Origin: Fimbriimonadaceae bacterium | GTDB taxonomy: Bacteria; Armatimonadota; Fimbriimonadia; Fimbriimonadales; Fimbriimonadaceae | Assembly (NCBI GenBank): GCA_019454125.1 | Contig: CP075365.1 | Coordinates: forward strand, 2,164,218 to 2,228,217 | Length of the DNA: 64,000 nt | Reading direction: 5' to 3' | Shown: positions 1 through 64,000 of the stretch, in pieces | How the letters are laid out: each line of letters starts with the position of its first letter | How positions within the stretch are numbered: the first letter of the stretch is position 1 | Program-made: the position numbers and the translations under genes | The notes under the pieces: generated by a model | The model's database searches: none | What the model was told of the DNA's origin: nothing | The model's input: only the letters and a program-made list of their open reading frames with translations

Positions 1-63
1 GTCAAGATTTCCGCGCTGGGCTCCGGAGTGACTCGCCAAGTGACCCTGACGCTCGTCAAATAG
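1..63 (+). CDS. 3' end of an unidentified gene (partial)
   Basis: The first 20 codons in frame 1 are open and end in TAG at 61-63, so this is the tail of a gene that begins left of the window. The visible residues (beta-prone, with the pattern VTLTLVK at the end) are too few to assign a family. The following 49 bases hold the pgk start region. Confidence 0.5.
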   Translation, partial: VKISALGSGVTRQVTLTLVK

Positions 64-100
64 CACCCGGCCCGATGGGTTTTTGAACCCGGAGGGCCGG

Positions 101-106
101 TAAGAT
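101..106 (+). promoter_or_regulatory. Putative -10 box of pgk (TAAGAT), leaderless-type spacing
   Basis: TAAGAT ends 6 bases before the pgk ATG at 113 and no Shine-Dalgarno sequence lies between them. The 14-base string from 99 to 112 (GGTAAGATTAGGGC) recurs exactly upstream of the tRNA-Ile gene on the minus strand (32548 to 32535), which supports it being a real promoter core. No good -35 is seen at 17 bases. Confidence 0.5.
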
Positions 107-112
107 TAGGGC

Positions 113-1288
113 ATGGCCCTCGCCAAAAAGACGGTTCGCGACGCGGAGGTTTCTGGCAAGACGGTGCTCGTCCGGTGCGACTTCAACGTGCCGCTGGAAG
201 GCGCGCGCATCACGGACGACCGCCGCATCACGGAAGCCTTGCCTACCATAAGGCTCCTAGTCGAGAAGGGGGCGAAGGTCGTGCTCTGCTCGCACTTGGG
301 CCGGCCGAAGGGGGTGACGCCCGAGTTCTCGCTGAAGCCGGTGGCCGACCGCTTGGGCGAGCTTCTCGGAAGGCCGGTCTCCTTGGCGGGGGACTGCGTC
401 GGGCCCGAGGTAGAGGCGGCGGTGGCAGCTTTGGATGCGGGCGGCGTCCTGCTGTTGGAGAACGTCCGGTTCCACCCGGAAGAGGAAAAGAACGCGCCGT
501 CATTTGCCGCCGAACTGGCGAAAGGCAAAGATCTCTTTGTGAACGACGCCTTCGGCACGGCCCACCGGGCGCACGCCTCGACCGAGGGCGTGGCGCGGGT
601 GCTCCCTGGCTATGCGGGGCTTCTTATTGAAAAGGAACTGCAGTACCTGGGCGAGGCGCTCCACGACCCGGCGCGGCCGTTCGTGGCGGTGCTCGGAGGC
701 GCAAAGGTCGCGGACAAGATCAAGGTGATCGATAACCTGTTGCCGAAGGTGGATAAGCTCCTGATCGGCGGCGGGATGGCGTTCACCTTCCTCAGCGCCC
801 AAGGGTTCGAGATCGGGATGTCGCTCCTGGACTCGGACAGCGTGGACTATGCGAAAGGCGTGCTGAAGCAGCACGCGGGCAAGCTCATGGTGCCGGTGGA
901 CGCGGTGGTCGCACCGAGCTTCAGCGAAGAAGGGCCGATCGCGGTGGTCGACGCGAACAAGATCCCGCCGGACCAGATGGGGCTGGACATTGGGCCGCGC
1001 ACGGCCCTCTCCTTCCGAGAGACAGTGGCGGCAGCAGGCACCGTGGTCTGGAACGGCCCGATGGGCGTCTTCGAGATGCCGGCCTTTGCCGAGGGCACAA
1101 AGGCGCTCTGCCAGGGCTTGGCCGAGTGCAGGGGGACGACCGTGGTCGGCGGCGGGGACAGCGCCTCGGCGGCCGAGATCTTTGGCGTGGCCGACAAGGT
1201 GACGCACGTCAGCACCGGCGGCGGCGCCTCGCTGGAATACCTCGAGGGCAAGGAACTGCCCGGTATCGCCGCGCTCCAGGACGCGTGA
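113..1288 (+). CDS. pgk: Phosphoglycerate kinase
   Basis: Glycolytic and gluconeogenic enzyme that transfers phosphate between 1,3-bisphosphoglycerate and ADP in the cytoplasm. The 391-residue length is normal for bacterial PGK. The N-terminal substrate domain shows the RCDFNVPL motif near residue 21, the hinge region has GGAKVADKI near 195, and the C-terminal nucleotide domain ends with the glycine-rich GGGDS and STGGGASLEYLEGK motifs. The ATG at 113 follows a TAAGAT hexamer by 6 bases and has no SD. The stop overlaps the next gene in an ATGA arrangement, so translation of hpt is probably coupled. Confidence 0.97.
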   Translation: MALAKKTVRDAEVSGKTVLVRCDFNVPLEGARITDDRRITEALPTIRLLVEKGAKVVLCSHLGRPKGVTPEFSLKPVADRLGELLGRPVSLAGDCVGPEVEAAVAALDAGGVLLLENVRFHPEEEKNAPSFAAELAKGKDLFVNDAFGTAHRAHASTEGVARVLPGYAGLLIEKELQYLGEALHDPARPFVAVLGGAKVADKIKVIDNLLPKVDKLLIGGGMAFTFLSAQGFEIGMSLLDSDSVDYAKGVLKQHAGKLMVPVDAVVAPSFSEEGPIAVVDANKIPPDQMGLDIGPRTALSFRETVAAAGTVVWNGPMGVFEMPAFAEGTKALCQGLAECRGTTVVGGGDSASAAEIFGVADKVTHVSTGGGASLEYLEGKELPGIAALQDA

Positions 1289-1818
1289 TGACGAGCGAGA
1301 CCCTTCGGATGGAGACCCTGATCGGTGCGGACGACCTTGCCCGGCGGTGCCGCGAGCTCGCGCAGGAGATCGACGAGGTTTATGCGGGAGAGCCGGTCGT
1401 CCTGATCGCCGTGCTGAACGGGGCGTTCGTCTTCGTGGCGGACCTGGTGCGGCATATGCAGACCCCCCTCACGGTCGATTTCGTGCAGATCGGGACATAC
1501 GCCGACCGGACGGAGTCCAGCGGGGTCTTCCGGTTCAAGAAGGACCACGAGACCAATATCGAGGGGCGGCACGTGCTGGTGGTGGAGGACATCGTCGACA
1601 CGGGCCATACGCTCAGCCGGCTCACCGAGCTCCTCAGGACGCGCCAGCCCAAATCCCTGCGGGTCGCGACGATGCTGGACAAGCCTTCCCGCCGGGCCCA
1701 CGAGGCCCTAGTGGATTTCGTCGGGTTCGAGGTCCCCGACGTCTTTGTGGTAGGATACGGTTTGGATTACGCGGAAAGGTTTCGTAACCTTCCTCATGTA
1801 GCCGTCCTGGGCTTTTGA
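1288..1818 (+). CDS. hpt: Hypoxanthine phosphoribosyltransferase
   Basis: Purine salvage enzyme that joins hypoxanthine or guanine to PRPP, giving IMP or GMP. The 176-residue protein has the PRPP-binding loop (LVVEDIVDTGHT, about residues 97-108) with its acidic pair, and the conserved VLNGAFVF flexible-loop region near 42-50. The ATG at 1288 shares bases with the pgk TGA (ATGA), which fixes the start. An in-frame opening further upstream at 1126 lies inside pgk and is not needed for the family fold. An aromatic C-terminal VGYGLDYAERFRNLP segment is typical of the family. Confidence 0.95.
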   Translation: MTSETLRMETLIGADDLARRCRELAQEIDEVYAGEPVVLIAVLNGAFVFVADLVRHMQTPLTVDFVQIGTYADRTESSGVFRFKKDHETNIEGRHVLVVEDIVDTGHTLSRLTELLRTRQPKSLRVATMLDKPSRRAHEALVDFVGFEVPDVFVVGYGLDYAERFRNLPHVAVLGF

Positions 1819-1915
1819 GCTTCCTGCCCAACTCCCCAGTTCTCCATCACCAGCTCGGCTTCGTCAGCAACGGCTTTCCGCTTGGCGAGACCACCTACGA
1901 ACGAAACGTCACCGA

Positions 1916-3295
1916 ATGACGCACGTATTCCGACCCCGAAAATCCGAGGCCGGCTCTGGCAAGCGACGCCGCCACCGCGGCCCGCGCGAAGAGCGCCCGG
2001 ACGTCACTAGCGATCTCGAGAACCTTCCCGAAATCGACTACAACCATTTCGACAGAATGTCTCCCACCGAATTGGCGAAGGAGGCCAAGAAGCAGAAGAT
2101 CTCTATCGACCAAGACCGCGCGGACGTCATCGAAGCGCTCTTGGAGAAGGCGAACGCCGAGCACGAGGCGATCTATCGCCGCGGCATTCTAGAGATCCTG
2201 CAAGACGGCTGGGGGTTCTTGCGCCGGCCGAACTACCAGCCTTCCAACGACGACGTCTACGTCAGCCAGTCGCAAGTCAAGCGGTTCGGCCTGAAGGCGG
2301 GCGACACGGTCTATGGCCAGGTGCGCGCGCCAAAGGAAGGCGAGAAGTATTACGCGATGCTGCGCGTGGAGAGCGTGAACGGCTTCGGCAGCCAATCGCC
2401 CGAGATGCTTTCCCGGCGCGATTTTGAGCAGCTCACCCCGCTCTTCCCCGACCGCCGGATGAAGCAGGAGACCGAGCCCGAGAAGATCGTAGGCCGCATC
2501 ATCGACCTGATCGCGCCCATCGGCAAAGGCCAACGCGGCCTCGTCGTCGCCCCGCCGAAGACGGGCAAGACCACGATCCTGAAGTCGATCGCAAACTCGA
2601 TCACCACAAACGAGCCCGACGTCTATTTGATGGTCCTGCTGGTCGACGAGCGCCCGGAAGAGGTCACCGACATGAAGCGGTCCGTAAAGGGCCAGGTGAT
2701 CAGCTCCACCTTCGACGAACCCGCCGAGAACCATATACGCGTCACCGAACTCTGCCTGGAGCAGGCCAAGCGCTTGGTCGAGGCCGGTCGCGACGTCGTC
2801 ATCCTCCTGGACTCGATCACGCGCCTTTCGCGCGCCTCCAACCTCACGATCAACCCGAGCGGGCGCACCCTTTCGGGCGGTCTAGATCCGGCGGCCCTCT
2901 ATCGGCCGCGCCGCTTCTTCGGCGCCGCGCGCAACATCGAAGAAGGGGGCTCGCTCACGATCATCGCCTCAGTCCTCATCGAGACGAACTCGAAGATGGA
3001 CGAAGCGATCTTTGAGGAGCTCAAGGGAACGGGCAACATGGAGATCGTGCTGAACCGCGACCTGGCGGAACGGCGCATCTGGCCCGCCATCGACGTCCGC
3101 TCGTCCTCGACACGCCACGAAGAGGCGCTGTTCGACAAGGGACAGCTGGAGGCGGTCTACCACCTTCACCGCATCCTGGCGAACAGCCAGAACACAGTGG
3201 ACGCGACGGACCAGCTGATCAAGCTGCTCAAGCGGACGCCCACCAACAACATGTTCCTCGAATCGGTGATCGCCAAGACGCGCGCAACCGTTTGA
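1916..3295 (+). CDS. rho: Transcription termination factor Rho
   Basis: Hexameric RNA-dependent ATPase and helicase that ends transcription at Rho-dependent sites. A basic N-terminal tail is followed by the Rho N-terminal helical domain (about 40-80), an OB-fold RNA-binding domain with a DGWGFLR core (about 92-160), and the ATPase domain. The ATPase shows Walker A APPKTGKT near 212-219, Walker B VVILLDSITRL near 294-304, and a conserved ERRIWPAID segment. At 459 residues it is slightly longer than the E. coli protein because of the tail. ATG at 1916 is the first start after the 97-base gap following hpt. Confidence 0.97.
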   Translation: MTHVFRPRKSEAGSGKRRRHRGPREERPDVTSDLENLPEIDYNHFDRMSPTELAKEAKKQKISIDQDRADVIEALLEKANAEHEAIYRRGILEILQDGWGFLRRPNYQPSNDDVYVSQSQVKRFGLKAGDTVYGQVRAPKEGEKYYAMLRVESVNGFGSQSPEMLSRRDFEQLTPLFPDRRMKQETEPEKIVGRIIDLIAPIGKGQRGLVVAPPKTGKTTILKSIANSITTNEPDVYLMVLLVDERPEEVTDMKRSVKGQVISSTFDEPAENHIRVTELCLEQAKRLVEAGRDVVILLDSITRLSRASNLTINPSGRTLSGGLDPAALYRPRRFFGAARNIEEGGSLTIIASVLIETNSKMDEAIFEELKGTGNMEIVLNRDLAERRIWPAIDVRSSSTRHEEALFDKGQLEAVYHLHRILANSQNTVDATDQLIKLLKRTPTNNMFLESVIAKTRATV

Positions 3296-3317
3296 CGTCG
3301 TCGTTTCGTCCCTCGCG

Positions 3318-3343
3318 CATTTGTCAGAGTCCTCTGGCAAATG
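3318..3343. other. Inverted repeat downstream of rho
   Basis: A 12-base arm (3318-3329) and its complement (3332-3343, one T-G pair) form a strong hairpin 22 bases after the rho stop codon. No T run follows, so it is not a classical intrinsic terminator. It could protect the rho 3' end or take part in Rho autoregulation (inference). Confidence 0.4.
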
Positions 3344-3412
3344 GCGGGCGCGGTCCCTAGCCCGGAACAACGCGGACATTATGGGAGTATGCTGGGCAAG
3401 TTAGGATAGAAG

Positions 3413-4333
3413 TTGCTTAGTCACACAACTCCCAAATACGCGGCGGTCTTCGTCGATTTCGAAAACTTATACTACGGGCTCTATAACAGTCTTCCCGACG
3501 AGATTGATAGTGGCGACCAAGTCGTCCAAGTCGTTCGAGACTTGCGCGGATTGCTGTTGGAAAAGTATGGCGAACAATGCATCATTTCGCACGCTTACGC
3601 CGACTTTGAGCGCATAGAGTCGGATGTCCAGGGCCCCCTTTACCTGAGCGGGGTCGAGACGCACAACGTCTTGGGGACTGAGCACAAGAACGCGGCGGAC
3701 ATGCGGCTTTGCATCGATGCCCTGGAAACCATGTACACGCGCCCGGACATACAAACCTTTGTGTTCCTGGCGGGCGACCGTGACTACATCCCTGTCATCC
3801 AACACCTTAAGAAGCACGCCAGGACGGTGCGCGCCCTTGCGTTCTTGGACAACATGTCCGGCGACCTCCTGCAGAACGTTGGCGAAGAATATTTCATCGA
3901 CGCAAAGACGCTTTTGCTGCCAGAAGTAGCCGCTAAGCTCGGGACAAAGCCGAAGCGAGAGCCTAAGCCGATTAGCCAAGAAGCCGTGAAATGGATGGTC
4001 GCAGAAAGGGCGAAGACTGACTATGGGACCAAGTTTAGGACGCCGAAGTCACTCATCGAAGAAGACGACGTCATTGCGGTAAAGATCCTTCTTGCGGAGT
4101 TCGGCCACCACCGCGAAGTCTTCGTCACGCCTTTCCTTCATCGACTGCGAAACGACCTGCCGCACCTCGCCGAACACGAGCGCAAGAAGCTCATTACCCG
4201 CCTCGAAGACAGCGGCATAGTGGCGATCTCAAAAAGAGAAGGCGTCGACCGGTTCACTGGCGAGCCCAACGTCTACTCGGTGATCATCATCAACTGGAAC
4301 CACCCGGACGTTCAAGACCTGAACCCGGGGTAG
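3413..4333 (+). CDS. NYN-domain (LabA/DUF88-like) protein, probable RNase
   Basis: NYN domains are PIN-like metal-dependent nucleases. The 306-residue protein shows the family acidic motifs: VDFEN at 14-18, an ADMR segment with Asp97, and GDRD at 121-124. The C-terminal half (about 190-300) is rich in charged helices and looks like one or two winged-helix modules, possibly of OST-HTH type, but that is not certain. The chosen start is TTG at 3413, preceded by AGGATAG, which could serve either as an SD or as a TAGGAT -10 box. The gene stands alone between rho and yajQ. The RNA target cannot be told from sequence. Confidence 0.75.
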   Translation: MLSHTTPKYAAVFVDFENLYYGLYNSLPDEIDSGDQVVQVVRDLRGLLLEKYGEQCIISHAYADFERIESDVQGPLYLSGVETHNVLGTEHKNAADMRLCIDALETMYTRPDIQTFVFLAGDRDYIPVIQHLKKHARTVRALAFLDNMSGDLLQNVGEEYFIDAKTLLLPEVAAKLGTKPKREPKPISQEAVKWMVAERAKTDYGTKFRTPKSLIEEDDVIAVKILLAEFGHHREVFVTPFLHRLRNDLPHLAEHERKKLITRLEDSGIVAISKREGVDRFTGEPNVYSVIIINWNHPDVQDLNPG

Positions 4334-4414
4334 TGCCCGGTCGGGCCGGGGCGGGAAGCGGTGTGCGGCCAATAGACCGTGTTCCGCGGACACCCCCCTT
4401 GACCCCCAGGGCCG

Positions 4415-4430
4415 GTAGGGACTACCCTAC
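4415..4430. other. Short inverted repeat just before yajQ
   Basis: GTAGGG (4415-4420) and CCCTAC (4425-4430) flank a 4-base loop and end 4 bases before the yajQ ATG. The right arm overlaps TACCCT, a possible weak -10. It could be an operator or a weak hairpin blocking the start; function unknown. Confidence 0.3.
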
Positions 4431-4434
4431 GGGG

Positions 4435-4929
4435 ATGGCAACCCAAGAGTTCAGCTTCGACATCGTTTCGAAGGTCGACCTGAACGAAGTGAAGAACGCG
4501 GTCAACCAGGCGCAGAAGGAACTGGAGAACCGGTACGACTTTCGCGGCAGCGCCGCCAAAATCGACTACGACGAAGAAAAGATAGGACTTGTCGCGGACG
4601 ACGAGTTCAAGCTGGACCAGCTTAAAGAGATCGTCTTCAGCAAGCTGCTCAAGCGCGGAGTCGATGCCCGGAGCATCGAGTACGGCAAGATCGAACCGGC
4701 AGCCGGGGTCACCGTGAAGCAGGACGTGACCTTCAAGCAAGGCATCCCTCAGGACCAGGCGAAGGCGCTCTCCAAGCAGATAAAGGACAAAGGGCTGAAG
4801 GTGAACGCCCAGATCCAGGGCGACCAGTTGCGCGTCACGGGAAAATCGAAGGACGACCTGCAGAAGGCGATCCAGTTCGTGAAAGGGCTCGACCTTCCCT
4901 TCCCGGTCGATTTCATCAATTACCGCTAG
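4435..4929 (+). CDS. yajQ: YajQ-family (DUF520) nucleotide-binding protein
   Basis: The 164-residue length, the N-terminal FSFDIVSKVDLNEVKNAV segment and the C-terminal LPFPVDFINYR ending match the YajQ family. Members are small two-domain proteins; some bind nucleotides, including cyclic-di-GMP in Xanthomonas and Pseudomonas, and regulate transcription. The open frame extends upstream to 4333, but family alignment places the start at the ATG at 4435 (MATQEFSFD). The molecular role here is not known. HD-GYP and HDOD genes elsewhere in the window make a cyclic-di-GMP link possible but unproven. Confidence 0.92.
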   Translation: MATQEFSFDIVSKVDLNEVKNAVNQAQKELENRYDFRGSAAKIDYDEEKIGLVADDEFKLDQLKEIVFSKLLKRGVDARSIEYGKIEPAAGVTVKQDVTFKQGIPQDQAKALSKQIKDKGLKVNAQIQGDQLRVTGKSKDDLQKAIQFVKGLDLPFPVDFINYR

Positions 4930-4968
4930 GCCCGAAACCTTTCGCGCTGCTCACGAGTAAAAGGGGAC

Positions 4969-5661
4969 ATGAAGCCGGCACGTCTCGTTGCCCTCGTCGC
5001 TATGGTCTCCATCGTGGGCACCATGCTGGCCCTTCCCTTCGCCTGCGTGGGGATGACATTGGGCACAAAACCCGTTTTGGCCGGCGAAGAGGCCCGGAGG
5101 GTCGTGCATATGGAGCTTGCCTTCCCGGAGGAGGGCGGCATCATCGTTGGCGGCCCGATCAACCTTGAGTGGTCGCCGGGCGCGGAGACCAAGATCGAGT
5201 TTCGCGGGGACAAGGCGATCGTCAAGTACTGCCGGGCCGAGGTTGTCGAAGACTCGATCAAGATTTGGCTTGAGGACGCCGGCCCCAGTTTCGGCGACGT
5301 GACGGCCCTTGTCTCCTCGCCGCAACCCCGGTCCGTCTCCTCGTCAGGGTCGGGCGACGTCACGCTTTCGGGCCTTTCGGGCGGGCGGCTCAAGTTCTCC
5401 ATCGCAGGATCTGGCGATGGCACGCTAGAAGGGGCCCTCGACGCCTTGGATGTCTCGATCGCCGGCTCCGGCAGCCTGGACGCGGAGGGCTTGAGCAAGC
5501 TGGGGGAGACGGACGTCAGCATCGCGGGCTCGGGCGACGTGGACCTGCCACAACTTTCGACGCTCAAGGTCTCGATCGCGGGCTCCGGTTCGGTCACCTA
5601 TGACGGCGAGCCGAAGGTGAGCAGCACCATCTTAGGCTCGGGCGCGGTGCGCCGCCGCTAG
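4969..5661 (+). CDS. Secreted GIN-domain (DUF2807) beta-helix protein
   Basis: The 230-residue protein starts with a signal peptide (hydrophobic stretch about residues 7-27). The rest is a head-GIN-type right-handed beta-helix: repeated turns of the form SIAGSGDV/SIAGSGSV occur at roughly 20-residue intervals from about residue 125 to the end. These domains are found in envelope proteins of unknown function, sometimes called putative adhesins. It ends 4 bases into the convergent rdgB gene. ATG at 4969 is the only start that gives a complete signal peptide. Confidence 0.8.
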   Translation: MKPARLVALVAMVSIVGTMLALPFACVGMTLGTKPVLAGEEARRVVHMELAFPEEGGIIVGGPINLEWSPGAETKIEFRGDKAIVKYCRAEVVEDSIKIWLEDAGPSFGDVTALVSSPQPRSVSSSGSGDVTLSGLSGGRLKFSIAGSGDGTLEGALDALDVSIAGSGSLDAEGLSKLGETDVSIAGSGDVDLPQLSTLKVSIAGSGSVTYDGEPKVSSTILGSGAVRRR

Positions 5662-6281
5662 ATTCTGCGGACGAACTCGGCGAACGCGCGCAAGACCTTG
5701 CCGCGGTGGCTCACCCGGCTCTTCTCCTCGGCCGTGAGCTGGGCCATGGTCCGACCAAGCTCCGGCAAGTAGAAGACAGGGTCATAGCCGAAGCCCCCTT
5801 CGCCTTTCGGCTCCTCCGCGATCCGGCCCTCGCACGAGGCCGAGAGCACGCGGGGCCAATCCCCTTCCAACCCGACACCGGGCGGAGGGGCCAAGGCGCT
5901 GAAGCACTGGAAGCGGGCCGTGCGCTTCTCCGTCGGCACCCCCCTAAGCTTTTCCAGAACGAGGGCGATCTTCTCAGGGAAGGTGGTCTCCGCTCCGGCA
6001 AAGCGCTTGCTCTGCACGCCGAGGTCCCCGGGCAGGGCGTCGATCTCCAGCCCGGCGTCATCGGCCAAGGCCCATTCCCCCGTGGAGGCCGCGCCCGAGC
6101 GCGCCTTGATCAAGGCGTTCTCGCGGTAGGTATCGCCCGTCTCCTCGGGCTCCGGGGCGCCGGGAAAGTCGGCCAGGGAGAGCCACTCGATCTCGGGTAG
6201 CTCCTTGGCCAAGATCGCGGCCATTTCCCGGGCCTTCTTGGCGTTATGGGTGGCGATGACGATGCGTCGGGGCGCGGTCAG
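5658..6281 (-). CDS. rdgB: XTP/dITP diphosphatase (RdgB/HAM1), apparent CTG start
   Basis: House-cleaning pyrophosphatase that removes ITP, dITP and XTP. The family begins with an IVIATHN substrate-binding motif. Here that motif is encoded upstream of the first ATG (6224), so an ATG-started protein would lose it. Extending the frame reaches CTG at 6281, which overlaps the rph stop as CTGA and lies 10-11 bases after an AAGGAG SD inside rph. I therefore place the start there, giving 207 residues, near the usual 195-205. The central [13 protein letters not shown] motif and the GFGYDPVF motif are intact. No ATG, GTG or TTG lies between the motif and the SD. Confidence 0.88.
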
Positions 6282-6991
6282 AGGCCGAGGGTCTCCTTTT
6301 GCAACGCGATGAGCTCCGCGACGCCCTTCTTCCCGAGGGCGAGCATCTTGCCGAGAGCCTCCGCACTGAAGGGGGCGCTCTCCGCCGTCCCTTGGACCTC
6401 GACGAACTTGCCCGAGGCGGTCATCACCACGTTCATGTCCGTGTTCGCCTTCGAGTCCTCGTCATAGTTCAGGTCGAGGACTTCTTGGCCGTTGAAGATG
6501 CCGACGCTGACCGCGGCGATCGGCTCGTTGATGATGGCGCGGCGCAGCATCCGGCGGCCCAGCATCCACTCCATGGCGTCGTAGAGGGCGATGTAAGCGG
6601 CCGTGATCGAGGCGCAACGAGTGCCCCCGTCGGCCTGGAGCGCGTCGCAGTCGATCGTGATCGAGCGTTCACCCATGGATTCCAAGTCCACCACGGCGCG
6701 GAGCGACCGGCCGATCAGACGCTGGATCTCAAGGCTCCGCCCATTTGCACCACGGTTGGAGTCGCGCTGGTTGCGGTCGCGCCCGGAGCGCGGCAGCATG
6801 GCGTACTCAGCCGTGACCCAGCCTTGCCCCGTGCCTTTGATGAAAGGGGGGACGCGGTCTTCCACCGTCGCCGTCACGAGAACGTGGGTGTCGCCTTGGC
6901 GGATCAAACAGGAGCCTTCGGCGAACTTGGCAAATCCTCTTTCTAGGGTCACCGGCCTCATCTGGTCCGGCGCCCGACCGTCGGGTCGCAT
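6278..6991 (-). CDS. rph: Ribonuclease PH
   Basis: Phosphorolytic 3'-5' exoribonuclease that trims tRNA 3' ends. The protein is 237 residues, the normal RNase PH length, and begins with the family hallmark RPDGR...MRPVT. The open frame runs upstream to 7105, but the extra 38 residues are basic and unlike the family, so ATG 6991 is chosen. A TACACT hexamer 8 bases before that ATG may be a leaderless promoter. The stop codon overlaps the CTG start of rdgB, and rph-rdgB is a common gene pair. Confidence 0.95.
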
Positions 6992-6999
6992 TGGGCGCA

Positions 7000-7005
7000 A
7001 GTGTA
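7000..7005 (-). promoter_or_regulatory. Putative -10 box of rph (TACACT)
   Basis: On the minus strand TACACT ends 8 bases before the rph ATG at 6991, in the short gap after prmA. It shares the spacing of the other proposed leaderless starts in the window. Evidence is the pattern only. Confidence 0.4.
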
Positions 7006-7019
7006 ACCGATTCGAGCGG

Positions 7020-7859
7020 CTATCTTCGACGAAGGACGGCCGCGACCCAGTCGCCTTCTTGCCGATGGGCTTCCACCTGGAACCCGACTGATTCGGCTTT
7101 CTCACGAACAGTGTCCCAATTGTCTTGGATGATGCCGCTAACGATCCAAATTCCGCCTTGCCTGACCCCTTGCGCGGCGAGTGGGGCGAGGTTGATCAGC
7201 GCGGCGCTGATGATGTTGCTCAGGACCAAGTCGAAGGTCTTGCCCGGTTCGACCTGGTCGAAACCGGGGCCGACGACGGCGGTCACTTGCACGCCGTTCC
7301 GATCGAAGTTCTGCCGCGAGACCTCGACCGAAAGGGGGTCGATGTCGGTGGCGACGACCCGCGCGCCGAGCATGGCCGAGGCGATCGAAAGGATGCCGCT
7401 GCCGCACCCCACGTCCAAGACGTCCATCCCTGCCTGGGCGTGCCGCTCGATGTACTCCAGGCACATCTGGGTGGTCGGGTGCTCGCCCGTGCCGAAGGCC
7501 TGGCCGGGGTCGAGCACGATCACCCGGTCGCCGGGCTCCGCATCGTACTCCTCCCAAGTCGGGCGGACGATGAACCTCTCGCCGACCCTTCGGGGCACGA
7601 AGAACCGCTTCCAAGACTCGGCCCAATCCTCTTCGTGGACGAGCTCTTCTTCGACCGACTCTGCGCCTTGGCTCACCAGCGCGGCCTTCAGGCCGGGCAG
7701 GTTCGGTTCGTCGCCCGGCGCCAGGTAGGCGCTGATAGTGGGCGGAACGTCGGTCTGGATGGAGCCGAGCAGGCCGTGCTCTTCGAAGACGTTGTGGAAA
7801 ATCGACCAGTCCGGCGGCGCCTCGGCCAGGACGGCGGTCACCTTCGTCCACGTGCTCAT
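7020..7859 (-). CDS. prmA: Ribosomal protein L11 methyltransferase
   Basis: SAM-dependent enzyme that trimethylates ribosomal protein L11. The 279-residue protein has an N-terminal ferredoxin-like substrate domain and a C-terminal Rossmann methyltransferase domain. Diagnostic motifs are [14 protein letters not shown] (117-130), the SAM-binding DVGCGSG (149-155), ATDIDP near 169-174 and LSNI near 215. The start ATG at 7859 overlaps the dnaJ stop (ATGA), so the two are translationally coupled. A dnaJ-prmA neighbourhood is conserved in many Gram-positive and related genomes. Confidence 0.94.
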
Positions 7860-8977
7860 CTCTTCTTCTTACCGAATAGGCCGCCGAGAAAACCGCCCGA
7901 GCCGCTCTCCGAAGGGATCGGTTCGCCGCGGAGCTCAGCGAACTGCCGCAGCAACTGCGCCTCTTCCGGCTTGAGCTTGCCAGGCACGACGACGTTCAGC
8001 TGCACGATCAGATCGCCGCGGTGGCCACCGTTCAGCTTGGGCAGGCCCTCGCCGCGAAGGCGGACGGTGGCCCCCGGCTGGGTCCCGGCCTGCACGGCGA
8101 CCTCGAGCGGCCCCGTCAGGCCGTTGATGGTGACCTTGTCGCCGAGCGCGGCCTGGGCGAAGGTCAGGTCGATCCCCGTGTGCAGGTCGCGCCCGTCCCG
8201 GTCGAAGTGGTCGTGTTCGGCCACGTGCACCACGATGTAGAGGTCGCCGTCGACCCCGCCGTTCACGCCCATGTTCCCGCGGCCCGTCACGCGGAGGGTG
8301 GAGCCATCGTCGACGCCAGCAGGGATCGTGACGCTGAGCGTCTCGGTCTGGGGTTCGACGCCCCTGCCCCGGCAGTTCTGGCACGGGCTCGCGATGGTCG
8401 AGCCCTTGCCCTGACAGGTGGGGCACGTGGTCTGGGTGCGGACGCTGCCGAGGATGGTCTGTTGCACCCGGCTGACCACGCCGTGCCCCCCGCAGGTGCC
8501 GCAGGTGGTGGGCGAAGTGCCCGGTGCGGCGCCGCTGCCGGAGCACACGGAGCAGACCGCGAGGCGTCGGTAGGTGATCTCCCGCTCAATGCCGGAGAGC
8601 ACGTCCTGGAGCGAGATGGTGGCGTCCGCCCGGACGTCGTCGCCGTCCTGGCCGGTGCGCGACCGGCGTCCGCCCATGCCCCCTCCCCCAAAAAACGCTT
8701 CGAAGATGTCGCCGAAGCCGACGTCCTGGAAGAAGTCCGCACCCGGGCCGGCGGGCTGGTCTTCGGTCACGCCGAACTGGTCGTAACGCGCGCGCTTGCT
8801 GTCGTCCGAAAGGACTTCATAGGCGGCGGTGACCTCCTTAAACTTCTCTTCGGCGTTGGGGTCTTCGCGATTGACGTCCGGATGGTATTGGCGCGCGAGG
8901 CGACGATAGGCGGACTTGATCTCGTCCGCGCTGGCACCGCGCGCCACACCGAGCGTCTCGTAGAGATCCTTGGCCAT
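7856..8977 (-). CDS. dnaJ: Chaperone DnaJ (Hsp40)
   Basis: Co-chaperone that stimulates the DnaK ATPase and holds unfolded substrates. The J-domain has the HPD motif at 32-34, followed by a Gly/Phe-rich linker (about 75-115). Four CxxCxGxG zinc motifs lie between about 140 and 215, followed by the two beta-sandwich C-terminal domains. At 373 residues it is a full type I DnaJ. No dnaK, grpE or hrcA lies in the window. A GGGAC-n3-GTCCC dyad lies between rpoZ and this gene. The ATG at 8977 has no clear SD. Confidence 0.96.
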
Positions 8978-8989
8978 GGGGTCTCAGGC

Positions 8990-9002
8990 GGGACGTCGTC
9001 CC
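8990..9002. promoter_or_regulatory. Palindrome between rpoZ and dnaJ
   Basis: GGGAC and GTCCC flank 3 bases in the 29-base gap upstream of dnaJ. It does not match the CIRCE heat-shock element. It could be an operator or chance in a GC-rich gap. Confidence 0.25.
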
Positions 9003-9006
9003 GATA

Positions 9007-9555
9007 TCAGTCTGGCTCTTCCTCGCTTTCTTCTTCTTGCTCGGCAAGGTCTTCGAGGCTGATCTCGCTGTCGTCGTCGGCGGCGGCAGGCTCGTCGTCC
9101 AAGAGTTCGTCGAGGACGTCCTCTTCTTCTTCGGCGGCGACTTCGACGGCCTCGCCCTCGAGTTCTTCCTCGTCGTCCTCGTGGAGGAGTTCGTCGTCCT
9201 CGATGCCAAGGTCGCCGATGCCGATGGACTTGGTGAGGCGGGTCAGTTCGTCCTCCTCGCCCTCCTCGTCGCTGAGCACAAGCCCGATGTCAGCGATCTC
9301 CAGGGACTCCAGCGAAGCGTAGTCGACGCCTTCGATGACCTCTCCGTCGGCGGCCATCGCGGGCTTGATCTTGCCCGCGGCGATTTCCGCCAGGGCGATG
9401 CTGAGGGGGTGGCCCGAATCAATGCGGACAAGGGGCGGGGCGCCGTCCTTGATCTGCCGAGCGCGCTTCGCTGCCAGGTTCGTCAGGACAAAGCGGCCAT
9501 ACTCGACTTCGTTGAGAATGTCCGGATGCGGCAGAATTTTCTCGCCTTGGACCAT
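9007..9555 (-). CDS. rpoZ: RNA polymerase omega subunit with long acidic C-terminal tail
   Basis: The first 65-70 residues match omega: YGRFVLTNLAAKRARQI and the HPLSIALAEIAAGKI helix, which folds around the beta' C-terminus and helps assemble RNA polymerase. Typical omega has 60-95 residues; this one has 182. The extra stretch of roughly 110 residues is dominated by Asp and Glu, with very few basic residues after about residue 105, and is probably disordered. The frame is continuous to the stop, and similar acidity through the whole tail argues against a recent frameshift. The gene heads the minus-strand rpoZ-dnaJ-prmA-rph-rdgB run. Confidence 0.9.
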   Translation of the reverse strand: MVQGEKILPHPDILNEVEYGRFVLTNLAAKRARQIKDGAPPLVRIDSGHPLSIALAEIAAGKIKPAMAADGEVIEGVDYASLESLEIADIGLVLSDEEGEEDELTRLTKSIGIGDLGIEDDELLHEDDEEELEGEAVEVAAEEEEDVLDELLDDEPAAADDDSEISLEDLAEQEEESEEEPD

Positions 9556-9623
9556 AGGGGAACAATAGATCGTACTCGCATTCCCCGATAGTCCGTGGGT
9601 CGGGCCTCACTGTACGCCCGCAT

Positions 9624-9649
9624 CCATAGGGTTCATCTAGGCCCTATGG
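9624..9649. other. Perfect inverted repeat in the rpoZ / PLP-enzyme divergent gap
   Basis: CCATAGGG (9624-9631) and CCCTATGG (9642-9649) flank a 10-base spacer. They sit in the 276-base gap between divergently read genes, about 70 bases upstream of rpoZ and 180 upstream of the next gene, so this is more likely an operator than a terminator. Apart from this dyad and a TTGACA at 9795-9800 I see no gene, tRNA or riboswitch motif in 9556-9831. Confidence 0.4.
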
Positions 9650-9831
9650 CAATCCACGTCGCGCCCGCTTAGAGGGCATACCACGGCGGCAGGTCCAGCT
9701 ATTTATCACTGGCAAGAAAGGACCGGATGGGAATCAGTCGGTCGGCGACCAGTTTGGTTCGTCCGGCTTGGAGCTAAACGCTGGAACGGCATGCTTGACA
9801 GGCGCCGACGGAACGTTCAAACTGGCGGGAC

Positions 9832-10995
9832 GTGAAATTGCGTCCCGACTCCCGGCCGGACACCCTCTGCCAGCACCTGGGGGAGGAGAGCAACCCGCAC
9901 GGCGCCGTCATCCCGCCCATCTTTCAGAACACGCTCTTCGTCCACGAGAGCTGGGACAGCTTTGAGGAGGCCGCCGCTTGCGACGGGCAAGGGCGGTTCC
10001 ACTATTCGCGCATGGGCAACCCGACGCTCGACGTGGCGGAGCGGAAGATCGCCGCATTGGAGGGCACCGACCGCTGCCGGCTCTTGGCCAGCGGCATGGC
10101 CGCCATCAGCTGCGCGATCATGGCCTGCGTAAAGGCCGGCTCGCACGTCATCTGCGTGGACGGGGTCTATGGCCCGACCCGCAAGTTCCTCAGCGAATAC
10201 TTGCCGCGTTTCGGGATCGAGACCACTTACGTGGTCGGTGAGGATCCCGAAAATTTCGTGCGCGCCACACGGCCCGAGACGAGCCTCTACTTCCTGGAAT
10301 CCCCAGGAAGCCTTATCTTTCGTTTGCAAGACTTAGCCGCGGTGGCCGCGGTCGCCAAGGAACGTGGCATCTGTACCGCGATCGACAATTCCTTCTCGTC
10401 CCCGATCCACCAGCAGCCCGCGAAGTTCGGGATCGACTATGTCTGCCATACGGTTTCCAAATATCTCGGAGGTCACAGCGACGTGATCGGTGGCGCGCTC
10501 TGTTGCTCAGCGGAAAGAATGAGGACTCTCGTCTTTGGGGAGTCCGAACTATTCGGAGCCTCGATGTCCCCCTTCAATGCCTGGCTGGTCAACCGGTCCA
10601 TGCGGACCCTGGGCCTGCGAGTCCGGGCGGCGGGGCGGAACGCGACGCTGGTCGCCAATTGGCTGCGGGGGCGGCCCGAGGTCGCCCGCCTCTTCTTCGT
10701 GGGCAGCGACGACTTCCCTCAGGCGGGGCTGCGCGACAGGCAGATGACGGGCGTCGGCGGCCTACTCGCGTTCGAGCCGCGCTTCCAAACCCGCGAGGAG
10801 ATGCGCAGGTTCACGGAGGCGCTGCGCCTCTTCCAGATGGGCGTCAGTTGGGGTGGGCACGAGTCGCTCGCCGTGCCGTTGGAGCTGCAGCCGATGGATT
10901 GGCCCGAGAAGCGGTGGATCGTCCGCCTCTATTGCGGCCTGGAAGACCCGGACGACCTCATCGGGGACCTTGAGGGCGCGTTCAGCCTCATTTGA
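9832..10995 (+). CDS. Cys/Met-metabolism PLP-dependent enzyme (cystathionine synthase/lyase type)
   Basis: Fold-type I PLP enzyme of the MetB/MetC/methionine gamma-lyase group. The protein has 387 residues. The catalytic lysine is Lys210 in a TVSKYLGGHSD motif, preceded by a DNSFSSP segment with the PLP-binding Asp. An YSRMGNPT motif near residue 59 and an SGMAAI motif near 87 bind cofactor phosphate. Sequence alone cannot separate cystathionine gamma-synthase from gamma- or beta-lyase. The start is GTG at 9832; a TTGACA hexamer lies 32-37 bases upstream. No methionine riboswitch is seen. Confidence 0.85.
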   Translation: MKLRPDSRPDTLCQHLGEESNPHGAVIPPIFQNTLFVHESWDSFEEAAACDGQGRFHYSRMGNPTLDVAERKIAALEGTDRCRLLASGMAAISCAIMACVKAGSHVICVDGVYGPTRKFLSEYLPRFGIETTYVVGEDPENFVRATRPETSLYFLESPGSLIFRLQDLAAVAAVAKERGICTAIDNSFSSPIHQQPAKFGIDYVCHTVSKYLGGHSDVIGGALCCSAERMRTLVFGESELFGASMSPFNAWLVNRSMRTLGLRVRAAGRNATLVANWLRGRPEVARLFFVGSDDFPQAGLRDRQMTGVGGLLAFEPRFQTREEMRRFTEALRLFQMGVSWGGHESLAVPLELQPMDWPEKRWIVRLYCGLEDPDDLIGDLEGAFSLI

Positions 10996-11024
10996 GCCGC
11001 GCTTAGGCTATGCTGGAAGGCACC

Positions 11025-12524
11025 ATGCCGTCCGCATACGACGCCCTTCTCGACCGGCTTTACGACGTGAACGCCCTGAACATGTCCATCTGGATCATGG
11101 ATTGGGACCAGCAGACTTATATGCCGCCGGGGGGTGGCGAGGCCCGCGCCGAGCACTGTGGCCGCCTTGCGCGCATGGCCCACGAGGCGTTCGTCTCGGA
11201 CGAGACCCAGAAGCTGCTGGCGGCGGCCGAACAGGAGGGTGGCGACGAGCTCGCGCAGGCGACACTGCGCGTGGTGCGACGCGACATGGCCCAGCGCACC
11301 AAGATCCCGGCCTCGCTGGTCGCAGAGAAGTCCGGGCTCGCCTCGCGCGCCCATGAAGAGTGGGTGCAGGCGCGGGCGAACGACAATTTCGCGGGCTTCG
11401 CCCCGACCCTGGATCGGCTGTTCGACATCTGCCGCCAAGAAGCGGACTACCTCGGCTACACCGACCACCCCTATGACGCGCTGACCGACCTCTATGAGGA
11501 AGGGGCGACGAAGGCGGGCTGGGACGCGATGTTCGACCAGATCCGCCAGCCGCTTACCGACCTGACGAAGCGGCTCGGCGAAAGTGGGAACCAAGCCGAC
11601 AACTCTTTCCTCTTCGGCGATTGGGACAAGGGCGCGCAAATGGCGTTCACTAAGCGCTTATCGGAGGCGTGCGGCTTCAACTTCTCCCAAGGTCGCCAAG
11701 ACACTGCGGCGCACCCGTTCTGCACGAACTTTGCCATCCATGACGTGCGGCTCACCACCCGGTTCCTCGACGAGTTGACGTCTTCTATTTTCGGCACTTT
11801 GCACGAAACGGGACACGGGCTCTACGAGCAGAACTCCCCGATCGAGTGGGATCGCCAACCGCTGGCCGGCGGCGTCTCGTTGGGCGTCCACGAAAGCCAA
11901 AGCCGGCTTTGGGAGAACATCGTCGGCCGGTCCAAAGGTTTCTGGAAAACGTGGCTGCCGGAACTGAAGAAAACGTTCCCCGCAATCGGCGATGTGAGCC
12001 TGGAGCAGTTCCATCGGGCCGTGAACCGGGTGGAGCCCTCCTTGATACGCGTGGAGGCGGACGAGGTCACCTACAACCTGCACATCATGGTCCGCTATGA
12101 GGCCGAGTGCGACTTGCTCACGCAAAAGCTTAAGGTCAAGGACTTGCCCGACTACTGGAACGCGAAATACGAGAAGTATTTGGGGATCACGCCGCCGAAC
12201 GATCGGCAAGGGTGCCTGCAGGACGTGCACTGGAGCGGGGGCTCCGTCGGCTACTTCCCCACCTACAGCATGGGCAACCTGCTGAGCTTCCAAATCTGGG
12301 AGGCGCTGACGCGGGATTTGGGCGATGGCGAGCAGCTCATCGAATCTGGCCGACTCGGCGACGTGCTCGATTGGCTCCGGGAGAACGTCTATCGGCACGG
12401 GCGTCGGTTCACTCCGAAGGACCTCATCAAGAGGGCGACGGGCAAGGAACTTACGGCCGACGCCTATCTGGCAGGGATTACGAAGAAGTACGAGGCCGTT
12501 TACGGCTTAACAGCCGGCGTCTGA
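11025..12524 (+). CDS. Carboxypeptidase Taq (M32 metallopeptidase)
   Basis: Zinc carboxypeptidase of family M32 that removes C-terminal residues from peptides in the cytoplasm. The HExxH zinc motif is HETGH at residues 260-264, followed by the family GLYEQN. The 499-residue length matches M32. ATG 11025 is preferred because GGAAGG lies 4 bases upstream; an in-frame ATG at 11010 would add five residues. The gene follows the PLP enzyme closely on the same strand. Its last 25 bases overlap the convergent glyQ 3' end. Confidence 0.93.
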   Translation: MPSAYDALLDRLYDVNALNMSIWIMDWDQQTYMPPGGGEARAEHCGRLARMAHEAFVSDETQKLLAAAEQEGGDELAQATLRVVRRDMAQRTKIPASLVAEKSGLASRAHEEWVQARANDNFAGFAPTLDRLFDICRQEADYLGYTDHPYDALTDLYEEGATKAGWDAMFDQIRQPLTDLTKRLGESGNQADNSFLFGDWDKGAQMAFTKRLSEACGFNFSQGRQDTAAHPFCTNFAIHDVRLTTRFLDELTSSIFGTLHETGHGLYEQNSPIEWDRQPLAGGVSLGVHESQSRLWENIVGRSKGFWKTWLPELKKTFPAIGDVSLEQFHRAVNRVEPSLIRVEADEVTYNLHIMVRYEAECDLLTQKLKVKDLPDYWNAKYEKYLGITPPNDRQGCLQDVHWSGGSVGYFPTYSMGNLLSFQIWEALTRDLGDGEQLIESGRLGDVLDWLRENVYRHGRRFTPKDLIKRATGKELTADAYLAGITKKYEAVYGLTAGV

Positions 12525-13447
12525 ACTTCCTTAAAGGGTTCCACATACTTCAAACAACACGCACGGACCCGGGCGCGCACGCGATTGATATACGCGGCGC
12601 GCTCGGTGACGCTGATCGCCCCGCGCGCGTCCAGAAGGTTAAAGGCGTGAGAGCACTTAAGCGCTAGATCGAAGGCGGGATAGACGAGCGCGCCGTGCGA
12701 CTCGGCGTCGGGAGCCGGGGCGCTGGACGTCATAATGTCCCGCTCCTGGTTCCAATAGACGGGCGTCTCGATGACACGCTTGCTCTCCGCTTCGTACATC
12801 TCAAAGAGTTTGAACAAAAAGTCCGTCGATGCGACCTCGAAATTGAACACGTTGTTCTGCATTTCTTGATCGAACTCCACGTCCCGATAGGTCAGTTCGT
12901 CGTTCCACTGGAGATCCTTCCAGATCGAGCTCTGCTTATTCAACATCAGGCAGAGCCTTTCGGGGCCGTAAGTGATCTCCGCGGTGACGGGGTGGCACTC
13001 GATACCGCCCATCTGCTGGAAGTAAGTGAACTGGCTGATCTCGGTGCCATCGAGCCAGACTTCCCAGCCGACCCCCGCCGCGCCGAGCGAGGGGTTTTCC
13101 CAGTCGTCTTCAACCAGGCGGACGTCGTTCTTCGTGGTGTCGAAGCCGATGGCGTTCAGGCTCTCCATATAGAGGTCGACCACGTCTATCGGGCTCGGTT
13201 TCAGCACGACCTGGAACTGGTAATAGCGCTGGTTCCGCATTGGGTTCAGCGTGTAACGGCCGTCTGCGGGGCGGCGACTGGGCTGGACGTAGGCGGCCCT
13301 CCAGGGCTCGGGCCCGAGGCAGCGGAGCGCGGTGCCGGGGTGGCTCGTCCCCGCGCCGACCTCCATGTCGTAGGGCAGCAGGATCGCGCAGCCGCGCGAG
13401 CCCCAATAGTCCATCAGCTTCCGAAAGAGGCTCTGCAGCGTGACCAT
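12500..13447 (-). CDS. glyQ: Glycyl-tRNA synthetase alpha subunit
   Basis: Catalytic subunit of the tetrameric (alpha2beta2) bacterial GlyRS. The 315-residue protein contains the family motifs GCAILLPYDMEVGAGT near the N-terminus, YVQPSRRPADGRYG-like sequence, and DWENPSLGAAGVGWEVW. The open frame continues upstream to 13567 but the family start is ATG 13447 (MVTLQSLF). A TACGAT hexamer lies 11 bases before it. The beta subunit gene glyS is not in the window, so the two subunits are not adjacent here, unlike in many genomes. Confidence 0.95.
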   Translation of the reverse strand: MVTLQSLFRKLMDYWGSRGCAILLPYDMEVGAGTSHPGTALRCLGPEPWRAAYVQPSRRPADGRYTLNPMRNQRYYQFQVVLKPSPIDVVDLYMESLNAIGFDTTKNDVRLVEDDWENPSLGAAGVGWEVWLDGTEISQFTYFQQMGGIECHPVTAEITYGPERLCLMLNKQSSIWKDLQWNDELTYRDVEFDQEMQNNVFNFEVASTDFLFKLFEMYEAESKRVIETPVYWNQERDIMTSSAPAPDAESHGALVYPAFDLALKCSHAFNLLDARGAISVTERAAYINRVRARVRACCLKYVEPFKEVQTPAVKP

Positions 13448-13551
13448 GCGACGCTCGTATCGTAGCCGAAACGAGTTCGGGCACGCCCGTTCGGTTGTCT
13501 TTTCGCGGGCCCACTGCCCCAATCCCCGTGCCCTGCGAACTCTCGCGACTT

Positions 13552-14076
13552 GTGCCTGTGCCCCCAATCGGGACCTTCAACTCACACCTCTCACCGTGCA
13601 AGGCTTCGACCCTGACCGCGCTGCTGGGCCGGCCGCGCGAGGACGTCGGCGCGGAGTGCCGGCCCATCACCAACCGTGCCCTGAAGGCGAGGATGGTGAC
13701 GGAATCAGTCGGGCCGTTCCGAGTGACCGGGCTGGACGTCGCCGTCGCCTCGTTGCGGCGCGTGCTGGAGGCGGTGCGGACCGCCGACCCCGCCGTCTAT
13801 GCATGCGTCGGCACGGCGGGCATGCTCTGCTGCCGCTACGTGCGGGGGTCGAAGCGCACCCTCTCCAACCACAGTTGGGGCACGGCCATCGACTTGACGT
13901 TCGGGGGCGAGGTCGACCCGCGGGGGGACGGCCTCTGCCAGGCAGGCTTGCTGCGCGCCTACCGCTTTTTCCATGCTGAGGGCTGGTACTGGGGCGCGGG
14001 CTTCCCCACGGAGGACGCGATGCACTTCGAACTTGCGGAGGAGACGGCCCGCAAGCTGTTGGCCGCCGACCGCTGA
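13552..14076 (+). CDS. M15-family D,D-carboxypeptidase-like protein
   Basis: The centre holds SNHSWGTAIDL, the HxxGxAxD zinc motif of the VanY/M15 peptidases, and the C-terminal part has EDAMHFEL, the matching ExxH. Such enzymes cut D-Ala-containing peptidoglycan stem peptides or cross-links. No signal peptide is visible, so a cytoplasmic or phage-endolysin-like role cannot be excluded. The start is uncertain: GTG 13552 gives 174 residues, and TTG 13495 would add a proline-rich 19-residue extension. The gene is divergent from glyQ and close to it. Confidence 0.7.
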   Translation: MPVPPIGTFNSHLSPCKASTLTALLGRPREDVGAECRPITNRALKARMVTESVGPFRVTGLDVAVASLRRVLEAVRTADPAVYACVGTAGMLCCRYVRGSKRTLSNHSWGTAIDLTFGGEVDPRGDGLCQAGLLRAYRFFHAEGWYWGAGFPTEDAMHFELAEETARKLLAADR

Positions 14077-14113
14077 CCCTGCGCTGCACCGGTCCAAGAG
14101 TGCCGGTGACGAC

Positions 14114-14719
14114 CTAGCTCGGGCCCAGCCGGACAGGCTGGACGAGAAGACGGACTGTTTCCAGCGCCGCGACGACGGACGGGTCGAAGTGGGCGCCCGC
14201 CGAGTCGCGGATTTCCTGCATCGCCGCTTCTCCGTCCATCGGCTCGCTGTAGGGGGTGCCCGCGACCAGGACGTCGTAGGCTTCGCAGCAACCGATGATC
14301 CGCGCGCCGATGGGGATCGCTTCCCCTGCGAGGCCGTCCGGATATCCGGTGCCGTCCCACCGCTCGTGGTGGTGCAGCACCATGGGGGCGATCCCACGGA
14401 GCCATTCGAAGGACTCGATGAGGGCCATGGCAAGCAACACGTGCTGGCGCACCTCTTCCCTTTCCGGTTCGCTCAGCGGGCCGCGCCTTTGCAGGAGGCT
14501 CCTCTCCACGGAGAGCTTGCCAAGGTCGTGCAGGGCGGCGGCACGGCGAAGGTCCAAAAGGGCGTCGTAGCCCAGCCCGAGCCGCTCGCCCACGGCCACG
14601 GAGTAGACCGCGACCCGCTCGGCGTGGGTGCCCCCGCCCTCGTCGTGCATCTCCACCGCCTTCACCAAGGCCCGGACGGCGTCGTTCTGCTCGATGAGCA
14701 AACGGGGTTCGACCGTCAT
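14114..14719 (-). CDS. Stand-alone HD-GYP phosphodiesterase-like protein
   Basis: HD-GYP domains hydrolyse cyclic-di-GMP or related dinucleotides. The HD motif with HDLGK is at about residues 64-68, HHHE at 116-119 and GTGYPDG at 123-129, so metal and substrate motifs are complete. The 201-residue protein has only this domain, without receiver or sensor. The start ATG 14719 overlaps the selA TGA (ATGA), so it is translated from the selA message. The upstream open extension to 14788 lies inside selA and is not used. A functional tie to selenocysteine synthesis is not known. Confidence 0.85.
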   Translation of the reverse strand: MTVEPRLLIEQNDAVRALVKAVEMHDEGGGTHAERVAVYSVAVGERLGLGYDALLDLRRAAALHDLGKLSVERSLLQRRGPLSEPEREEVRQHVLLAMALIESFEWLRGIAPMVLHHHERWDGTGYPDGLAGEAIPIGARIIGCCEAYDVLVAGTPYSEPMDGEAAMQEIRDSAGAHFDPSVVAALETVRLLVQPVRLGPS

Positions 14720-16050
14720 CGCATTTGCCCCAAAGCCTGGGCGACGTAAGCAACCTCGTCGGCCTCGGCCGTGCGCGGGTCGAGCCACACCATGTCGCGC
14801 TCAATCCTACCAATAATCGGGGTCGGCGCGGATCGAAGTCGTGCGGCGAGCGTTTCGGCCGAGGCGCTGGGGAGTCCGACGCGACGGGTGGGGATCCCAG
14901 ACCCCGGCATCGATCCCCCACCCATCTCGGTCACCCCGTCCTCCACCACCGCAGAGGGCCAGGCCCCGGCGAGGGTCGTGGCAAGTCGGCCGACCTCGTC
15001 GAGGGGCCGCGCGGCGTACCTCCAGGTCGGGATTTCGAGTTCGCGCTCTTCGGCATAGAGGCGCAGCGTCGCCTCAAGACCGGCCAGAGTCGCCTTATCG
15101 ACCCGGAAAGTCCGGTGGAGGTCGCTGGCGCGGAGGGCGGCGACCGCGGCCCTCGTGCCGAGGACCAAGCCCGCCTGGGGCCCGCCGAGGAGTTTGTCGC
15201 CGCTCGCGGTCACGATGTCCGCCCCGTCCGCCACCGCCTCGCGCAGCGTCCGCTCGTGGGGGAGCCCGAAGCGCTCGGTCTGGAGTAAACACCCGCTCCC
15301 GGCATCGTCGATGAAGTGCCCGCCTTCGGCATGGGCGAGAGCGGCGAGGTGGGAGGGTGCCGGCTGCTCGGTGAAGCCGACGATGCGATAGTTCGAAGGG
15401 TGGCAGCGGAGGATGGCAAAGTCAGGCCCCTCCAGCGCGCCGGCATAGTCTTGCAGCCGGGTCTTGTTCGTGCAGCCGACCTCGACGAGGCGGCAGCCGG
15501 TCGACCGGACGATGTCCGGCATCCGGAACGACCCGCCGATCTCCACCATCTGGCCCCGCGAGAGCAGCACCGGCTTCCCGCGGCAGAGCGTGTGGAGGGT
15601 GAGGAAGACGGCCGCCGCGCAGTTGTTCACAACCAGGGCGTCCTCCGCCCCGGTGAGCCCCTGCAGGAGCGACCGAACGTGGGCTTGCCGGTCGCCGCGG
15701 GCGCCGGTCTCCAGGTCGATCTCGGTGTTCGAGTGCCCTCGCAGGACCTGGGCCACTTGCGCCACGACGGAAGGGGCCCAGCGCGAGCGGCCAAGGCCGG
15801 TGTGGAGCACGACCCCCGACATGTTCACGGCGGGGGCGAGAGAGGGGCGGGCCATGCGCTCAGCCCGCAGCACAGCCTCCTGGACCACCCGCGCCAGGTC
15901 GAACGTGCGGCCGTTCCTGGCTTCAGCCCGAAAGTGCTCGATCGCCTCGCGGGCGGCCGCCGTGCTGACTTGGGGCGCAAAGCCCGAGAGTTCAGGGGCC
16001 GAGGCAAGTCGGTCGACGCTGGGAAGAAGGCGTAGGTCGGGGGCTGACAT
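14716..16050 (-). CDS. selA: L-seryl-tRNA(Sec) selenium transferase
   Basis: PLP enzyme that converts Ser-tRNA(Sec) to Sec-tRNA(Sec) using selenophosphate. The 444-residue protein has the SelA N-terminal domain (LLPSVDRL motif), the LHTGLGRS motif near 82-89 and the PLP lysine at Lys286 in SGDKLLGGPQAG. The C-terminal PIIGRIERD motif is also typical. An ATG at 16050 is chosen; a TTG at 16062 is an alternative, 3 bases after TAAACT. selB, selC and selD are not in the window, and no selenoprotein with an in-frame TGA was recognised here. Confidence 0.92.
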   Translation of the reverse strand: MSAPDLRLLPSVDRLASAPELSGFAPQVSTAAAREAIEHFRAEARNGRTFDLARVVQEAVLRAERMARPSLAPAVNMSGVVLHTGLGRSRWAPSVVAQVAQVLRGHSNTEIDLETGARGDRQAHVRSLLQGLTGAEDALVVNNCAAAVFLTLHTLCRGKPVLLSRGQMVEIGGSFRMPDIVRSTGCRLVEVGCTNKTRLQDYAGALEGPDFAILRCHPSNYRIVGFTEQPAPSHLAALAHAEGGHFIDDAGSGCLLQTERFGLPHERTLREAVADGADIVTASGDKLLGGPQAGLVLGTRAAVAALRASDLHRTFRVDKATLAGLEATLRLYAEERELEIPTWRYAARPLDEVGRLATTLAGAWPSAVVEDGVTEMGGGSMPGSGIPTRRVGLPSASAETLAARLRSAPTPIIGRIERDMVWLDPRTAEADEVAYVAQALGQMR

Positions 16051-16082
16051 GACCGAGCGCAACCGAGTTTAGCCCAGACTAG

Positions 16083-16088
16083 TAGAAT
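16083..16088 (+). promoter_or_regulatory. Putative -10 box (TAGAAT) of the 16097 gene
   Basis: TAGAAT ends 8 bases before the ATG at 16097, with no SD between. The same TAGAAT with the same 8-base spacing stands before the EVE gene on the minus strand (18612-18607). Confidence 0.5.
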
Positions 16089-16096
16089 CGGAACCG

Positions 16097-16786
16097 ATGG
16101 CTCAGACGCCGCCGCCCTTCAACCCTTCACACATGACCGAAGCCCCTCGGGGCTCGGGGGCCAACAAGACCTGTTTGGTCCTGGCAATCGTCGTGGTCGG
16201 GTTCTGTGCCGTCGCCAGTGTGGTCGGGTTCTTCTTCTTCCGGGGGATGTGGACGGAGATCGGCTCGACCGCGGGTTGCATGTCCAGCTTCGAACTCCAT
16301 CAGAAAGCCTTGCTGGCCTATGCGGAGGAGCACAAGGGGCGGCTCCCCGCTGCGGCGACCTGGCAGACCGACACCGAGAAGTATTACGCCAGGCTACGCC
16401 AGAAGTTTGAGAAGGAAGAGATGCCGAGCGACTGGCTGCCCCCGGCCGCAGGTGAAGTCGCGGAGTGCAAGTGGAAGGGCCAGACCACCGGCGTGGCCTT
16501 CAACATCGCGCTCAGTAAGGCGGTCGTCGCGGAGATCAAGGACCCGACGAAGACGCCCCTTGTCTTCGAAGTGCCGACCGCAAAGCTGAACCAGAGCTTG
16601 AAGTACGAGGAACTGAACGCCCACGAAGCCCCCAAGCTCTTCATGAACAAGCGGGACTGGATCGTTTACTATATCGAGGGCAACAAAGACCCGTTCGAGT
16701 CTTCTAGCTCGTCGAAACGGAGTTTCCGGGTCACGATCGACGACGCCTTGGAGAACGAACCGCCTGCAGAACCCAAGACGAAGTGA
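16097..16786 (+). CDS. Single-pass membrane protein, pilin-like layout, unknown function
   Basis: A 229-residue protein with a Pro-rich cytoplasmic N-terminus, one transmembrane helix (about 25-49) and an extracytoplasmic domain. After the helix comes a segment resembling the LHQKALLAYAEEHKGRLPAA pattern seen after the helix in many major-pilin-like or DUF1559-type proteins, but no clear prepilin cleavage site was found. A serine cluster lies near residue 200. I do not recognise a family. It is divergent from selA and starts 8 bases after TAGAAT. Confidence 0.6.
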   Translation: MAQTPPPFNPSHMTEAPRGSGANKTCLVLAIVVVGFCAVASVVGFFFFRGMWTEIGSTAGCMSSFELHQKALLAYAEEHKGRLPAAATWQTDTEKYYARLRQKFEKEEMPSDWLPPAAGEVAECKWKGQTTGVAFNIALSKAVVAEIKDPTKTPLVFEVPTAKLNQSLKYEELNAHEAPKLFMNKRDWIVYYIEGNKDPFESSSSSKRSFRVTIDDALENEPPAEPKTK

Positions 16787-16830
16787 ACGTCTTCGGCCCA
16801 GAGGCGTTATGTTCTCAAGAGGACTACCCG

Positions 16831-16836
16831 TATAAT
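16831..16836 (+). promoter_or_regulatory. Consensus -10 box (TATAAT) of tatA
   Basis: A perfect TATAAT ends 7 bases before the GTG at 16844 and 13 before the in-frame ATG at 16850. A -35 at 17-18 bases (TATGTT/TTATGT) is poor. The spacing predicts a leaderless or nearly leaderless mRNA. Confidence 0.55.
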
Positions 16837-16843
16837 GGGTTAG

Positions 16844-17074
16844 GTGCCGATGGAAATGACACTCCCGATCGCCTTCTTGCCGCAGGGGCCGGAACTTTAC
16901 GTCCTCCTTGTCGTTGTCCTGCTCCTTTTCGGCGGCGCCAAGATCCCGCAGCTGATGCGCGGCATCGGCCGGGGCGTGGGCGAACTGCAGGAAGGCCTCA
17001 AGGAGAGCAAGAACAAGCTCGACCAAGCCTTCACCGAATCGGAGACCAGCGAGCCCCACAAGCCGCAGGCTTGA
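16844..17074 (+). CDS. tatA: Twin-arginine translocase subunit TatA/E
   Basis: Small membrane subunit that forms the Tat pore for folded proteins. The 76-residue protein has one N-terminal transmembrane helix (about 17-34), then the FGGAKIPQLMRGIGRGVGE hinge and amphipathic helix typical of TatA, and a polar tail. GTG 16844 or ATG 16850 can be the start; the difference is two residues. tatB and tatC are not adjacent. Confidence 0.9.
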   Translation: MPMEMTLPIAFLPQGPELYVLLVVVLLLFGGAKIPQLMRGIGRGVGELQEGLKESKNKLDQAFTESETSEPHKPQA

Positions 17075-17130
17075 GTTCGACCACCCCGTTGAGCCTGGCA
17101 AATCAGGGTCGCGGGCCGTTATAGCTCACC

Positions 17131-18132
17131 ATGACCGCTAGCGCTTCGCCTTCCCAAGTGCTTGCCGACTTGGAGGCCTGCATCGACCGGGCCGTTCAAG
17201 CGGCGGGCGGCGACACCAGGGCGCTCGACCCGGGCCACCGGCACCCCTTCCATTGGCCGCCCCACCCGGTGAGTGCGGACTACCACGTCTTGCCCAGCGA
17301 TTGGACCGGCTCGGCCGTCCTCTCCACCCACGGCGAAGAGTTCGAGGTCCAGGTGGCCAAGACGGGGAGCGGCGTCTTTGGGCGGGTCGTCGGCCTCTGG
17401 AACGAGGCCAAAGGCAGTGACCTCGCGGAAGTCCTCCAGGAGCTTGCGATAGGGGCGGAGCCCCTCCTGCGACGCCAAGCGGCCATCGCCACCGCGATCG
17501 GGCGGCCCGGCCGCTTCACCGGCAGTACCCAAGAACTGACCCCTTCCGAGCTCGTCCAGCTCCTCTACTGCACGGACCGGGACGTCGCCATGGGGGCCAC
17601 GCGGGAGATCGAGGTCCATGCCAGCACCGGGGTCTATACCCCCGCGCTCATCCATATCTTGGAGGACCGGAGGCACCCCTATCGGCGGGTCGCCCAATGG
17701 TGCGTCCTCGACATGTTCGAAGACCTGCCCAGCTTCTGCCCCACCGAGCCTTTGCAGCAGCGGGCGATCGACGCCGTCAAGCAGCTCCTCTGGACGGCGG
17801 AGAACGATTTCGCGCGCGTGGTCTACAAGGCGGGCGTGGTGCTTGGCGGGCACGTCTGCACCGACCCGGCCGGCCGCGCCCTCATCGAGTGCGTGCAGGC
17901 GCCCAGCAAGTACGGGCGCCGGAGCGCCATCCACGCCGTCTTCCACCTGGCCGAGTGGTGCCCAGACCTCCGCGCCGAAATCCTCGGAGCGCTGGAACAG
18001 GCGGCCGCCTCAGACGAGGAGCCGGACCTTCGCTGGTTCGCGGCACACATGCTGTCGGACATTACGGCCGGCGAGACGGAGCACGTCACCGAGCCCAAGT
18101 TCCCGGAGGAACTGGCCCCGGCCCACGCCTAG
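17131..18132 (+). CDS. HEAT-like repeat protein, unknown function
   Basis: A 333-residue soluble protein. From about residue 150 onward it consists of paired amphipathic helices with repeat features of HEAT-type solenoids (for example the ALIHILEDRRHPYRRVAQW and HAVFHLAEWCPDLRAEI segments). The N-terminal 100 residues are different and include a beta-rich patch. No catalytic motif is visible. TATAGC lies 5 bases before the ATG. It converges on the EVE gene with a 4-base gap. Probably a protein-protein scaffold (inference). Confidence 0.6.
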   Translation: MTASASPSQVLADLEACIDRAVQAAGGDTRALDPGHRHPFHWPPHPVSADYHVLPSDWTGSAVLSTHGEEFEVQVAKTGSGVFGRVVGLWNEAKGSDLAEVLQELAIGAEPLLRRQAAIATAIGRPGRFTGSTQELTPSELVQLLYCTDRDVAMGATREIEVHASTGVYTPALIHILEDRRHPYRRVAQWCVLDMFEDLPSFCPTEPLQQRAIDAVKQLLWTAENDFARVVYKAGVVLGGHVCTDPAGRALIECVQAPSKYGRRSAIHAVFHLAEWCPDLRAEILGALEQAAASDEEPDLRWFAAHMLSDITAGETEHVTEPKFPEELAPAHA

Positions 18133-18136
18133 CGCG

Positions 18137-18598
18137 CTAGATGCCCGGCAGGGCGGTGATGATGCGCCATTCGTCCTCGGTGACGGGCATCACGCTCAGG
18201 CGCTGGCCCCGGCGCAGCACGAGCATGGACTCCAGTCCCGGAGTCTCGCGCAATTCCTGCAGGGTGACGATGCGCACGTACTTCTTGATGAACTCCACGT
18301 CCCGCGCGTACCACTTCGGCTTCTCGGGCTTGCTCGTCGCATCGAAATATTGGCTTTCAGGGTCGAACTGGGTGGGGTCCGGATATGCCTCGCTGGCGAT
18401 GCGCATCTCCCCGGCGATTCCGATCACCTTGCTGCTCGAGTTATAGAAGAACGCAAGGTCTCCGACCTCCATCTCTTCCTTAAAGAACCGGCGAACTGTG
18501 AAGTTGCGGCATCCTTCCCAAACGTCCGGCCTTCCCTTCGCGATAAGGTCGTCGATGGAGTAACAGTCCGGTTCGCTCTTCATCAGCCAGTGGCCCAT
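18137..18598 (-). CDS. EVE-domain protein
   Basis: EVE domains have a PUA-like fold related to YTH readers, and bind modified bases in RNA or DNA. The 153-residue protein begins with the family hallmark WLMKSEPDCYSIDDL and contains the FFYNSS and DVEFIKKY segments of the ligand pocket. It is a single-domain form of normal length. TAGAAT 8 bases before the ATG at 18598 is its probable promoter. The neighbours do not suggest a restriction or defence setting. Confidence 0.9.
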   Translation of the reverse strand: MGHWLMKSEPDCYSIDDLIAKGRPDVWEGCRNFTVRRFFKEEMEVGDLAFFYNSSSKVIGIAGEMRIASEAYPDPTQFDPESQYFDATSKPEKPKWYARDVEFIKKYVRIVTLQELRETPGLESMLVLRRGQRLSVMPVTEDEWRIITALPGI

Positions 18599-18606
18599 TT
18601 GCGATG

Positions 18607-18612
18607 ATTCTA
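18607..18612 (-). promoter_or_regulatory. Putative -10 box (TAGAAT) of the EVE gene
   Basis: On the minus strand TAGAAT (18612-18607) is followed by 8 bases and then the ATG at 18598, without an SD. It is the same hexamer and spacing as upstream of 16097. Confidence 0.5.
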
Positions 18613-18697
18613 GCCGGAAGAAAAAGACCCGGTGGCCGACGAGCAGGGCGGCACCGGGTGGAATTCACACTTGTGAATACGTATTCTCAGACTCTCG

Positions 18698-19963
18698 TCA
18701 CGTACTCGTTGTTCCGGAGGCTGACCCTGATGCCGCTTCCTTCGCAAAAGTGTAACGTTGATTGAGCCTTACACTACCGTTAACGGTACTTGCGTCGAGC
18801 GTCCCGGCCCCTTGGCCTAGTCGCCCCGTCAACTTGTGCTGGGTCTGGTTGAGATCTTCCAGTTCAAGGTTGGTGCCCACCTCGCCGCGCAAGGCGGAAA
18901 GGTTTACGCGACAGTCGCAGTTGTCCGGCACCGCCAGGAGCACGTCTCCCGACACGGTGCGGACGTTGACGCTGCCGGTCACCGGTTGGGAAACGTCCAG
19001 GTTTACGTCGCCAGAAGCGGCCTCAACGTTGAGAGACTTCGGTCGGCACTCGCTGCCCGAAACGTCGCCGCTCGCGGTGCGGACGGTGATCACCCCGGAG
19101 ACCCGGTCAAGGCGGACGTCGCCAGACTTCGTCTCGAGCGTGACGATCGTCGCGTTCGCGTCCTCCAGCCGGACGTCGCCAGAACTCACGATCGCCTCCA
19201 GGGCGCCGCCCACGTCGGAGAGGACCACGTCGCCGCTCCCGCTGTTCACGCGTGCGCCCGCCTTGGTGCCTTGCACGCGGACGTCGCCGCTGGCCGAGCG
19301 GATGTCGCACGCCACCCCGACCGGGACGCGGAAGACCACGTCGGCGGTCATGCCCGGCAGGTCCGGCTGGCGCAGGACCACCTGCTCTTCGCTCTCCTCG
19401 ATCGCGGGAACGTAGAGTTCCGCGTTGTGCTCGGCGTCCGCCTCGTTGCGGGCCCGGAAGGTCGCGGTGATCTTCACCGAGCCGACGTCGTGGCCGCCTT
19501 CCACTCGGATGTCGCCGGACGCACCTTCGATGCGAAGGGTCTTGCCGGCTGGCACATGGACTGGCAGCTCCACTATGCGGGTCTTGCCGGGGCCGGAGAA
19601 GAGGCCGAAGCGGCCGCTCTTCCGAGCTTCCTCGGCGGCAGCCTTCACCGCATCGGCGCCTTTGTTCACGCCTTGGCGGATTTGGGTGCCGATGTCGTTC
19701 CAATCGACGTTCTTGCTCACGTCGCGGCCGAGTTTCTCGATCGCGCCGATCAGCTTGCTAAAGGGGTCGTCGCTATCAGTTTTGGCCGCGCCTTCCCCTC
19801 CCTGGGCCGTCTCCGTGCCGCTAGCCGCCTGGCCGGCGCCACTGGCCGCCGCGACCGGCTCCTCCGGCGCGTCGTTCATAGCGTCGATCAGTTCCGCCGC
19901 GTCTTCCGGCGTCAGCTTTCCTTCGCGCACCAGGCGCATGATCCGAGTGATTTCGTCCTTCAT
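18698..19963 (-). CDS. DUF4097-type beta-helix protein with SHOCT-like N-terminus
   Basis: A 421-residue protein. The first 30 residues form a helix pair (MRLVREGKLTPEDAAELID), as in SHOCT-like or YvlB N-termini. A low-complexity linker and an amphipathic region (about 75-125) follow. From about residue 140 the chain is a repetitive beta solenoid with many copies of ASGDV/SSGDVRL-type turns, as in DUF4097. No signal peptide is seen. GGAGGAAG precedes the ATG at 19963, a rare clear SD in this window, and the ATG overlaps the upstream DUF2089 stop. The open frame runs further upstream but is not needed. Confidence 0.82.
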   Translation of the reverse strand: MKDEITRIMRLVREGKLTPEDAAELIDAMNDAPEEPVAAASGAGQAASGTETAQGGEGAAKTDSDDPFSKLIGAIEKLGRDVSKNVDWNDIGTQIRQGVNKGADAVKAAAEEARKSGRFGLFSGPGKTRIVELPVHVPAGKTLRIEGASGDIRVEGGHDVGSVKITATFRARNEADAEHNAELYVPAIEESEEQVVLRQPDLPGMTADVVFRVPVGVACDIRSASGDVRVQGTKAGARVNSGSGDVVLSDVGGALEAIVSSGDVRLEDANATIVTLETKSGDVRLDRVSGVITVRTASGDVSGSECRPKSLNVEAASGDVNLDVSQPVTGSVNVRTVSGDVLLAVPDNCDCRVNLSALRGEVGTNLELEDLNQTQHKLTGRLGQGAGTLDASTVNGSVRLNQRYTFAKEAASGSASGTTST

Positions 19964-20382
19964 CGCACTTCCTCCCCACGCAGTCTCGCCTTCGCTTGGG
20001 CTGCCGTGATCTTCCCGCTCTCCAATTCTTCCAGGATCGCCCCGCGGTCCACTTCCGACTTCGGCTTCTTCGTCGCCTCGCGGTACGGCTCCAGGCCGAG
20101 CGCCTGGAGAAGACCGTCGATGCGAGAGCGGACCGTCGGGTAGCTCAGCCCCAGCTCCTTTTCCATCGTCGTGATGGTGCCCCGCGAGCGGAGGAAGACC
20201 TCCAACAGGCGTTGCTGCTCCGGGTCCAGCCGGGCGAGACTGGGCAGGCGGAACCTGCCCCGTATTGTGACGGACCCGTCTTCCGAAGCGAGTTCGCTCA
20301 CGAAAAGGGCCTGGTGCGTCACCGGGCATTCGGTCGGCAAGTCATGCAGCTCACCGTTTTCTCCATGCTTCCAGCGGCTCAT
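19960..20382 (-). CDS. DUF2089-family helix-turn-helix protein
   Basis: A 140-residue protein with a CPVTHQALFV start, an LPSLARLDPEQQRLLEVFLRSRG core and a SYPTVRSRIDGLL recognition-helix-like segment. This matches DUF2089, a family of probable transcription regulators. The N-terminal zinc ribbon is partly lost: one Cys of the usual set is seen. Its C-terminal helix pair (LESGKITAAQAKARL) resembles the N-terminus of the downstream DUF4097 protein, to which it is coupled by an ATGA overlap. The pair probably forms a regulator plus envelope-response unit (inference). Confidence 0.8.
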   Translation of the reverse strand: MSRWKHGENGELHDLPTECPVTHQALFVSELASEDGSVTIRGRFRLPSLARLDPEQQRLLEVFLRSRGTITTMEKELGLSYPTVRSRIDGLLQALGLEPYREATKKPKSEVDRGAILEELESGKITAAQAKARLRGEEVR

Positions 20383-20417
20383 GTTTGGCTTTTACGATAC
20401 CAGAGGCCGCTAGGTTT

Positions 20418-21434
20418 TCAAAAGGGACCATGTTCCTTCAAAAAATTCAACCTCTCGTCGATTTGGTCAAGAGAAATTTCTGAGGCGGGCCGGCCGGCCG
20501 GCGGGGTGAGCACCGTCAAGTTTTCCACCGGGGGGGCCCAGAGGCGGTGCACCCCTTCGCGGAAGAGGCCGATGACGGGGGTCCGGGTGGCGCAGACCAG
20601 GTGCAGGACACCGTTGTCCAAGGAGACCACAAGGCGGGCCCGGGCCAGCGCCCCGACGACTTCTGGAAGCGAAAAACGGCCCCGGAGGTCGCGGGCGCCG
20701 GCCTCGACAAGACGGTCCTCGTCGCTTGCTCCGACCCAGTATTTCGACTGGGCCTTGGGCGGTGCCCCGAGGAGTCCGACCTCGCCTAGGGCAAGGAGCT
20801 TTTCCACAAGCGCGACCCATTTTTCCACCGGCCAAAGCTTCTCGGGAAGGCTCGCGGCGGTGGCGACCAAGATCGGCGGTGTCGGGACAGGAGGCTCGCT
20901 CGACGGAAGGGCATAGCCCGGCACCTCGCCCTGGCAATAGGCCAGCCGGCAAAAGAGCCCCCCGATGAAGCCCGAGTCCAGAAAAGGGTATCGCTCGACA
21001 AGATCCGGAGCGGTCCAATCGGAGTCTTGCCAGAGTTGCGACCTTGGGTCGTCGCCGAACGGCAGGTCTCCACGGCCCTCGGCGTCCAGGCACGGGCCGC
21101 AGACAAGGCCCTCCGGCCCGGCGAGGATCGCAGCCGCCGCCTTCGCCCAGGGCGTGGACTCGACGTTCACGACAAGGTCGAAGGGTTCGGCCGGCAGCGA
21201 CTCCACAAAGCCGCGAGGGTCTACCCCGAAGAGCGGGTGGAAACCGGCGAGAAGGTCGCTCGCGGCGGCGAGCTCCGCCACCCGGGTCCCACCGAAGTAA
21301 TGGGGCGGCGGACCGTATTGGCGGGCCAGGGCCTGGAAGAGCGGCGTCAGGACGACAAAATTGCCCAGGGCGTCGTTGCCGACAACGGCGATGCGGGGTG
21401 ACCGGCCAAGACCCCTGCCCTCGAAACGACGCAC
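20418..21434 (-). CDS. Glycosyltransferase family 9 (heptosyltransferase-like)
   Basis: GT9 enzymes add heptose or similar sugars to lipopolysaccharide cores or glycans. The 338-residue protein has the two GT-B Rossmann halves. The N-terminal IAVVGNDALGNFVVLTPLF and the C-terminal VVSLDNGVLHLVCATRTPVIGLF motif, with the family D-x-G-x-x-H, are diagnostic. The GTG start at 21434 follows TAGACT by 7 bases. Acceptor and donor cannot be inferred. Confidence 0.85.
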   Translation of the reverse strand: MRRFEGRGLGRSPRIAVVGNDALGNFVVLTPLFQALARQYGPPPHYFGGTRVAELAAASDLLAGFHPLFGVDPRGFVESLPAEPFDLVVNVESTPWAKAAAAILAGPEGLVCGPCLDAEGRGDLPFGDDPRSQLWQDSDWTAPDLVERYPFLDSGFIGGLFCRLAYCQGEVPGYALPSSEPPVPTPPILVATAASLPEKLWPVEKWVALVEKLLALGEVGLLGAPPKAQSKYWVGASDEDRLVEAGARDLRGRFSLPEVVGALARARLVVSLDNGVLHLVCATRTPVIGLFREGVHRLWAPPVENLTVLTPPAGRPASEISLDQIDERLNFLKEHGPF

Positions 21435-21441
21435 GCGGCAG

Positions 21442-21447
21442 AGTCTA
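21442..21447 (-). promoter_or_regulatory. Putative -10 box (TAGACT) of the GT9 gene
   Basis: Minus-strand TAGACT (21447-21442) is followed by 7 bases and the GTG start at 21434. TAGACT at 6 bases also precedes mazG and the ilvC-like gene. Confidence 0.5.
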
Positions 21448-21586
21448 CTAGGACTTGCCCCGCGAACGGCCCAACCTGGTGAAGTCCCCAGAGCGAATCA
21501 AGCGTGGAAAGACGTCAATAGGTGAGGTCGTCGACCGCGCAAGCCCCCTCGGGCTCGCGAGACCCGCTTACCACACAGACCGCAGC

Positions 21587-22423
21587 ATGGGCACCGAAAG
21601 CCGAAACCCCCGTTCCATCGGACTCGACAAGATGTCGGCCCGCGAAATCGTGCGGCTGATGAACGAAGAAGAAGTCGCCGCCCACCGCGCCGTCTCGACC
21701 GCAGAAGCGGAGGTCGCCGCCGCCATCGAGAGAGCGGCAGAGGCCTACCAGGCGGGCGGCCGCATCATTTATGTCGGGGCGGGCACCAGCGGCCGCGTCG
21801 CCCAGATGGACGTCGCGGAGATGGTGCCGACCTTTGGCCTGGAGCCTGGTCGGTTCGTGGCCGTCGTCCCGGACGGTCCCGCCGACGCCTCCGAAGAGGA
21901 CGAGCCGGAGGACTCCGAATCGGCCGCCATCCTCAGCCTGAACAAGTTGGAACTGAGCCTCGCCGACATCGTCGTGGCGATAGGCGCCTCAGGGCGGACG
22001 CCCTTCGTCGTCGGCGCCGCCCGCCATGCGGGCCAGAAAGGCGTCTGGACCTGCGGGATCTGCAACAACCGGGGGGCCCCCCTGCTCCAGGCCGTCGACC
22101 TTCCGATCCTTATCGACACCGGCCCCGAGGTGCTCACCGGGTCTACCCGGCTGAAGGCCGCCACTGCCCAAAAACTCGTCCTCAACCAGATTTCGACCGG
22201 CGCGATGGTGCTGAGCGGAAAAGTCGTGGAGAACTTGATGGTCGACGTGAGGGCTGGGAACAGCAAGCTCCGCGAGCGGGCCGTGCTCATCCTGCGCGAC
22301 CTTACGACGCTTCACGAGGACGAAGCCGAGCGGCTCCTGGACGCCCACAACTGGAACGTGCGGCACGTCCTTTCCATCGTGCGGGCCAGCGAGGCATCGC
22401 CCGTTCCCAGCACCGCGCTCTAG
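21587..22423 (+). CDS. murQ: N-acetylmuramic acid 6-phosphate etherase
   Basis: Peptidoglycan-recycling lyase that removes the lactyl ether from MurNAc-6-P to give GlcNAc-6-P. The protein is a SIS-domain enzyme with the MurQ signature GAGTSGRVAQMDVAE and the C-terminal helical part. Family alignment puts the start at ATG 21587 (GTESRNPRS, matching TEQRNP in others), giving 278 residues; the frame is open to 21455 but the extra 44 residues are not family-like. At 278 residues it is about 20 shorter than the E. coli protein. It converges on mazG with a 4-base overlap. Confidence 0.92.
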   Translation: MGTESRNPRSIGLDKMSAREIVRLMNEEEVAAHRAVSTAEAEVAAAIERAAEAYQAGGRIIYVGAGTSGRVAQMDVAEMVPTFGLEPGRFVAVVPDGPADASEEDEPEDSESAAILSLNKLELSLADIVVAIGASGRTPFVVGAARHAGQKGVWTCGICNNRGAPLLQAVDLPILIDTGPEVLTGSTRLKAATAQKLVLNQISTGAMVLSGKVVENLMVDVRAGNSKLRERAVLILRDLTTLHEDEAERLLDAHNWNVRHVLSIVRASEASPVPSTAL

Positions 22424-23460
22424 GCGTTGGGCTCGGGGCCCAAGCCGCGCTTGGCCCGTCGCCAGAGTTCGTCCCACTCTTGGGCGGAGAGCTCGGCCAG
22501 CGGCCTCTCCGTTGCGGCCTCCATGGCCTGGAACCGCGCGGTGAAGCGATCCACCATCTGCCGGAGGGCGTCTTCGGGCTCCACCTTCATCCAACGCGCC
22601 AAGTTCACCACCGTGAACAGGAGGTCGCCGATCTCCTCCGCCTGCCGTTCGGGCGGAGCCGCGCGCAGCTCGTCCTCCTCCTCCGCGAGCTTTTCCCAGA
22701 CTCCGTCGAGCGAGGGCCACTCGAAGCCTGCGCGCGCCGCGCGCTTGCTGACCTCAAAGGCTCGAAGCAGGGCGGGAAGCGAGCGCGGCACACCCCCCAG
22801 GATGGAGTCCTGCCCTCCCTTCTCGGCCTTCTTGATCGCGTCCCAGTTGCGGAGCACCTGCTCGGCGTCCTCGGCTTTGACGTCGCCGAACACGTGCGGA
22901 TGGCGGCGGACGAGCTTCTCCGTGATCGCGGCGGCCACCGCGTCAATGTCCCAGTTGCCGGCGAGCGCCTCCATCTGCGCGTGCATCACGGGCTGTAGCA
23001 GGACGTCGCCAAGCTCTTCAAGCATTTTCGCGCCGTCGCCCGCGTCGATCGCGTCGACCAGCTCGTACGCCTCCTCGATGAGGTGGCGGCGGAGGCTCCC
23101 GTGGGTCTGCGCCTGGTCCCAGGGGCAGCCGCCCGGGCCGAGCAGCCGGTCCACGACGTCCACGAGCCCATAGACGCCGCCCGGCCGCTCACGGGCCGTG
23201 CGGGGGACGACGAGGAAGTCTGCGCTGCCCTTCGCGGCCTCGCCTAAAGTGGTCTGGAGCGGCTTACCGTCCAGGACGACGCAAGGCGTCTCCGGCCCGA
23301 AGCGGCCAGAAAGCTTGCGGAGCGCCTCGCCGATCCGTCCACCGAACCCGAGCAACACTTGGTGGGCGCGCTCGTCCGGCACGAGCACGGTGGGGGCGGA
23401 ATGCACTTGGAGCGACCCGGAATAGCCGAGCCGCTCCAAAGCCTCGAAGACCTGCCGCAT
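22420..23460 (-). CDS. mazG: MazG nucleoside triphosphate pyrophosphohydrolase
   Basis: Tandem-domain MazG that hydrolyses NTPs and dNTPs to monophosphates. The first MazG domain begins at GPGGCPWDQAQTH (about residue 106) and has EEAYELVDAID with the metal-binding acidic residues, then ELGDVLLQ. The second domain follows, with EEIGDLLFTVVN. The 95 residues before the first domain are unusual for E. coli MazG; their junction resembles that of YabN-type proteins, so they may be a remnant of the tetrapyrrole-methylase-like N-domain (inference). TAGACT stands 6 bases before the ATG. Confidence 0.9.
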   Translation of the reverse strand: MRQVFEALERLGYSGSLQVHSAPTVLVPDERAHQVLLGFGGRIGEALRKLSGRFGPETPCVVLDGKPLQTTLGEAAKGSADFLVVPRTARERPGGVYGLVDVVDRLLGPGGCPWDQAQTHGSLRRHLIEEAYELVDAIDAGDGAKMLEELGDVLLQPVMHAQMEALAGNWDIDAVAAAITEKLVRRHPHVFGDVKAEDAEQVLRNWDAIKKAEKGGQDSILGGVPRSLPALLRAFEVSKRAARAGFEWPSLDGVWEKLAEEEDELRAAPPERQAEEIGDLLFTVVNLARWMKVEPEDALRQMVDRFTARFQAMEAATERPLAELSAQEWDELWRRAKRGLGPEPNA

Positions 23461-23466
23461 CCCGGG

Positions 23467-23472
23467 AGTCTA
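23467..23472 (-). promoter_or_regulatory. Putative -10 box (TAGACT) of mazG
   Basis: Minus-strand TAGACT (23472-23467) followed by 6 bases and the ATG at 23460, in a 30-base gap with no SD. Confidence 0.5.
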
Positions 23473-23490
23473 TCCCGGTGCGGCCCGCGC

Positions 23491-24423
23491 CTATTGCCCG
23501 CCAAAGAGTTGCTTCAGCTGGGCGTCGAAGGCGGTGCCTTGATACTCGATCTTCGCCTTCTTGCGAAACTCCGCCATCATCGCGTTCAGGTCGTTCTTCA
23601 CCTGGCCGCGCGTGACCATGAGGTCGCGCCGGATGGATTCGCGAAGCTCGGCATCAAGGGGCAGGGCCTTGGCCGGGATCACGTCCTCCACGAACAGCTT
23701 GATGCTCGCCCCGTCCCGTTCCAACCATGAGCTGACGTAACCCTTCTCGCGGTTCTTGATGACGGACGTGTAAGCCTCGCCCAAGGCGGTTTCCGGCACG
23801 TCGCCGACCAGGCCCTCTTGGGCCTTGGTCGCGTCGGTGCTGTACTGCCGGGCGACCTCGCCGAACGGCTTCTTCATGGCCAAGGCCGAATCCACCGATT
23901 CCCGCGCGGCCGGGCCCTTCACCGTGATCACGCGCAGACGGTAGAGCTTCTCATGGCTGAAGGAGCTGGGGTTCTCCTTGTAAAAGTTCTCCACTTCTTG
24001 GGCGGTAATGTTCACGCCCATCGTCACAAGCTTGAACTCCACAAGCTGGATAAGGACGTCGTAGCGGAAGTCTGCCTCGGTGAACCCGATCGTCTGGAAA
24101 GCCTTCAAAATGTCCGGGTTTTGCTTGAGGCGCTCATCGTAAGACTTCTGGATCTCTTGGTCGGAGGGGTAGACCCCCTTCTCCTTGGCGAGCTGGAGCA
24201 TCAGGGTCTCGTTGATGAGCTTGTTCAGGGTCAGGAACCCTGGAGTAGCAGGGATGAACTTGTCGTTCACAAGTTGGCCGACACCGGGCAGCACCTCCAT
24301 ACGCTTCAGGTACTGGCCGCCCATGATCGCTTGCCCGTTCACGACGACCATGGTCTTCGCGGGCGAGGTCTGGCCAAAGGCGGCGGCGGCGGCGAGCGCA
24401 AGCGTTAGGGCGGCAGCTCTCAT
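23491..24423 (-). CDS. Secreted SurA/PpiC-type peptidyl-prolyl isomerase-like chaperone
   Basis: A 310-residue protein with a signal peptide (residues 1-17, ending AAAFG-Q). The mature N-terminal half is a SurA-N-like helical chaperone domain (MVVVNGQAI, LINETLMLQLAKEKG). The second half is a divergent parvulin-like domain (LRVITVKGPAARESVDSALA..FGEVARQYS). It probably helps envelope proteins fold in the periplasm. Some parvulin active-site positions are not obvious, so isomerase activity is uncertain. It is divergent from the phage terminase gene. Confidence 0.78.
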   Translation of the reverse strand: MRAAALTLALAAAAAFGQTSPAKTMVVVNGQAIMGGQYLKRMEVLPGVGQLVNDKFIPATPGFLTLNKLINETLMLQLAKEKGVYPSDQEIQKSYDERLKQNPDILKAFQTIGFTEADFRYDVLIQLVEFKLVTMGVNITAQEVENFYKENPSSFSHEKLYRLRVITVKGPAARESVDSALAMKKPFGEVARQYSTDATKAQEGLVGDVPETALGEAYTSVIKNREKGYVSSWLERDGASIKLFVEDVIPAKALPLDAELRESIRRDLMVTRGQVKNDLNAMMAEFRKKAKIEYQGTAFDAQLKQLFGGQ

Positions 24424-24460
24424 GTTCGCAGTAATGACGGGTAAGACTGGCGGACGACTC

Positions 24461-24508
24461 CGGCGCGCTAGGCCCTAGGCGCGGCACTTTCACCAAAAGT
24501 GTTTGACA
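24461..24508. other. Structured gap upstream of terL
   Basis: The 114-base gap between the divergent isomerase and terminase genes holds an interrupted palindrome around 24464-24484 (arms GCGCGCTAGG and CCTAGGCGCG, one-base bulge), a hairpin (CACTTT 24485-24490, AAAGTG 24496-24501) and a TTGACA hexamer (24503-24508). No matching -10 is clear. It may hold the terL promoter or an old phage boundary. Confidence 0.35.
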
Positions 24509-24537
24509 AAACCCTTGGATGAGGCCGAAAGAGCGAC

Positions 24538-25791
24538 ATGGTCTCGTTCCTCGAGCGCTTGCGGGAGATCTGGGAGCCCCACCCCGGCCAGCTCGAGTTC
24601 CTGCTCAATCCGAGCAAGTACAAGGTCCTCGCGTGTGGGCGCAGGTGGGGCAAGACGGCGGCCTGCGCCGTCACCATCGTCCACTCCCTCCTCCTGCCCA
24701 CAAAGACCGAGCAGCTCATCCTGGCCCCGACCCAGAACCAGGCGGCGATCCTCTTCGAGGCCGCACTTGAACTGCTCCACCAGTTCACGGAGGAGAAGCC
24801 GAAGGTTCGCGCCACGCCCTACCCCAAGCTCTGGCACGGCGAGAACGTGCTTACCGCGCGGTCCGGCCACGCCCCACGCTCGCTCCGAGGGCAGGGCGCC
24901 TCGCGCGTCATCGTCGACGAGGCCGCGTATGTGCCAGAGAGCCTGGTCACAGAGGTCGCCCTCCCGATGCTCGCCACGACCGACGGGGAGCTCGTCCTCA
25001 TCAGCACGCCCCGCGGGCGCAACCACTTCTGGCGGTTTTTCCTCTTGGGACAGCGCGGCGAAAGCGGGTTTTGGAGCCGGCAGGCGCCCTCCTCAGAGTC
25101 CCCCCTGGTCTCGGCCAAATTCCTCGCCCTGCAGCGCGAACTCGTGAGCGAGCGGGCTTATGCGGTCGAGTACGAAGCCGCGTTTCGCGACAACTCCGAG
25201 CAGGTCTTTCGCACCGATGCGGTCGAGGCCTGCCGCACGGACGCAGCGCTGGCTGTGGCCGACTCTCCCGTGCAGATCGGCGTCGACTGGGCCCGGTACA
25301 ACGACTACACCGCCATCGCCGTGCTGGCCGGCGACCGCGAGGAAGCCCGCCTTGTCGCGCTCGAACGGTTCTCGAACGTCTCCTGGGCCGAGGCGGCCGA
25401 CCGCGTCGCGAAGATCGTCGCGAGCTACCCCGGATCCTCCGTACTGTGCGACAAGACGGGGGTCGGCGACCCGGCCCTGGAGGCCCTGCAAAGCCGCTTG
25501 CCGGGCCACCGGGTCGAGGGGTTCGTCTTCTCGGCGAGGTCGAAGGGCGAGATCATCGAGAACCTCTCGTGGCTCATCGACCGCAAGGCGCTGCGGATGA
25601 ACCCGCACCCCGACCTCCTGCGCGAGCTCGAGCACTTCGAGGCCGTGCAGAAAGGGGAGGGTGGCCCCCGGCTCGGCGCCAGCAACGGCTTTCACGACGA
25701 CCTGGTGATCGCGCTCGCCCTCGCCGCCCACCTTCTCCGGCGGTCGGGGGCGGCGCGGATCCAGCTGAGTGGCGGCCGCCGTTTTCTCTGA
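24538..25791 (+). CDS. terL: Phage terminase large subunit (TerL)
   Basis: DNA-packaging motor that threads DNA through the portal into a procapsid and cuts it. The 417-residue protein is intact. The ATPase has Walker A GRRWGKT (34-40), Walker B RVIVDEA (123-129) with the catalytic Glu, and motif III LISTPRG (154-160). The RNaseH-like nuclease has Asp250 in GVDWARYNDYTAI, a central Asp305 (LCDKTGVGD) and HDDL at 386-389. No small terminase gene precedes it: its neighbours are a chromosomal chaperone and, after the portal, rpsT. It is shorter than Mu gp28 but has every motif, which argues for selection. Confidence 0.93.
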   Translation: MVSFLERLREIWEPHPGQLEFLLNPSKYKVLACGRRWGKTAACAVTIVHSLLLPTKTEQLILAPTQNQAAILFEAALELLHQFTEEKPKVRATPYPKLWHGENVLTARSGHAPRSLRGQGASRVIVDEAAYVPESLVTEVALPMLATTDGELVLISTPRGRNHFWRFFLLGQRGESGFWSRQAPSSESPLVSAKFLALQRELVSERAYAVEYEAAFRDNSEQVFRTDAVEACRTDAALAVADSPVQIGVDWARYNDYTAIAVLAGDREEARLVALERFSNVSWAEAADRVAKIVASYPGSSVLCDKTGVGDPALEALQSRLPGHRVEGFVFSARSKGEIIENLSWLIDRKALRMNPHPDLLRELEHFEAVQKGEGGPRLGASNGFHDDLVIALALAAHLLRRSGAARIQLSGGRRFL

Positions 25792-25803
25792 CCCACAAGC
25801 AGC

Positions 25804-26883
25804 ATGCTGAAACTCTTCAAGAAACAGAAGCCACCGGTCGAAAGGGAGACCGCGCCGCAGCTCACGCTCTGGGAACGCCAAGCCTTGGCGACCCCGGGCG
25901 CCACCCTCGGCAAGCTCCCCTATGCGACCTATGACGAGATGCTGAAGGACTCGATGGTCCAGACCGTGACGACCCTCAAGAAGCTTTCCGTCCTCGCCGC
26001 AGGCTGGAAGCTGGAACCCACGGACGACTCGCCCGCCGCGCGCGAGCGCGCCGACTTCGTCACATGCGCCTTCGACCGAATGGAAGGGTCGCCGGCCTCC
26101 ATCCTGCACAGCGCCATGGACGCGTTCGTGAAAGGCTGGTCCGTCCAAGAGCTGGTCTTTCGGCGCGAAAGCGGGCAGGTCTGGCTCGAGGCCGTCCGGG
26201 CAAAGGACCCCTCTCTCTTCGGGTTCGAAGTCGACGCCTTCGGGCGGATGTCCGGCCTGACCCTCGCCGTGCCGGGGGAACCGGCCAGGAGCCTGCCTCG
26301 AGGCAAGTTCGTGGTCTATGTCCACCGGCAGGACTATGCCCGGCCCCAGGGTCGCAGCGACCTGGACGCCGCCTACCGCCACTGGCAGGCCAAAGCGGGC
26401 CTGCTCGCTGGTTGGCGGATCCATCTGGAAAAGTTCGCGATGCCGACCGTAACGGGGCGGTACGAGCGGGGGCTCCCGGTGGACGAGCAGAACGCGATCC
26501 TCAGGGCCCTGCAGGACATCCAGAACAGCACGGCCGTGGTCTTCCCGAACGAGATCCAGGTCGGGTTGCTGGGCGGCGGCTCCAGCGCCGCCAACGGGTT
26601 CTTAGAGGCGATCGAGTTCCACAACCGGGAGATCGCCCGCGCCGTGCTCGGCCAGACCCTGACCACGGACGAGGGCCGCCGGGTGGGGTCGCTCGCCCTG
26701 GGAAAGGTCCACCTCCAGATCCTGCTCCTGCAAATCGGGGCGGTCCGGCGGGAGCTGGCGGACTCCGTCATGACCGAGCAGGTCGTCCGCCCCCTGGTAG
26801 AGTTGAACTTTGGAAAGGGCCTGGTCCCCAAGTTCCGGTTCGAGGAGAACGTCCTTTCCGCCTTCTCGACCGGGGAAGTTTGA
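25804..26883 (+). CDS. Mu gp29-like portal protein (DUF935)
   Basis: The portal ring is the capsid vertex through which TerL pumps DNA. The 359-residue protein matches the DUF935 pattern: an early DSMVQTVTTLKKLSVLAAGWKLEP segment, SVQELVF near 110, GKFVVYVHRQ near 162, and the hallmark AVLGQTLTTDEG followed by SLALGKVH (about 278-300). The C-terminal LNFGKG..PKFRF is also conserved. It starts 12 bases after terL, so they form one operon. It is roughly 100 or more residues shorter than typical DUF935 portals. The next phage genes expected (MuF, protease, capsid) are absent here and appear near 44-47 kb on the other strand. Confidence 0.88.
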   Translation: MLKLFKKQKPPVERETAPQLTLWERQALATPGATLGKLPYATYDEMLKDSMVQTVTTLKKLSVLAAGWKLEPTDDSPAARERADFVTCAFDRMEGSPASILHSAMDAFVKGWSVQELVFRRESGQVWLEAVRAKDPSLFGFEVDAFGRMSGLTLAVPGEPARSLPRGKFVVYVHRQDYARPQGRSDLDAAYRHWQAKAGLLAGWRIHLEKFAMPTVTGRYERGLPVDEQNAILRALQDIQNSTAVVFPNEIQVGLLGGGSSAANGFLEAIEFHNREIARAVLGQTLTTDEGRRVGSLALGKVHLQILLLQIGAVRRELADSVMTEQVVRPLVELNFGKGLVPKFRFEENVLSAFSTGEV

Positions 26884-26940
26884 TCTCCCCGTCCCGGGCC
26901 TTGGTGCGGTTTCGGGTATCTTGCCAAGTCCACACCCGGT

Positions 26941-27216
26941 ATGGCAAACCTGAAGTCGTCAAAGAAGGACATCCGTCGCATCGCGAAGCGCCGGGTTCGA
27001 AACCAGTCTGTTAGGACTGCCCTCAAAACGTACATCAAGCGGGCGATCAAGACGGCCGAGGCGGGCGAGAAGGACGCTTCCTCAAAGGCGGTCGTCACCG
27101 CGGTGAAGTACATCGACAAGGCGGTCAAGAAGGGAGTCATCCACAAGAACCAAGCCGCCCGGCGCAAGAGCCGGATGGCGCGGACCGCTAACAAGGCTTT
27201 GGCCGCAAAAGCCTGA
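26941..27216 (+). CDS. rpsT: 30S ribosomal protein S20
   Basis: Primary 16S rRNA-binding protein. The 91-residue, Lys/Ala-rich chain starts MANLKSSKKDIRR and contains NQSVRTALKTYIK and the C-terminal KNQAARRKSRMARTANKAL, all typical of S20. A TATCTT hexamer about 20 bases upstream may be its promoter. A strong intrinsic terminator follows. Only 57 bases separate it from the phage portal stop. Confidence 0.97.
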   Translation: MANLKSSKKDIRRIAKRRVRNQSVRTALKTYIKRAIKTAEAGEKDASSKAVVTAVKYIDKAVKKGVIHKNQAARRKSRMARTANKALAAKA

Positions 27217-27238
27217 AGCTGGCGAAAACCACGACTTT

Positions 27239-27265
27239 AAGCCCGGGAAGAAACCTCCCGGGCTT
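27239..27265 (+). terminator. Intrinsic terminator of rpsT
   Basis: Perfect 10-base arms (27239-27248 and 27256-27265) with a 7-base loop, followed by CGTTTCGT, lie 22 bases after the rpsT stop. A second hairpin (GTAAGGC 27280-27286, GCCTTAC 27293-27299) follows just before the next gene. Confidence 0.8.
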
Positions 27266-27317
27266 CGTTTCGTGTAAGTGTAAGGCATAGGGGCCTTACC
27301 CCTCTTGGTTTGAGTCG

Positions 27318-27848
27318 ATGTTGGAGGTTCTCAGGTTGCAGGAGCAGGATGAAGCCGCTTTTGGCCGCCTGGTCCAGCTGTACCTCCACGAATCCAGCGA
27401 CCATCTGCCCTGTGAGATCTCTGCCGAAGGCCTCTTCCCTGCCGACCTGGTCGTGGGCGACGGCACCTTTCCCGTCGAGTCCTACGTGGTGAAGGTGAAG
27501 GACCGGGCAGTCGGCTTCTCCTGTGTCCGCGGGGTCCACGACTCCGAGACCGACTTCGACTTCACTATCGCCCACATCTTCGTGGCAAAGCCCTACCGAC
27601 GCATCGGCCTGGGCGAAGGCATGGTCAAGAAGTTCGTGCGCGAGTTCGGAGGCCGCTGGCGGCTGTCCGCACCGGTCGGGAACCGGGAGGCGGGCCATTT
27701 TTGCCGGGCCATGGTGGCCCGGTTCGGCGAGGACCACTTGCTCGTCCGCTGCCCCTCGGGCGAATGGCTTCACTACGACTTCAATGCGCGTGAGAAATCC
27801 CCTGCGAACCTGCCGGGCGGACCGCAGGGGATGCTGGGCACGACCTAG
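27318..27848 (+). CDS. GNAT-family N-acetyltransferase
   Basis: A 176-residue single-domain acetyl-CoA-dependent transferase. The acetyl-CoA pyrophosphate loop is visible as the VAKPYRRIGLGEGM segment (about residues 93-106), preceded by the beta-4 strand DFTIAHIFV. The N-terminal part with PADLVVGDGTFPVESYVV is less conserved. The substrate is unknown. The last 4 bases overlap the convergent gene. A hairpin directly upstream (27280-27299) separates it from rpsT. Confidence 0.78.
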   Translation: MLEVLRLQEQDEAAFGRLVQLYLHESSDHLPCEISAEGLFPADLVVGDGTFPVESYVVKVKDRAVGFSCVRGVHDSETDFDFTIAHIFVAKPYRRIGLGEGMVKKFVREFGGRWRLSAPVGNREAGHFCRAMVARFGEDHLLVRCPSGEWLHYDFNAREKSPANLPGGPQGMLGTT

Positions 27849-29284
27849 CCTTTGTTGTAGCCGCGCAGCCGGTCGCGAAGGTAGAGCTCGCAGACCTGCT
27901 GGTCTTCGTAGTCCTTGCCGAGCATCGTGCGCAATCGGTGGCGAAGCTCTTCCGGGCCGATCCCAGACCAGGCGGAGTACTGCCGGTAGAAGTTGCGCCA
28001 CCAATTAGCCGGTTGGACTTTCGGGCCGTCATATTCGGTGACGCGACCGGTGAAACCGCCCGTCACCAGGCTCCCGACACTGGTCGAGGCGTTATAGACT
28101 CGCCCGATGTCCCGGGCGATCTCGTCCATGTCGCCGCGGCTCACGACGCCGTTCGAAGTGGCCTTGTAGAACTGGACGGTCACCCGCACCGGGAACCTCG
28201 GGTCGCGCTCCACGGCCATGGAATCCATCTCCGTGAACGGGCCCTCCTCGTCGCCATGGCCGATCACGGCCGCCTCGACGTCGCTCTTCCGGCCCATCTT
28301 TGCGGACTCGGCCGCGGCCGGGGCAGCCTCCATGGTGTCCATCGCGTAGGCCCGGCTCCTCTCGCGGTGCTTCAGCGGCACTTGGATCAGGAGCACCATG
28401 TTCAGCGCGTAGTCCGGCACGCGGGCCTCGCCCCGACCCTGGCCGCCGCCGTCCGCTTTGAAGTCGGAGAGCCGCTGGCCGGTGAGGCTGGTGCGCTGTC
28501 CGTTCGCGTTATGGAAGAGCCTCTGGCCCCAGTTCCAGCCGCTGTCGAACCCGTCGCGATTGTTGTCGATGACGGTCATGCTCGTGCCCTCGCGGGTGGC
28601 GAGGATCGTCAGCACAGCCGGGTTGCCCGGGCTCGACTGGTAGTTGAAGACCACCGGATTGAACGTCGCCTTGCCGCCTTGCGGCACCGGCAGGAAGCAC
28701 GCCTGCGCGCTGACCAGGACCTTCTGGTCGCGGTCTGCCAGCAGGGTGCGGTTCCGCCGCAGCGGCCACGAGCGCGGGTCGGAGAGGTAGCGGGCGGGGT
28801 CGGCCAAGACGTCGTAGAGCGAGGCCCGCTTCAGCGAACGGCCCTTCTCGTTGCCGACCAGGAGCGTGAAGTCGCGCGGGTCCATCTCACCCGTCTTGTC
28901 CTCGAAGTTCGGGAAGCGAATGACGGGCATCAGGAAGCGTTCGACTTGGTCGCGGCCCCGGTCCAGGCCGACCTGGATCGTCATGTCGCTGATATTGGGT
29001 CCCACCGAACTGTTCTTATAGCGGCCGGTGTCTTCCCAAGTCACGTTCAGCAGGTCGAGCTTGTGGGCGTTGGCAAAGCGGCGGGCGTCCTGGTCGCCGA
29101 CCATGGCGGCCGTCTTGCGCACCGCTTGCTCGTATGCCCGGTCCACACGGGGGCGGTAGGAAGGAGCCCGCTTGCTCAAGAAGCCGCCGAATCCCTCGTC
29201 GTCCCAAGTGGCGCCGCCGATCGCCGCTCCTGCGACGACCGCGCCGAGCGCTAGGAAGCGATAAGCCTTAAGGTTCCCTTTCAT
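27845..29284 (-). CDS. Unrecognised secreted or membrane-anchored protein
   Basis: A 479-residue protein with an N-terminal hydrophobic segment (about 8-24, ending AAIGGATW), probably a signal peptide or anchor. I do not recognise a family. A charged helical N-domain is followed by a beta-rich region (about 85-270), a polar linker with many Ala, Glu and Met residues (about 300-360) and a C-terminal domain that may bind a partner (WWRNFYRQYSAW segment, about 430). GAGGAC lies 6-7 bases before the ATG as a probable SD. It sits between a GNAT gene and the ilvC-like gene. Confidence 0.55.
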   Translation of the reverse strand: MKGNLKAYRFLALGAVVAGAAIGGATWDDEGFGGFLSKRAPSYRPRVDRAYEQAVRKTAAMVGDQDARRFANAHKLDLLNVTWEDTGRYKNSSVGPNISDMTIQVGLDRGRDQVERFLMPVIRFPNFEDKTGEMDPRDFTLLVGNEKGRSLKRASLYDVLADPARYLSDPRSWPLRRNRTLLADRDQKVLVSAQACFLPVPQGGKATFNPVVFNYQSSPGNPAVLTILATREGTSMTVIDNNRDGFDSGWNWGQRLFHNANGQRTSLTGQRLSDFKADGGGQGRGEARVPDYALNMVLLIQVPLKHRERSRAYAMDTMEAAPAAAESAKMGRKSDVEAAVIGHGDEEGPFTEMDSMAVERDPRFPVRVTVQFYKATSNGVVSRGDMDEIARDIGRVYNASTSVGSLVTGGFTGRVTEYDGPKVQPANWWRNFYRQYSAWSGIGPEELRHRLRTMLGKDYEDQQVCELYLRDRLRGYNKG

Positions 29285-29324
29285 TCAAGTCCTCAATGGC
29301 GTGGACGTCTCAGGTCCCGGCCCG

Positions 29325-30278
29325 CTACGGAGTTGAGTTTCGGACCCTGGCCCCGACCGTCTCGACCAGCCGCCGGCGAGCCTCGTCGCGCCTCAGGAGC
29401 AAGTGCCGCTTCCCTTCCGCGCCTTCTTGGACCCACTTGTCAGCGAAATCGCCGCTGCGCACCCGGCCCAGGGCCTCGCGCATCGCCTCCCGGGACTCCT
29501 GCCCGATGACAAAGCGGCCCACCTCGTAAGCGCCCCACTCCGCCGTGTCGCTGACCCGCTCGAGCATGCCCGCGATCCCATAGCGGGCCATGAGGTCGGC
29601 CAGGAGCCGCACCTGCTGGACGCACTCAAGATAGGCGACCTCCGGACGGTACCCAGCCTCGACCAAGGTCTCGAACGCGGCCGCGGCCAGTTCTGGCATC
29701 CCCCCGCACAGCACGGTCTGCTCCCCGAACAAGTCGCACTCCGTCTCCTCGCGGAACGTTGTCTCGATCAGGCCCGCCCGGGCGCAGCCGATCGCCCGGC
29801 CATAGGCCAGCGCCAAAGGCATGAGCCGGTCGTGGGTGGCCGCGACCAAAGCGGGGATGCCCCTGCCCGCGACAAACTCCTCCCGCAGGGCCGTGCCGGG
29901 CCCCCCCGGCGAGACCAAAACGAACCCGCCCAGCGGGATCGCGATCTGCTCGTAGACCACGTTGAAGCCGTGCGCCACGAGCACGGGCCGGTCCCCGAGG
30001 GCCGGGGCGACCTCGGCGTCGTAGACGGCCGGGGCGACCTCGTCGGGAAGCAGCAAGGAGACGAGGTCGCTCCCCGCAACCGCCTCCGAAGTCGCGACCG
30101 GACTGAACCCATCGGCCTTGGCCGCCTGCGCACCCTTCCCCGCCCGCGCCCCTACAAGGACGCGGATCCCTGAATCCCGAAGGTTGAGGGCGTGCGCCCG
30201 CCCTTGGTTGCCGTAGCCGACGACGGCGACAACCTTCTCGGCCAAAGGTTGGGGATCGATCGAGGATTCAAACGTCAC
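29325..30278 (-). CDS. Ketol-acid reductoisomerase-like protein, active site altered
   Basis: The 317-residue chain aligns with class I KARI (IlvC) over its length: the NADPH motif VVGYGNQGRAHALNLRDSG (19-37), AHGFN (102-106), ETTFREETECDLFGEQ (172-187), FETLVEAGY, and SDTAEWG. Established KARI residues are only partly kept: the Lys of the APK-GPGH motif is Gly125 and the following His is Thr, and the second Glu of the ECxHE pair is Gln222. His103, Asp182, Glu186, Glu218 and Ser243 remain. Canonical reductoisomerase activity is therefore doubtful. GTG 30278 follows TAGACT by 6 bases. No ilvB, ilvN or ilvD is nearby. Confidence 0.82.
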   Translation of the reverse strand: MTFESSIDPQPLAEKVVAVVGYGNQGRAHALNLRDSGIRVLVGARAGKGAQAAKADGFSPVATSEAVAGSDLVSLLLPDEVAPAVYDAEVAPALGDRPVLVAHGFNVVYEQIAIPLGGFVLVSPGGPGTALREEFVAGRGIPALVAATHDRLMPLALAYGRAIGCARAGLIETTFREETECDLFGEQTVLCGGMPELAAAAFETLVEAGYRPEVAYLECVQQVRLLADLMARYGIAGMLERVSDTAEWGAYEVGRFVIGQESREAMREALGRVRSGDFADKWVQEGAEGKRHLLLRRDEARRRLVETVGARVRNSTP

Positions 30279-30284
30279 GGCGGG

Positions 30285-30290
30285 AGTCTA
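30285..30290 (-). promoter_or_regulatory. Putative -10 box (TAGACT) of the ilvC-like gene
   Basis: Minus-strand TAGACT (30290-30285), then CCCGCC and the GTG start at 30278. Hexamer and spacing equal those upstream of mazG. Confidence 0.5.
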
Positions 30291-30302
30291 GCCGCTCCGG
30301 AT

Positions 30303-30345
30303 CCCCCTCGCCCCTCCGGGGGAGAGGGGGTAGGGGGTGAGGGGG
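30303..30345. repeat. C/G-run palindromic element (REP-like)
   Basis: Alternating runs CCCCCTC, CCCCTCC, GGGGGAGAGGGGG and GGGGGTGAGGGGG form nested inverted repeats between the divergent ilvC-like and trmD genes. Such CCCTC/GAGGG elements are often dispersed in GC-rich genomes. Only this copy is seen in the window. Confidence 0.4.
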
Positions 30346-30417
30346 CGGCGCCGCAGGGTTCGAGCCCAAGGACGGCGATGCGGCGAAAGGAGGGTAAGTT
30401 GGATTTAAGTTCGGACG

Positions 30418-31185
30418 ATGCAGTGCCACTTTGTGACCCTTTTCCCGGAGATGGTGATGGGGGCGGTCAGCCACAGCATCCTGGCCCGGGCTCAGGCCGC
30501 GAACCTCGCCAGCTTCCACACCACGAACCCCAGGGACTTCGCCACGGATAAGCACCGCAGCGTCGACGACGAGCCCTATGGAGGCGGGCCGGGCATGGTG
30601 ATGATGGCGTCCACCATCGCCGCGGCGGTCGATTCGCTGGCCCTGCCGGAGGGCACGCCCGTCGTCCTTCTCGACCCCGCCGCTCCGCTCTTCACCCAGC
30701 GCGACGCCGTGCGGCTCTCGCGACACTCGCAGATCGTGCTGGTCTGCGGCCACTACGAGGGCGTGGACGAACGGGTCCGGACCCAGATCGCCACAGAAGC
30801 CTTCTCGATCGGGGACTTCGTCCTGACGGGCGGGGAGCTGCCCGCCCTGATGGTCGCAGACGCGATCGTGCGCCTCCTGCCGGGCGTGCTGGGCGACCCC
30901 GCCAGCCACGAGGACGACAGCCACAGCGACGGCCTCCTCGGGTTCCCGCTCTACACTCGACCCCTGGAGTTCCGGGGCGAGAAGGTGCCCGCCGTCCTCA
31001 CCAGTGGCCACCACGGTGAAATTGCCAAATGGCGGCGACAACAGAGCCTTATTAGGACTCGGGTCCTGCGGCCAGACCTTTTCTGCAAAGCGGGCCTAAC
31101 CAAAGGCGACGTCGATCTGCTATATTCCGAACCCGCACATTCCGAGTCCCTTCAATCGGGCGAGGGAGCCATGAGCCATGAATAA
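30418..31185 (+). CDS. trmD: tRNA (guanine-37-N1) methyltransferase
   Basis: SPOUT-family enzyme that makes m1G37 in tRNAs and prevents frameshifting. The 255-residue protein has the family start FVTLFPEM, the [11 protein letters not shown] motif (about 50-60), and the SAM knot motifs [12 protein letters not shown] and [16 protein letters not shown] 30418 is the natural start. Its end overlaps rplS by 8 bases. The usual upstream partners rpsP and rimM are missing here, so only the trmD-rplS part of that operon is kept at this place. Confidence 0.96.
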
Positions 31186-31528
31186 GCAGGCTATTTTAGA
31201 GAGCGTCGCCAAGCCCTACATGAAGGAAGAGTTGCCGGACATGCGTCCTGGCGACACCGTCAAGGCCCACGTGAAAGTCCGCGAAGGCGGCAAAGAGCGC
31301 ATCCAGATTTTCGAGGGCACCGTGATCGCCGTCCGCTATGGCGGCATCCAGAAGAACGTGACCGTGCGAAAGATGTCCAGCGGCATCGGCGTCGAGCGGA
31401 CGTTCCCGGTCCACTCCCCCATGGTCGATAAGTTCGAAGTGACGCGACGCGGTAAGGTCCGCCGCGCCAAGCTTTACTATCTCCGCGACAAGGTCGGCAA
31501 AGCGGCGAGGATCGAGGAAAAGCGCTAG
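31178..31528 (+). CDS. rplS: 50S ribosomal protein L19
   Basis: 116-residue ribosomal protein at the 30S-50S interface. It shows the L19 signature ([21 protein letters not shown] split over residues 22-42), IFEGTVIA and [13 protein letters not shown], and ends with the [15 protein letters not shown] pattern. It starts within the trmD 3' end and is followed 3 bases later by lepB, so the three genes are probably co-transcribed. Confidence 0.97.
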
Positions 31529-31531
31529 GCC

Positions 31532-32440
31532 GTGTTCGGGATCGAGTCACTCCTCGCCCAAACCCAGCCTAGCCAGACCATGGCGTTCGTCGACCGGCTC
31601 GCTCGGACGCCCATGAGCACCGTGTTGGTCGCGGCCGTCGTCGCGACCGTCATCCGGCTCGCGGTCTATCCCTACCTCACCAAGACCCCGATCCACCTTC
31701 GCCAAGAGGGGTACCGCGTCGTCAAGTTCGTGAACGACGCCGCCGACGCCTTCGTCTATGCGGCCCTGATCGTCTTTTTGCTGATCCGGCCGTTCGTGCT
31801 GCAGACCTTCCAAATCCCGTCCGGGTCGATGATCGACACCCTGCTCATCAACGACTTCATCGTGGCGAACAAGTGGGTCTACCGCGTGAGCGAACCGCAA
31901 CGCAAGGACATCATCGTCTTCAAACCGCCGAGGCGCGCCCTCTATCCGGGCCAGAGCGATTCGGACTTCATCAAGAGGCTGATCGGCCTTCCCGGCGAGA
32001 CGATCGAGTGGAAAGGCAGGAAGCTCTACATCGACGGCAAACTCACCGAAGAGCCCTACGTGGACTTTACGGACCCCGCCTCGCAGTTCACGACGCCGCT
32101 CTCAAAGGAGCGGGAGTCCGAGGCCGACGTCGGAGACTTTAAGCTGATCGAGGTGGACGGCCAGGTGATGCCCCTGATGTACGACGCGGACGCGGGCCTG
32201 GCAAACGCGGGGGGCTACCTCACGGTCGCAAAGGAGTACATGGCGACGAGCGTCGACCAAATGAAGGAGTGGATCGCGACTCCCGCGGCCAAGATTCCGC
32301 AGGGCTATTACCTCTTCATGGGGGACAACCGGAACGGTTCTTTCGACGGCCGCGGCTGGGGGCTCGTCCCACGCGAGGACATCATCGGAAAGTCCGAGTT
32401 CATCTGGATGCCCGTCCGCCGCTGGGGCGCCACCCGCTAG
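31532..32440 (+). CDS. lepB: Signal peptidase I
   Basis: Membrane serine protease that removes signal peptides. The 302-residue protein has two N-terminal membrane helices (about 29-48 and 73-92), then box B IPSGSM with the catalytic Ser99, box D DFIKRLIGLPGE with the general base Lys148, and box E GDNRNGSFDGRGWG. A non-conserved insert of about 70 residues between boxes D and E is typical of larger forms. The GTG start at 31532 lies 3 bases after the rplS stop. Confidence 0.95.
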   Translation: MFGIESLLAQTQPSQTMAFVDRLARTPMSTVLVAAVVATVIRLAVYPYLTKTPIHLRQEGYRVVKFVNDAADAFVYAALIVFLLIRPFVLQTFQIPSGSMIDTLLINDFIVANKWVYRVSEPQRKDIIVFKPPRRALYPGQSDSDFIKRLIGLPGETIEWKGRKLYIDGKLTEEPYVDFTDPASQFTTPLSKERESEADVGDFKLIEVDGQVMPLMYDADAGLANAGGYLTVAKEYMATSVDQMKEWIATPAAKIPQGYYLFMGDNRNGSFDGRGWGLVPREDIIGKSEFIWMPVRRWGATR

Positions 32441-32452
32441 GCAACTGGCGTT

Positions 32453-32528
<76 letters not shown>

Positions 32529-32543
32529 GGTAGAGCCCTAATC

Positions 32544-33293
32544 TTACCAGCCATCCTTGGGAGCGCCCCGTCTGTCCGTGACGCTGATCCCGGGCGCAGG
32601 GGTCGTGTCAAAGACCCACGGCGCAAACTTGCTCTTTTCGCGCCAGACCGAGACTTCGTCCCTTTGGATGGCAGCCGCCCCGAAGGGGCTCCGGGCCTGG
32701 CCGGTGGCGGCCGCGCGAATCTCCACGAAGGTCGGCAGCTTGCGCGGTCCCTCCGACCGGAACCCAATCCGGACCGTGCCCAAGTTCGGCGCCTTGAACT
32801 CGACCGTCTCGCCGGCGAGTTTGATGTCCGAATCCATTTGGACGAGCTTTTCCCACACGGCCTCCCCGTCGAAGAGCCAGCAGACAAGGCTGGTGGACTG
32901 GCGCACGTCGGTCGCCGAACCGGCGCTCAGCGACGGTTCGGAGTTGCTCAAAAAGACGGTGCTGCCGAGCCCATCGCGCAAGAGGGTCTTCCCATCGTTC
33001 ACGAGAAGGTTGCCGCCGCCCATCGCCTCTGTCCAGTAGAGACGGTAAACCCCGGGCTCCTTGAACCATAGGGTCAGAGCGCTGGATTCGGGCACGCGCT
33101 CACCGTCCGTTTGCATGCCATAGCGGGCGATGCTCACATAAACGTTGCGGACCGCCGCCGTGTCCTTCAGGATTTGGCGCAACGTGGGCTCGCCGCTCAA
33201 GTCCCGAGTTTTGTTGTCCGCGTCCTGGGCGCTGGCGATGACCGGGGAGACAAGGACGAAGAAAGTGGCAAGGGCGGCTGACCGCGGCATCAC
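32544..33293 (-). CDS. Secreted protein, LolA/DUF2092-like, function unknown
   Basis: 249-residue protein with a signal peptide (about 1-22, ending ASA-Q). The mature chain starts with a helix and then forms a run of beta strands with features of the LolA-like outer-membrane lipoprotein-sorting fold (LWFKEPGVYRLYWTE, LLVNDGKTLLRDG). This assignment is tentative. GAAAGGAG overlaps the start region; GTG 33293 and ATG 33290 are both possible. Its stop codon lies inside the -10 box of the tRNA gene. Confidence 0.55.
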   Translation of the reverse strand: MMPRSAALATFFVLVSPVIASAQDADNKTRDLSGEPTLRQILKDTAAVRNVYVSIARYGMQTDGERVPESSALTLWFKEPGVYRLYWTEAMGGGNLLVNDGKTLLRDGLGSTVFLSNSEPSLSAGSATDVRQSTSLVCWLFDGEAVWEKLVQMDSDIKLAGETVEFKAPNLGTVRIGFRSEGPRKLPTFVEIRAAATGQARSPFGAAAIQRDEVSVWREKSKFAPWVFDTTPAPGISVTDRRGAPKDGW

Positions 33294-33334
33294 TCCTTTC
33301 TACCGCATTCTTCGGCGGGAGGGCGCCGCGAAGC

Positions 33335-33340
33335 TATAAT
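33335..33340 (+). promoter_or_regulatory. Consensus -10 box (TATAAT) upstream of the acyl-CoA dehydrogenase
   Basis: TATAAT lies 26 bases before the ATG at 33367, implying a leader of about 20 bases. No convincing -35 is present. Confidence 0.5.
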
Positions 33341-33366
33341 GCCCCTAGAGCCACCTGGTAAAGCCT

Positions 33367-34950
33367 ATGTCCGCGACTTCGACCGAGAACAAAGAACAGG
33401 GTTGTTCTTTCTTCAGCCGAACCCCTGACCGTACGTTCATCCCCGAAGACTTTTCCAGCGACGAAAAGTTGATGGTCCAGCAGGCCGAGCAGTTCAGCCG
33501 CAAAGAGGTGCTGCCCCTTGCGGACCGGCTGGACAGGCAAGAGGACGGGCTGATGCCCCAACTCGTGGCCAAGGCCGGCGCCCTCGGGTTCTGTGGGGTC
33601 GATACGGACGACGCCTTCGGCGGGCTGGGCCTCGGCAAGAACCTTGCCGCGAGGATCATCGAGTTCCTCTCGCTCAACGGCTCGTTCAGCGTCACTTTCG
33701 GCGTGACGAGCGGCATCGCCCAGTTGGGGCTGAGCCTCTTCGGTACGGACGAGCAGAAGCAGAAGTACCTTCCCCACCTGGCCACGGGAGAATGGATCGG
33801 AGCCTACGCCCTGAGCGAGCCGAACTCCGGAAGCGACGCCCTTTCCATGGCGACCCGCGCGGAGCGGCGCGGTGACAAGTGGGTGCTGAACGGCACCAAG
33901 ATGTGGATCAGCAACGCGAAGTGGGCCCAATTCTTCCTCGTCATGGCGAAGATCGACGGCGAGCAAGTCTCCGCCTTCCTCGTCGAACGGGACATGCCCG
34001 GAGTCTCCGTCTCGCGCGAGGAGCATAAGCTCGGCCTGAAGGGCTCGTCCACCGCGCGCCTTCTCCTTGAGAACGCGGAAGTGCCGCTTGAGAACCTGCT
34101 CCACGAGGCGGGCAAGGGCCATAAGGTCGCCCTGAACGCCCTGAACATCGGGCGCTTCAAACTGGCCGCGATGTCGCTCGGCCCCGCCCGCGACGCCATC
34201 TATGAGTCCAGCCAATACGCCAAGGACCGCAAGCAGTTCGGCCGCGCGATCGCCGAGTTCGGACTGGTCCGCCAGAAGTTCGCCGATATGGCGGCGCTCT
34301 ATTTCGGGGCCGAGTCAGCGCTTTACCGGCTTGGCGCGAACCTGGACCAGGCGTTCGAGGAACACGGGGGTACGGTCGAGGGCAACCAGCGCGCGGCCGA
34401 AGAGTTCGCGGTCGAGTGCTCGGCCGTCAAGGTCTTGGCGACCGAGGCCGAGGCGAAGATCGTCGACGAAGCCTTGCAGGTCTACGGCGGCTATGGCTTC
34501 ACTGAAGAGTTCCCGCTCGCGAGGATCTACCGCGACTGCCGCGTCAGCCGGATCTATGAGGGCACGAACGAGATCAACCGCATTTTCCTCGCCGACCGGA
34601 TGAAGCGCAGGGCCGACGAGGGGCGGGCCAGCCTGGACGGCGTGGCCGACTCTTTCGTCTCAGAGCTCGCCCACCGCGCCTTCGGCCGCTTCGACAAGGA
34701 GCAGGTGGTGTCAGGCGCGCTCAGCGACCTCGTGATGCTGGCCTATGCGGAGCAATCGGCCCGCCTGCGGGCAGCCCGGCTCGGCGGGATCGCCCAGGCC
34801 GCGCACGACCGCTTTGCCAACTGGGCGAACGTGCAGGCGGCGGCCGCCTACCAAGTCGTGACGGGAGAGGCCGTGACCCTGCCGAAGCCGAACCCCGGCC
34901 ATGTCGACGAGCTTGCTGCGCACGTGCTGGAGTCGCGCAGCCCGGTCTAG
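33367..34950 (+). CDS. Acyl-CoA dehydrogenase (long/very-long-chain type)
   Basis: FAD enzyme for the first step of fatty-acid beta-oxidation. Domains in order: N-terminal helices (about 30-145), the beta domain with YALSEPNSGSDA (about 149-160) and GTKMWISNA, and the C-terminal helices with YGGYGFTEEFPLAR and YEGTNEINR, which includes the usual catalytic Glu. At 527 residues it has a C-terminal extension like the VLCAD or ACAD9 group. The FadN-like enzyme at 61172 and the second dehydrogenase at 54014 supply later or parallel steps. Confidence 0.92.
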   Translation: MSATSTENKEQGCSFFSRTPDRTFIPEDFSSDEKLMVQQAEQFSRKEVLPLADRLDRQEDGLMPQLVAKAGALGFCGVDTDDAFGGLGLGKNLAARIIEFLSLNGSFSVTFGVTSGIAQLGLSLFGTDEQKQKYLPHLATGEWIGAYALSEPNSGSDALSMATRAERRGDKWVLNGTKMWISNAKWAQFFLVMAKIDGEQVSAFLVERDMPGVSVSREEHKLGLKGSSTARLLLENAEVPLENLLHEAGKGHKVALNALNIGRFKLAAMSLGPARDAIYESSQYAKDRKQFGRAIAEFGLVRQKFADMAALYFGAESALYRLGANLDQAFEEHGGTVEGNQRAAEEFAVECSAVKVLATEAEAKIVDEALQVYGGYGFTEEFPLARIYRDCRVSRIYEGTNEINRIFLADRMKRRADEGRASLDGVADSFVSELAHRAFGRFDKEQVVSGALSDLVMLAYAEQSARLRAARLGGIAQAAHDRFANWANVQAAAAYQVVTGEAVTLPKPNPGHVDELAAHVLESRSPV

Positions 34951-35573
34951 GCCGATGCCGCGCGCTTCGAATAGGCGACAACCATCAGGCTAGCCCCTAG
35001 GAACCAGGCGATCCAGGTCCAGATGGGCGTGTCGAACAGCACCATCGCCAGCCCGACGACCGAGACGAACTGGTAGGCGACGCCCGCGAAGGCGTGCGTC
35101 TTCCGCCACGCCTCGTCGGAAGACATGCTCCACCGCGTGCGGACGCCGATCCAACGGTTCCGCTCCAGCGACGAAAAGCGGCTTGCCATAAGCCCGAACA
35201 ACACGAACACAGCGCCCATCAGCCACCGCGTCACCTGGATCGGGCCGAGCGCGGCCTGCGTCGTGACGATCTGGAGATAACCGAAGAAAGCGGCGAGGAG
35301 GAAAAAGAGCCAGTTCGAAGTACGCTCAGACTGGGTGGTGCTCCGCGCGGCCGGCATCAGCTGTGGCATCCGCCACAGGAGCACCAGCGAGACGAACTGG
35401 AAGACCGGCGCGATCCAGATCGCGGCCCCCTTGGGCCACCACTGGTCCGGACGGCCGTTCAACCCCCAGTGCACGGGGACGGAGCCGGGGAGGAACGGGA
35501 ACACGACCGCCGAGTACACAAGGGTCGCCGCCACGGTGACCAGGGCCCAGAAGATCGCGTTCCGCCTCCGCAT
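34947..35573 (-). CDS. SdpI/DUF1648 family membrane protein
   Basis: 208-residue integral membrane protein with about six helices. The N-terminal DUF1648 motif FPFLPGSVPVHWGLNGRPDQW and the C-terminal SdpI motif NRWIGVRTRWSMSSDEAWRKTH are both clear. In Bacillus subtilis SdpI is an immunity and signalling protein for the SdpC toxin. No sdpC- or sdpR-like gene is adjacent, so a general envelope role is as likely. It converges on the acyl-CoA dehydrogenase with a 4-base overlap. Confidence 0.85.
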   Translation of the reverse strand: MRRRNAIFWALVTVAATLVYSAVVFPFLPGSVPVHWGLNGRPDQWWPKGAAIWIAPVFQFVSLVLLWRMPQLMPAARSTTQSERTSNWLFFLLAAFFGYLQIVTTQAALGPIQVTRWLMGAVFVLFGLMASRFSSLERNRWIGVRTRWSMSSDEAWRKTHAFAGVAYQFVSVVGLAMVLFDTPIWTWIAWFLGASLMVVAYSKRAASA

Positions 35574-35736
35574 GAATAAGTCCCATACGAATCAACCCAG
35601 CGGTCGGTTGCACCAGTATTGTTGCGTAATCGCTTTTTATGACAGCAAGATTTCCGATAACGTCGCAAAGTTGAAAGTTATGCTGGTACATTAGCGATTC
35701 CGATCCTGTGTGGTTGGACAAAGAATCGGGCGAAGA

Positions 35737-35755
35737 TTGACAACAGCTAACGGGG
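35737..35755 (+). promoter_or_regulatory. Shared upstream block of PEP-CTERM gene 1
   Basis: TTGACAAC-AG-CTAACGGGG ends 50 bases before the ATG at 35806. Nearly the same block stands at 36433-36449, 50 bases before the paralogue's ATG. It contains a -35-like TTGACA. The rest of 35574-35805 is AT-richer than the surroundings and has no gene. Confidence 0.45.
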
Positions 35756-35805
35756 AATTAGCGTTTGCCTAGTCACCAAATCGTCCGGTTTCTTGAGGAT
35801 CTTTA

Positions 35806-36387
35806 ATGAACAAGGTACTGCTCACATGTGTGGGCGCGACGGTTTTTGCCGTTAATGCGTCTGCGCTGAACCTTATCGTCAATCCCGGTTTCGAAACCGG
35901 CACCCTAACGCCCTGGTACCAGAAGATCGACAAGGGAGGTCCGGAGAACTGGCACGTGACGACCGCAGACGCGGCGTCTGGCCGGTACTCGGTGACCTCC
36001 CGCGGCAACAAGCTTCTGTACACGGCGGTGACCCCGACCTTCACGAAGTTCATCGTCGACGTCAGCTTCTCGCTGAAGAACGTCGACGCGACCCACAACG
36101 CCTACCGCTTCTTCTATCTCGACGGAGAGGAAGAGTTCTACGTGAACGCGAACTCGAGCAACTGGATCCGCCACACGGTGACGCACAAGCTGGCTCAGAA
36201 CCGCGTCCTGGTCGGCTTCGGTGTCTACGGGGTCTACGGCGGCACCCAGTACCGCACGTACCTTGACGACGTCACCATCAACGCGTTCGCGACGGGCGGT
36301 TTCGGCGGAGGAGCCCCGGTTCCTGAACCGGCTACTCTGCTTGCCCTGCCCTTGCTGCTCGGCCTCATGAAACGACGGGGACGCTAA
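35806..36387 (+). CDS. PEP-CTERM sorted secreted protein 1
   Basis: 193-residue exported protein. Signal peptide at 1-20; mature start NLIVNPGFETG, typical of carbohydrate-binding-like jelly-roll domains. The C-terminus is a PEP-CTERM tail: VPEPATLL, a hydrophobic helix and basic KRRGR. Such tails are recognised by an exosortase, which cuts and anchors or releases the protein at the cell surface. No exosortase is in the window. TTGAGGATC before the ATG is an SD. A diverged paralogue follows directly. Confidence 0.9.
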   Translation: MNKVLLTCVGATVFAVNASALNLIVNPGFETGTLTPWYQKIDKGGPENWHVTTADAASGRYSVTSRGNKLLYTAVTPTFTKFIVDVSFSLKNVDATHNAYRFFYLDGEEEFYVNANSSNWIRHTVTHKLAQNRVLVGFGVYGVYGGTQYRTYLDDVTINAFATGGFGGGAPVPEPATLLALPLLLGLMKRRGR

Positions 36388-36432
36388 GCTCCCGTTCCGT
36401 ACCTCCCGGGCGAGGTCCCCGTATTTTGACTG

Positions 36433-36449
36433 TTGTCAACCTAACGGGG
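36433..36449 (+). promoter_or_regulatory. Shared upstream block of PEP-CTERM gene 2
   Basis: TTGTCAAC-CTAACGGGG matches the block upstream of gene 1 apart from two missing bases and one substitution, and lies at the same distance from the ATG. A CATACT (36457-36462) 18 bases after TTGTCA could be its -10. The left part overlaps a TTGAC-TGTT-GTCAA dyad (36426-36439). Confidence 0.45.
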
Positions 36450-36499
36450 CCCTCGCCATACTGTTCTTGTTCCTTGCTTTCCTTTGGGAGGTTTCACAA

Positions 36500-37060
36500 A
36501 TGAAGAAATTAGACACACGGGCGGTCTGTGCCGCCTTCGTCTTCGCGTTCGTCGCACGGGCGCAAGCCGGCCCCATCGTCCTGGTCAACGGGGATTTCGA
36601 GTCCGGTTCTCTCGCGCCGTGGGCTCAAACCCTGGATAAGGGCGGCCCCGTCAACTGGACCCTCACGACCTCGGTCGTCCACACCGGCGATTACGCTGCG
36701 ATGGCGCGGGGCAACAAGATGCTCTTCCAGCAGGTCGCCGACGTCGACGCGCGGGAGGTCACCTCGGTCTCCTTCGCCCTGCTCAACTCGGACGCGACCT
36801 TCAACGCGTACCGCTTCTTCTACAGTGACCAGACGTGGAAAGAGTTCACGGTCGACCCGCTCGACGACAACTGGCACGTTTACGAAGTCTCGCAGAACCT
36901 CGACCGCTCCAAAACCCTTACGGGCTTGGGGATTTTCGGAGTCAATGGTGGCAACACTTATTGGACTTATCTCGACGACGTCGAGATCACAGTCGTGCCC
37001 GAACCGGCCACCCTGCTGGCGACTAGCCTTGCCCTTCTCGCCCTCCGGAGAAAACGCTAA
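36500..37060 (+). CDS. PEP-CTERM sorted secreted protein 2 (paralogue of the preceding gene)
   Basis: 186-residue exported protein. It shares with gene 1 the mature start (LVNGDFESGSLAPW against LIVNPGFETGTLTPW), a DKGGP-NW segment, a NAYRFFY segment and TYLDDVEI near the end, so the two arose by tandem duplication. Signal peptide 1-23, PEP-CTERM tail VPEPATLL, helix and RRKR. ATG 36500 is preceded by GGGAGG at 8 bases; an upstream in-frame start at 36467 has no SD. Confidence 0.9.
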   Translation: MKKLDTRAVCAAFVFAFVARAQAGPIVLVNGDFESGSLAPWAQTLDKGGPVNWTLTTSVVHTGDYAAMARGNKMLFQQVADVDAREVTSVSFALLNSDATFNAYRFFYSDQTWKEFTVDPLDDNWHVYEVSQNLDRSKTLTGLGIFGVNGGNTYWTYLDDVEITVVPEPATLLATSLALLALRRKR

Positions 37061-37066
37061 ACCTTT

Positions 37067-37091
37067 CCCTTCCCCGATCATCGGGGAAGGG
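37067..37091. terminator. Bidirectional hairpin between PEP-CTERM gene 2 and trpS
   Basis: Perfect 12-base arms (37067-37078, 37080-37091) lie between the convergent stops at 37060 and 37094. Flanking T or A runs are short, so termination efficiency is uncertain. Confidence 0.6.
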
Positions 37092-37093
37092 CC

Positions 37094-38104
37094 CTAAAGC
37101 AACCGCATTGCCCGGCGGACTTCCGCCATGGTTTGCGACGCATAGTCCGATGCCTCTTCCGCGCCTTTCTTGAGGATCGCGATCATGGTGTCGTCGTCCA
37201 CTGCCGCCCGCCGCGCGCGGATCGGGCGCAAGAATTCATTGACCGCTTCGATGAGCTCGCGCTTGTTCTGCATGCAGCCCCGCTCACCGGCGCGGTCCTC
37301 TTCCCACTGCCGCTCCCAGTCCGGCGAATAGAGCTTGAGGAGCTGGCATACGGCGCACCCCTCCGGGATCCCGGGGTCGGACTTTCGGAGCTTGCTGGGG
37401 GTCGTGTAAGCCCCCATGATCCGCTGGGCGGTCTCTTCCGGCGTGTCGAAGAGGTAGATGCAGTTGTCGTACGACTTGCTCATCTTGCGAAGCTGCCCGC
37501 TCTCGTCCGCGTCGGTGCCCGGCACCTTGGACCGAAGCTCGTCCGGATCGATGATGTCCCCGAAGTCGGGGAAGACGTCGCAATCGAACGCGGCGTTGAA
37601 GGAACGGCCGATCTCGCGGCTCAGTTCAAGGTGCGGCGCCTGGTCCTTCCCGACGGGGACGCCGTAGGGCTTGTAGAGCAGGATGTCCGCCGCCTGCAGC
37701 ACGGGGTAGCCGAGCAGGCCATAGGAGACTTGCTTGCCCTCGCCCAAGTCGTCCTTCTTCTCCTTGAAGGTCGGCACCCGCTCGAGCTTTCCAAGCCCCG
37801 TCACCATCGAGAAGATGAGATGGAGCTCGGCATGCTGCGGAACGTGCGACTGGACGAAGATCGATGTGCGTTCCGGGTCTAGCCCGGCGGCCACGAAGTC
37901 CTTGGCCACTTCCAGGGTGTTGCGGCGCAGGTCGGGCGGGACGTCGCCCATCGTGGTGAGGGCGTGGTAATCGGCGACCATGCAGTAGAGCTTGTAATCC
38001 TCTTGCAGAGCCACCCACGGCCGAAGGGCGCCCTCATAGTTGCCAAGGTGCAGGCGCGGGTTGGTCGCCCGCGTCCCGCTCAGTATCCGCTTTCGTTCCT
38101 CCAT
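37094..38104 (-). CDS. trpS: Tryptophanyl-tRNA synthetase
   Basis: Class I aminoacyl-tRNA synthetase, 336 residues. The HIGH-equivalent is PRLHLGNYEGAL near residue 16 with a SGTRATN start, and the KMSKS loop appears exactly as KMSKS (about 208-212). The central YPVLQAADILLY and VPVGKDQ motifs for Trp-AMP binding are present. Length and motifs are normal for bacterial TrpRS. It heads a minus-strand group with the M50 protease and lysA upstream. Confidence 0.96.
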   Translation of the reverse strand: MEERKRILSGTRATNPRLHLGNYEGALRPWVALQEDYKLYCMVADYHALTTMGDVPPDLRRNTLEVAKDFVAAGLDPERTSIFVQSHVPQHAELHLIFSMVTGLGKLERVPTFKEKKDDLGEGKQVSYGLLGYPVLQAADILLYKPYGVPVGKDQAPHLELSREIGRSFNAAFDCDVFPDFGDIIDPDELRSKVPGTDADESGQLRKMSKSYDNCIYLFDTPEETAQRIMGAYTTPSKLRKSDPGIPEGCAVCQLLKLYSPDWERQWEEDRAGERGCMQNKRELIEAVNEFLRPIRARRAAVDDDTMIAILKKGAEEASDYASQTMAEVRRAMRLL

Positions 38105-38117
38105 CAGTACCCTTCGG

Positions 38118-38780
38118 TCAGAACGGGAACGGTACTCCCGTCAGGAACCGGAAGAGAAGGACCATCGGAGGTCGAATCACCAGGCCAATGATGCCGGGGC
38201 CAGGCGAAAGCTGGCTGAGCAAGACCGCGCCAAGGAACACGAACTGGCCGAACGTGAGGTTCCACCGCGTCCATTGGAGCCGGGATTTGTCGTTCATGAA
38301 CGTCCCCACCAGCCACATCCCGTCAAGAGGTCCGAGCGGGATCAGGTTGAAGAAACAGAGCGTGAGGTTGAGGCTCACCCCGAAATAGAGCAACAGGTGC
38401 ACGAAAGTCGGCAGCTGTTCATAGGTGCCCGTCAGCATTGTCAGCCGCATCACGATCGCATAGAGCGCGGCCTGGATCAAGTTGGAGACCGGCCCGCCGA
38501 GGACGGCCACGAAGTGGTCCCACCGCGGGTTCCGCATCTGCTGCGGGTTCATTGGCACGGGGCGTCCCCAGCCGATGCCAAAGCCCGTGAACGCGGTGAA
38601 GAGGATCATCAAGCTCCCGAGCGGGTCAAAGTGGCGGAAAAGGTTCAGGCTGACGCGGCCATAGAAGGCCGGAGTCGGGTCTCCGGCCAGGTCCGCCAGC
38701 TTCGCGTGGGCGTACTCGTGAAGACCGATCCCCAGGAAGATCACGATGAGGACGGCTGCGATCAGTTCAGGCGGCGGCAT
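38118..38780 (-). CDS. Site-2-protease-type M50 family membrane protein
   Basis: 220-residue polytopic protein. The zinc motif is HEYAH (about 21-25) and the second active-site part is NLIPLGPLDG (about 146-155), as in the YwhC/SREBP-S2P-like short M50 group. It has about five helices and no PDZ domain, unlike RseP. ATG 38780 follows AAAGGA and overlaps no gene; lysA ends 5 bases upstream. Possible upstream starts lie inside lysA and are discarded. Confidence 0.87.
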   Translation of the reverse strand: MPPPELIAAVLIVIFLGIGLHEYAHAKLADLAGDPTPAFYGRVSLNLFRHFDPLGSLMILFTAFTGFGIGWGRPVPMNPQQMRNPRWDHFVAVLGGPVSNLIQAALYAIVMRLTMLTGTYEQLPTFVHLLLYFGVSLNLTLCFFNLIPLGPLDGMWLVGTFMNDKSRLQWTRWNLTFGQFVFLGAVLLSQLSPGPGIIGLVIRPPMVLLFRFLTGVPFPF

Positions 38781-38784
38781 TCCT

Positions 38785-40041
38785 TTAGAGTCCCTCCGGC
38801 AACCGCTCGCGCGAGAGCACCTGGTCCCAAGTCTCACGGAGCTGGACCAGTTCGGGGCGGCCTTTGACCATTAGGACGGTCGCGGGGCGCGGGTACCGGT
38901 TGTAGTTGCTCGCCATCGAAGAGTTGTAGGCGCCGGTGCAGAGAACTTGGACAAAGTCGCCCTTGCGGACGTCCCTCGGAGCGGGGACGTCGGCGAAGAG
39001 CGTGTCCGACTCGCAGTGCTTGCCGCTGACGGTCACCGTGCGCATTTCTGACGTACGCGCCAGGGGCCACCGGAGTTCGTAACGGGCCCCGTAGAGCCCA
39101 GGCCTTGGGTTGTCGCTCATCCCCCCGTCCACGCTGACGAAGACCCGGCCGGAGGCCGCTTCCTTCACCGCGGCCACCCGGTAAAGCGTGACGCCCGACT
39201 CCGCGACCATTGCCCGGCCGGGCTCCATGTCGAGCTTCGGCGCGATCCTGCCGTCGAGCTCCCTAAAGACGGCCTCAGCCAAGCGGCTCGAATACTCTTC
39301 GACCGTGAGCGGCTCGTCCTGGGGCATGTAACGCACGCCGAGCCCGCCCCCCAGGTTGAGGTGTGAGGCGCCAAAGCCAAGGCGGTCCTTGGCCGAGAGG
39401 GCGGTGCGGACCACCGCCAACGCCCCATCGATCTGCGCCCCTGGCTCCAGCAACTGGCTGCCGACATGGCAGTGGTAGCCGACCAGGTTCAGGCCCAGGT
39501 CGAGGGCGCGCTGGGTGGCGTCCAAGGCGCGGTCCAACGGGAAGCCGAACTTGGTATCCGCCTGGCCGGTGGAAATTTTCGCGTGGGTCACCGGGTCTAC
39601 GCCGGGGGCCAGCCGCAAGAGGATCGGCAACCGGGCCCGGCGGTCCGCCCAGGCAGCCAGTTCCTCGTCGCCATCGACGATCGCCTTGCCGACTCCGACC
39701 TCGAGCGCAAAGTCGATCTCTTCCGAAGACTTCGCGTTGCCGTGGAATCGGCAGGCCGAAGCGGGCACGCCCGCGGCCAGAGCGGCGCGAAGCTCGCCCT
39801 CACTGGCGACGTCGATGGCGCATCCCTCCGAGTGGACGGTGCGGAGCACCGCCAGGCAGGAGTTCGCTTTGCTCGCGTAGGCGACCTCGCCGTGCGGCCA
39901 AGCTGCCACCTGTCGCCGGGCCCTAGCCCGCAGATGGTCGCCGTCCAGGACGTACAGGGGGGTTCCGAAGTCGTTGACCAGCCCCTCCACCAAGGCCGGA
40001 TCTAGGACAAAGCGTTCGTCAGAGGCGACCGGGCTGCCCAT
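38785..40041 (-). CDS. lysA: Diaminopimelate decarboxylase
   Basis: PLP enzyme for the last step of lysine synthesis (meso-DAP to lysine). Fold-type III, 418 residues. The PLP lysine is in AYASKANSC (near residue 57), HVGSQ near 190 and the GGGLGVRY motif bind cofactor, and the C-terminal HCESDTLF motif carries the catalytic Cys. ATG 40041 follows CATAAT by 8 bases, another probable leaderless start. Confidence 0.95.
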   Translation of the reverse strand: MGSPVASDERFVLDPALVEGLVNDFGTPLYVLDGDHLRARARRQVAAWPHGEVAYASKANSCLAVLRTVHSEGCAIDVASEGELRAALAAGVPASACRFHGNAKSSEEIDFALEVGVGKAIVDGDEELAAWADRRARLPILLRLAPGVDPVTHAKISTGQADTKFGFPLDRALDATQRALDLGLNLVGYHCHVGSQLLEPGAQIDGALAVVRTALSAKDRLGFGASHLNLGGGLGVRYMPQDEPLTVEEYSSRLAEAVFRELDGRIAPKLDMEPGRAMVAESGVTLYRVAAVKEAASGRVFVSVDGGMSDNPRPGLYGARYELRWPLARTSEMRTVTVSGKHCESDTLFADVPAPRDVRKGDFVQVLCTGAYNSSMASNYNRYPRPATVLMVKGRPELVQLRETWDQVLSRERLPEGL

Positions 40042-40049
40042 GCCCGGCC

Positions 40050-40055
40050 ATTATG
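40050..40055 (-). promoter_or_regulatory. Putative -10 box (CATAAT) of lysA
   Basis: Minus-strand CATAAT (40055-40050) then 8 bases and the ATG at 40041. Confidence 0.45.
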
Positions 40056-40085
40056 CCACTGGCGGTTAAGACCCGCGGACCGCCG

Positions 40086-40994
40086 TTAGGCAGCCTTGAT
40101 GTATTCCTTCGTGTGCCGGTCGACCAGTTCCAGGACCTGGGCGACCTCTGTTTCGGGCAGGCCGACCGTCTGGATGATCTTCTCGTCGATTGTGGCCTCG
40201 ACGGGCCAATCGACCAGAGAAAAGCCGTTCGTGCAGGTCAGATAGTCCGCATAGCGCAGGCAACAGAGGGCCGCCTGCTCCTTCTCGGCCGCGAGCGGGT
40301 CGTCCGCGCCCCTCAGAGCTTCGATAAAGAGGTCTGGGAGCTTCCAGCCCATGGCCGCAGCCACGCTGAGTTCCGAGATGTACCGGCCGGTGACCAGGTT
40401 GAAACCTTCGCTGAGGTCCGTGTTCGACGCCTTGGCGCGGTCGTATGCCGCGTCGTAAAGGCCCGGAACGATCGAGGCCAGAAGACCGAGGCCGAGCTTG
40501 TTCAAGACGCCGGCTGCGAACAGCTCGTCGGGGGACCAGGAAGAGCGGGCGCCGTTCGTCTTGGTCGCGACGGACAGGAGGAACTTGGCGAGGAAGCCGA
40601 CGAACATCGAGTATTCGGCGAACTTCTTCGGGGAAAAGCGCGGCGAGCCCTTGGCCTTGTGGATGAACGACTGGACCCAGACGGAGACGGCGACGCTCCG
40701 GACGGCCTTCTGGCCGAGCATCATGATCGCCCCCTTTACGGTCGAGGTCTGTCGGGACCCGCCCCCATAGAGGGCGCTGTTGGCCGCCCTCAGAACGCCG
40801 GCGGTGATGGCCGGATCGCCCAAGATGATTCGTTCGAGTTCGCCCGCCCCGGCGCTCCCTCCGTCAATGGCCTCGCAGAGGTTCAATGCGGAGGAAGGCA
40901 TGTCGGGGAGGCTCTCTGCGGTCCTAAATGATTCGGCAAGACGGTCGAATTCATCGCCCTGCCACGATTTGCTCATCCACATTGCTTCGGCCAT
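40086..40994 (-). CDS. HDOD-domain protein
   Basis: 302-residue protein. HDOD domains are HD-superfamily folds without catalysis, used in signalling. The early LPDMPSSALNL, LERIILGDPAITAGVLRAANSALYGG and MLGQKAVRSVAVSVWVQSF segments (about 35-120) match HDOD. The rest is helical, with LFAAGVLNKLGLGLLA as the second half. The start is uncertain: ATG 40994, 40982 or 40976 all follow the dxr divergence, and the frame is open into the dxr coding region. The first is listed. Confidence 0.82.
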   Translation of the reverse strand: MAEAMWMSKSWQGDEFDRLAESFRTAESLPDMPSSALNLCEAIDGGSAGAGELERIILGDPAITAGVLRAANSALYGGGSRQTSTVKGAIMMLGQKAVRSVAVSVWVQSFIHKAKGSPRFSPKKFAEYSMFVGFLAKFLLSVATKTNGARSSWSPDELFAAGVLNKLGLGLLASIVPGLYDAAYDRAKASNTDLSEGFNLVTGRYISELSVAAAMGWKLPDLFIEALRGADDPLAAEKEQAALCCLRYADYLTCTNGFSLVDWPVEATIDEKIIQTVGLPETEVAQVLELVDRHTKEYIKAA

Positions 40995-41070
40995 ACGTTC
41001 TGAAATGATGGTCGGCCAGTAGCCCTTCTTCACCGCTTTTTTAGACGGGGTCGGGTAGAAGAGGGCCCTC

Positions 41071-42195
41071 GTGCGGTCCCTCGTCATCCTCGGCTCCACC
41101 GGAAGCATCGGCACCCAAACCCTCGATGTGGTTCGACGCCACCCCAACCGGCTAAGGGTGGTCGGTGCTTCTGCTTACCGGAGCGCGGGTGAGTTGAAGG
41201 CACAGGCGGACCAGTTCGGAATTCCGAAGGTCGCCCTCATGGATGAGGCTTTGGCCGCACAGCACGAGGTTCCGGGCGGGATGGGGGCGGTCGTCGACCT
41301 CGTGACAGCCCCGGAGGTCGACCTGGTGGTGGTGGCGGTCGCGGGCGTCATCGGCCTTGTCCCCACCCTCGCCGCGATCAGGGCCGGGAAGGACATCGCC
41401 CTGGCCAGCAAGGAGATCTTGGTGGCGGCGGGTGAAGTGGTCATGCCACTGGTGCGAACGCACGGCGTGCGTATGACCCCGATCGATTCGGAGCACAGCG
41501 CCGTCTACCAGTGCTTGCAAGGCTATACGCCCGAACAGGTCTCCAAGATCGTCTTGACCGCGAGCGGGGGCCCCTTCCGGGGCCGGACTCGGCACGACCT
41601 GGAACAGGTCACCGTCCAGCAAGCGCTGGACCACCCGACCTGGAAAATGGGGGGCAAGATCACGGTCGATTCGGCGACCCTCATGAACAAGGCGCTCGAG
41701 ACCATCGAGGCGCGTTGGCTCTTCGACACGCCGATCGACCGCGTCGACGCAGTCGTCCACCCCCAGAGCATCGTCCACTCCTTCGTCGAGTTCACGGACG
41801 GGAGCTACCTGGCCCAGCTGGGCTGGCCCGACATGCGGCTCCCCATCCAATACGCCCTGCTCGCGCCGGAAAGGCCGGCTAGCGACCTTCGTCCGTGGAA
41901 CCCGCTCGAGTCTTCCCCGCTCACGTTTGAGGCTGTCGACCACGCCACGTTCCCGGCGCTCCAGATCGCCCGCAAGGCGGTCGAAAAGGGCGGGACGACG
42001 CCGAGCGCGTTCAACGCGGCCAACGAGGTTGCGGCGAACGCCTTCCTCCAGGGCCGGTGCGGCTTCCTGCAAATCGCCGATACTGTAAGCCAGGTGACGG
42101 AGGAGCACCGGCCGAGCGACGTCTCGTTCGAGGCCGTCCAGGAGGCCGATGATTGGGCCCGTGGAACGACCCGCCAAATCCTGCGTCTGGAATAG
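41071..42195 (+). CDS. dxr: 1-deoxy-D-xylulose 5-phosphate reductoisomerase
   Basis: Second enzyme of the MEP isoprenoid pathway. 374 residues. NADPH motif LGSTGSIGTQTLDV at 7-20, the substrate and metal motif DSEHSAVYQCL (about 139-149), SGGPFRG and KMGGKITVDSATLMNKALE are complete. GTG 41071 is preceded by TAGAAG at 9 bases. It is followed 6 bases later by rseP, a common pairing. Confidence 0.96.
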   Translation: MRSLVILGSTGSIGTQTLDVVRRHPNRLRVVGASAYRSAGELKAQADQFGIPKVALMDEALAAQHEVPGGMGAVVDLVTAPEVDLVVVAVAGVIGLVPTLAAIRAGKDIALASKEILVAAGEVVMPLVRTHGVRMTPIDSEHSAVYQCLQGYTPEQVSKIVLTASGGPFRGRTRHDLEQVTVQQALDHPTWKMGGKITVDSATLMNKALETIEARWLFDTPIDRVDAVVHPQSIVHSFVEFTDGSYLAQLGWPDMRLPIQYALLAPERPASDLRPWNPLESSPLTFEAVDHATFPALQIARKAVEKGGTTPSAFNAANEVAANAFLQGRCGFLQIADTVSQVTEEHRPSDVSFEAVQEADDWARGTTRQILRLE

Positions 42196-42201
42196 AACTT
42201 C

Positions 42202-43857
42202 ATGGACCCTGCCGGGCAAATCCTTGATTGGACGGGAACCGCCGTCGTCTTCCTGCTGATGATCACGGCGCTCGTCGCCGTCCACGAGCTGGGCCACTTC
42301 TTGGTTGCGCGCGCCTTTGGGATGCATGTGGAGGCGTTCGCGGTCATGATGGGCGGCGTCCGCAAGACCGACCTGCGGTCCTATCTCAGGAAGCCGCTCG
42401 TGCCCGCGTCCCAGGTTTGGGCGGTCGGGCTCGCCTTCTTGGGCGTCGCGCTGGCCGGGCTCGTGCTAAAGCAGGTCGTCCTGCTCACCGCGGGCCTTGC
42501 CCTGCTGGGCATCGTCCTGCCGGTCTGGGTCGCGACGCGCATCGAAGCCCTCTACCATCTGCCCGCCTGGTCGAGCCTCCGCACCCTCGTCATGTCTTGG
42601 GTGGCGGCCGCGCTCATCATCTTGATCGGCACGGGCATGCGGGGCATGCAGCCGCCCCAGGTCGTCGGGTTGCTGGGCATCGCCTCGCTGGTCGCGGTCG
42701 GCCTCGTCTATTACGCCCCTCTTCGCAATAAAGTAGAAGATTCTCCGCAGGGACTTGGACAAATCGAAGTCCCGGTGACCGCTGGCGATGCAGGGGAAAG
42801 CGAGACCGGGTACCGGACGGTGGACGTCCAGTTTCGCCCCGTAGCCGCAACCAGGGACCGCAAAGGAACCGAGTACTCCCTGCTCCTCCTGCCCTTGGGA
42901 GGCTTCGCCGCGATCAAGGGAATGCACCCGAAAGAGGACGGCAGCGAGGTAGGGGTCGCCCAAGGATTTTACAGCAAGGGGCCGTGGCCACGGCTCGCCG
43001 TGCTCTTCGCCGGCCCCGCCTTCAGCATCCTTTTCGGCATTGTGCTCCTCGCCGGGCTCTTCGCCGTTCGCGGAGAGGAGAGGTTTGGCGAGGCCCCCGT
43101 CCTGGGCGCGGTCACGTCTGACGGCCCCGCCGGCAAAGCGGGCCTGAAAGCAGGCGACCGCGTCCTGAGCGTGGATGGAAAGCCGGTGACGAAGTTCTAC
43201 GACTTGGTCGAAGCCATCCGGGGCCGGTTCAAGGAGACTGAATCGGGGTACAGCGGGATCGCGACCGAGCTCGTGCTGCAGCGCGAGGGTGAGACGTTCT
43301 CGGTGACGGTCACGCCCACCGTGAACCCGGAGCCCCTTCCCTACCTCACGCCCGACATGGAGCTTTCCAAGGATAAGCGGATCTATGCCAAGCTACTCGT
43401 CTCCCCATCGATCGAGCTGAGGACCGTCCCGATCGGCGAAGCCTTCGGCAAGGCGGCGGTCTATCCGCTCGAGCTTGTCGGGTCGCTCGCGGGCATCGTG
43501 CAGAACCCCTCCACCGCGAAGGACTCCATCGGCGGGCCGGGGACCATCGCCGAGCAGACCTCGGTTGCGAAGAAGGTCGGCTTCCATGCCATTGTCCTCC
43601 TGAGCGGCCTTTTGAGCATTTCGCTCGGCGTGCTGAACCTGCTCCCGATCCCGCCGATGGACGGCGGACAGATGCTGGTCGCGTTCGTGGAGGTCTTCCG
43701 CGGGGGGCGGCGCCTAAGCCTCCGCGTGCAAAACACGCTGCACACGGTCGGCTTCATGCTGATCATGGCGCTCTCGCTTGCGGCCGTCACGGTCGACCTC
43801 GGCCACTATAGCGGGGCCTCTAAGAGGAGTCCGATGGGCTCGGCTCCGCAAAAGTAA
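42202..43857 (+). CDS. rseP: RseP-type site-2 metalloprotease with an extra membrane insert
   Basis: Intramembrane zinc protease that cuts anti-sigma factors and signal-peptide remnants. HELGH is at 28-32, a PDZ domain at about 285-385 (GPAGKAGLKAGDRVLSVDGKPV), and NLLPIPPMDGGQM near 475 completes the site. At 551 residues it is about 100 longer than usual. The surplus lies between HELGH and the LPLGGFAAIKGM motif (about 54-175) and contains about four additional membrane helices. The last 38 bases overlap the convergent phage adaptor-like gene. Confidence 0.92.
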   Translation: MDPAGQILDWTGTAVVFLLMITALVAVHELGHFLVARAFGMHVEAFAVMMGGVRKTDLRSYLRKPLVPASQVWAVGLAFLGVALAGLVLKQVVLLTAGLALLGIVLPVWVATRIEALYHLPAWSSLRTLVMSWVAAALIILIGTGMRGMQPPQVVGLLGIASLVAVGLVYYAPLRNKVEDSPQGLGQIEVPVTAGDAGESETGYRTVDVQFRPVAATRDRKGTEYSLLLLPLGGFAAIKGMHPKEDGSEVGVAQGFYSKGPWPRLAVLFAGPAFSILFGIVLLAGLFAVRGEERFGEAPVLGAVTSDGPAGKAGLKAGDRVLSVDGKPVTKFYDLVEAIRGRFKETESGYSGIATELVLQREGETFSVTVTPTVNPEPLPYLTPDMELSKDKRIYAKLLVSPSIELRTVPIGEAFGKAAVYPLELVGSLAGIVQNPSTAKDSIGGPGTIAEQTSVAKKVGFHAIVLLSGLLSISLGVLNLLPIPPMDGGQMLVAFVEVFRGGRRLSLRVQNTLHTVGFMLIMALSLAAVTVDLGHYSGASKRSPMGSAPQK

Positions 43858-44152
43858 GCCCGAAGAAGAGGAGCTTAGCGATCACGCTCCCCTGATAGCG
43901 CGTCTCGATCACGCGCGAGGTGTTGAAAGTCCGCCCGTTCCAAACGACGGGGTCGCCTTCGGCGGTCGTGTCCGTATGCGGCACCATGCAGATCACGTAC
44001 GGAGGAAGGTCGAGCTCCCCGTTGCTCGCGTAGTTGCGCGCTTGGCTGCTCGTCGCGGTGCTGAAAAGGCCCGTGTGCGCAACCCCAAAGACGGTGAACG
44101 CCTCGCCATAGGTGGCGATGAAGTGCCCCACGCGCAAGCGGAGGTTCCTCAA
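43820..44152 (-). CDS. Phage head-tail adaptor-like small protein
   Basis: 110-residue protein at the end of the capsid module. TTG 44152 overlaps the upstream TGA (TTGA), which sets the start; the longer open frame is a shadow. Sequence is beta-rich with a SQARNYASNGEL loop. Size, position and character match head-closure or adaptor proteins, but no motif proves it. It runs 38 bases into the rseP 3' end on the opposite strand, the only sizeable overlap with a core gene in this module. Confidence 0.55.
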   Translation of the reverse strand: MRNLRLRVGHFIATYGEAFTVFGVAHTGLFSTATSSQARNYASNGELDLPPYVICMVPHTDTTAEGDPVVWNGRTFNTSRVIETRYQGSVIAKLLFFGLTFAEPSPSDSS

Positions 44153-44565
44153 GCCTCCTCCGACTGCCGCGAACCGCCCGAGTAAACGCCCGTCAGCCCC
44201 TCGATCTCCTGCGGAGACTTCGCGTAAGGATAGAGCCTGGCCGCGCCTTGGGCCTTCAACCCAAACGGGTCGCTGAGACGCTTGGGCGCCGCCGTCAGCT
44301 GGAACCAACCGAAGTAGAAGCTGTCAGAGGCGCCCGGCTCGCGAGCGATCTGGGCGGTCAGCTCGCCCGCGATGAGCTCGGTCGCGGCCAGGTTCAACGT
44401 CGCTTGCAGCCGCCCGTTGCCGGTGTCGTCCACGTGACGCTGCTCGATCGCGTATTCGATCGCGGGAAGCATCTCCGTGATCATGCCGTCGATGGTCGCG
44501 TCGTAAGTCGTCGTCGTCAGCGCGGCCTTTTCCTTGACTTTGGCGCGAGTGACCGTCAGCGCCAT
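44149..44565 (-). CDS. Phage head-tail connector-like protein
   Basis: 138-residue protein. The N-terminal two thirds are helical (ALTTTTYDATIDGMITEMLPAI, LNLAATELIAGELTAQIARE), the pattern of gp6/gp15-type connector proteins which stack under the portal. The C-terminal third is short and Gly/Ser-rich. ATG 44565 shares a base with the upstream TGA (TGATG), so the genes are coupled. Assignment rests on size, helix pattern and gene order. Confidence 0.55.
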   Translation of the reverse strand: MALTVTRAKVKEKAALTTTTYDATIDGMITEMLPAIEYAIEQRHVDDTGNGRLQATLNLAATELIAGELTAQIAREPGASDSFYFGWFQLTAAPKRLSDPFGLKAQGAARLYPYAKSPQEIEGLTGVYSGGSRQSEEA

Positions 44566-44837
44566 CAGTTCGTCCCCCGCCCGATCGGCGTGCTCACCTG
44601 TAGCCACTCCGCGAGCTGCCGGGTGAGGAGCGTGTTCTCGCGTACGCCGTCGCTCAGCCGCTCGACCGCCTGGCGCAGATTCTCCATGGCGACCGACTGG
44701 CGGACCGTTTCCGCTTCAAGATAGGCCATGAAGCGGTCGGAGACCGCGCGCTGCTGCCCGAGCGCAAGTCGCACGACCGCGAACGACGAGGCGACAAAGG
44801 CGCCGAGGACGACAAAGAGTTCGTGCCAGTGTTCCAT
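44565..44837 (-). CDS. Small membrane protein 2 of the capsid module
   Basis: 90 residues with one N-terminal transmembrane helix (about 7-27) followed by a long amphipathic or coiled-coil helix (about 30-80). The layout resembles XhlA or holin-associated proteins reversed, or spanin-like anchors, but no family is certain. It lies between membrane protein 1 and the connector and is translationally coupled to the connector. Confidence 0.5.
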   Translation of the reverse strand: MEHWHELFVVLGAFVASSFAVVRLALGQQRAVSDRFMAYLEAETVRQSVAMENLRQAVERLSDGVRENTLLTRQLAEWLQVSTPIGRGTN

Positions 44838-44903
44838 GCGTGGTGGTTCCCGCCCTCCCTCGGCCCGCTGCCGGGGGCGCGGGCCAGAGAGGGACGGTTG
44901 GGG

Positions 44904-45149
44904 TCAGCGGCTGACGAGCCGCTTCAGGAGGCCCGAGAAGGTCCGGAACTCTCGCTCGACATCGCGAAGCTCCTTCAAGACGGCCGCGAGGTCGACTTTT
45001 CGCGGGTCGCGGAGGGCCAGGTCGATCGAGGCGGTGGCTTCGGAGATTTCGTCGGCAAGCTTCTTGCCCGCGCCATAGAGCGCGAGGGCCACGCCGAGAA
45101 GGCCCCCGAGGCCGACGGCCCCGAGCAGCTCAGCTAAGCTTGCCACCAT
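44904..45149 (-). CDS. Small membrane protein 1 of the capsid module
   Basis: 81 residues. A Gly/Leu-rich transmembrane helix (about 8-28, LLGAVGLGGLLGVALALYGA) is followed by a charged helical tail with several Arg and Glu residues. ATG 45149 lies inside the capsid gene's 3' end (20-base overlap), typical of phage operons. Possible holin-like or membrane-tether role (inference). A 66-base gap separates it from membrane protein 2. Confidence 0.5.
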   Translation of the reverse strand: MVASLAELLGAVGLGGLLGVALALYGAGKKLADEISEATASIDLALRDPRKVDLAAVLKELRDVEREFRTFSGLLKRLVSR

Positions 45150-46071
45150 ACACCGCCTGCCAAAGGCCGTAGCCCACGTTGTAGCGGGCGCGGACGCCAT
45201 AGTAGTAGCGGTCCTGCATGAACGCGCTCTCGCTGCCCGTGGTCGATTCCAAGGCGGTGAACTCGACCGGCACGTCCGACCGCTGCTGCAGCAGGATGCC
45301 CTTGATCGGCCGCGAGGTGTCCATGAGGAACCAGGCGTCCGCACCCGTGCCAGAGACGTAAGGCGAGACGATCAGCTTGAGGCGGCCGCTGAAGGCGTTC
45401 AGGTACGGGGTCGGCGAGGTGCCCGCCGCGCCCGTCGCCTTATAGACGACGACTTGGCTCTCGATCAGTTCGATCGCGTCCCACATCAGCTTCGGCCCGA
45501 CCAAGAGCGTGTCCGGCACGATGCCGAGCGGAGTCCCACTGTCGTCCGGCAACGTCATCATGGACGACATCGCGGTTGCGAGCGTGGCCGCGCTGAGGGC
45601 GCTGTTCGTCGTGTTGCTGTAGGTCGCGCCCGAATAACCGGGGTGGGTGGCGCTGAAGAAAGTGGCGCCGTCGTAGCCCGTGCCGGTCGCGCCGTTCAGC
45701 AACGCCTGGACTACGATCTGGTGCCGGTGCATGCCCACCCGGTTCGCGAGTTCCCGGACGCGCAGACGAATGAGGTCGAGTTGGTCGTCCTCGATCGCGC
45801 GGCGGTCCACCGCGATTGTCGATTCGAAAACCTTGTCCTCGATCGTGACGCTGAACTCGCCCATCCCCTGCGGGCGGCGCTCGTCAAGGAACTCACGCAT
45901 GGGCGGAGTCGCGCCCAGCCAGGCGTACTTCTGGACCGGGAGGGTCGTGCTGACGACAGTCGCGATCTGGTTCGCGATACTGTCCTCGACTTTACTACGA
46001 TAAGCTTGCTCGAACTCGGTCTTGAGCCCGGGTAGCAAAAGGTTTGGTACGTCGGATTTGGTTAAAGCCAT
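45130..46071 (-). CDS. Mu gpT-like major capsid protein
   Basis: 313 residues. The pattern fits the Mu-like major head subunit: N-terminal LLPGLKTEFEQAYRS, a PMREFLDERRP segment, HRHQIVVQALLNGATGTGYDGATFFSATHPG in the middle (about 113-145), LLVGPKL followed by a long strand region, and a C-terminal YGVRARYNVGYGLWQAVYGG. Such proteins have the HK97 fold and form the icosahedral shell. The frame is intact. Upstream are the cement-like and protease genes in the usual order. No SD is visible before ATG 46071. Confidence 0.88.
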   Translation of the reverse strand: MALTKSDVPNLLLPGLKTEFEQAYRSKVEDSIANQIATVVSTTLPVQKYAWLGATPPMREFLDERRPQGMGEFSVTIEDKVFESTIAVDRRAIEDDQLDLIRLRVRELANRVGMHRHQIVVQALLNGATGTGYDGATFFSATHPGYSGATYSNTTNSALSAATLATAMSSMMTLPDDSGTPLGIVPDTLLVGPKLMWDAIELIESQVVVYKATGAAGTSPTPYLNAFSGRLKLIVSPYVSGTGADAWFLMDTSRPIKGILLQQRSDVPVEFTALESTTGSESAFMQDRYYYGVRARYNVGYGLWQAVYGGKLS

Positions 46072-46122
46072 TGAAGGTTCTGGTTAAGGATTCGGAGGTG
46101 TCTGGCTGATTTAATCGATAGG

Positions 46123-46560
46123 CTAGACCGAATAGTTGTCGATCCTCACGCGGACGCCCGCGACGCCGGTCGAAGTGGACTCGATCGATACCACCGTCCC
46201 CACCTTGTACTGGTTCGTGAGGCCGGACGTCGAGGATTGGACCTCCCAGTCCGTGAGCGCGTAGACCTCCTTGCCAACGTCCGCTTGGGCCGGGTTGAAG
46301 CCGCTCGCCGCCTTGAAGACAAACGAGCCGGACTTGGTCACGTTCACCACTTTGTCGCCCGCCGCGCCACCCGTGTTGTCGACCGTCTCATTGGCGACGC
46401 CGACGAACTTGAGGCTGGCAGTGGCATGCGACATGGGAATGGCATAGCCGAGAGTGTTCACCCCAACGTTAGCGCCTTTGTAGATCTTAACGTTGCTCAT
46501 CTTGTAGGAGACGACCAAGCCCGGTCGCTCGTAAGTTTCGAATGCTTTGCTGAGAGCCAT
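46123..46560 (-). CDS. Capsid cement/decoration-like protein
   Basis: 145 residues, beta-rich, with Val/Gly/Thr turns such as KIYKGANVGVNTLGYAIP and KVGTVVSIESTSTGVAGVRV. The sequence resembles DUF2190 and gpD-like decoration proteins that stabilise expanded capsids. It sits directly before the capsid gene. No transmembrane helix or signal peptide. Function is inferred from position and fold character. Confidence 0.6.
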   Translation of the reverse strand: MALSKAFETYERPGLVVSYKMSNVKIYKGANVGVNTLGYAIPMSHATASLKFVGVANETVDNTGGAAGDKVVNVTKSGSFVFKAASGFNPAQADVGKEVYALTDWEVQSSTSGLTNQYKVGTVVSIESTSTGVAGVRVRIDNYSV

Positions 46561-46584
46561 AACTGCTTGTTCTTGGGGAAAGTG

Positions 46585-47478
46585 TTATCGCCTACCGCGA
46601 CGGTTTCGAGCGATCTTTTCAAGGTCTAGTCCAGGAAAGTGGCGTGTGTAAAAGTCGGCCTCGTCGGGCTCCAATTCGGGCGTGCTGCCCGGCGCGGTCG
46701 CAGGTGCGGTCTCTGCGAAGAGCGCCGACTTCGGCGCGGATTCCAGGAGCCGCACCGCGAGGTGGGCGACGGGCACGGAGGCGCCGTCGAACGTGACCGT
46801 CTTGGTGCACTCGAGCAACGCGGTGAGGAAGGGCCGCTGGGCCGGGACGATCCGCCCCTCGCCCTCAAGCTCGGCGATCCGGGACCAGATCCAACCCGGC
46901 CCCGGCGAAGCAAGCTCGCCCGAGAACACGGGGCCGCGCGTGAAGAGTCGGGCGCCCTCCACCCGAGGTTCGCGCACTAAGCTCACTTCGCGGATCTCGC
47001 AAAGGTCGCTGGAAAGGCCCAGGGAAAGGCCGTGCGCGCCCGACCGGTCGATGAGGTCGCTGGCTTCGCGGCTGAGGGCCACCGTCCCGTGCAGGGTGTC
47101 GCCGTCCGCGCGGACGTCCGTCAGAAATCCCAGTTCCAGGGGCGACCGAGAATGCTCGATCAAGATGGGGACGGGAAGGTCGAAGGTCTCGGCAAGGTTG
47201 CGCAGGTGCGCGTCGGTCACCGTCAAGCCTTTGTCCGGATAGTCCCCGGCGCGGAACAGCAGAGCTTCGCGGTCGACCCACGCGGTACGGGCTTCCAAAT
47301 AGGCAGGAGCCTGTAGCCCGGCCTCGGCGAGGGATCGGCGCAGGCGGTCCTTCTCTCCAGGGCTCGCGCTCAGCCGTTTGCCGCGAAGGCCCGGCCCCAC
47401 CTCAGCCGCCCGGCGAAGAACCTCTAGTGTCTTCGATTGGTCACGATGTTTCTTGTTCGACAATTTGTTCTCACCCAC
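46585..47478 (-). CDS. Mu-type prohead protease/scaffold protein
   Basis: 297 residues. The N-terminal 55 are basic and helical. The protease core (about 75-175) has PILIEHSRSPLELGFLTDVRADG, GLSLGLSSD with a serine, and LREVSLV-type sequence (IREVSLVREPRVEGARL), as in Mu-I and HK97 prohead proteases. The helical, acidic C-terminal part (about 200-297) may act as scaffold. GTG 47478 starts the module. Upstream of it, on this strand, lies the terminator of a PEP-CTERM gene, so no portal or terminase precedes it here. Confidence 0.75.
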   Translation of the reverse strand: MGENKLSNKKHRDQSKTLEVLRRAAEVGPGLRGKRLSASPGEKDRLRRSLAEAGLQAPAYLEARTAWVDREALLFRAGDYPDKGLTVTDAHLRNLAETFDLPVPILIEHSRSPLELGFLTDVRADGDTLHGTVALSREASDLIDRSGAHGLSLGLSSDLCEIREVSLVREPRVEGARLFTRGPVFSGELASPGPGWIWSRIAELEGEGRIVPAQRPFLTALLECTKTVTFDGASVPVAHLAVRLLESAPKSALFAETAPATAPGSTPELEPDEADFYTRHFPGLDLEKIARNRRGRR

Positions 47479-47543
47479 GGGTTCGAGGGTGAGGCGGCAA
47501 GAAAATCGGGAGTCAACCGAAATGGAGGCGGGTCAAACGAAAG

Positions 47544-47575
47544 TTGCCCGTCGGTCATGCGAACCCGACGGGCAA
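47544..47575 (-). terminator. Hairpin terminator of the PEP-CTERM gene at 47616
   Basis: Perfect 11-base arms (47544-47554, 47565-47575) with a 10-base loop, 41 bases past the minus-strand stop at 47616. On the minus strand a CTTTCGTTT run follows. It separates that gene from the capsid module. Confidence 0.7.
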
Positions 47576-47615
47576 TTTGCAGTAGAAGACTAAAAGCTCT
47601 TAGGCTTTTTGACGA

Positions 47616-48320
47616 TTACTTGCGGCGGCGAGCAGCGATGGCAGCGAGGCCAGCGCCGAGAGCGAGCATGGTGGCCGGCTCCGGAACAACGTTGACAGCG
47701 TAGCTGTAGTTGTTCGCGGTCTGGAGCGAGGTGCCCGAACCGAAACCGTTGCCCGGGTTGATGCCCCAGCCGTTGTTGCCGCCCGGGATACCGCCCGAGT
47801 TGCCGAGGATGAAGACCTGGCCGCCCGCACCGAACTCGCGGTTGACGACGGCGCCGAGCCAGAGGTTGGCGCGACCGCCGGTGGCGAGGTTGAGACCGGT
47901 GAACTCAGCGACGTAGGTCGGGTTCGTGGTGCCACCGACGCCGGTGATGCGAGTCGTGCTCGAAGCCTTCATAGAGACGCTCGAGACGTCACCGGTCAAG
48001 TTGCCGGCGGCGGCAGCGACGCTGCTGTAAAGGTTGATCGTCCAGTCGAAGTCGTTGATTTGCATCGACGGGTCGCTGATCTCGAAAGCGACGGCGACCG
48101 TGTTGACCGAGTTACCGGCGGACGCGTTGAAGTCGTCGATCGAGGTGCTGCTGAATTCAGGGAAGTCCCCGAAGACCTGGATGACGCCGAAGTCACCGAT
48201 CGTCGAGAGGCTCGCGCCACCCGGGGTGATCTGGTCCATGGCGTTATAAGTGTTGAGCAACTGAGCGTTCGCGCTGATAGCAGCGACGACGAACGACAGG
48301 GAAAGCAGAGTTCGCTTCAT
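47616..48320 (-). CDS. PEP-CTERM sorted secreted protein 3
   Basis: 234-residue exported protein. Signal peptide at about 1-19, then a mature domain rich in Ser, Asn and Gly with beta character. The C-terminus is a PEP-CTERM tail: VPEPATML, a helix, and ARRRK. It is not obviously a paralogue of the pair at 35.8-37 kb. ATG 48320 is chosen because it gives the signal peptide directly; the frame is open to 48419. A TATAAC (minus strand 48396-48391) about 70 bases upstream could be its promoter. A CCCGTTAG motif lies in the leader. Confidence 0.88.
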   Translation of the reverse strand: MKRTLLSLSFVVAAISANAQLLNTYNAMDQITPGGASLSTIGDFGVIQVFGDFPEFSSTSIDDFNASAGNSVNTVAVAFEISDPSMQINDFDWTINLYSSVAAAAGNLTGDVSSVSMKASSTTRITGVGGTTNPTYVAEFTGLNLATGGRANLWLGAVVNREFGAGGQVFILGNSGGIPGGNNGWGINPGNGFGSGTSLQTANNYSYAVNVVPEPATMLALGAGLAAIAARRRK

Positions 48321-48390
48321 TTTGTTGTACCTTCCGAATCTAACGGGATCATGGGCGCGGACTAACCGCCCGCACACCACTGACGAACCT

Positions 48391-48396
48391 GTTATA
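48391..48396 (-). promoter_or_regulatory. Possible -10 (TATAAC) of PEP-CTERM gene 3
   Basis: Minus-strand TATAAC at 48396-48391, with a weak TGCAAA 16 bases upstream. It lies in the 234-base divergent gap 48321-48554, which otherwise shows no gene or RNA. Confidence 0.3.
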
Positions 48397-48554
48397 CCAA
48401 CTTGAGTGGCGCTTTGCACCGTTTACAGGCCCCTTTTCCTGAAATTCGGAAAATTTACGGGTGGAAAACCAGGTTGTCTGGCCGCCACTAGGTTCGAGCG
48501 AACTCTTGGCCCAAGCAGGCCCCATAGGCAGAAAGCGCGATCGGGCCAGAATCA

Positions 48555-50417
48555 ATGGTTACTTCCCCCTTTTCTCAAGAGGCGCTATTGGCACGTAAGA
48601 CCGAACTCAAGCCCGAAGAACTCGTCGCGCGCGACTACGCCGACAGACTTATTTTATCCACGCTGACCGAGCTGAACGAAGTCGTGAAGCCGAGCGAGGT
48701 CTCGGACCGGCTGCAATCGCAGGGCCTTGGCCTTGCCGCCGTCCGCTCCCTGCTCGCCTCCAATCCGTCCCGCTTTGCCTATGCAGAGCGCCGCTGGATC
48801 CCGGCCGCCCGCGTCGCCTCGATCGGACGCCCTGTCCACGAGTTCGTCCGGACGACCGTCGACCGGTTCGGCGGTCCCATGTCCATCGACCTGCTCGCGG
48901 TCGAAGTGGCGCGCGTCCGCCATGAAGACCCCCTGGCGATGGCCGACGCCATCCGCCGCATGGTGCGCACGGACGAAAGCCTCTTCATCACCCTTGACGA
49001 CCGCATCGCGCTGAACAGCTTCGTCTTCGTCGCCAACGACGAGAGCCCGGAGCGCGCGTTCCAGCTGAACGGCGTCACCGAGGAAGAAGTCGCCGAGGTC
49101 CAGAACGCCTTGGGCAAGTTCGACTGGATGCAGACCGACGCGATCCTCCGCGCCCTCGATAAAGTCTCCCCGGTCGGGGCCAAGGCGCTCGGGGCGGCCG
49201 CGTGGCTCGCCCTCAGTCCCCAGGGGTCCGACACCTTCCTGATGTACGACTGGCGCTCGTTTAACGCCGAGCTCCTCAGCGTCCCCGGCTTTGTCTATAG
49301 CAGCGAGGGCAAGATCTGCCCCGAGTCCATGACGAAGCAGTGGCTCAGCGCCGCCGTCAAGCTCGCCGACAAGGTCACGCCCGCGATCGAATTCGAGGAC
49401 GCGGCCCCGATCGAGCTTAAGAAGGCCGACATCGAAAACCTTGTGAAGGCCGTGGCGACCAGCGAGGACACCGTCACCGCTACCCGCCTGCTCGAGCAGT
49501 TCTTCGAGATCACCCCGACCGTCAAGACCTTCCCAGACGACATGCAAAACGTGATGGCCGCCCTCAAGGCGGATCCGCGAGTCTGGTGGGTCGGCGGCGA
49601 CCGCTTCCGCGCGCCGGGGAGCGCGCCGGAGTTCATCTACGAGATGCCCGAGCCGTTCCAGTTCGTCCAGACGCCGTACCTGCAAGAAGACGGAGACCCG
49701 GTCGACGTCGAACTCACGGACGAGGGCCTCAGCACCTCCCTTCGCAAGCTCATCGCCCACCCGCTCGCCACGGACGTGAACGACGAGGACGAGGTGCCCG
49801 AGCCGAAGAACATGCCGGAGTCGATGCGGCTCGTGCTCAAGCCCATCCACCGCGAGCTCGGCACCTTCCCGCTCGCCCAGTTCCCCACGACCTGGTTCGA
49901 CCGACAACCGGCGATCCAGGAGATCATCCTGATCGACGGGCAGGGGCGCGAACTTCAGACTTGGCTGAACAACGACGCGCGGCTCATCTTCGGCCTGTTC
50001 GATTGGTGGCTCGACCAGCCCGTGGAAAGCGGCGCGGTCTTCACGCTCACCAAGACCCACAAGCCCAACGTCCTCGAGTTCGCGTGGCTCGACCAGACGG
50101 ACCCCGTCGTCTACATCAGCAGCCAGCGCATGGACGAGCTGCGCGAGATCGCGCACCGCGCCGATGAGATGTCCACCTTCGACATCCTCCGCGAAGTCAT
50201 GACCCACTGGCCGAAGGGCGCGGACTTCCTCACCACCCTGTGGGAGGTCAACGTCGTCCGACGCACGTCGCGGCGGCTGCTCGCCTCGCTCCTCTCCAGC
50301 TATGTCTGCTTCTACCAGCGATCTGGCTCGCCGGTCTGGCACTACGACCACAAAAAGGTCGAGCAAGGCTTCGACAAGACCAAAAAGAAGTTCGTCGTCA
50401 AGCGCGACGGCTCGTAA
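48555..50417 (+). CDS. Large unrecognised cytoplasmic protein with winged-helix-like N-terminus
   Basis: 620 residues, no signal peptide or membrane helix. Residues about 30-75 (ILSTLTELNEVVKPSEVSDRLQ and following) and about 90-155 resemble repeated winged-helix modules like HARE-HTH. The rest is mixed helix and strand, with an acidic segment near 400 and a basic end (KKKFVVKRDGS). I do not recognise a family. The clean, well-biased 1.9 kb frame and its own intrinsic terminator show it is a real gene. A DNA- or RNA-associated role is suggested only by the N-terminus. Confidence 0.6.
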   Translation: MVTSPFSQEALLARKTELKPEELVARDYADRLILSTLTELNEVVKPSEVSDRLQSQGLGLAAVRSLLASNPSRFAYAERRWIPAARVASIGRPVHEFVRTTVDRFGGPMSIDLLAVEVARVRHEDPLAMADAIRRMVRTDESLFITLDDRIALNSFVFVANDESPERAFQLNGVTEEEVAEVQNALGKFDWMQTDAILRALDKVSPVGAKALGAAAWLALSPQGSDTFLMYDWRSFNAELLSVPGFVYSSEGKICPESMTKQWLSAAVKLADKVTPAIEFEDAAPIELKKADIENLVKAVATSEDTVTATRLLEQFFEITPTVKTFPDDMQNVMAALKADPRVWWVGGDRFRAPGSAPEFIYEMPEPFQFVQTPYLQEDGDPVDVELTDEGLSTSLRKLIAHPLATDVNDEDEVPEPKNMPESMRLVLKPIHRELGTFPLAQFPTTWFDRQPAIQEIILIDGQGRELQTWLNNDARLIFGLFDWWLDQPVESGAVFTLTKTHKPNVLEFAWLDQTDPVVYISSQRMDELREIAHRADEMSTFDILREVMTHWPKGADFLTTLWEVNVVRRTSRRLLASLLSSYVCFYQRSGSPVWHYDHKKVEQGFDKTKKKFVVKRDGS

Positions 50418-50427
50418 GGGGTCACCC

Positions 50428-50465
50428 GGCCTCTCCGACGGCAGTCGGGGAGGCCGCTTTCTTTC
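50428..50465 (+). terminator. Intrinsic terminator of the 620-residue protein gene
   Basis: Arms 50428-50440 and 50445-50457 (one T-G pair) around a GGCA tetraloop, followed by CTTTCTTT. It begins 10 bases after the stop at 50417 and ends at the convergent recombinase stop. Confidence 0.8.
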
Positions 50466-51363
50466 ACCGCCTCGGGTGCGACTCTTTATAGCGCCGCCGG
50501 ACCTCTTCCATATCGAGCTCCGTGTAGACCTGCGTCGTCGCGATCGACGCGTGGCCCAGCAGTTCTTGCACGGCCCGCAGGTCTGCCCCCCCCCGTAGCA
50601 GGTGCACGGCATAGGTGTGGCGCAGCACGTGCGGCCCGATATGGCCCTCGATCCCGGCCGCCCGCGCGCACGACTCCAGGATCCGGTACGCCATGTATCG
50701 CGAGAGCGGCGCCCCTCGGGCGCCCAAGAAGACCGCGTCCACCGGACGCCGCTGCAGAGCCGGCCGCCCTGCCTCCAGGTAGCGCTCGAACCACTCCAAA
50801 GTCCCGCTCGGCAAAGGCACGACGCGCGTCTTGCCCCGCTTGCCCGTCACGCGCAGCAAAGCGGTCGAAAGGTCGAGCCCGGCCAAGCCGAGGGCCACTG
50901 CCTCGCTCACTCGGAGCCCCGCGCCATAGACCAGTTCCATGAGCGCGCGGTCCCGCAACCCTGTCGGCTTGGCGAGGTCCGGCACGGCGAGCAACGCCTC
51001 GAGCCGCTCCAAAGGCAACGCCTTCGGCAACCGACGCCCCAGCCGCGCCCCAGAAGAGCTCGGAAGCTCGGCGGGGGGCGCCTGCCCCCTTCGGGCCATG
51101 AACTTCAGGAACGATCGCAATGAGGCGACGCGCCGCCGAAACGTGGCAGGTTTGAGCGGCGGGCCAAGGCTCGCCTCGTACCGAGAGACCGCCTCGTTAT
51201 CAAGCGCGGACCAGTCCGCGAGGCCGATGGACTGAAAGAAGTCGGCGGCCGAGAGGAGGTCGCGCCCATAGGCCGCTACTGTGTTGGCGCTTGCCGACCG
51301 CTCGAACTTGAGGTGGTCGAGGAAGAGCTCTCGCTGCTCGAGGAATCCGTCTTTTTTGTCCAA
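50464..51363 (-). CDS. XerC/XerD tyrosine recombinase
   Basis: Site-specific recombinase of the chromosome-dimer type, 299 residues. It has an N-terminal SAM-like core-binding domain (about 12-95) and a catalytic domain with GLRVSE (Arg), KRGKTR (Lys), HVLRHTYA (His-x-x-Arg), LLGHASIATTQVY (His/Trp position His and nucleophile Tyr). Length and lack of extra domains suggest housekeeping Xer rather than a phage integrase. The TTG start at 51363 lies 88 bases inside the upstream gene, so the real start may be slightly later. No phage gene is adjacent. Confidence 0.85.
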   Translation of the reverse strand: MDKKDGFLEQRELFLDHLKFERSASANTVAAYGRDLLSAADFFQSIGLADWSALDNEAVSRYEASLGPPLKPATFRRRVASLRSFLKFMARRGQAPPAELPSSSGARLGRRLPKALPLERLEALLAVPDLAKPTGLRDRALMELVYGAGLRVSEAVALGLAGLDLSTALLRVTGKRGKTRVVPLPSGTLEWFERYLEAGRPALQRRPVDAVFLGARGAPLSRYMAYRILESCARAAGIEGHIGPHVLRHTYAVHLLRGGADLRAVQELLGHASIATTQVYTELDMEEVRRRYKESHPRR

Positions 51364-53042
51364 ACCCAGATGATAGGACGCACGTACATGAGGTCGTGCG
51401 CCTGGGACAGCGGCGAAGGGTGCAAAGCCGCTTCCTGAGGGAAGACCCGCTCCAGCCGATACTCCCGCTGGAGCCTCGTCACGAACGCGACGTAATCCTC
51501 CAGCTGTCCTGTGAACGCCCGGCGCGCGGCCGACCCTTCCGGCAGGTTCCGCAAGCGCTCCACGCCCTCGATCTCAAAGCTGGAGAAGACCACGCGGTCT
51601 GGGGCGAGGTCCAGCAAGCGCACGTCCCAGTCTTTCGCAGGGCTGCCGTCCGTGGGCTGGTAACGCAAGACGCGTGGCGGCAGGGCCCGGAGCCCGGGGG
51701 GTAAGAACCGCGGCGCGGCCGCCTCCGGATAGAGCGTCGGCGTGTAGAACCAGGCGTCGCTCACCAGGCCGACCGTCTTCGTCTGGAGCTCCTCCCGGAG
51801 CCAATCCCCCGCATCGTCGCGAGGGTCCACGGATGCCATCGCCGCCGTCGCCTGCGTGGAGAGCCAGAGCCCCCCGCCGAAAAGGCCGCCGAGGGCAAGG
51901 ATCCCGGCCGCGACGATCCCCCGACCGAGACGGCCGGCCCGGGCGTGGGCCTCGCCCATCGCCGATCCAAACCCCAGCGCCAGGACCGGGATCAGGGGGA
52001 ACACGTAACGCAAGAACTTAACCTCGGCCCGCCCGATCAAGAAGTAGAACGCGCAGAAGAAAACCGCCGTCCCGATCCAGGATGCCTCGCGACGCAGCGT
52101 CCCCCGCACCAGGCCGACAAACCCCGCCAAGGAGAGCAGCGAGCCGAAGGCGAGGCTGAGGTTCCCCAAGTGGTAAAGGAACCCGCTCGACGTTCCTGCG
52201 AAGACGAGCCCGTGGCCCGTGGAGGTGTGGCTCGCTTCGAAGGCGAAGTCGCGCCAGAACGCGGCCGTGTCGAGGAGCGCGCCAGGCGTCGTCATGAGGA
52301 ACGCAAGAGCGGCGGCGCCAATCCCTATCGCCGCCTCTCGCCAGCGCCTCTGCACCAGGCAGACGACGAGGAGGGCCAAGACCACCAACCCGCCGCTGTA
52401 CTTCGTCCCCGCGCTCAATCCCGCGAAAAGCCCGGCCAGAGCCGCTTGGGGCAGGGGCTGGTCCGGCAAGCGGCCGCCGGGCTCCGAACCCGGCTCCTCC
52501 AGGCGGAGCGCCCAATAGAGGCTCAGCGCGACGAAAAGGGCGGAGAGCACGTCCACGGTCTGGAAACGGGAATGGACGACTAAACCTGGGGCGAACGCGA
52601 CCGCCAAGCCACCAAGGACCGCTCCGAGAACGTTCGTCCTTCTCCTCAAAGTAGCGAACGCCACCCAAGCCATAGCGGATCCGGCCAGCAAGCTCATCCA
52701 GCGGCCCACCGCCTGGGTCCGCGCGAAGAGCCGCCAAGCGTCCGCCGGGCCCGTCACCTCGACCGGCGACCAGGCGCCCGCAACCCGGTCCGCCACCGAT
52801 AGCAAGCTCAGGTAGAGGGTGCCGTAGTTGTAGGCAGTCGGCACGAGGTCGCCAGAGAGGGGGTCCACTTGCGAGGCGAAGAGCGCCACCACCGGCTCGT
52901 CCGGATGCAGGCTCCAATGCCTCTGCTCATAGGGCGTCCCCCAGCCGATCCCCGCCGCGCGCAAGACGAAGGCGAAAAAGAAGACGGCCAGTCCGATCAG
53001 GAGCGGACTGGCTGACGTGGTTGTCGACTCAGGCTTCCCCAA
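51276..53042 (-). CDS. GT39-like membrane glycosyltransferase
   Basis: 588-residue polytopic protein with about 11 membrane helices. The first loop has HWSLHPDEP, resembling the catalytic acidic motif of ArnT/PMT-type (GT-C) mannosyl- and arabinosyltransferases that use lipid-linked sugars. It has a soluble C-terminal domain (about 440-565). The last 30 residues are Ser-rich and overlap xerC in another frame. The start appears to be TTG 53042 with a positively charged N-terminus; no ATG is in frame before the first helix. Confidence 0.8.
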   Translation of the reverse strand: MGKPESTTTSASPLLIGLAVFFFAFVLRAAGIGWGTPYEQRHWSLHPDEPVVALFASQVDPLSGDLVPTAYNYGTLYLSLLSVADRVAGAWSPVEVTGPADAWRLFARTQAVGRWMSLLAGSAMAWVAFATLRRRTNVLGAVLGGLAVAFAPGLVVHSRFQTVDVLSALFVALSLYWALRLEEPGSEPGGRLPDQPLPQAALAGLFAGLSAGTKYSGGLVVLALLVVCLVQRRWREAAIGIGAAALAFLMTTPGALLDTAAFWRDFAFEASHTSTGHGLVFAGTSSGFLYHLGNLSLAFGSLLSLAGFVGLVRGTLRREASWIGTAVFFCAFYFLIGRAEVKFLRYVFPLIPVLALGFGSAMGEAHARAGRLGRGIVAAGILALGGLFGGGLWLSTQATAAMASVDPRDDAGDWLREELQTKTVGLVSDAWFYTPTLYPEAAAPRFLPPGLRALPPRVLRYQPTDGSPAKDWDVRLLDLAPDRVVFSSFEIEGVERLRNLPEGSAARRAFTGQLEDYVAFVTRLQREYRLERVFPQEAALHPSPLSQAHDLMYVRPIIWVWTKKTDSSSSESSSSTTSSSSGRQAPTQ

Positions 53043-53053
53043 CAGGGGCCATG

Positions 53054-53998
53054 CTACTTGACCGAGACGCGCCGCATGGTGGACTTACCCGTCAACCGGA
53101 TCTCGATGTCCGATTCGCCCTCGATGCTCTCAAAGTCGAAGACCACCCCGCCGCTGGACCGGGCGTCCGCCGTGAGCGTCTCCTTCGTCTTCTCGTCCAG
53201 GTCGAAGACGATCGTCGCGGCGAGCCGGAGCTTCAGGGCCTTGAGGTCGCTGTCTTCCCTGCCCATTCCGGAGGACTGCAGCATCCAGGGCAGGGCGTCC
53301 GTGTCCAGGTCGAGCTTGGCCGTCACCCGGTGGATCCTCTTTCCGTTGACGGTTTCCAGGCCGTTATAGGTGTACTCGTAGTCCAGGCGCTGGACGGCCT
53401 GCCGGCCCGTCCCCTTGAGCTCGCGCGGCTGGAAGCCGACCGTCTTGTGCCAGGTGTCCCCCGGCTTCACCGGTTCGATCGGGAGCTTCGGGTTGAGGTC
53501 GAGCGCGGACTCCAGGTTGCCCCCGAAGATCGCCAACATTTGGATCTCTCGGAACATCCGTTCGAACCCGGGCGGCTCTTGCCCACCGAAGACTCCGGAG
53601 AGCGGCACCGCCGCCAGCGACGCCTGGCGCGCAGCCTTCGACTCCTTAATGTCCGTGACCTCGTTTATCGGCGAAAGGGTGAAGACAAAGTTCCAATCGA
53701 CCTTTTCAGTCGTGGCCCTGGGCGGGTGGTCCGCCGTCTCTCCTTCCGTGATCTTCATCGCAGGACGCTTATAGGAGACAGTTGAAAATCCCTCGGCCTT
53801 GGCCGTTGCGTGATTCACCGAAAAGTCATAGTCGACGTTCACTTCCGAAGGTAGAAAATACGCCATCGGATAGACCTTCACTTCCGAAAGAAGGTGCGAC
53901 CGCACCTGGAAAGACGACGACGCACCAGGAGTGAATTGCCGATAAAGCTCGACCTCGGCGTCTTGGCCGAGGACGAGCAACGCGATCAGGGAAACCAC
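53054..53998 (-). CDS. Unrecognised secreted protein (DUF6263-like)
   Basis: 314 residues with a short signal peptide (about 1-11, VSLIALLVLG-Q) and a beta-rich mature chain; the pattern YRQFTPGASSSFQVRSHLL, KPGDTWHKT and YEYTYNGLETVNGKRIHRVTAKLD resembles DUF6263-type proteins but identity is not sure. It ends 11 bases before the GT39-like gene and starts 15 bases after the acyl-CoA dehydrogenase stop, so the three lie in one run. The signal may be longer if an upstream start is used. Confidence 0.55.
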   Translation of the reverse strand: MVSLIALLVLGQDAEVELYRQFTPGASSSFQVRSHLLSEVKVYPMAYFLPSEVNVDYDFSVNHATAKAEGFSTVSYKRPAMKITEGETADHPPRATTEKVDWNFVFTLSPINEVTDIKESKAARQASLAAVPLSGVFGGQEPPGFERMFREIQMLAIFGGNLESALDLNPKLPIEPVKPGDTWHKTVGFQPRELKGTGRQAVQRLDYEYTYNGLETVNGKRIHRVTAKLDLDTDALPWMLQSSGMGREDSDLKALKLRLAATIVFDLDEKTKETLTADARSSGGVVFDFESIEGESDIEIRLTGKSTMRRVSVK

Positions 53999-54013
53999 GC
54001 TTAGTAAGACGCC

Positions 54014-55147
54014 TCAGCGGGTCACTTGCTTCGCAATGACCATCCTTTGGATCTCGCTGCAGCCTTCGCCGATCTCGGTGAGCTTAGCGTCCCGCCAGAG
54101 CTTCTCGACCAGGTAATCGTAGGTCATGCCCCGGCCCCCGTGGATCTGGATCGCGCGGTTCGTGACCCGGTTGGCAGTCTCGCTGGCGTAGAGCTTCGCC
54201 ATGCTCGCCTCCTTGACCACCGGTTCGCCCCGGTCGTACTTTTCCGCGCCGTGCCGCAGCAGCAGGCGGGCCGCGTTGACCTCCATCTCGCTGTCCGCGA
54301 TCATGTTCTGCACGCTCTGCATGTCGCAGAGCCGGCGGTTGAACTGCTCCCGCTGCTTGGAGTACTCCACAGCAAGCTCGTGCGCCTTCTCCGCGATCCC
54401 GAGTGCCATCCCCGCAATCCCGAGCCGCCCGCGGTAAAGGAACCCGATCGCCTCCTCAAAGGTGCAGGGCGTGTGCCAGCCCACCGCATTGTGCATCTCG
54501 AACTGCGAGGTCCAGCTGGCCGAGACGCCGATCGTCGGGATGCGGCCCGTCAACTTAAATCCAGGCTGGTCGGTCTCCATGAAGAAGGCGCTGAGCTCCT
54601 TTTCGCCCGTACGGGCGATGATGATGATCATATCGGCCCGGCCGCCGTTTGTGATGAACATCTTCTCGCCGTTCAGGTGGTAAAAGCCCGGCCGGCCCTC
54701 GATCGGGGTGGCGCTCGTCTTCACCCTGCGGGCGTCCGACCCGGCGTCCGGCTCGGTCAAGCCCCAGGCCAGTTCCATCTCGCCCTTCAGCGCGCTGGGA
54801 AGGTACTTTTCACGTTGCTCGTCCGTGCTGAGGCTCACCAGGTGCGCCAGACAGAGCGCGTTGATCGCCGCCACGTTCATCGAGAGGGCTGGGTCGCCTT
54901 GGGCCAAGAGACGGCACGCCTCGGTATAGGCCACACAAGAGTTCCCTCCACCACCCAGCTCGCGCGGAACGGTCATTCCCATCAGTCCGACCTCGGCGCA
55001 CCGCTTGAACACGTCGTCGGGCAGCTTGTCCTTCTCCCATTCGCGGGTGTTGGGAAGGACATATTCGTCGACGAAGCGGCGCACACCTTCGAGGAACTTG
55101 GCCTCGGGCTCGGACATCGGGGAACTCGGGGGGAACTCAGCGATCAC
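54014..55147 (-). CDS. Acyl-CoA dehydrogenase (short/medium-chain type)
   Basis: 377-residue FAD enzyme. Motifs: WGLTEPDAGSDA (about 128-139), GEKMFITNGG, then QIHGGRGMTYDYLVEK and the IGEGCSEIQR ending, in which the usual catalytic Glu is present. The start GTG 55147 has AAGGAG 10 bases before it; ATG 55117 would remove ten residues. It is probably a butyryl- or isovaleryl-type enzyme, but substrate cannot be stated. Divergent from the B12-dependent regulator gene. Confidence 0.9.
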   Translation of the reverse strand: MIAEFPPSSPMSEPEAKFLEGVRRFVDEYVLPNTREWEKDKLPDDVFKRCAEVGLMGMTVPRELGGGGNSCVAYTEACRLLAQGDPALSMNVAAINALCLAHLVSLSTDEQREKYLPSALKGEMELAWGLTEPDAGSDARRVKTSATPIEGRPGFYHLNGEKMFITNGGRADMIIIIARTGEKELSAFFMETDQPGFKLTGRIPTIGVSASWTSQFEMHNAVGWHTPCTFEEAIGFLYRGRLGIAGMALGIAEKAHELAVEYSKQREQFNRRLCDMQSVQNMIADSEMEVNAARLLLRHGAEKYDRGEPVVKEASMAKLYASETANRVTNRAIQIHGGRGMTYDYLVEKLWRDAKLTEIGEGCSEIQRMVIAKQVTR

Positions 55148-55250
55148 AGTGGAAAATCTCCTTGTCTAGCTTGGATTGTACTTCCATATCTTCGGATTGG
55201 CCGGCTGGGTGTTCGCAAGGGCCCGGGAGCCGGTCATAGGTTCGCCGGCA

Positions 55251-55278
55251 CATGAGACGTTCATGTTAGTGATATATT
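55251..55278 (+). promoter_or_regulatory. Operator-like dyad and extended -10 promoter of the B12 regulator
   Basis: CATGA-GACGT-TCATG (55251-55265) is a 5-5-5 dyad. Seven bases later comes TATATT (55273-55278), preceded by TG one base away (55270-55271), an extended -10. The dyad covers the -35 region, so binding would repress transcription; this is the layout expected for autoregulation. Confidence 0.5.
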
Positions 55279-55306
55279 GATGGCGTCCCAACACTGTTTT
55301 AGGCCG

Positions 55307-56215
55307 ATGGCAGACCTGTTCAAGGAAGTTGGCGAACCGTCCCGGCGGGTTCTCCTGGCCCACTTACGGACCGGGCCGAAGAAAGTCGGCGAACTGGTCG
55401 CGCTGACCGGAATGAAGCAGCCGAACGTGAGCAACCACCTGGCGAAGCTGCGGGCGAACGGCGTCGTCCGGGCAACGAAGCTCGGACGGCAGGTCTACTA
55501 TTCTCTGGCGAACGCGGCACTTGTGAACACGCTCACCGGCCTCCTCGGGCCGGACACCACGGCCTTGGAGGACTGCCCCCTCGACACGGCCCAGGTGAAG
55601 ACCTTCGCCAAAGCGGCGGTCCAAGGCGACGAGGCCAGCTGCACCCGCACCGTCGACATCCTGCTCGCGCAAGGCCGAGACATCGCCGAGATCTATCAGA
55701 AGCTCTTTGAACCCGTGATGGTCTTGATCGGCCGGTGGTTCGAGGTCGAGGCGGTGGACGAGGGGCAGGAACACCTCGCGAGCGCGATCATCGAGCGCCT
55801 CATGGCCCGGGCGCTCTTCGGCGTGCCCCCTGCGCAACCTGGTGCGCCGGTCGCCGTGCTCGGTTGCGCGCCCGGGAACTGGCACTCGATCGGCATCCGC
55901 ATGGTGGCGGACATCCTCCGGTCACGCGGCTGGCTGACCCTCTTCCTCGGCGCGAACGTCCCCTCCAAGGCGTTTCTGGCCGCGGTCGAGCACCACCGCC
56001 CCGATGCGGTGATGGTCTCGGCGAACCTCGAAGAGACGCGCACCGAAACCCTCGAATTGGTCCGGAACCTCGCCCAAGCTCAGCAAGGCAAGGTCGCCGT
56101 CGGGGGGAAGGCGGTCGCCGACGCGCGAGAAGAGTTCGCGCTAGCGGGAGCCGACTACGCCGTTTCCAGCTTGGATGAGTTCATCACCCAGGTTTTGCCG
56201 CGTCTCGGACCCTAG
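55307..56215 (+). CDS. ArsR-type HTH fused to a B12-binding sensor (CarH-like)
   Basis: 302 residues. Residues 1-80 form an ArsR winged helix (MADLFKEVGEPSRR, KQPNVSNHLAKLRANGVV). Residues about 95-175 match the helical cap of B12-binding-2 domains, with W144 and the EH pair at 155-156. Residues about 180-300 are a Rossmann B12 domain with NWHSIGIRM (His193) and RGWLTLFLGANVP. In CarH/LitR photoreceptors similar motifs bind adenosylcobalamin and respond to light, but those use a MerR HTH. ATG 55307 gives the typical ArsR start; 55280 is possible. Light sensing is an inference. Confidence 0.85.
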   Translation: MADLFKEVGEPSRRVLLAHLRTGPKKVGELVALTGMKQPNVSNHLAKLRANGVVRATKLGRQVYYSLANAALVNTLTGLLGPDTTALEDCPLDTAQVKTFAKAAVQGDEASCTRTVDILLAQGRDIAEIYQKLFEPVMVLIGRWFEVEAVDEGQEHLASAIIERLMARALFGVPPAQPGAPVAVLGCAPGNWHSIGIRMVADILRSRGWLTLFLGANVPSKAFLAAVEHHRPDAVMVSANLEETRTETLELVRNLAQAQQGKVAVGGKAVADAREEFALAGADYAVSSLDEFITQVLPRLGP

Positions 56216-56304
56216 ACCGTGTCTGCGACGCCTCATCTTCGCTGCATAATCACTTTTGTTAAATAGCCAGGGCGTGTCTTGCCCTTGCTTTGTTTGGTGA
56301 CCAC

Positions 56305-57732
56305 ATGAAACGCTTGCTTCCTGTTCGCCCGCTTTCCGCCGTGCTTCACGCGCTCCCAAGCCAGAACCGAGTGACGTTGGCTATGGGCGCGACCTGTCTA
56401 GCGGCCGCCCTCCTCATCGTGACGTCCCGCGAGGCGCAGTCGCAAGTGGGCGGTGGCTTCCCCGCTTTCGTCCGGCTCCAGACCGGCACCCCCGGCACTG
56501 CGGACGTGGGCAACGCGAACCTCAGCGGCCGCATGATCGCGGGCACTTTCCAAGGGATCGGAACGGACCTGACGAACCTCAATGCCGGAAACATCGGTAC
56601 TGGGACGGTCGCGGACGCCCGCCTGAGCGCGAACGTCATGCTGGTGAACAACGTCCAGACCATCACGGCGGCCAAGACCTTTGCCGTGACCCCGAGCTTC
56701 ACAAGTACGGCCAAGCCCTTCAACGTGTCGTCCGCGACCCTCGTCAACAACCTCAACTCAGACCTCTTCGACGGCTTGAACAGCACCCAGTTCCTCAACA
56801 CGGCGAACCGGCTCACCGTGACCCTGAACCTGGCCGGCACAAGCCTCTTGGAAGCGGTGCAGCAAAGTACGTCGGGCAGCGGCATCGTGGCCCGGAACGT
56901 TGTGCGCGAATCGACGGTCACGCTCGCTGGCCCCCAGGGCGGAGTTGTCTCCAACGTCGGCACCGTCGCGGTCGCCGTCTTCGGCCAGAACGGCTCCTTC
57001 CCACCTATCAATCCGGGCACCCCTGCGATCTTGGGTGCAGGCCCTTCGTTCGGCGTCGTCGGGGTCGGCGGGGGCGGCGGCGTGGCAGGCATCGCCGATT
57101 CGGCCGGCTACGGCGGATATTTCCAAAGTAACGGCCCAAACTCTGTCGCTTTGCGCGCGACGAACATCACGCCGAAGGACGTCGACCCCGCCACGGTCGA
57201 GCTCGGCTCTGACGACGGCGCCGTCTATGTAGAATCGGGCACCGTCACCGAAAAGTACAACTCTGCAGTTTCGGCGGCTGTACCGATCGCATATGGAACG
57301 GTGAACACGGACGGCTCGCGCTTAAGCGGCACCGACAACTGGGCGGCGTCGTACGACGGCACGCGGTACGTCATCTCGATCACCGGTGAGACCTACTTCT
57401 TCGCCAACTATACGACGAACATCACAGCCGTAAACACGAGCACGTTCTTCACCACGACGAACAGCGTCGGTGGCAATCTCCTGGTCTACATCCGGAACAG
57501 TCAGGGCCAAGCGCTGCAACGGGTGTTCCAGTTTATAACATACAAAACGAACCCGGCCGTGAACGTCGCCGCCGCGCCGCGGCACGCCTTCGACGATGAC
57601 TTGACGTGGTTCGAACAGCGGCCCGGAGAGGGCCAGGCGTACCTTCGCCTGTTCGACGCCACGCGAGACCGAATGCCCAGCAAGAAAAACGCGCCAAGCT
57701 TTGGCAAGGGGAGAATCGTCTCAACGCCATGA
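56305..57732 (+). CDS. Surface or fibre-like protein with a duplicated C-terminal module
   Basis: 475 residues. The N-terminus has a signal or anchor (about 20-42). Repeated fibre-like turns follow (LNAGNIGTGTVADARLSANVMLV, about 85-115; LVNNLNSDLFDGLNSTQFLN), similar to phage tail-spike or adhesin stems, then a Gly-rich region near 245. The last 150 residues repeat as the whole of the next gene. ATG 56305 is preferred over the TTG at 56290 because it begins the signal region. Possible surface appendage or phage-derived fibre; uncertain. Confidence 0.6.
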   Translation: MKRLLPVRPLSAVLHALPSQNRVTLAMGATCLAAALLIVTSREAQSQVGGGFPAFVRLQTGTPGTADVGNANLSGRMIAGTFQGIGTDLTNLNAGNIGTGTVADARLSANVMLVNNVQTITAAKTFAVTPSFTSTAKPFNVSSATLVNNLNSDLFDGLNSTQFLNTANRLTVTLNLAGTSLLEAVQQSTSGSGIVARNVVRESTVTLAGPQGGVVSNVGTVAVAVFGQNGSFPPINPGTPAILGAGPSFGVVGVGGGGGVAGIADSAGYGGYFQSNGPNSVALRATNITPKDVDPATVELGSDDGAVYVESGTVTEKYNSAVSAAVPIAYGTVNTDGSRLSGTDNWAASYDGTRYVISITGETYFFANYTTNITAVNTSTFFTTTNSVGGNLLVYIRNSQGQALQRVFQFITYKTNPAVNVAAAPRHAFDDDLTWFEQRPGEGQAYLRLFDATRDRMPSKKNAPSFGKGRIVSTP

Positions 57733-58151
57733 GCACTTCCGCCAACGCCCTGTCCGCCGCTGTGCCGCTCGCCTATGGGACCGTAGCCGCCGACGGATCC
57801 CGCCTCAGCGGCACCACGAATTGGACTTGCACGTATGACGCGGCCACTCAGCGCTACCTGATCTCAATCGACGGCGTCGCCTACTTCATGGCCGACCAGA
57901 CGACGATCGTCACGGCCGTCAACACCAGCACCTTTTTCACGACAGTGAGCAGCTTCGACGGCATGGTGGTCGTCCACGTGCGGAACGGCGACGGCGACCC
58001 CGTCCAAAAAGCCTTCTCGTTCGTCACCTACTGGGCCAACGGCCGGGGCGGCGGGCGTAAGCCGAGCCACGCTTATGGCGACGATTCTGAGTGGGCGGTG
58101 GCCGAGCCCGCCGCCTTCTCGGCGTTCCTGGGGAGTAACTCCGGGGCCTGA
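57729..58151 (+). CDS. Stand-alone copy of the upstream protein's C-terminal module
   Basis: 140 residues, no signal peptide. It aligns over its whole length with the last 150 residues of the preceding protein: SAAVPLAYGT, ADGSRLSGTTNW, TAVNTSTFFTT and a DDSEW segment match closely. ATG 57729 overlaps the upstream stop (ATGA), so both are made from one message. A stop-containing hairpin follows. It looks like a duplicated domain turned into a second subunit. Domain function unknown. Confidence 0.72.
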   Translation: MSTSANALSAAVPLAYGTVAADGSRLSGTTNWTCTYDAATQRYLISIDGVAYFMADQTTIVTAVNTSTFFTTVSSFDGMVVVHVRNGDGDPVQKAFSFVTYWANGRGGGRKPSHAYGDDSEWAVAEPAAFSAFLGSNSGA

Positions 58152-58160
58152 ACCCCGGAG
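58139..58160. terminator. Hairpin between convergent genes, containing the stop codon
   Basis: CTCCGGGG (58139-58146) and CCCCGGAG (58153-58160) enclose the loop CCTGAA, which includes the TGA stop. The convergent gene ends at 58162. No T run, so terminator strength is unclear. Confidence 0.5.
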
Positions 58161-58161
58161 C

Positions 58162-59490
58162 TTAGTCAAAGACCAGCCACTGGGCTTGGTCGGTCTCTTG
58201 GCACCAGAGTAGGGCGCTGGCCGGGCCCGTCTGGCGGATCTGGTAGCGGCCGCGCAGCGTGCCACTGCCCGTCCGCACGTACCGCGCCGCGGAACCGGAC
58301 GAGGTGGCGTAGTCCGTCTTCAGCGTCGTGTTCGAAACGGTAGTCGAAGTGTCCACAGGGTCGAAGCGGTTGCCGGCCCAATCGAACATATCGAGCGTCT
58401 GTGAAAAGAGCCCGGTCGTCCCCATGCGAGAGGTGACCCTGAACTTCACGAGGGAAGGCGTGAGATTCGGCTGCGACGCAGAATCGACTTGGACCTGCAC
58501 GGGTGGAACGACCAAGTTCGGGACGATAAACTTGCACACACGCAACATATTGCCGTCCGTCGACTGTAGGCTTGCCAGGTTGCCCGAAGCCAGCCGCCCA
58601 AGGCTCACCGTGAACGTCGTCGGCGCGATCGTGGCCGGCGGCTCATAAAGCAAGGCGAACATCGTGCCGAGCGGGTCGACCGGCGTTCCAAACCGCGTGT
58701 CCACCTGGTCCCCCGGCAGTGAAAAGGTGCCGTTGTTCAGGGCCAGCGACTGGAACTCGATGGGGTTTTGCGGGGCAGCCGGGTTTTGGGCCTTGGCACC
58801 CCACATCATGAAGGTGTTGCTGGTCGAGAACGTGTTGGCCGCTGCCAGCTGCTGGAGAACATAACCGCCGTTTGCATCCCGCGGCAGAGCCAGGCTCAGG
58901 GTGCCGAGGTCGACGTCTGCCCAGTAGTAACCCGCGCCGGGGGGCACCGTGCCGAAATCGATCGTGACGCCGGTGAAATCGCCCCTCGCCTGCGAACTGT
59001 TCGGGTTGGCCGTGTTGAAGTTCTCGGTGGTCGCCGCGAACACCCGGAGGGGCTCCGCGACGCCCTGCACCCAAGCGAACGCCACCCGCTTCGCCACCGC
59101 GCCCGCCGATTCCGGCTTCAGCTTCATGTCGTTATAGACCATCGTGTTCCGCTTGAAGGGAACGTACCGATAGCGGGTGGCAGGGTTCCCGAGGCCGGCG
59201 CTCGGGCCATAGCCCGGGACCTCGTCCGGATAGAGTTTTCCGTCCGGGTCGAACAGGAACTCAAAGAGGTCGAAGGCGATTTCGTTCGCGGCTGCGGCCC
59301 GGCCCACCTGCCCGCCTGCGGCCTGCCAAGGACCGGTCTGCACGACTTCGCCGTCGACCAGCATCGCGGGCGCGATGCGGACCGGCTCGATGCGCCGCTC
59401 AGGCGCGACCGGGATCTGGGAAGAGGCAATTCCGGCGACCAGGGCAATGCCCCAAGCGGCCGAGTGGCGAAGGAGAGAAGCGGGAATCAT
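58162..59490 (-). CDS. Unrecognised secreted beta-rich protein
   Basis: 442 residues with a signal peptide (about 1-24, ending ASS-Q). The mature chain is beta-rich; a motif AANEIAFDLFEFLFDPDGKLYPDEVPG near 70-95 and several Asn/Ala/Thr-rich segments are visible. No family recognised. A longer frame reaches 59547, but ATG 59490 starts directly before the signal peptide. It faces the duplicated module genes and ends 2 bases after their hairpin. Confidence 0.55.
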   Translation of the reverse strand: MIPASLLRHSAAWGIALVAGIASSQIPVAPERRIEPVRIAPAMLVDGEVVQTGPWQAAGGQVGRAAAANEIAFDLFEFLFDPDGKLYPDEVPGYGPSAGLGNPATRYRYVPFKRNTMVYNDMKLKPESAGAVAKRVAFAWVQGVAEPLRVFAATTENFNTANPNSSQARGDFTGVTIDFGTVPPGAGYYWADVDLGTLSLALPRDANGGYVLQQLAAANTFSTSNTFMMWGAKAQNPAAPQNPIEFQSLALNNGTFSLPGDQVDTRFGTPVDPLGTMFALLYEPPATIAPTTFTVSLGRLASGNLASLQSTDGNMLRVCKFIVPNLVVPPVQVQVDSASQPNLTPSLVKFRVTSRMGTTGLFSQTLDMFDWAGNRFDPVDTSTTVSNTTLKTDYATSSGSAARYVRTGSGTLRGRYQIRQTGPASALLWCQETDQAQWLVFD

Positions 59491-59614
59491 GGTTGTGCGT
59501 CCACAAAAAGCGAAGATCGGATCCTCCCTAAGAATAACCCATGCCACGGCAGCCTAGGCAAGTTTCGGGGCCGACTCCTCGCGACAACCGCGCTTTTGAC
59601 GGGGGACAAAGGAA

Positions 59615-59644
59615 GGAGCCCTGGCCAAACTCGGCCAGGGCTCC
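59615..59644 (-). terminator. Intrinsic terminator of the infC-rpmI-rplT operon
   Basis: Perfect 12-base arms (59615-59626, 59633-59644) with a 6-base loop, 20 bases after the rplT stop on the minus strand, followed there by TTCCTTTGT. Confidence 0.8.
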
Positions 59645-59664
59645 CGGGTTGTCGGCGGGCAGGT

Positions 59665-60015
59665 CTACGAAGCGGTCGCTTGCTGGACGACCTTCTTGAA
59701 GGCGTCCATATCCGCGATCGCAAGTTCGCTGAGCATCTTGCGGTTGACCTGCATGCCCTTTACGGTCATGCCGTGGATCAAGTCGCTGTACTTCACGCCG
59801 CAGAGCCGGCAGGCGGCGCTGATGCGGGCGATCCAAAGCCGGCGGAAATCGCGCTTGCGCTGCCGTCGGTCGCGGAACGCGTACTGGCCACTCTTCATGA
59901 CCTGTTCGTGCGCGTTCTTGAAAACGTTCTTCTTTCGTTGGAAATAGCCCTTGGCGCGGGAAAGCAGCTTGCGGTGCCGCTTTTGGCGCATCAGGCCTCG
60001 CTTAATGCGTGCCAT
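59665..60015 (-). CDS. rplT: 50S ribosomal protein L20
   Basis: 116 residues. Standard L20: ARIKRG start, the basic KRHRKLLSRAKGYF helix, RDRRQRKRDFRRLWIARI, and the C-terminal globular part with LCGVKYS. GAGGAACAC before the ATG is an SD-like stretch. Last gene of the infC-rpmI-rplT operon. In E. coli and Bacillus L20 represses this operon; a control site would be in the leader but was not identified. Confidence 0.97.
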   Translation of the reverse strand: MARIKRGLMRQKRHRKLLSRAKGYFQRKKNVFKNAHEQVMKSGQYAFRDRRQRKRDFRRLWIARISAACRLCGVKYSDLIHGMTVKGMQVNRKMLSELAIADMDAFKKVVQQATAS

Positions 60016-60094
60016 TTGTGTTCCTCAGTTTTTCGCGTGGTCTGACCGCTTCCCAGCCTCCGAGGGCGGTAACGGTACGAGGTTTCGAGTCCTT

Positions 60095-60298
60095 TCAGAT
60101 GCAGAGCAGCCGGCGGACCCGCTTCTTTTCGGTGTCGCTGAGCACCGCTTCCTGGTCCAAGCGCCGCTTCTGCCCGCCCGATTTGTGGAAGAACATATGG
60201 TTGTTGTACGACTTGCGTCGCATGATCTTCCCCGTGCCCGAGATCTTGAACCTCTTGGCGGCGGTCTTCTTCGTCTTAAGCTTCGGCATTGCGGTCAC
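60095..60298 (-). CDS. rpmI: 50S ribosomal protein L35
   Basis: 67 residues, very basic. PKLKTKKTAAKRFKISGTGKI start and the RRLLC end are typical of L35. It follows infC by 23 bases and precedes rplT by 79, the usual order. A TATAGT lies about 35 bases upstream but the gene is probably read from the infC promoter. Confidence 0.97.
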   Translation of the reverse strand: MTAMPKLKTKKTAAKRFKISGTGKIMRRKSYNNHMFFHKSGGQKRRLDQEAVLSDTEKKRVRRLLCI

Positions 60299-60321
60299 CC
60301 CTTGTCGGACTGGACTGCGGA

Positions 60322-60978
60322 CTATACCTCAGCTTCCGCCTCAGACTCCGTAGCCGGTCCCGGAACCACAGGCTTTTCGGCCTCGGCGGCCCCGATCGCC
60401 TGCTCCAACTTCTCTTGCATCACGGTCGGCTCGGCCCCTTCCCCCGGCTCCGCCGGGCCCTTCGATTCTTTGGCCTTAGCGGGCGGCTTGGGGTTGATCA
60501 CCACGACCATCTCGCGGCCGCTCAAGGTCGGTTCCTTGTCCGGCTTTCCGATGTCCTCGACCGCGTTGATGATGCTCTGGATCTTGTCGCGACCGACATT
60601 GGGGTGGGCGAGTTCGCGCTGGCGGAACCGGCAGACGATGCGGACTTTGTCCCCGTCCAGCAGGAAGCTCCGGGTCTTTCTGGTCTGGGTGGCCAGGTCG
60701 TGCTCCGCGATATTGGGGCTGACCTTGACGCCCTTGACCTCTTGTTTGCCCTTGCTCGCCTTCTTGGACTCTTTCTCCCGCTTGTCCTTTTCGTACTTAT
60801 ACTTGCCCCAATCCACGATCCGGGCGACCGGGGGCTGGGCGTGCGGTGCCACCAGGACAAGGTCCAGGCCGGCCTCGCGGGCTTGGTTGAGGGCTTCGCG
60901 CGTCGTCAAGACGCCGGACTGCTGCCCCTCCGCGTCCACCAATCGGACCTCTGGGATCCGGAGCAGACGCTCGTTAAT
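60322..60978 (-). CDS. infC: Translation initiation factor IF-3, apparent AUU start
   Basis: 218 residues. The N-domain INERLLRIPEVRLVDAEG, the linker IVDWGKYKYEKDKREKESKKA and the C-domain VRIVCRFRQRELAHPNVGRDKI are complete, with a Glu/Ala/Pro-rich tail. The conserved N-terminus is encoded upstream of the first TTG (60942). Reading back, the only plausible initiator is ATT at 60978; no ATG, GTG, TTG or CTG occurs in frame before the upstream TGA. AUU is the conserved autoregulatory start of infC in E. coli. A TATAAT box at 61076-61071 gives a leader of about 85 bases. Confidence 0.93.
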   Translation of the reverse strand: MNERLLRIPEVRLVDAEGQQSGVLTTREALNQAREAGLDLVLVAPHAQPPVARIVDWGKYKYEKDKREKESKKASKGKQEVKGVKVSPNIAEHDLATQTRKTRSFLLDGDKVRIVCRFRQRELAHPNVGRDKIQSIINAVEDIGKPDKEPTLSGREMVVVINPKPPAKAKESKGPAEPGEGAEPTVMQEKLEQAIGAAEAEKPVVPGPATESEAEAEV

Positions 60979-61070
60979 GTCTGGGCCGGGGGCCGGCCGC
61001 GGGCGGCGACCAGGAAAACGGCCTATCGATTCACCTCGCGCAGGAAAGGAAGCTGCATCTTCAAACCCTC

Positions 61071-61076
61071 ATTATA
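61071..61076 (-). promoter_or_regulatory. Consensus -10 box (TATAAT) of infC
   Basis: Minus-strand TATAAT, 93 bases before the proposed ATT start. The leader holds a short ORF (ATG CAG CTT ... TAG, 11 codons) and a GC-rich dyad near the start. The -35 is weak. Confidence 0.55.
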
Positions 61077-61171
61077 GCGTCGGAACGGCAAGTAATTCAC
61101 TGAACGTGAAAGACGTTCTAAACGGACGCTCCGCCACAAAGGCGAGCCGCACGGGCCAAAATGGCCCTTGA

Positions 61172-63325
61172 ATGGTCGCGCAGCCACAAAACGTTCTCGT
61201 CATCGGGGCCGGCACGATGGGGAGCGGTATCGCTGCCCATCTCGCCAACCTCGGCTTTTCGGTCAGTTTGCTCGACGTCTCACCGGACTCAGTCCGGCAC
61301 GCGTTCGACCGGGCCAAGAAAGCCCGACCGCCCCACTTCTATGTTCCGGGCACCGCCGAAAACGTCCGGCTCGGCTCCTTTGAGGCGGACCTCCAGTGGG
61401 TCGGCGAAGCGGACTGGGTTTGTGAGGCCATCGTCGAAAAACTCGATGCCAAGAGGGGCCTTTTCGCCCTTGTCGAGCCCCTGCTTCGCGAGGACGCCTT
61501 TATCTCGACCAACACCAGCGGCCTGCAGATCGAGCTCCTCGCGGAAGGGCGCGGCGAATCGTTCCGCAAACGCTTTCTCGGCACCCACTTTTTCAACCCG
61601 CCCCGCTATCTCAAGCTCCTAGAGCTGATCCCGACCGCCGACACCGACCCCGATGTGGTGCGCGCGATGTCGGTCGTCCTGGAGCGCGACTGCGCACGCC
61701 GCGTCGTCCTCGCGAAGGACACGCCAGGGTTCATTGCGAACCGGTTCGGAATGTGGTCCATGTTCCTCGCCACCCACGTCGCTGAAAAGCTGGGCCTCTC
61801 GATCGAACAGGTCGACCTCGTCACGGGCCCCCTGATCGGTCGGCCCCGGTCCGGGTCCTTCCGCCTGAACGACCTGGTCGGGCTGGACGTGATGGACGAC
61901 ATCGCCCGCAACCTCATCGCACGGTGCCCCGACGATCCCCACACGGACGTGCTACACCCGCCCCGCTCGCTCGCCTTCCTCCTGGAAAAAGGCTGGATCG
62001 GCGAGAAGGTCGGCCAAGGCTACTACCGCCGCGAGGGCCGCGAACTGATGTCCCTCGACCTCACCACGCTCGCCTATCGGGTGCGGCAGGAACCGGGCAT
62101 CTCCAGCGTCGCCGCTCTTTCTAAGAGGCCGCTTGCCGAGCGCCTCTGCGAAGGGCTCAAGCTTCGCGACGAGGCGGGCGAGTTCCTCCGCGCCTACCTC
62201 CCCCGCACGCTCGACTATGCGGACTCACTGAAGGAGGAGGTCAGCCACAACGTGGAGGACTTCGACCGCGTGATGAAGTGGGGCTTTGGCTGGGAGGCAG
62301 GCCCCTTCGAAATGATGGATATGGTGGACCATCGCCCCCAGAAGTTCTACGTTGGAGGCGAAATGCGAGGGTTCGACGGCTCCATGAAGAGCCGGCCGGA
62401 AGAGCCCGAGTACCGCACCTTCAAAGACTATCCGGTCATTGAACAGCGCGAAGGCTTCAATGTGCGCGATATGGGCGACGGGGTCACGCTCATCGGGATC
62501 ACGAACAAGATGGGCGTTTTTTCGCCCGCGGTCGTGCGCTCGCTCAAGTCGTTCCTCAACGATAAGACCGCGCAGAGGATCGTGCTCACCAGCGAGCAGC
62601 GCGCCTTCTCCGCCGGCTTCGACCTCCAGTTCATCCTCGACGCCGTGAACGAGGGCAGATATGCGGACGTCAACGCGGCCCTGGTCGACCTCCAGCAGTT
62701 GGGCGTCTTGCTCTCCCAAGTCCCCTCTGTCGCGGCCGTCTTCGGTTTCTGCCTTGGCGGCGGGTATGAGATGGCGACGTCCTGCTCCATCGTGGCCGCC
62801 CACCCGGAGACCCAGATCGGGCTCCCGGAGGCGAAGGTCGGCCTGGTACCCGGCGGGGGTGGGGTCGCCATGATGCGGCTCCGGTTCCAGCAGAGCGCCA
62901 AGAACCTGGTCGAGGCGGCCCGGCTCCTCACCCTCGGCGTCGTCGCCACGAACGCGGACGAGGCCCGCCATCTGGGTTATCTCCGCGAGGGCGACATCAC
63001 CGTCTATAACGGAGACCGCCTTCTCACCGAGGCCAAGCGCCTTGCCCTGCAGGCGGTGGCGCATCCGAGGCAGGAGTGGGCGGCCGTGGCCGGCCCCGTC
63101 AGCGGCATGATCGACCAGATGCTCGACAACCTGCAAAAGGCCGGCGAGATCAGCGAACACGACCACAACATCGGGGACCGTGCCAAGCACGTGCTCGTGA
63201 AGTCCACCTCGTTCGAGAACGCGCTCGACAACGAGCGGAAGGCCTTCGACGAACTGCTGAAAGAGGGCCTCACGGTCGCCCGAATCAAGCACATGCTCGA
63301 CACGGGCAAACCGCTGCGAAACTAG
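61172..63325 (+). CDS. fadN: FadN-type 3-hydroxyacyl-CoA dehydrogenase / enoyl-CoA hydratase
   Basis: Multifunctional beta-oxidation enzyme, 717 residues. The dehydrogenase is N-terminal (NAD motif VIGAGTMGSGIAAHLANLG, 10-28; THFFNPPRYLKLLE, about 138-151) and the hydratase-like domain is C-terminal (about 425-717; GFCLGGGYEMA and GLPEAKVGLVPGGGG with a catalytic-type Glu). This order is as in B. subtilis FadN and not E. coli FadB. A GGGCC/GGCCC hairpin lies just before ATG 61172. With the two acyl-CoA dehydrogenases it supplies fatty-acid breakdown; no thiolase gene is in the window. Confidence 0.93.
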   Translation: MVAQPQNVLVIGAGTMGSGIAAHLANLGFSVSLLDVSPDSVRHAFDRAKKARPPHFYVPGTAENVRLGSFEADLQWVGEADWVCEAIVEKLDAKRGLFALVEPLLREDAFISTNTSGLQIELLAEGRGESFRKRFLGTHFFNPPRYLKLLELIPTADTDPDVVRAMSVVLERDCARRVVLAKDTPGFIANRFGMWSMFLATHVAEKLGLSIEQVDLVTGPLIGRPRSGSFRLNDLVGLDVMDDIARNLIARCPDDPHTDVLHPPRSLAFLLEKGWIGEKVGQGYYRREGRELMSLDLTTLAYRVRQEPGISSVAALSKRPLAERLCEGLKLRDEAGEFLRAYLPRTLDYADSLKEEVSHNVEDFDRVMKWGFGWEAGPFEMMDMVDHRPQKFYVGGEMRGFDGSMKSRPEEPEYRTFKDYPVIEQREGFNVRDMGDGVTLIGITNKMGVFSPAVVRSLKSFLNDKTAQRIVLTSEQRAFSAGFDLQFILDAVNEGRYADVNAALVDLQQLGVLLSQVPSVAAVFGFCLGGGYEMATSCSIVAAHPETQIGLPEAKVGLVPGGGGVAMMRLRFQQSAKNLVEAARLLTLGVVATNADEARHLGYLREGDITVYNGDRLLTEAKRLALQAVAHPRQEWAAVAGPVSGMIDQMLDNLQKAGEISEHDHNIGDRAKHVLVKSTSFENALDNERKAFDELLKEGLTVARIKHMLDTGKPLRN

Positions 63326-64000
63326 AGACCGGCGCCGTTGCCCGGGGCCCTGCCACTGGCAGGGTCGTACTCTGGGTTTCCGACGGGCGTGGTCGGGGTC
63401 GCGGCGGGCTTGGCAGCCGGTTTCGCCGTCGCGACCGCATTTGCGTTCGCGTCTGCCTTCGGCTTGGACCGGTTGATCCGGATCACGCGCGGCCCTCCAC
63501 CATAGGTGCTCGTGCCGAGCGACTCGCGGGCGACCTCCTGGCCGTCGCGCATCACCACGCGGTACGAGCTGATGCGGTGCCCCGCGCCGCCCGGCTCCTG
63601 GACCACTTGCTTGCCCGGGGGCAGGCTCGAGTCTTCGATGTACCGGACCGGGTTGCCCCAGCTGGAGCGGCCCCCGGTCACGATCTCCACCTTGACGGAG
63701 GGGTCCTTCGTGCCGAGGATGCGGAACGTGATCGAGCCCCGCCCCGCCTGGGCCGAAAGCGCGATGGGCGTCGAGAAGGAGTTCTCAAAGGCGAAGTCCG
63801 GTGCCGGGTAGCTCACCGTGGCGTCCCGGCCGAGCGGGACATAGGCCACGGGCAGCGAGTGGTTGAAACGGGTCTTCACTTTGAGGTTCGCGTAAAGCAC
63901 CGCGTTATAGAGCGTCGTACTGACCTGGCAGATCCCGCCCCCGATATCGAAGTCGTGCCTCCCGCTGACATAGACACCGGCGAGCTTGAACCCGTTCTCT
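63322..64000 (-). CDS. VanW-family protein (5' end outside the window)
   Basis: C-terminal part of about 226 residues. The VanW motif GGGICQVSTTLYNA is visible near the cut end, followed by strands (RFNHSLPVAYVPLGRDATVSYPAP) and a long Ala/Pro/Lys-rich tail. VanW proteins are envelope proteins of unknown function near vancomycin-resistance and peptidoglycan genes. The frame continues past base 64000. It converges on fadN with a 4-base overlap. Confidence 0.88.
   Translation of the reverse strand, partial: ENGFKLAGVYVSGRHDFDIGGGICQVSTTLYNAVLYANLKVKTRFNHSLPVAYVPLGRDATVSYPAPDFAFENSFSTPIALSAQAGRGSITFRILGTKDPSVKVEIVTGGRSSWGNPVRYIEDSSLPPGKQVVQEPGGAGHRISSYRVVMRDGQEVARESLGTSTYGGGPRVIRINRSKPKADANANAVATAKPAAKPAATPTTPVGNPEYDPASGRAPGNGAGL

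Follow-up and report, generated by a model that had tools for sequence, protein, structure and literature searches.

Which signal is read by a regulator that combines an ArsR-type DNA-binding domain with a vitamin B12 sensor, and which genes does it control? Work on CarH-type sensors has mostly concerned those carried by MerR helices that control photoprotection, and the ArsR scaffold usually senses metals via its own dimer interface, so that in a protein joining the two the B12 signal must take a different route to the DNA. Such a protein is encoded in the stretch of 64,000 nucleotides of a Fimbriimonadaceae bacterium that was analysed here as a whole (the window), where one gene is an ArsR helix-turn-helix joined to a CarH/MetH-type cobalamin-binding domain (CBD). 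The fusion had already been proposed in a first-pass annotation, and it is borne out by the domain matches, by a family spread over 43 genomes, by an AlphaFold2 model built from a 33-row alignment (pLDDT 93) and by the nearest known structures, which are B12 photoreceptors.

Domain layout and distribution of the regulator

Read from its first ATG, the regulator frame extends over 55280-56215 on the plus strand (311 amino acids, stop codon at 56213-56215). The winged helix-turn-helix lies at 55337-55471 (+; residues 20-64; HTH_5/PF01022, E 9e-11, 41.9 bits against a Pfam cut-off of 22). It is followed by the two parts of the CBD, both matched above the Pfam cut-offs, namely the helical bundle with the adenosyl pocket at 55598-55810 (+; residues 107-177; B12-binding_2/PF02607, E 1e-9, 38.7 bits) and the Rossmann domain at 55853-56164 (+; residues 192-295; B12-binding/PF02310, E 2e-19, 70.3 bits). 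The first ATG (55280) sits 5' of the start point implied by a putative extended -10 element (approximately 55285), and homology to the relatives begins only at Met10 (ATG 55307), which is a Met in 23 of 33 members. Therefore, translation probably starts at ATG 55307 and yields a protein of 302 amino acids.

The nearest solved ArsR protein by sequence is CmtR (2JSC, E 2e-9), whose metal ligands we take to be Cys57 and Cys61. By the gapless offset of this match, the two positions correspond to Lys56 and Asn60 of the regulator; among the 33 members the first is always Lys or Arg and the second mainly Lys or Arg, with Cys at neither. Moreover, there is no CxC in alpha-3, and the almost invariant Cys residues of the family are all located in the CBD. 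The NCBIfam model HTH_metalloreg/NF033788 nevertheless matches with 72.7 bits against a cut-off of 55, and automatic annotation would thus misname the protein as a metalloregulator. That it is a metal-sensing ArsR/SmtB regulator is hardly credible, and this assignment was rejected due to the missing ligands. Membership in CarH was rejected as well, since the DNA-binding domain is ArsR instead of MerR, the CarH motif Wx9EH reads Fx9EH and the second His of CarH (His132) is missing; the CarH model reaches 49.5 bits, over the CBD part only, against a cut-off of 400. In the recognition region (MKQPNVSNHLAKLR), which is almost invariant, Q47, P48, N49, S51, H53 and L54 are identical throughout the family alignment, and a similar operator is therefore expected across the family.

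Of the 85 genomes that represent its bacterial family, 43 carry the regulator, always as a single copy, and these cover 19 of 32 genera; one of the 43 copies is partial at a contig end, and full-length matches outside the window genome show 36-58% identity. Named relatives carrying the ArsR-CBD fusion belong to the Fimbriimonadaceae and to other Armatimonadota, e.g., Chthonomonadales, and when 255 genomes of the phylum were searched with a profile, other Armatimonadota families yielded additional full-length members that are more divergent. A scan of genome contigs by short exact peptide patterns, which could miss fusions, revealed none outside the Armatimonadota; the matches in other phyla were B12 domains, mostly with MerR or a long N-terminus lacking a helix-turn-helix, or lone ArsR domains. 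With the single regulator protein as query the contig scan gave no match, whereas the alignment-based scan recovered the family. In a tree of the CBDs, the domains borne by ArsR in Fimbriimonadaceae and Chthonomonadales cluster together and apart from the MerR forms, with low support for the deep branches. As candidates for a replacement of the ArsR form, CarH-like MerR proteins occur in 4 of 43 genomes with and in 9 of 42 without the regulator (p 0.14). Several single proteins are also worth recording. The frame at approximately 1405-2343 (reverse complement) of L017 (genome G034, same order) combines a CarH-like CBD, in which LWH and EH are intact, with an XRE/Cro-type helix-turn-helix at the C-terminus, another unusual architecture of a B12-domain regulator. 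L191 (genome G151) and L192 (genome G192) are distant ArsR-CBD proteins of other Armatimonadota families, the former without the axial His and the latter with a CarH-like GELW but without GxxxP. L107 (6001-6894, genome G047) has an intact ArsR helix-turn-helix and a CBD without EH and axial His; the orthologous acyl-CoA dehydrogenase was not found in this genome, which is a single case.

Cobalamin pocket and light signature

Among 33 aligned members with identities down to 37%, E164, H165, H202, G205, G224, P228 and GG275-276 are invariant. The best structural matches of the CBD model (Foldseek, VIA) are the photocobilins (Z 26.4), the CBD of CtMerR (Z 23.5) and CarH (Z 21.4). The regulator very probably binds cobalamin.

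The light signature of B12 photoreceptors described with SignatureFinder consists of GxxW, the Trp of which stacks on the adenosyl group, EH, the Glu of which hydrogen-bonds the adenosyl group, GxxH with the axial His, and GxxxP, which provides a contact from the neighbouring subunit (PMC11796333). In the regulator these elements read GRWF, EH, GNWH and GANVP, i.e., three of the four are present, and the complete signature is found in 7 of 33 members. EH (E164-H165) and GxxxP (G224-P228) occur in all 33; in GxxH (G199-H202) the His is likewise found in 33/33 and the Gly in 19/33. The deviating element is GxxW, which begins with Gly151, ends in Phe154 here and is present in nine relatives. The position of CarH Trp131 is always aromatic (Tyr in 22, Trp in nine and Phe in two members), and an intact Wx9EH remains in 9/33. 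Directly before it lies an additional Trp153, conserved in 31/33. The first-pass annotation had stated that a Trp, the EH pair and the His of the NWHSIG motif are retained, which holds for the invariant EH pair and His202, but the Trp that it named is the extra residue Trp153, and the CarH Trp131 position is Phe154. It had also counted one residue more between Trp and EH than in the Thermus protein. Since the segment aligns without gaps with CarH-type proteins, there is no insertion, the spacing is unchanged and Trp153 is simply additional.

Of the lower-ligand motif of CarH (D/E-x-H-x2-G...S...GG), the regulator has H202 and G205 within GNWHSIG (residues 199-205), S247 and GG275-276. The D/E, two positions ahead of the axial His, is replaced by Asn200, and all 33 members have Asn or Ser there. 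The position of CarH His132, which serves the bis-His light state (PMC10442372), is occupied by Glu155 and is a His in none of the 33 members. However, this position is also no His in proven photoreceptors, being Arg in CtMerR, Gln in SasPcob and Tyr in AbDPcob (PMC11796333), and Glu155 thus leaves photochemistry possible. Pro228 gains importance because the matching Pro of CtMerR touches the AdoCbl of the neighbouring subunit (PMC11796333), and its conservation hints at AdoCbl-linked oligomerisation.

Putative promoters, candidate operator and the divergent acyl-CoA dehydrogenase

The intergenic region at 55115-55306 presumably contains both divergent promoters. On the side of the regulator, a putative extended -10 element, TGATATATT, can be read at 55270-55278 (+); it is not among the sites reported by a sigma-70 scan. 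On the other side, an AGTAnAAT element is conserved, represented by ATTGTACTT near 55177 in the window, and looks like the -10 of the dehydrogenase gene. Beside the extended -10 lies the dyad ACATGA-GACGT-TCATGT (55250-55266), which had been put forward earlier, with the core CATGA-N5-TCATG, as the operator of the regulator. It is indeed present, and it occurs only once in the 2.65-Mb genome; the search for further copies that had been proposed along with it therefore ended with this single exact site. No copy of the exact dyad was found among 33 other upstream regions of relatives. Perfect inverted repeats with 6-bp arms arise in 46% of shuffles of the window's intergenic region with a spacer of up to 20, and with a spacer of up to 8 in 26% of these shuffles; if only the promoter of 43 nt is considered, the figure is 5%. 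Taken alone the dyad is near chance and weak evidence.

Footprinting over 34 intergenic regions, in which the kinship of the species was uncontrolled, revealed a palindrome cATCA-N8-TGATg near the regulator promoter in relatives, with a log-likelihood of 66 against at most 42 in dinucleotide shuffles for width 18, and of 104 against at most 53 for width 24. When a palindrome model was trained on 31 relatives, with the window gene and its two nearest relatives left out, its best intergenic site fell at 55251 (55251-55268, rank 3 in 64 kb) and so overlaps the dyad, although a score above 9 bits is reached by just 18 of the 31 loci used for training and the strict width-24 model scores poorly at the window's intergenic region. 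As the leave-out model of the relatives picks the same site, a candidate operator at 55250-55268, either as N5 dyad or as N8 half-sites, is supported beyond the dyad alone, and autorepression of the regulator at this site is plausible.

The most informative neighbour, which the first-pass annotation did not mention, is a divergent acyl-CoA dehydrogenase gene at 54014 to about 55117 on the minus strand, read from Ser-Glu-Pro (55114) with a likely ATG start in the codon before. It stands head-to-head with the regulator, within approximately 1 kb, in at least 31 of the 43 regulator genomes (complete matches, whole-genome positions), usually with a gap of 90-320 nt, and in three more genomes a truncated dehydrogenase copy lies beside the regulator at a contig end. 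The dehydrogenase is likely to be the main regulatory target. It is single-copy at the threshold used and present in 74 of 85 family genomes, with or without the regulator, so that it can do without the regulator and resembles a core enzyme of beta-oxidation that was later brought under this control. ArsR-CBD members outside the family do not lie beside the dehydrogenase and have diverse neighbours. Located 3' of the dehydrogenase is a gene for an uncharacterised 314-aa protein (53054-53998, -) without a Pfam family, which keeps its order in most relatives and is a possible partner in lipid metabolism, and a FadB-like protein (61172-63325) is frequently encoded nearby in relatives. The adjacent proteins at 56305-57732 and 57606-58148 (+) have a repeated C-terminal domain in common (AYGTV..DGSRLSGT.NW), with no Pfam match.

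Possible signals and comparison with known systems

We propose, with a probability of about 0.5, that the regulator is an AdoCbl-dependent repressor of itself and of the divergent dehydrogenase, where the binding of cobalamin, the specificity for AdoCbl, the sign of the regulation and the target are all inferred. Combining an ArsR winged helix without metal sites with a CarH-type B12-binding domain, the protein would act as a cobalamin-responsive repressor, a dimer of which, held together via the ArsR domain, would sit on the inverted repeat over its own promoter. AdoCbl would be bound in the CBD with His202 below and with Glu164-His165 and an aromatic residue above, and might steady the contacts between the CBDs, including Pro228 from the neighbouring subunit, and in this way allow DNA binding. 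When AdoCbl is absent, or perhaps when its Co-C bond is broken by light, the repressor would let go, which would free the regulator gene as well as the acyl-CoA dehydrogenase gene and raise the capacity for beta-oxidation. That light relieves the repression, as had been suggested before, is conceivable at somewhat less than an even chance. Against an AdoCbl-dependent repressor stand Phe154, Asn200, the Glu at the position of His132, the exact dyad that is not conserved, the near-universal occurrence of the dehydrogenase, also in genomes without the regulator, and its absence beside the members from outside the family.

The regulator could be a full light sensor in the sense of CarH, AdoCbl-bound in the dark and off the DNA under green light. 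This is possible, yet falls short of even odds: the nearest structures are B12 photoreceptors, Phe for Trp is the one deviation from the signature that some members have entirely, and CtMerR, SasPcob and AbDPcob also manage without the second His (PMC11796333), but Wx9EH is intact in just nine members, the best-linked gene is metabolic, and no linkage of the regulator to genes for photoprotection, carotenoids or photolyase was found. A metabolic target fits a sensor of B12 supply that does not depend on light, in which the level of AdoCbl or another corrinoid sets fatty-acid breakdown, e.g., matching it to the disposal of propionyl-CoA by methylmalonyl-CoA mutase; we regard this as tentative and rather doubtful. 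The window genome encodes a cobalamin adenosyltransferase, which is present in all family genomes of at least 90% completeness, and a class II, AdoCbl-dependent ribonucleotide reductase, and the mutase accompanies the regulator above expectation (16 of 43 genomes with against 5 of 42 without it, Fisher p 0.011, ignoring relatedness). However, the window genome has no mutase, as is the case for 26 of the remaining 42 genomes with the regulator, and 62 of 85 family genomes already have cobalamin riboswitches for B12 supply, with no riboswitch match in the window genome. The only PF02310 proteins of this genome are the regulator and a 563-aa frame. Its class II ribonucleotide reductase (G000:C1:2074685-2077063; L182, L183) appears as two match pieces in one 1226-aa frame, which suggests an insertion or extension.

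The CBD could also be a structural relic or bind another ligand, as in the B12-independent CarA, leaving an ordinary ArsR-type repressor with another signal. Phe154 and Asn200 differ from the CarH motifs, and L107 has lost EH and axial His yet kept its helix-turn-helix, as L191 has lost the axial His; such losses are exceptional in the family, and a relic would lose the pocket residues that 33 divergent members have all retained. This explanation is therefore improbable. The AdoCbl-dependent repressor could in its widest form represent phylum-specific B12 photoreceptor-repressors, with an ArsR scaffold re-wired to AdoCbl, an entry step of beta-oxidation controlled by light or AdoCbl, and a Tyr/Phe-plus-Trp adenosyl pocket undescribed in CarH, although we consider this whole combination unlikely. 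The conserved head-to-head pair suggests that in Fimbriimonadaceae the oxidation of fat is linked to B12 and perhaps to light, and the natural variation of Trp, Tyr and Phe at the adenosyl-stacking position offers ready test cases for the photoactivity of B12 domains.

No report on an ArsR-B12 fusion regulator was found in the open literature searched, and since SignatureFinder gives unspecified helix-turn-helix outputs, its network may already contain such fusions without a label. With CmtR and other ArsR/SmtB proteins (2JSC) the regulator has the winged helix-turn-helix in common, but it lacks the metal ligands and carries a C-terminal CBD. The SCHIC domains of AerR and AppA (7TE2, 4HEH) have the regulatory CBD fold in common with it, but their chain includes no domain for DNA binding, and they act on PpsR/CrtJ. 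CtMerR of Chloracidobacterium (8JBS/8JBT; PMC11796333) and the photocobilins (8J2W/8J2Y; PMC10979010) are the best structural matches of the CBD and are also devoid of CarH His132, but have the Trp in GxxW and MerR or bilin-globin/GGDEF outputs. CarH/LitR (TtCarH, 5C8D) resembles the regulator in the CBD fold (Z 21.4, 23% identity), the axial His, EH, GxxxP and the one-component layout of helix-turn-helix and CBD. In contrast to CarH/LitR, the regulator uses an ArsR winged helix instead of MerR and is linked to an acyl-CoA dehydrogenase instead of carotenoid genes, and its family has mostly Phe or Tyr at the Trp131 position, preceded by an extra Trp, lacks His132, and has Asn or Ser for the Asp or Glu before the axial His.
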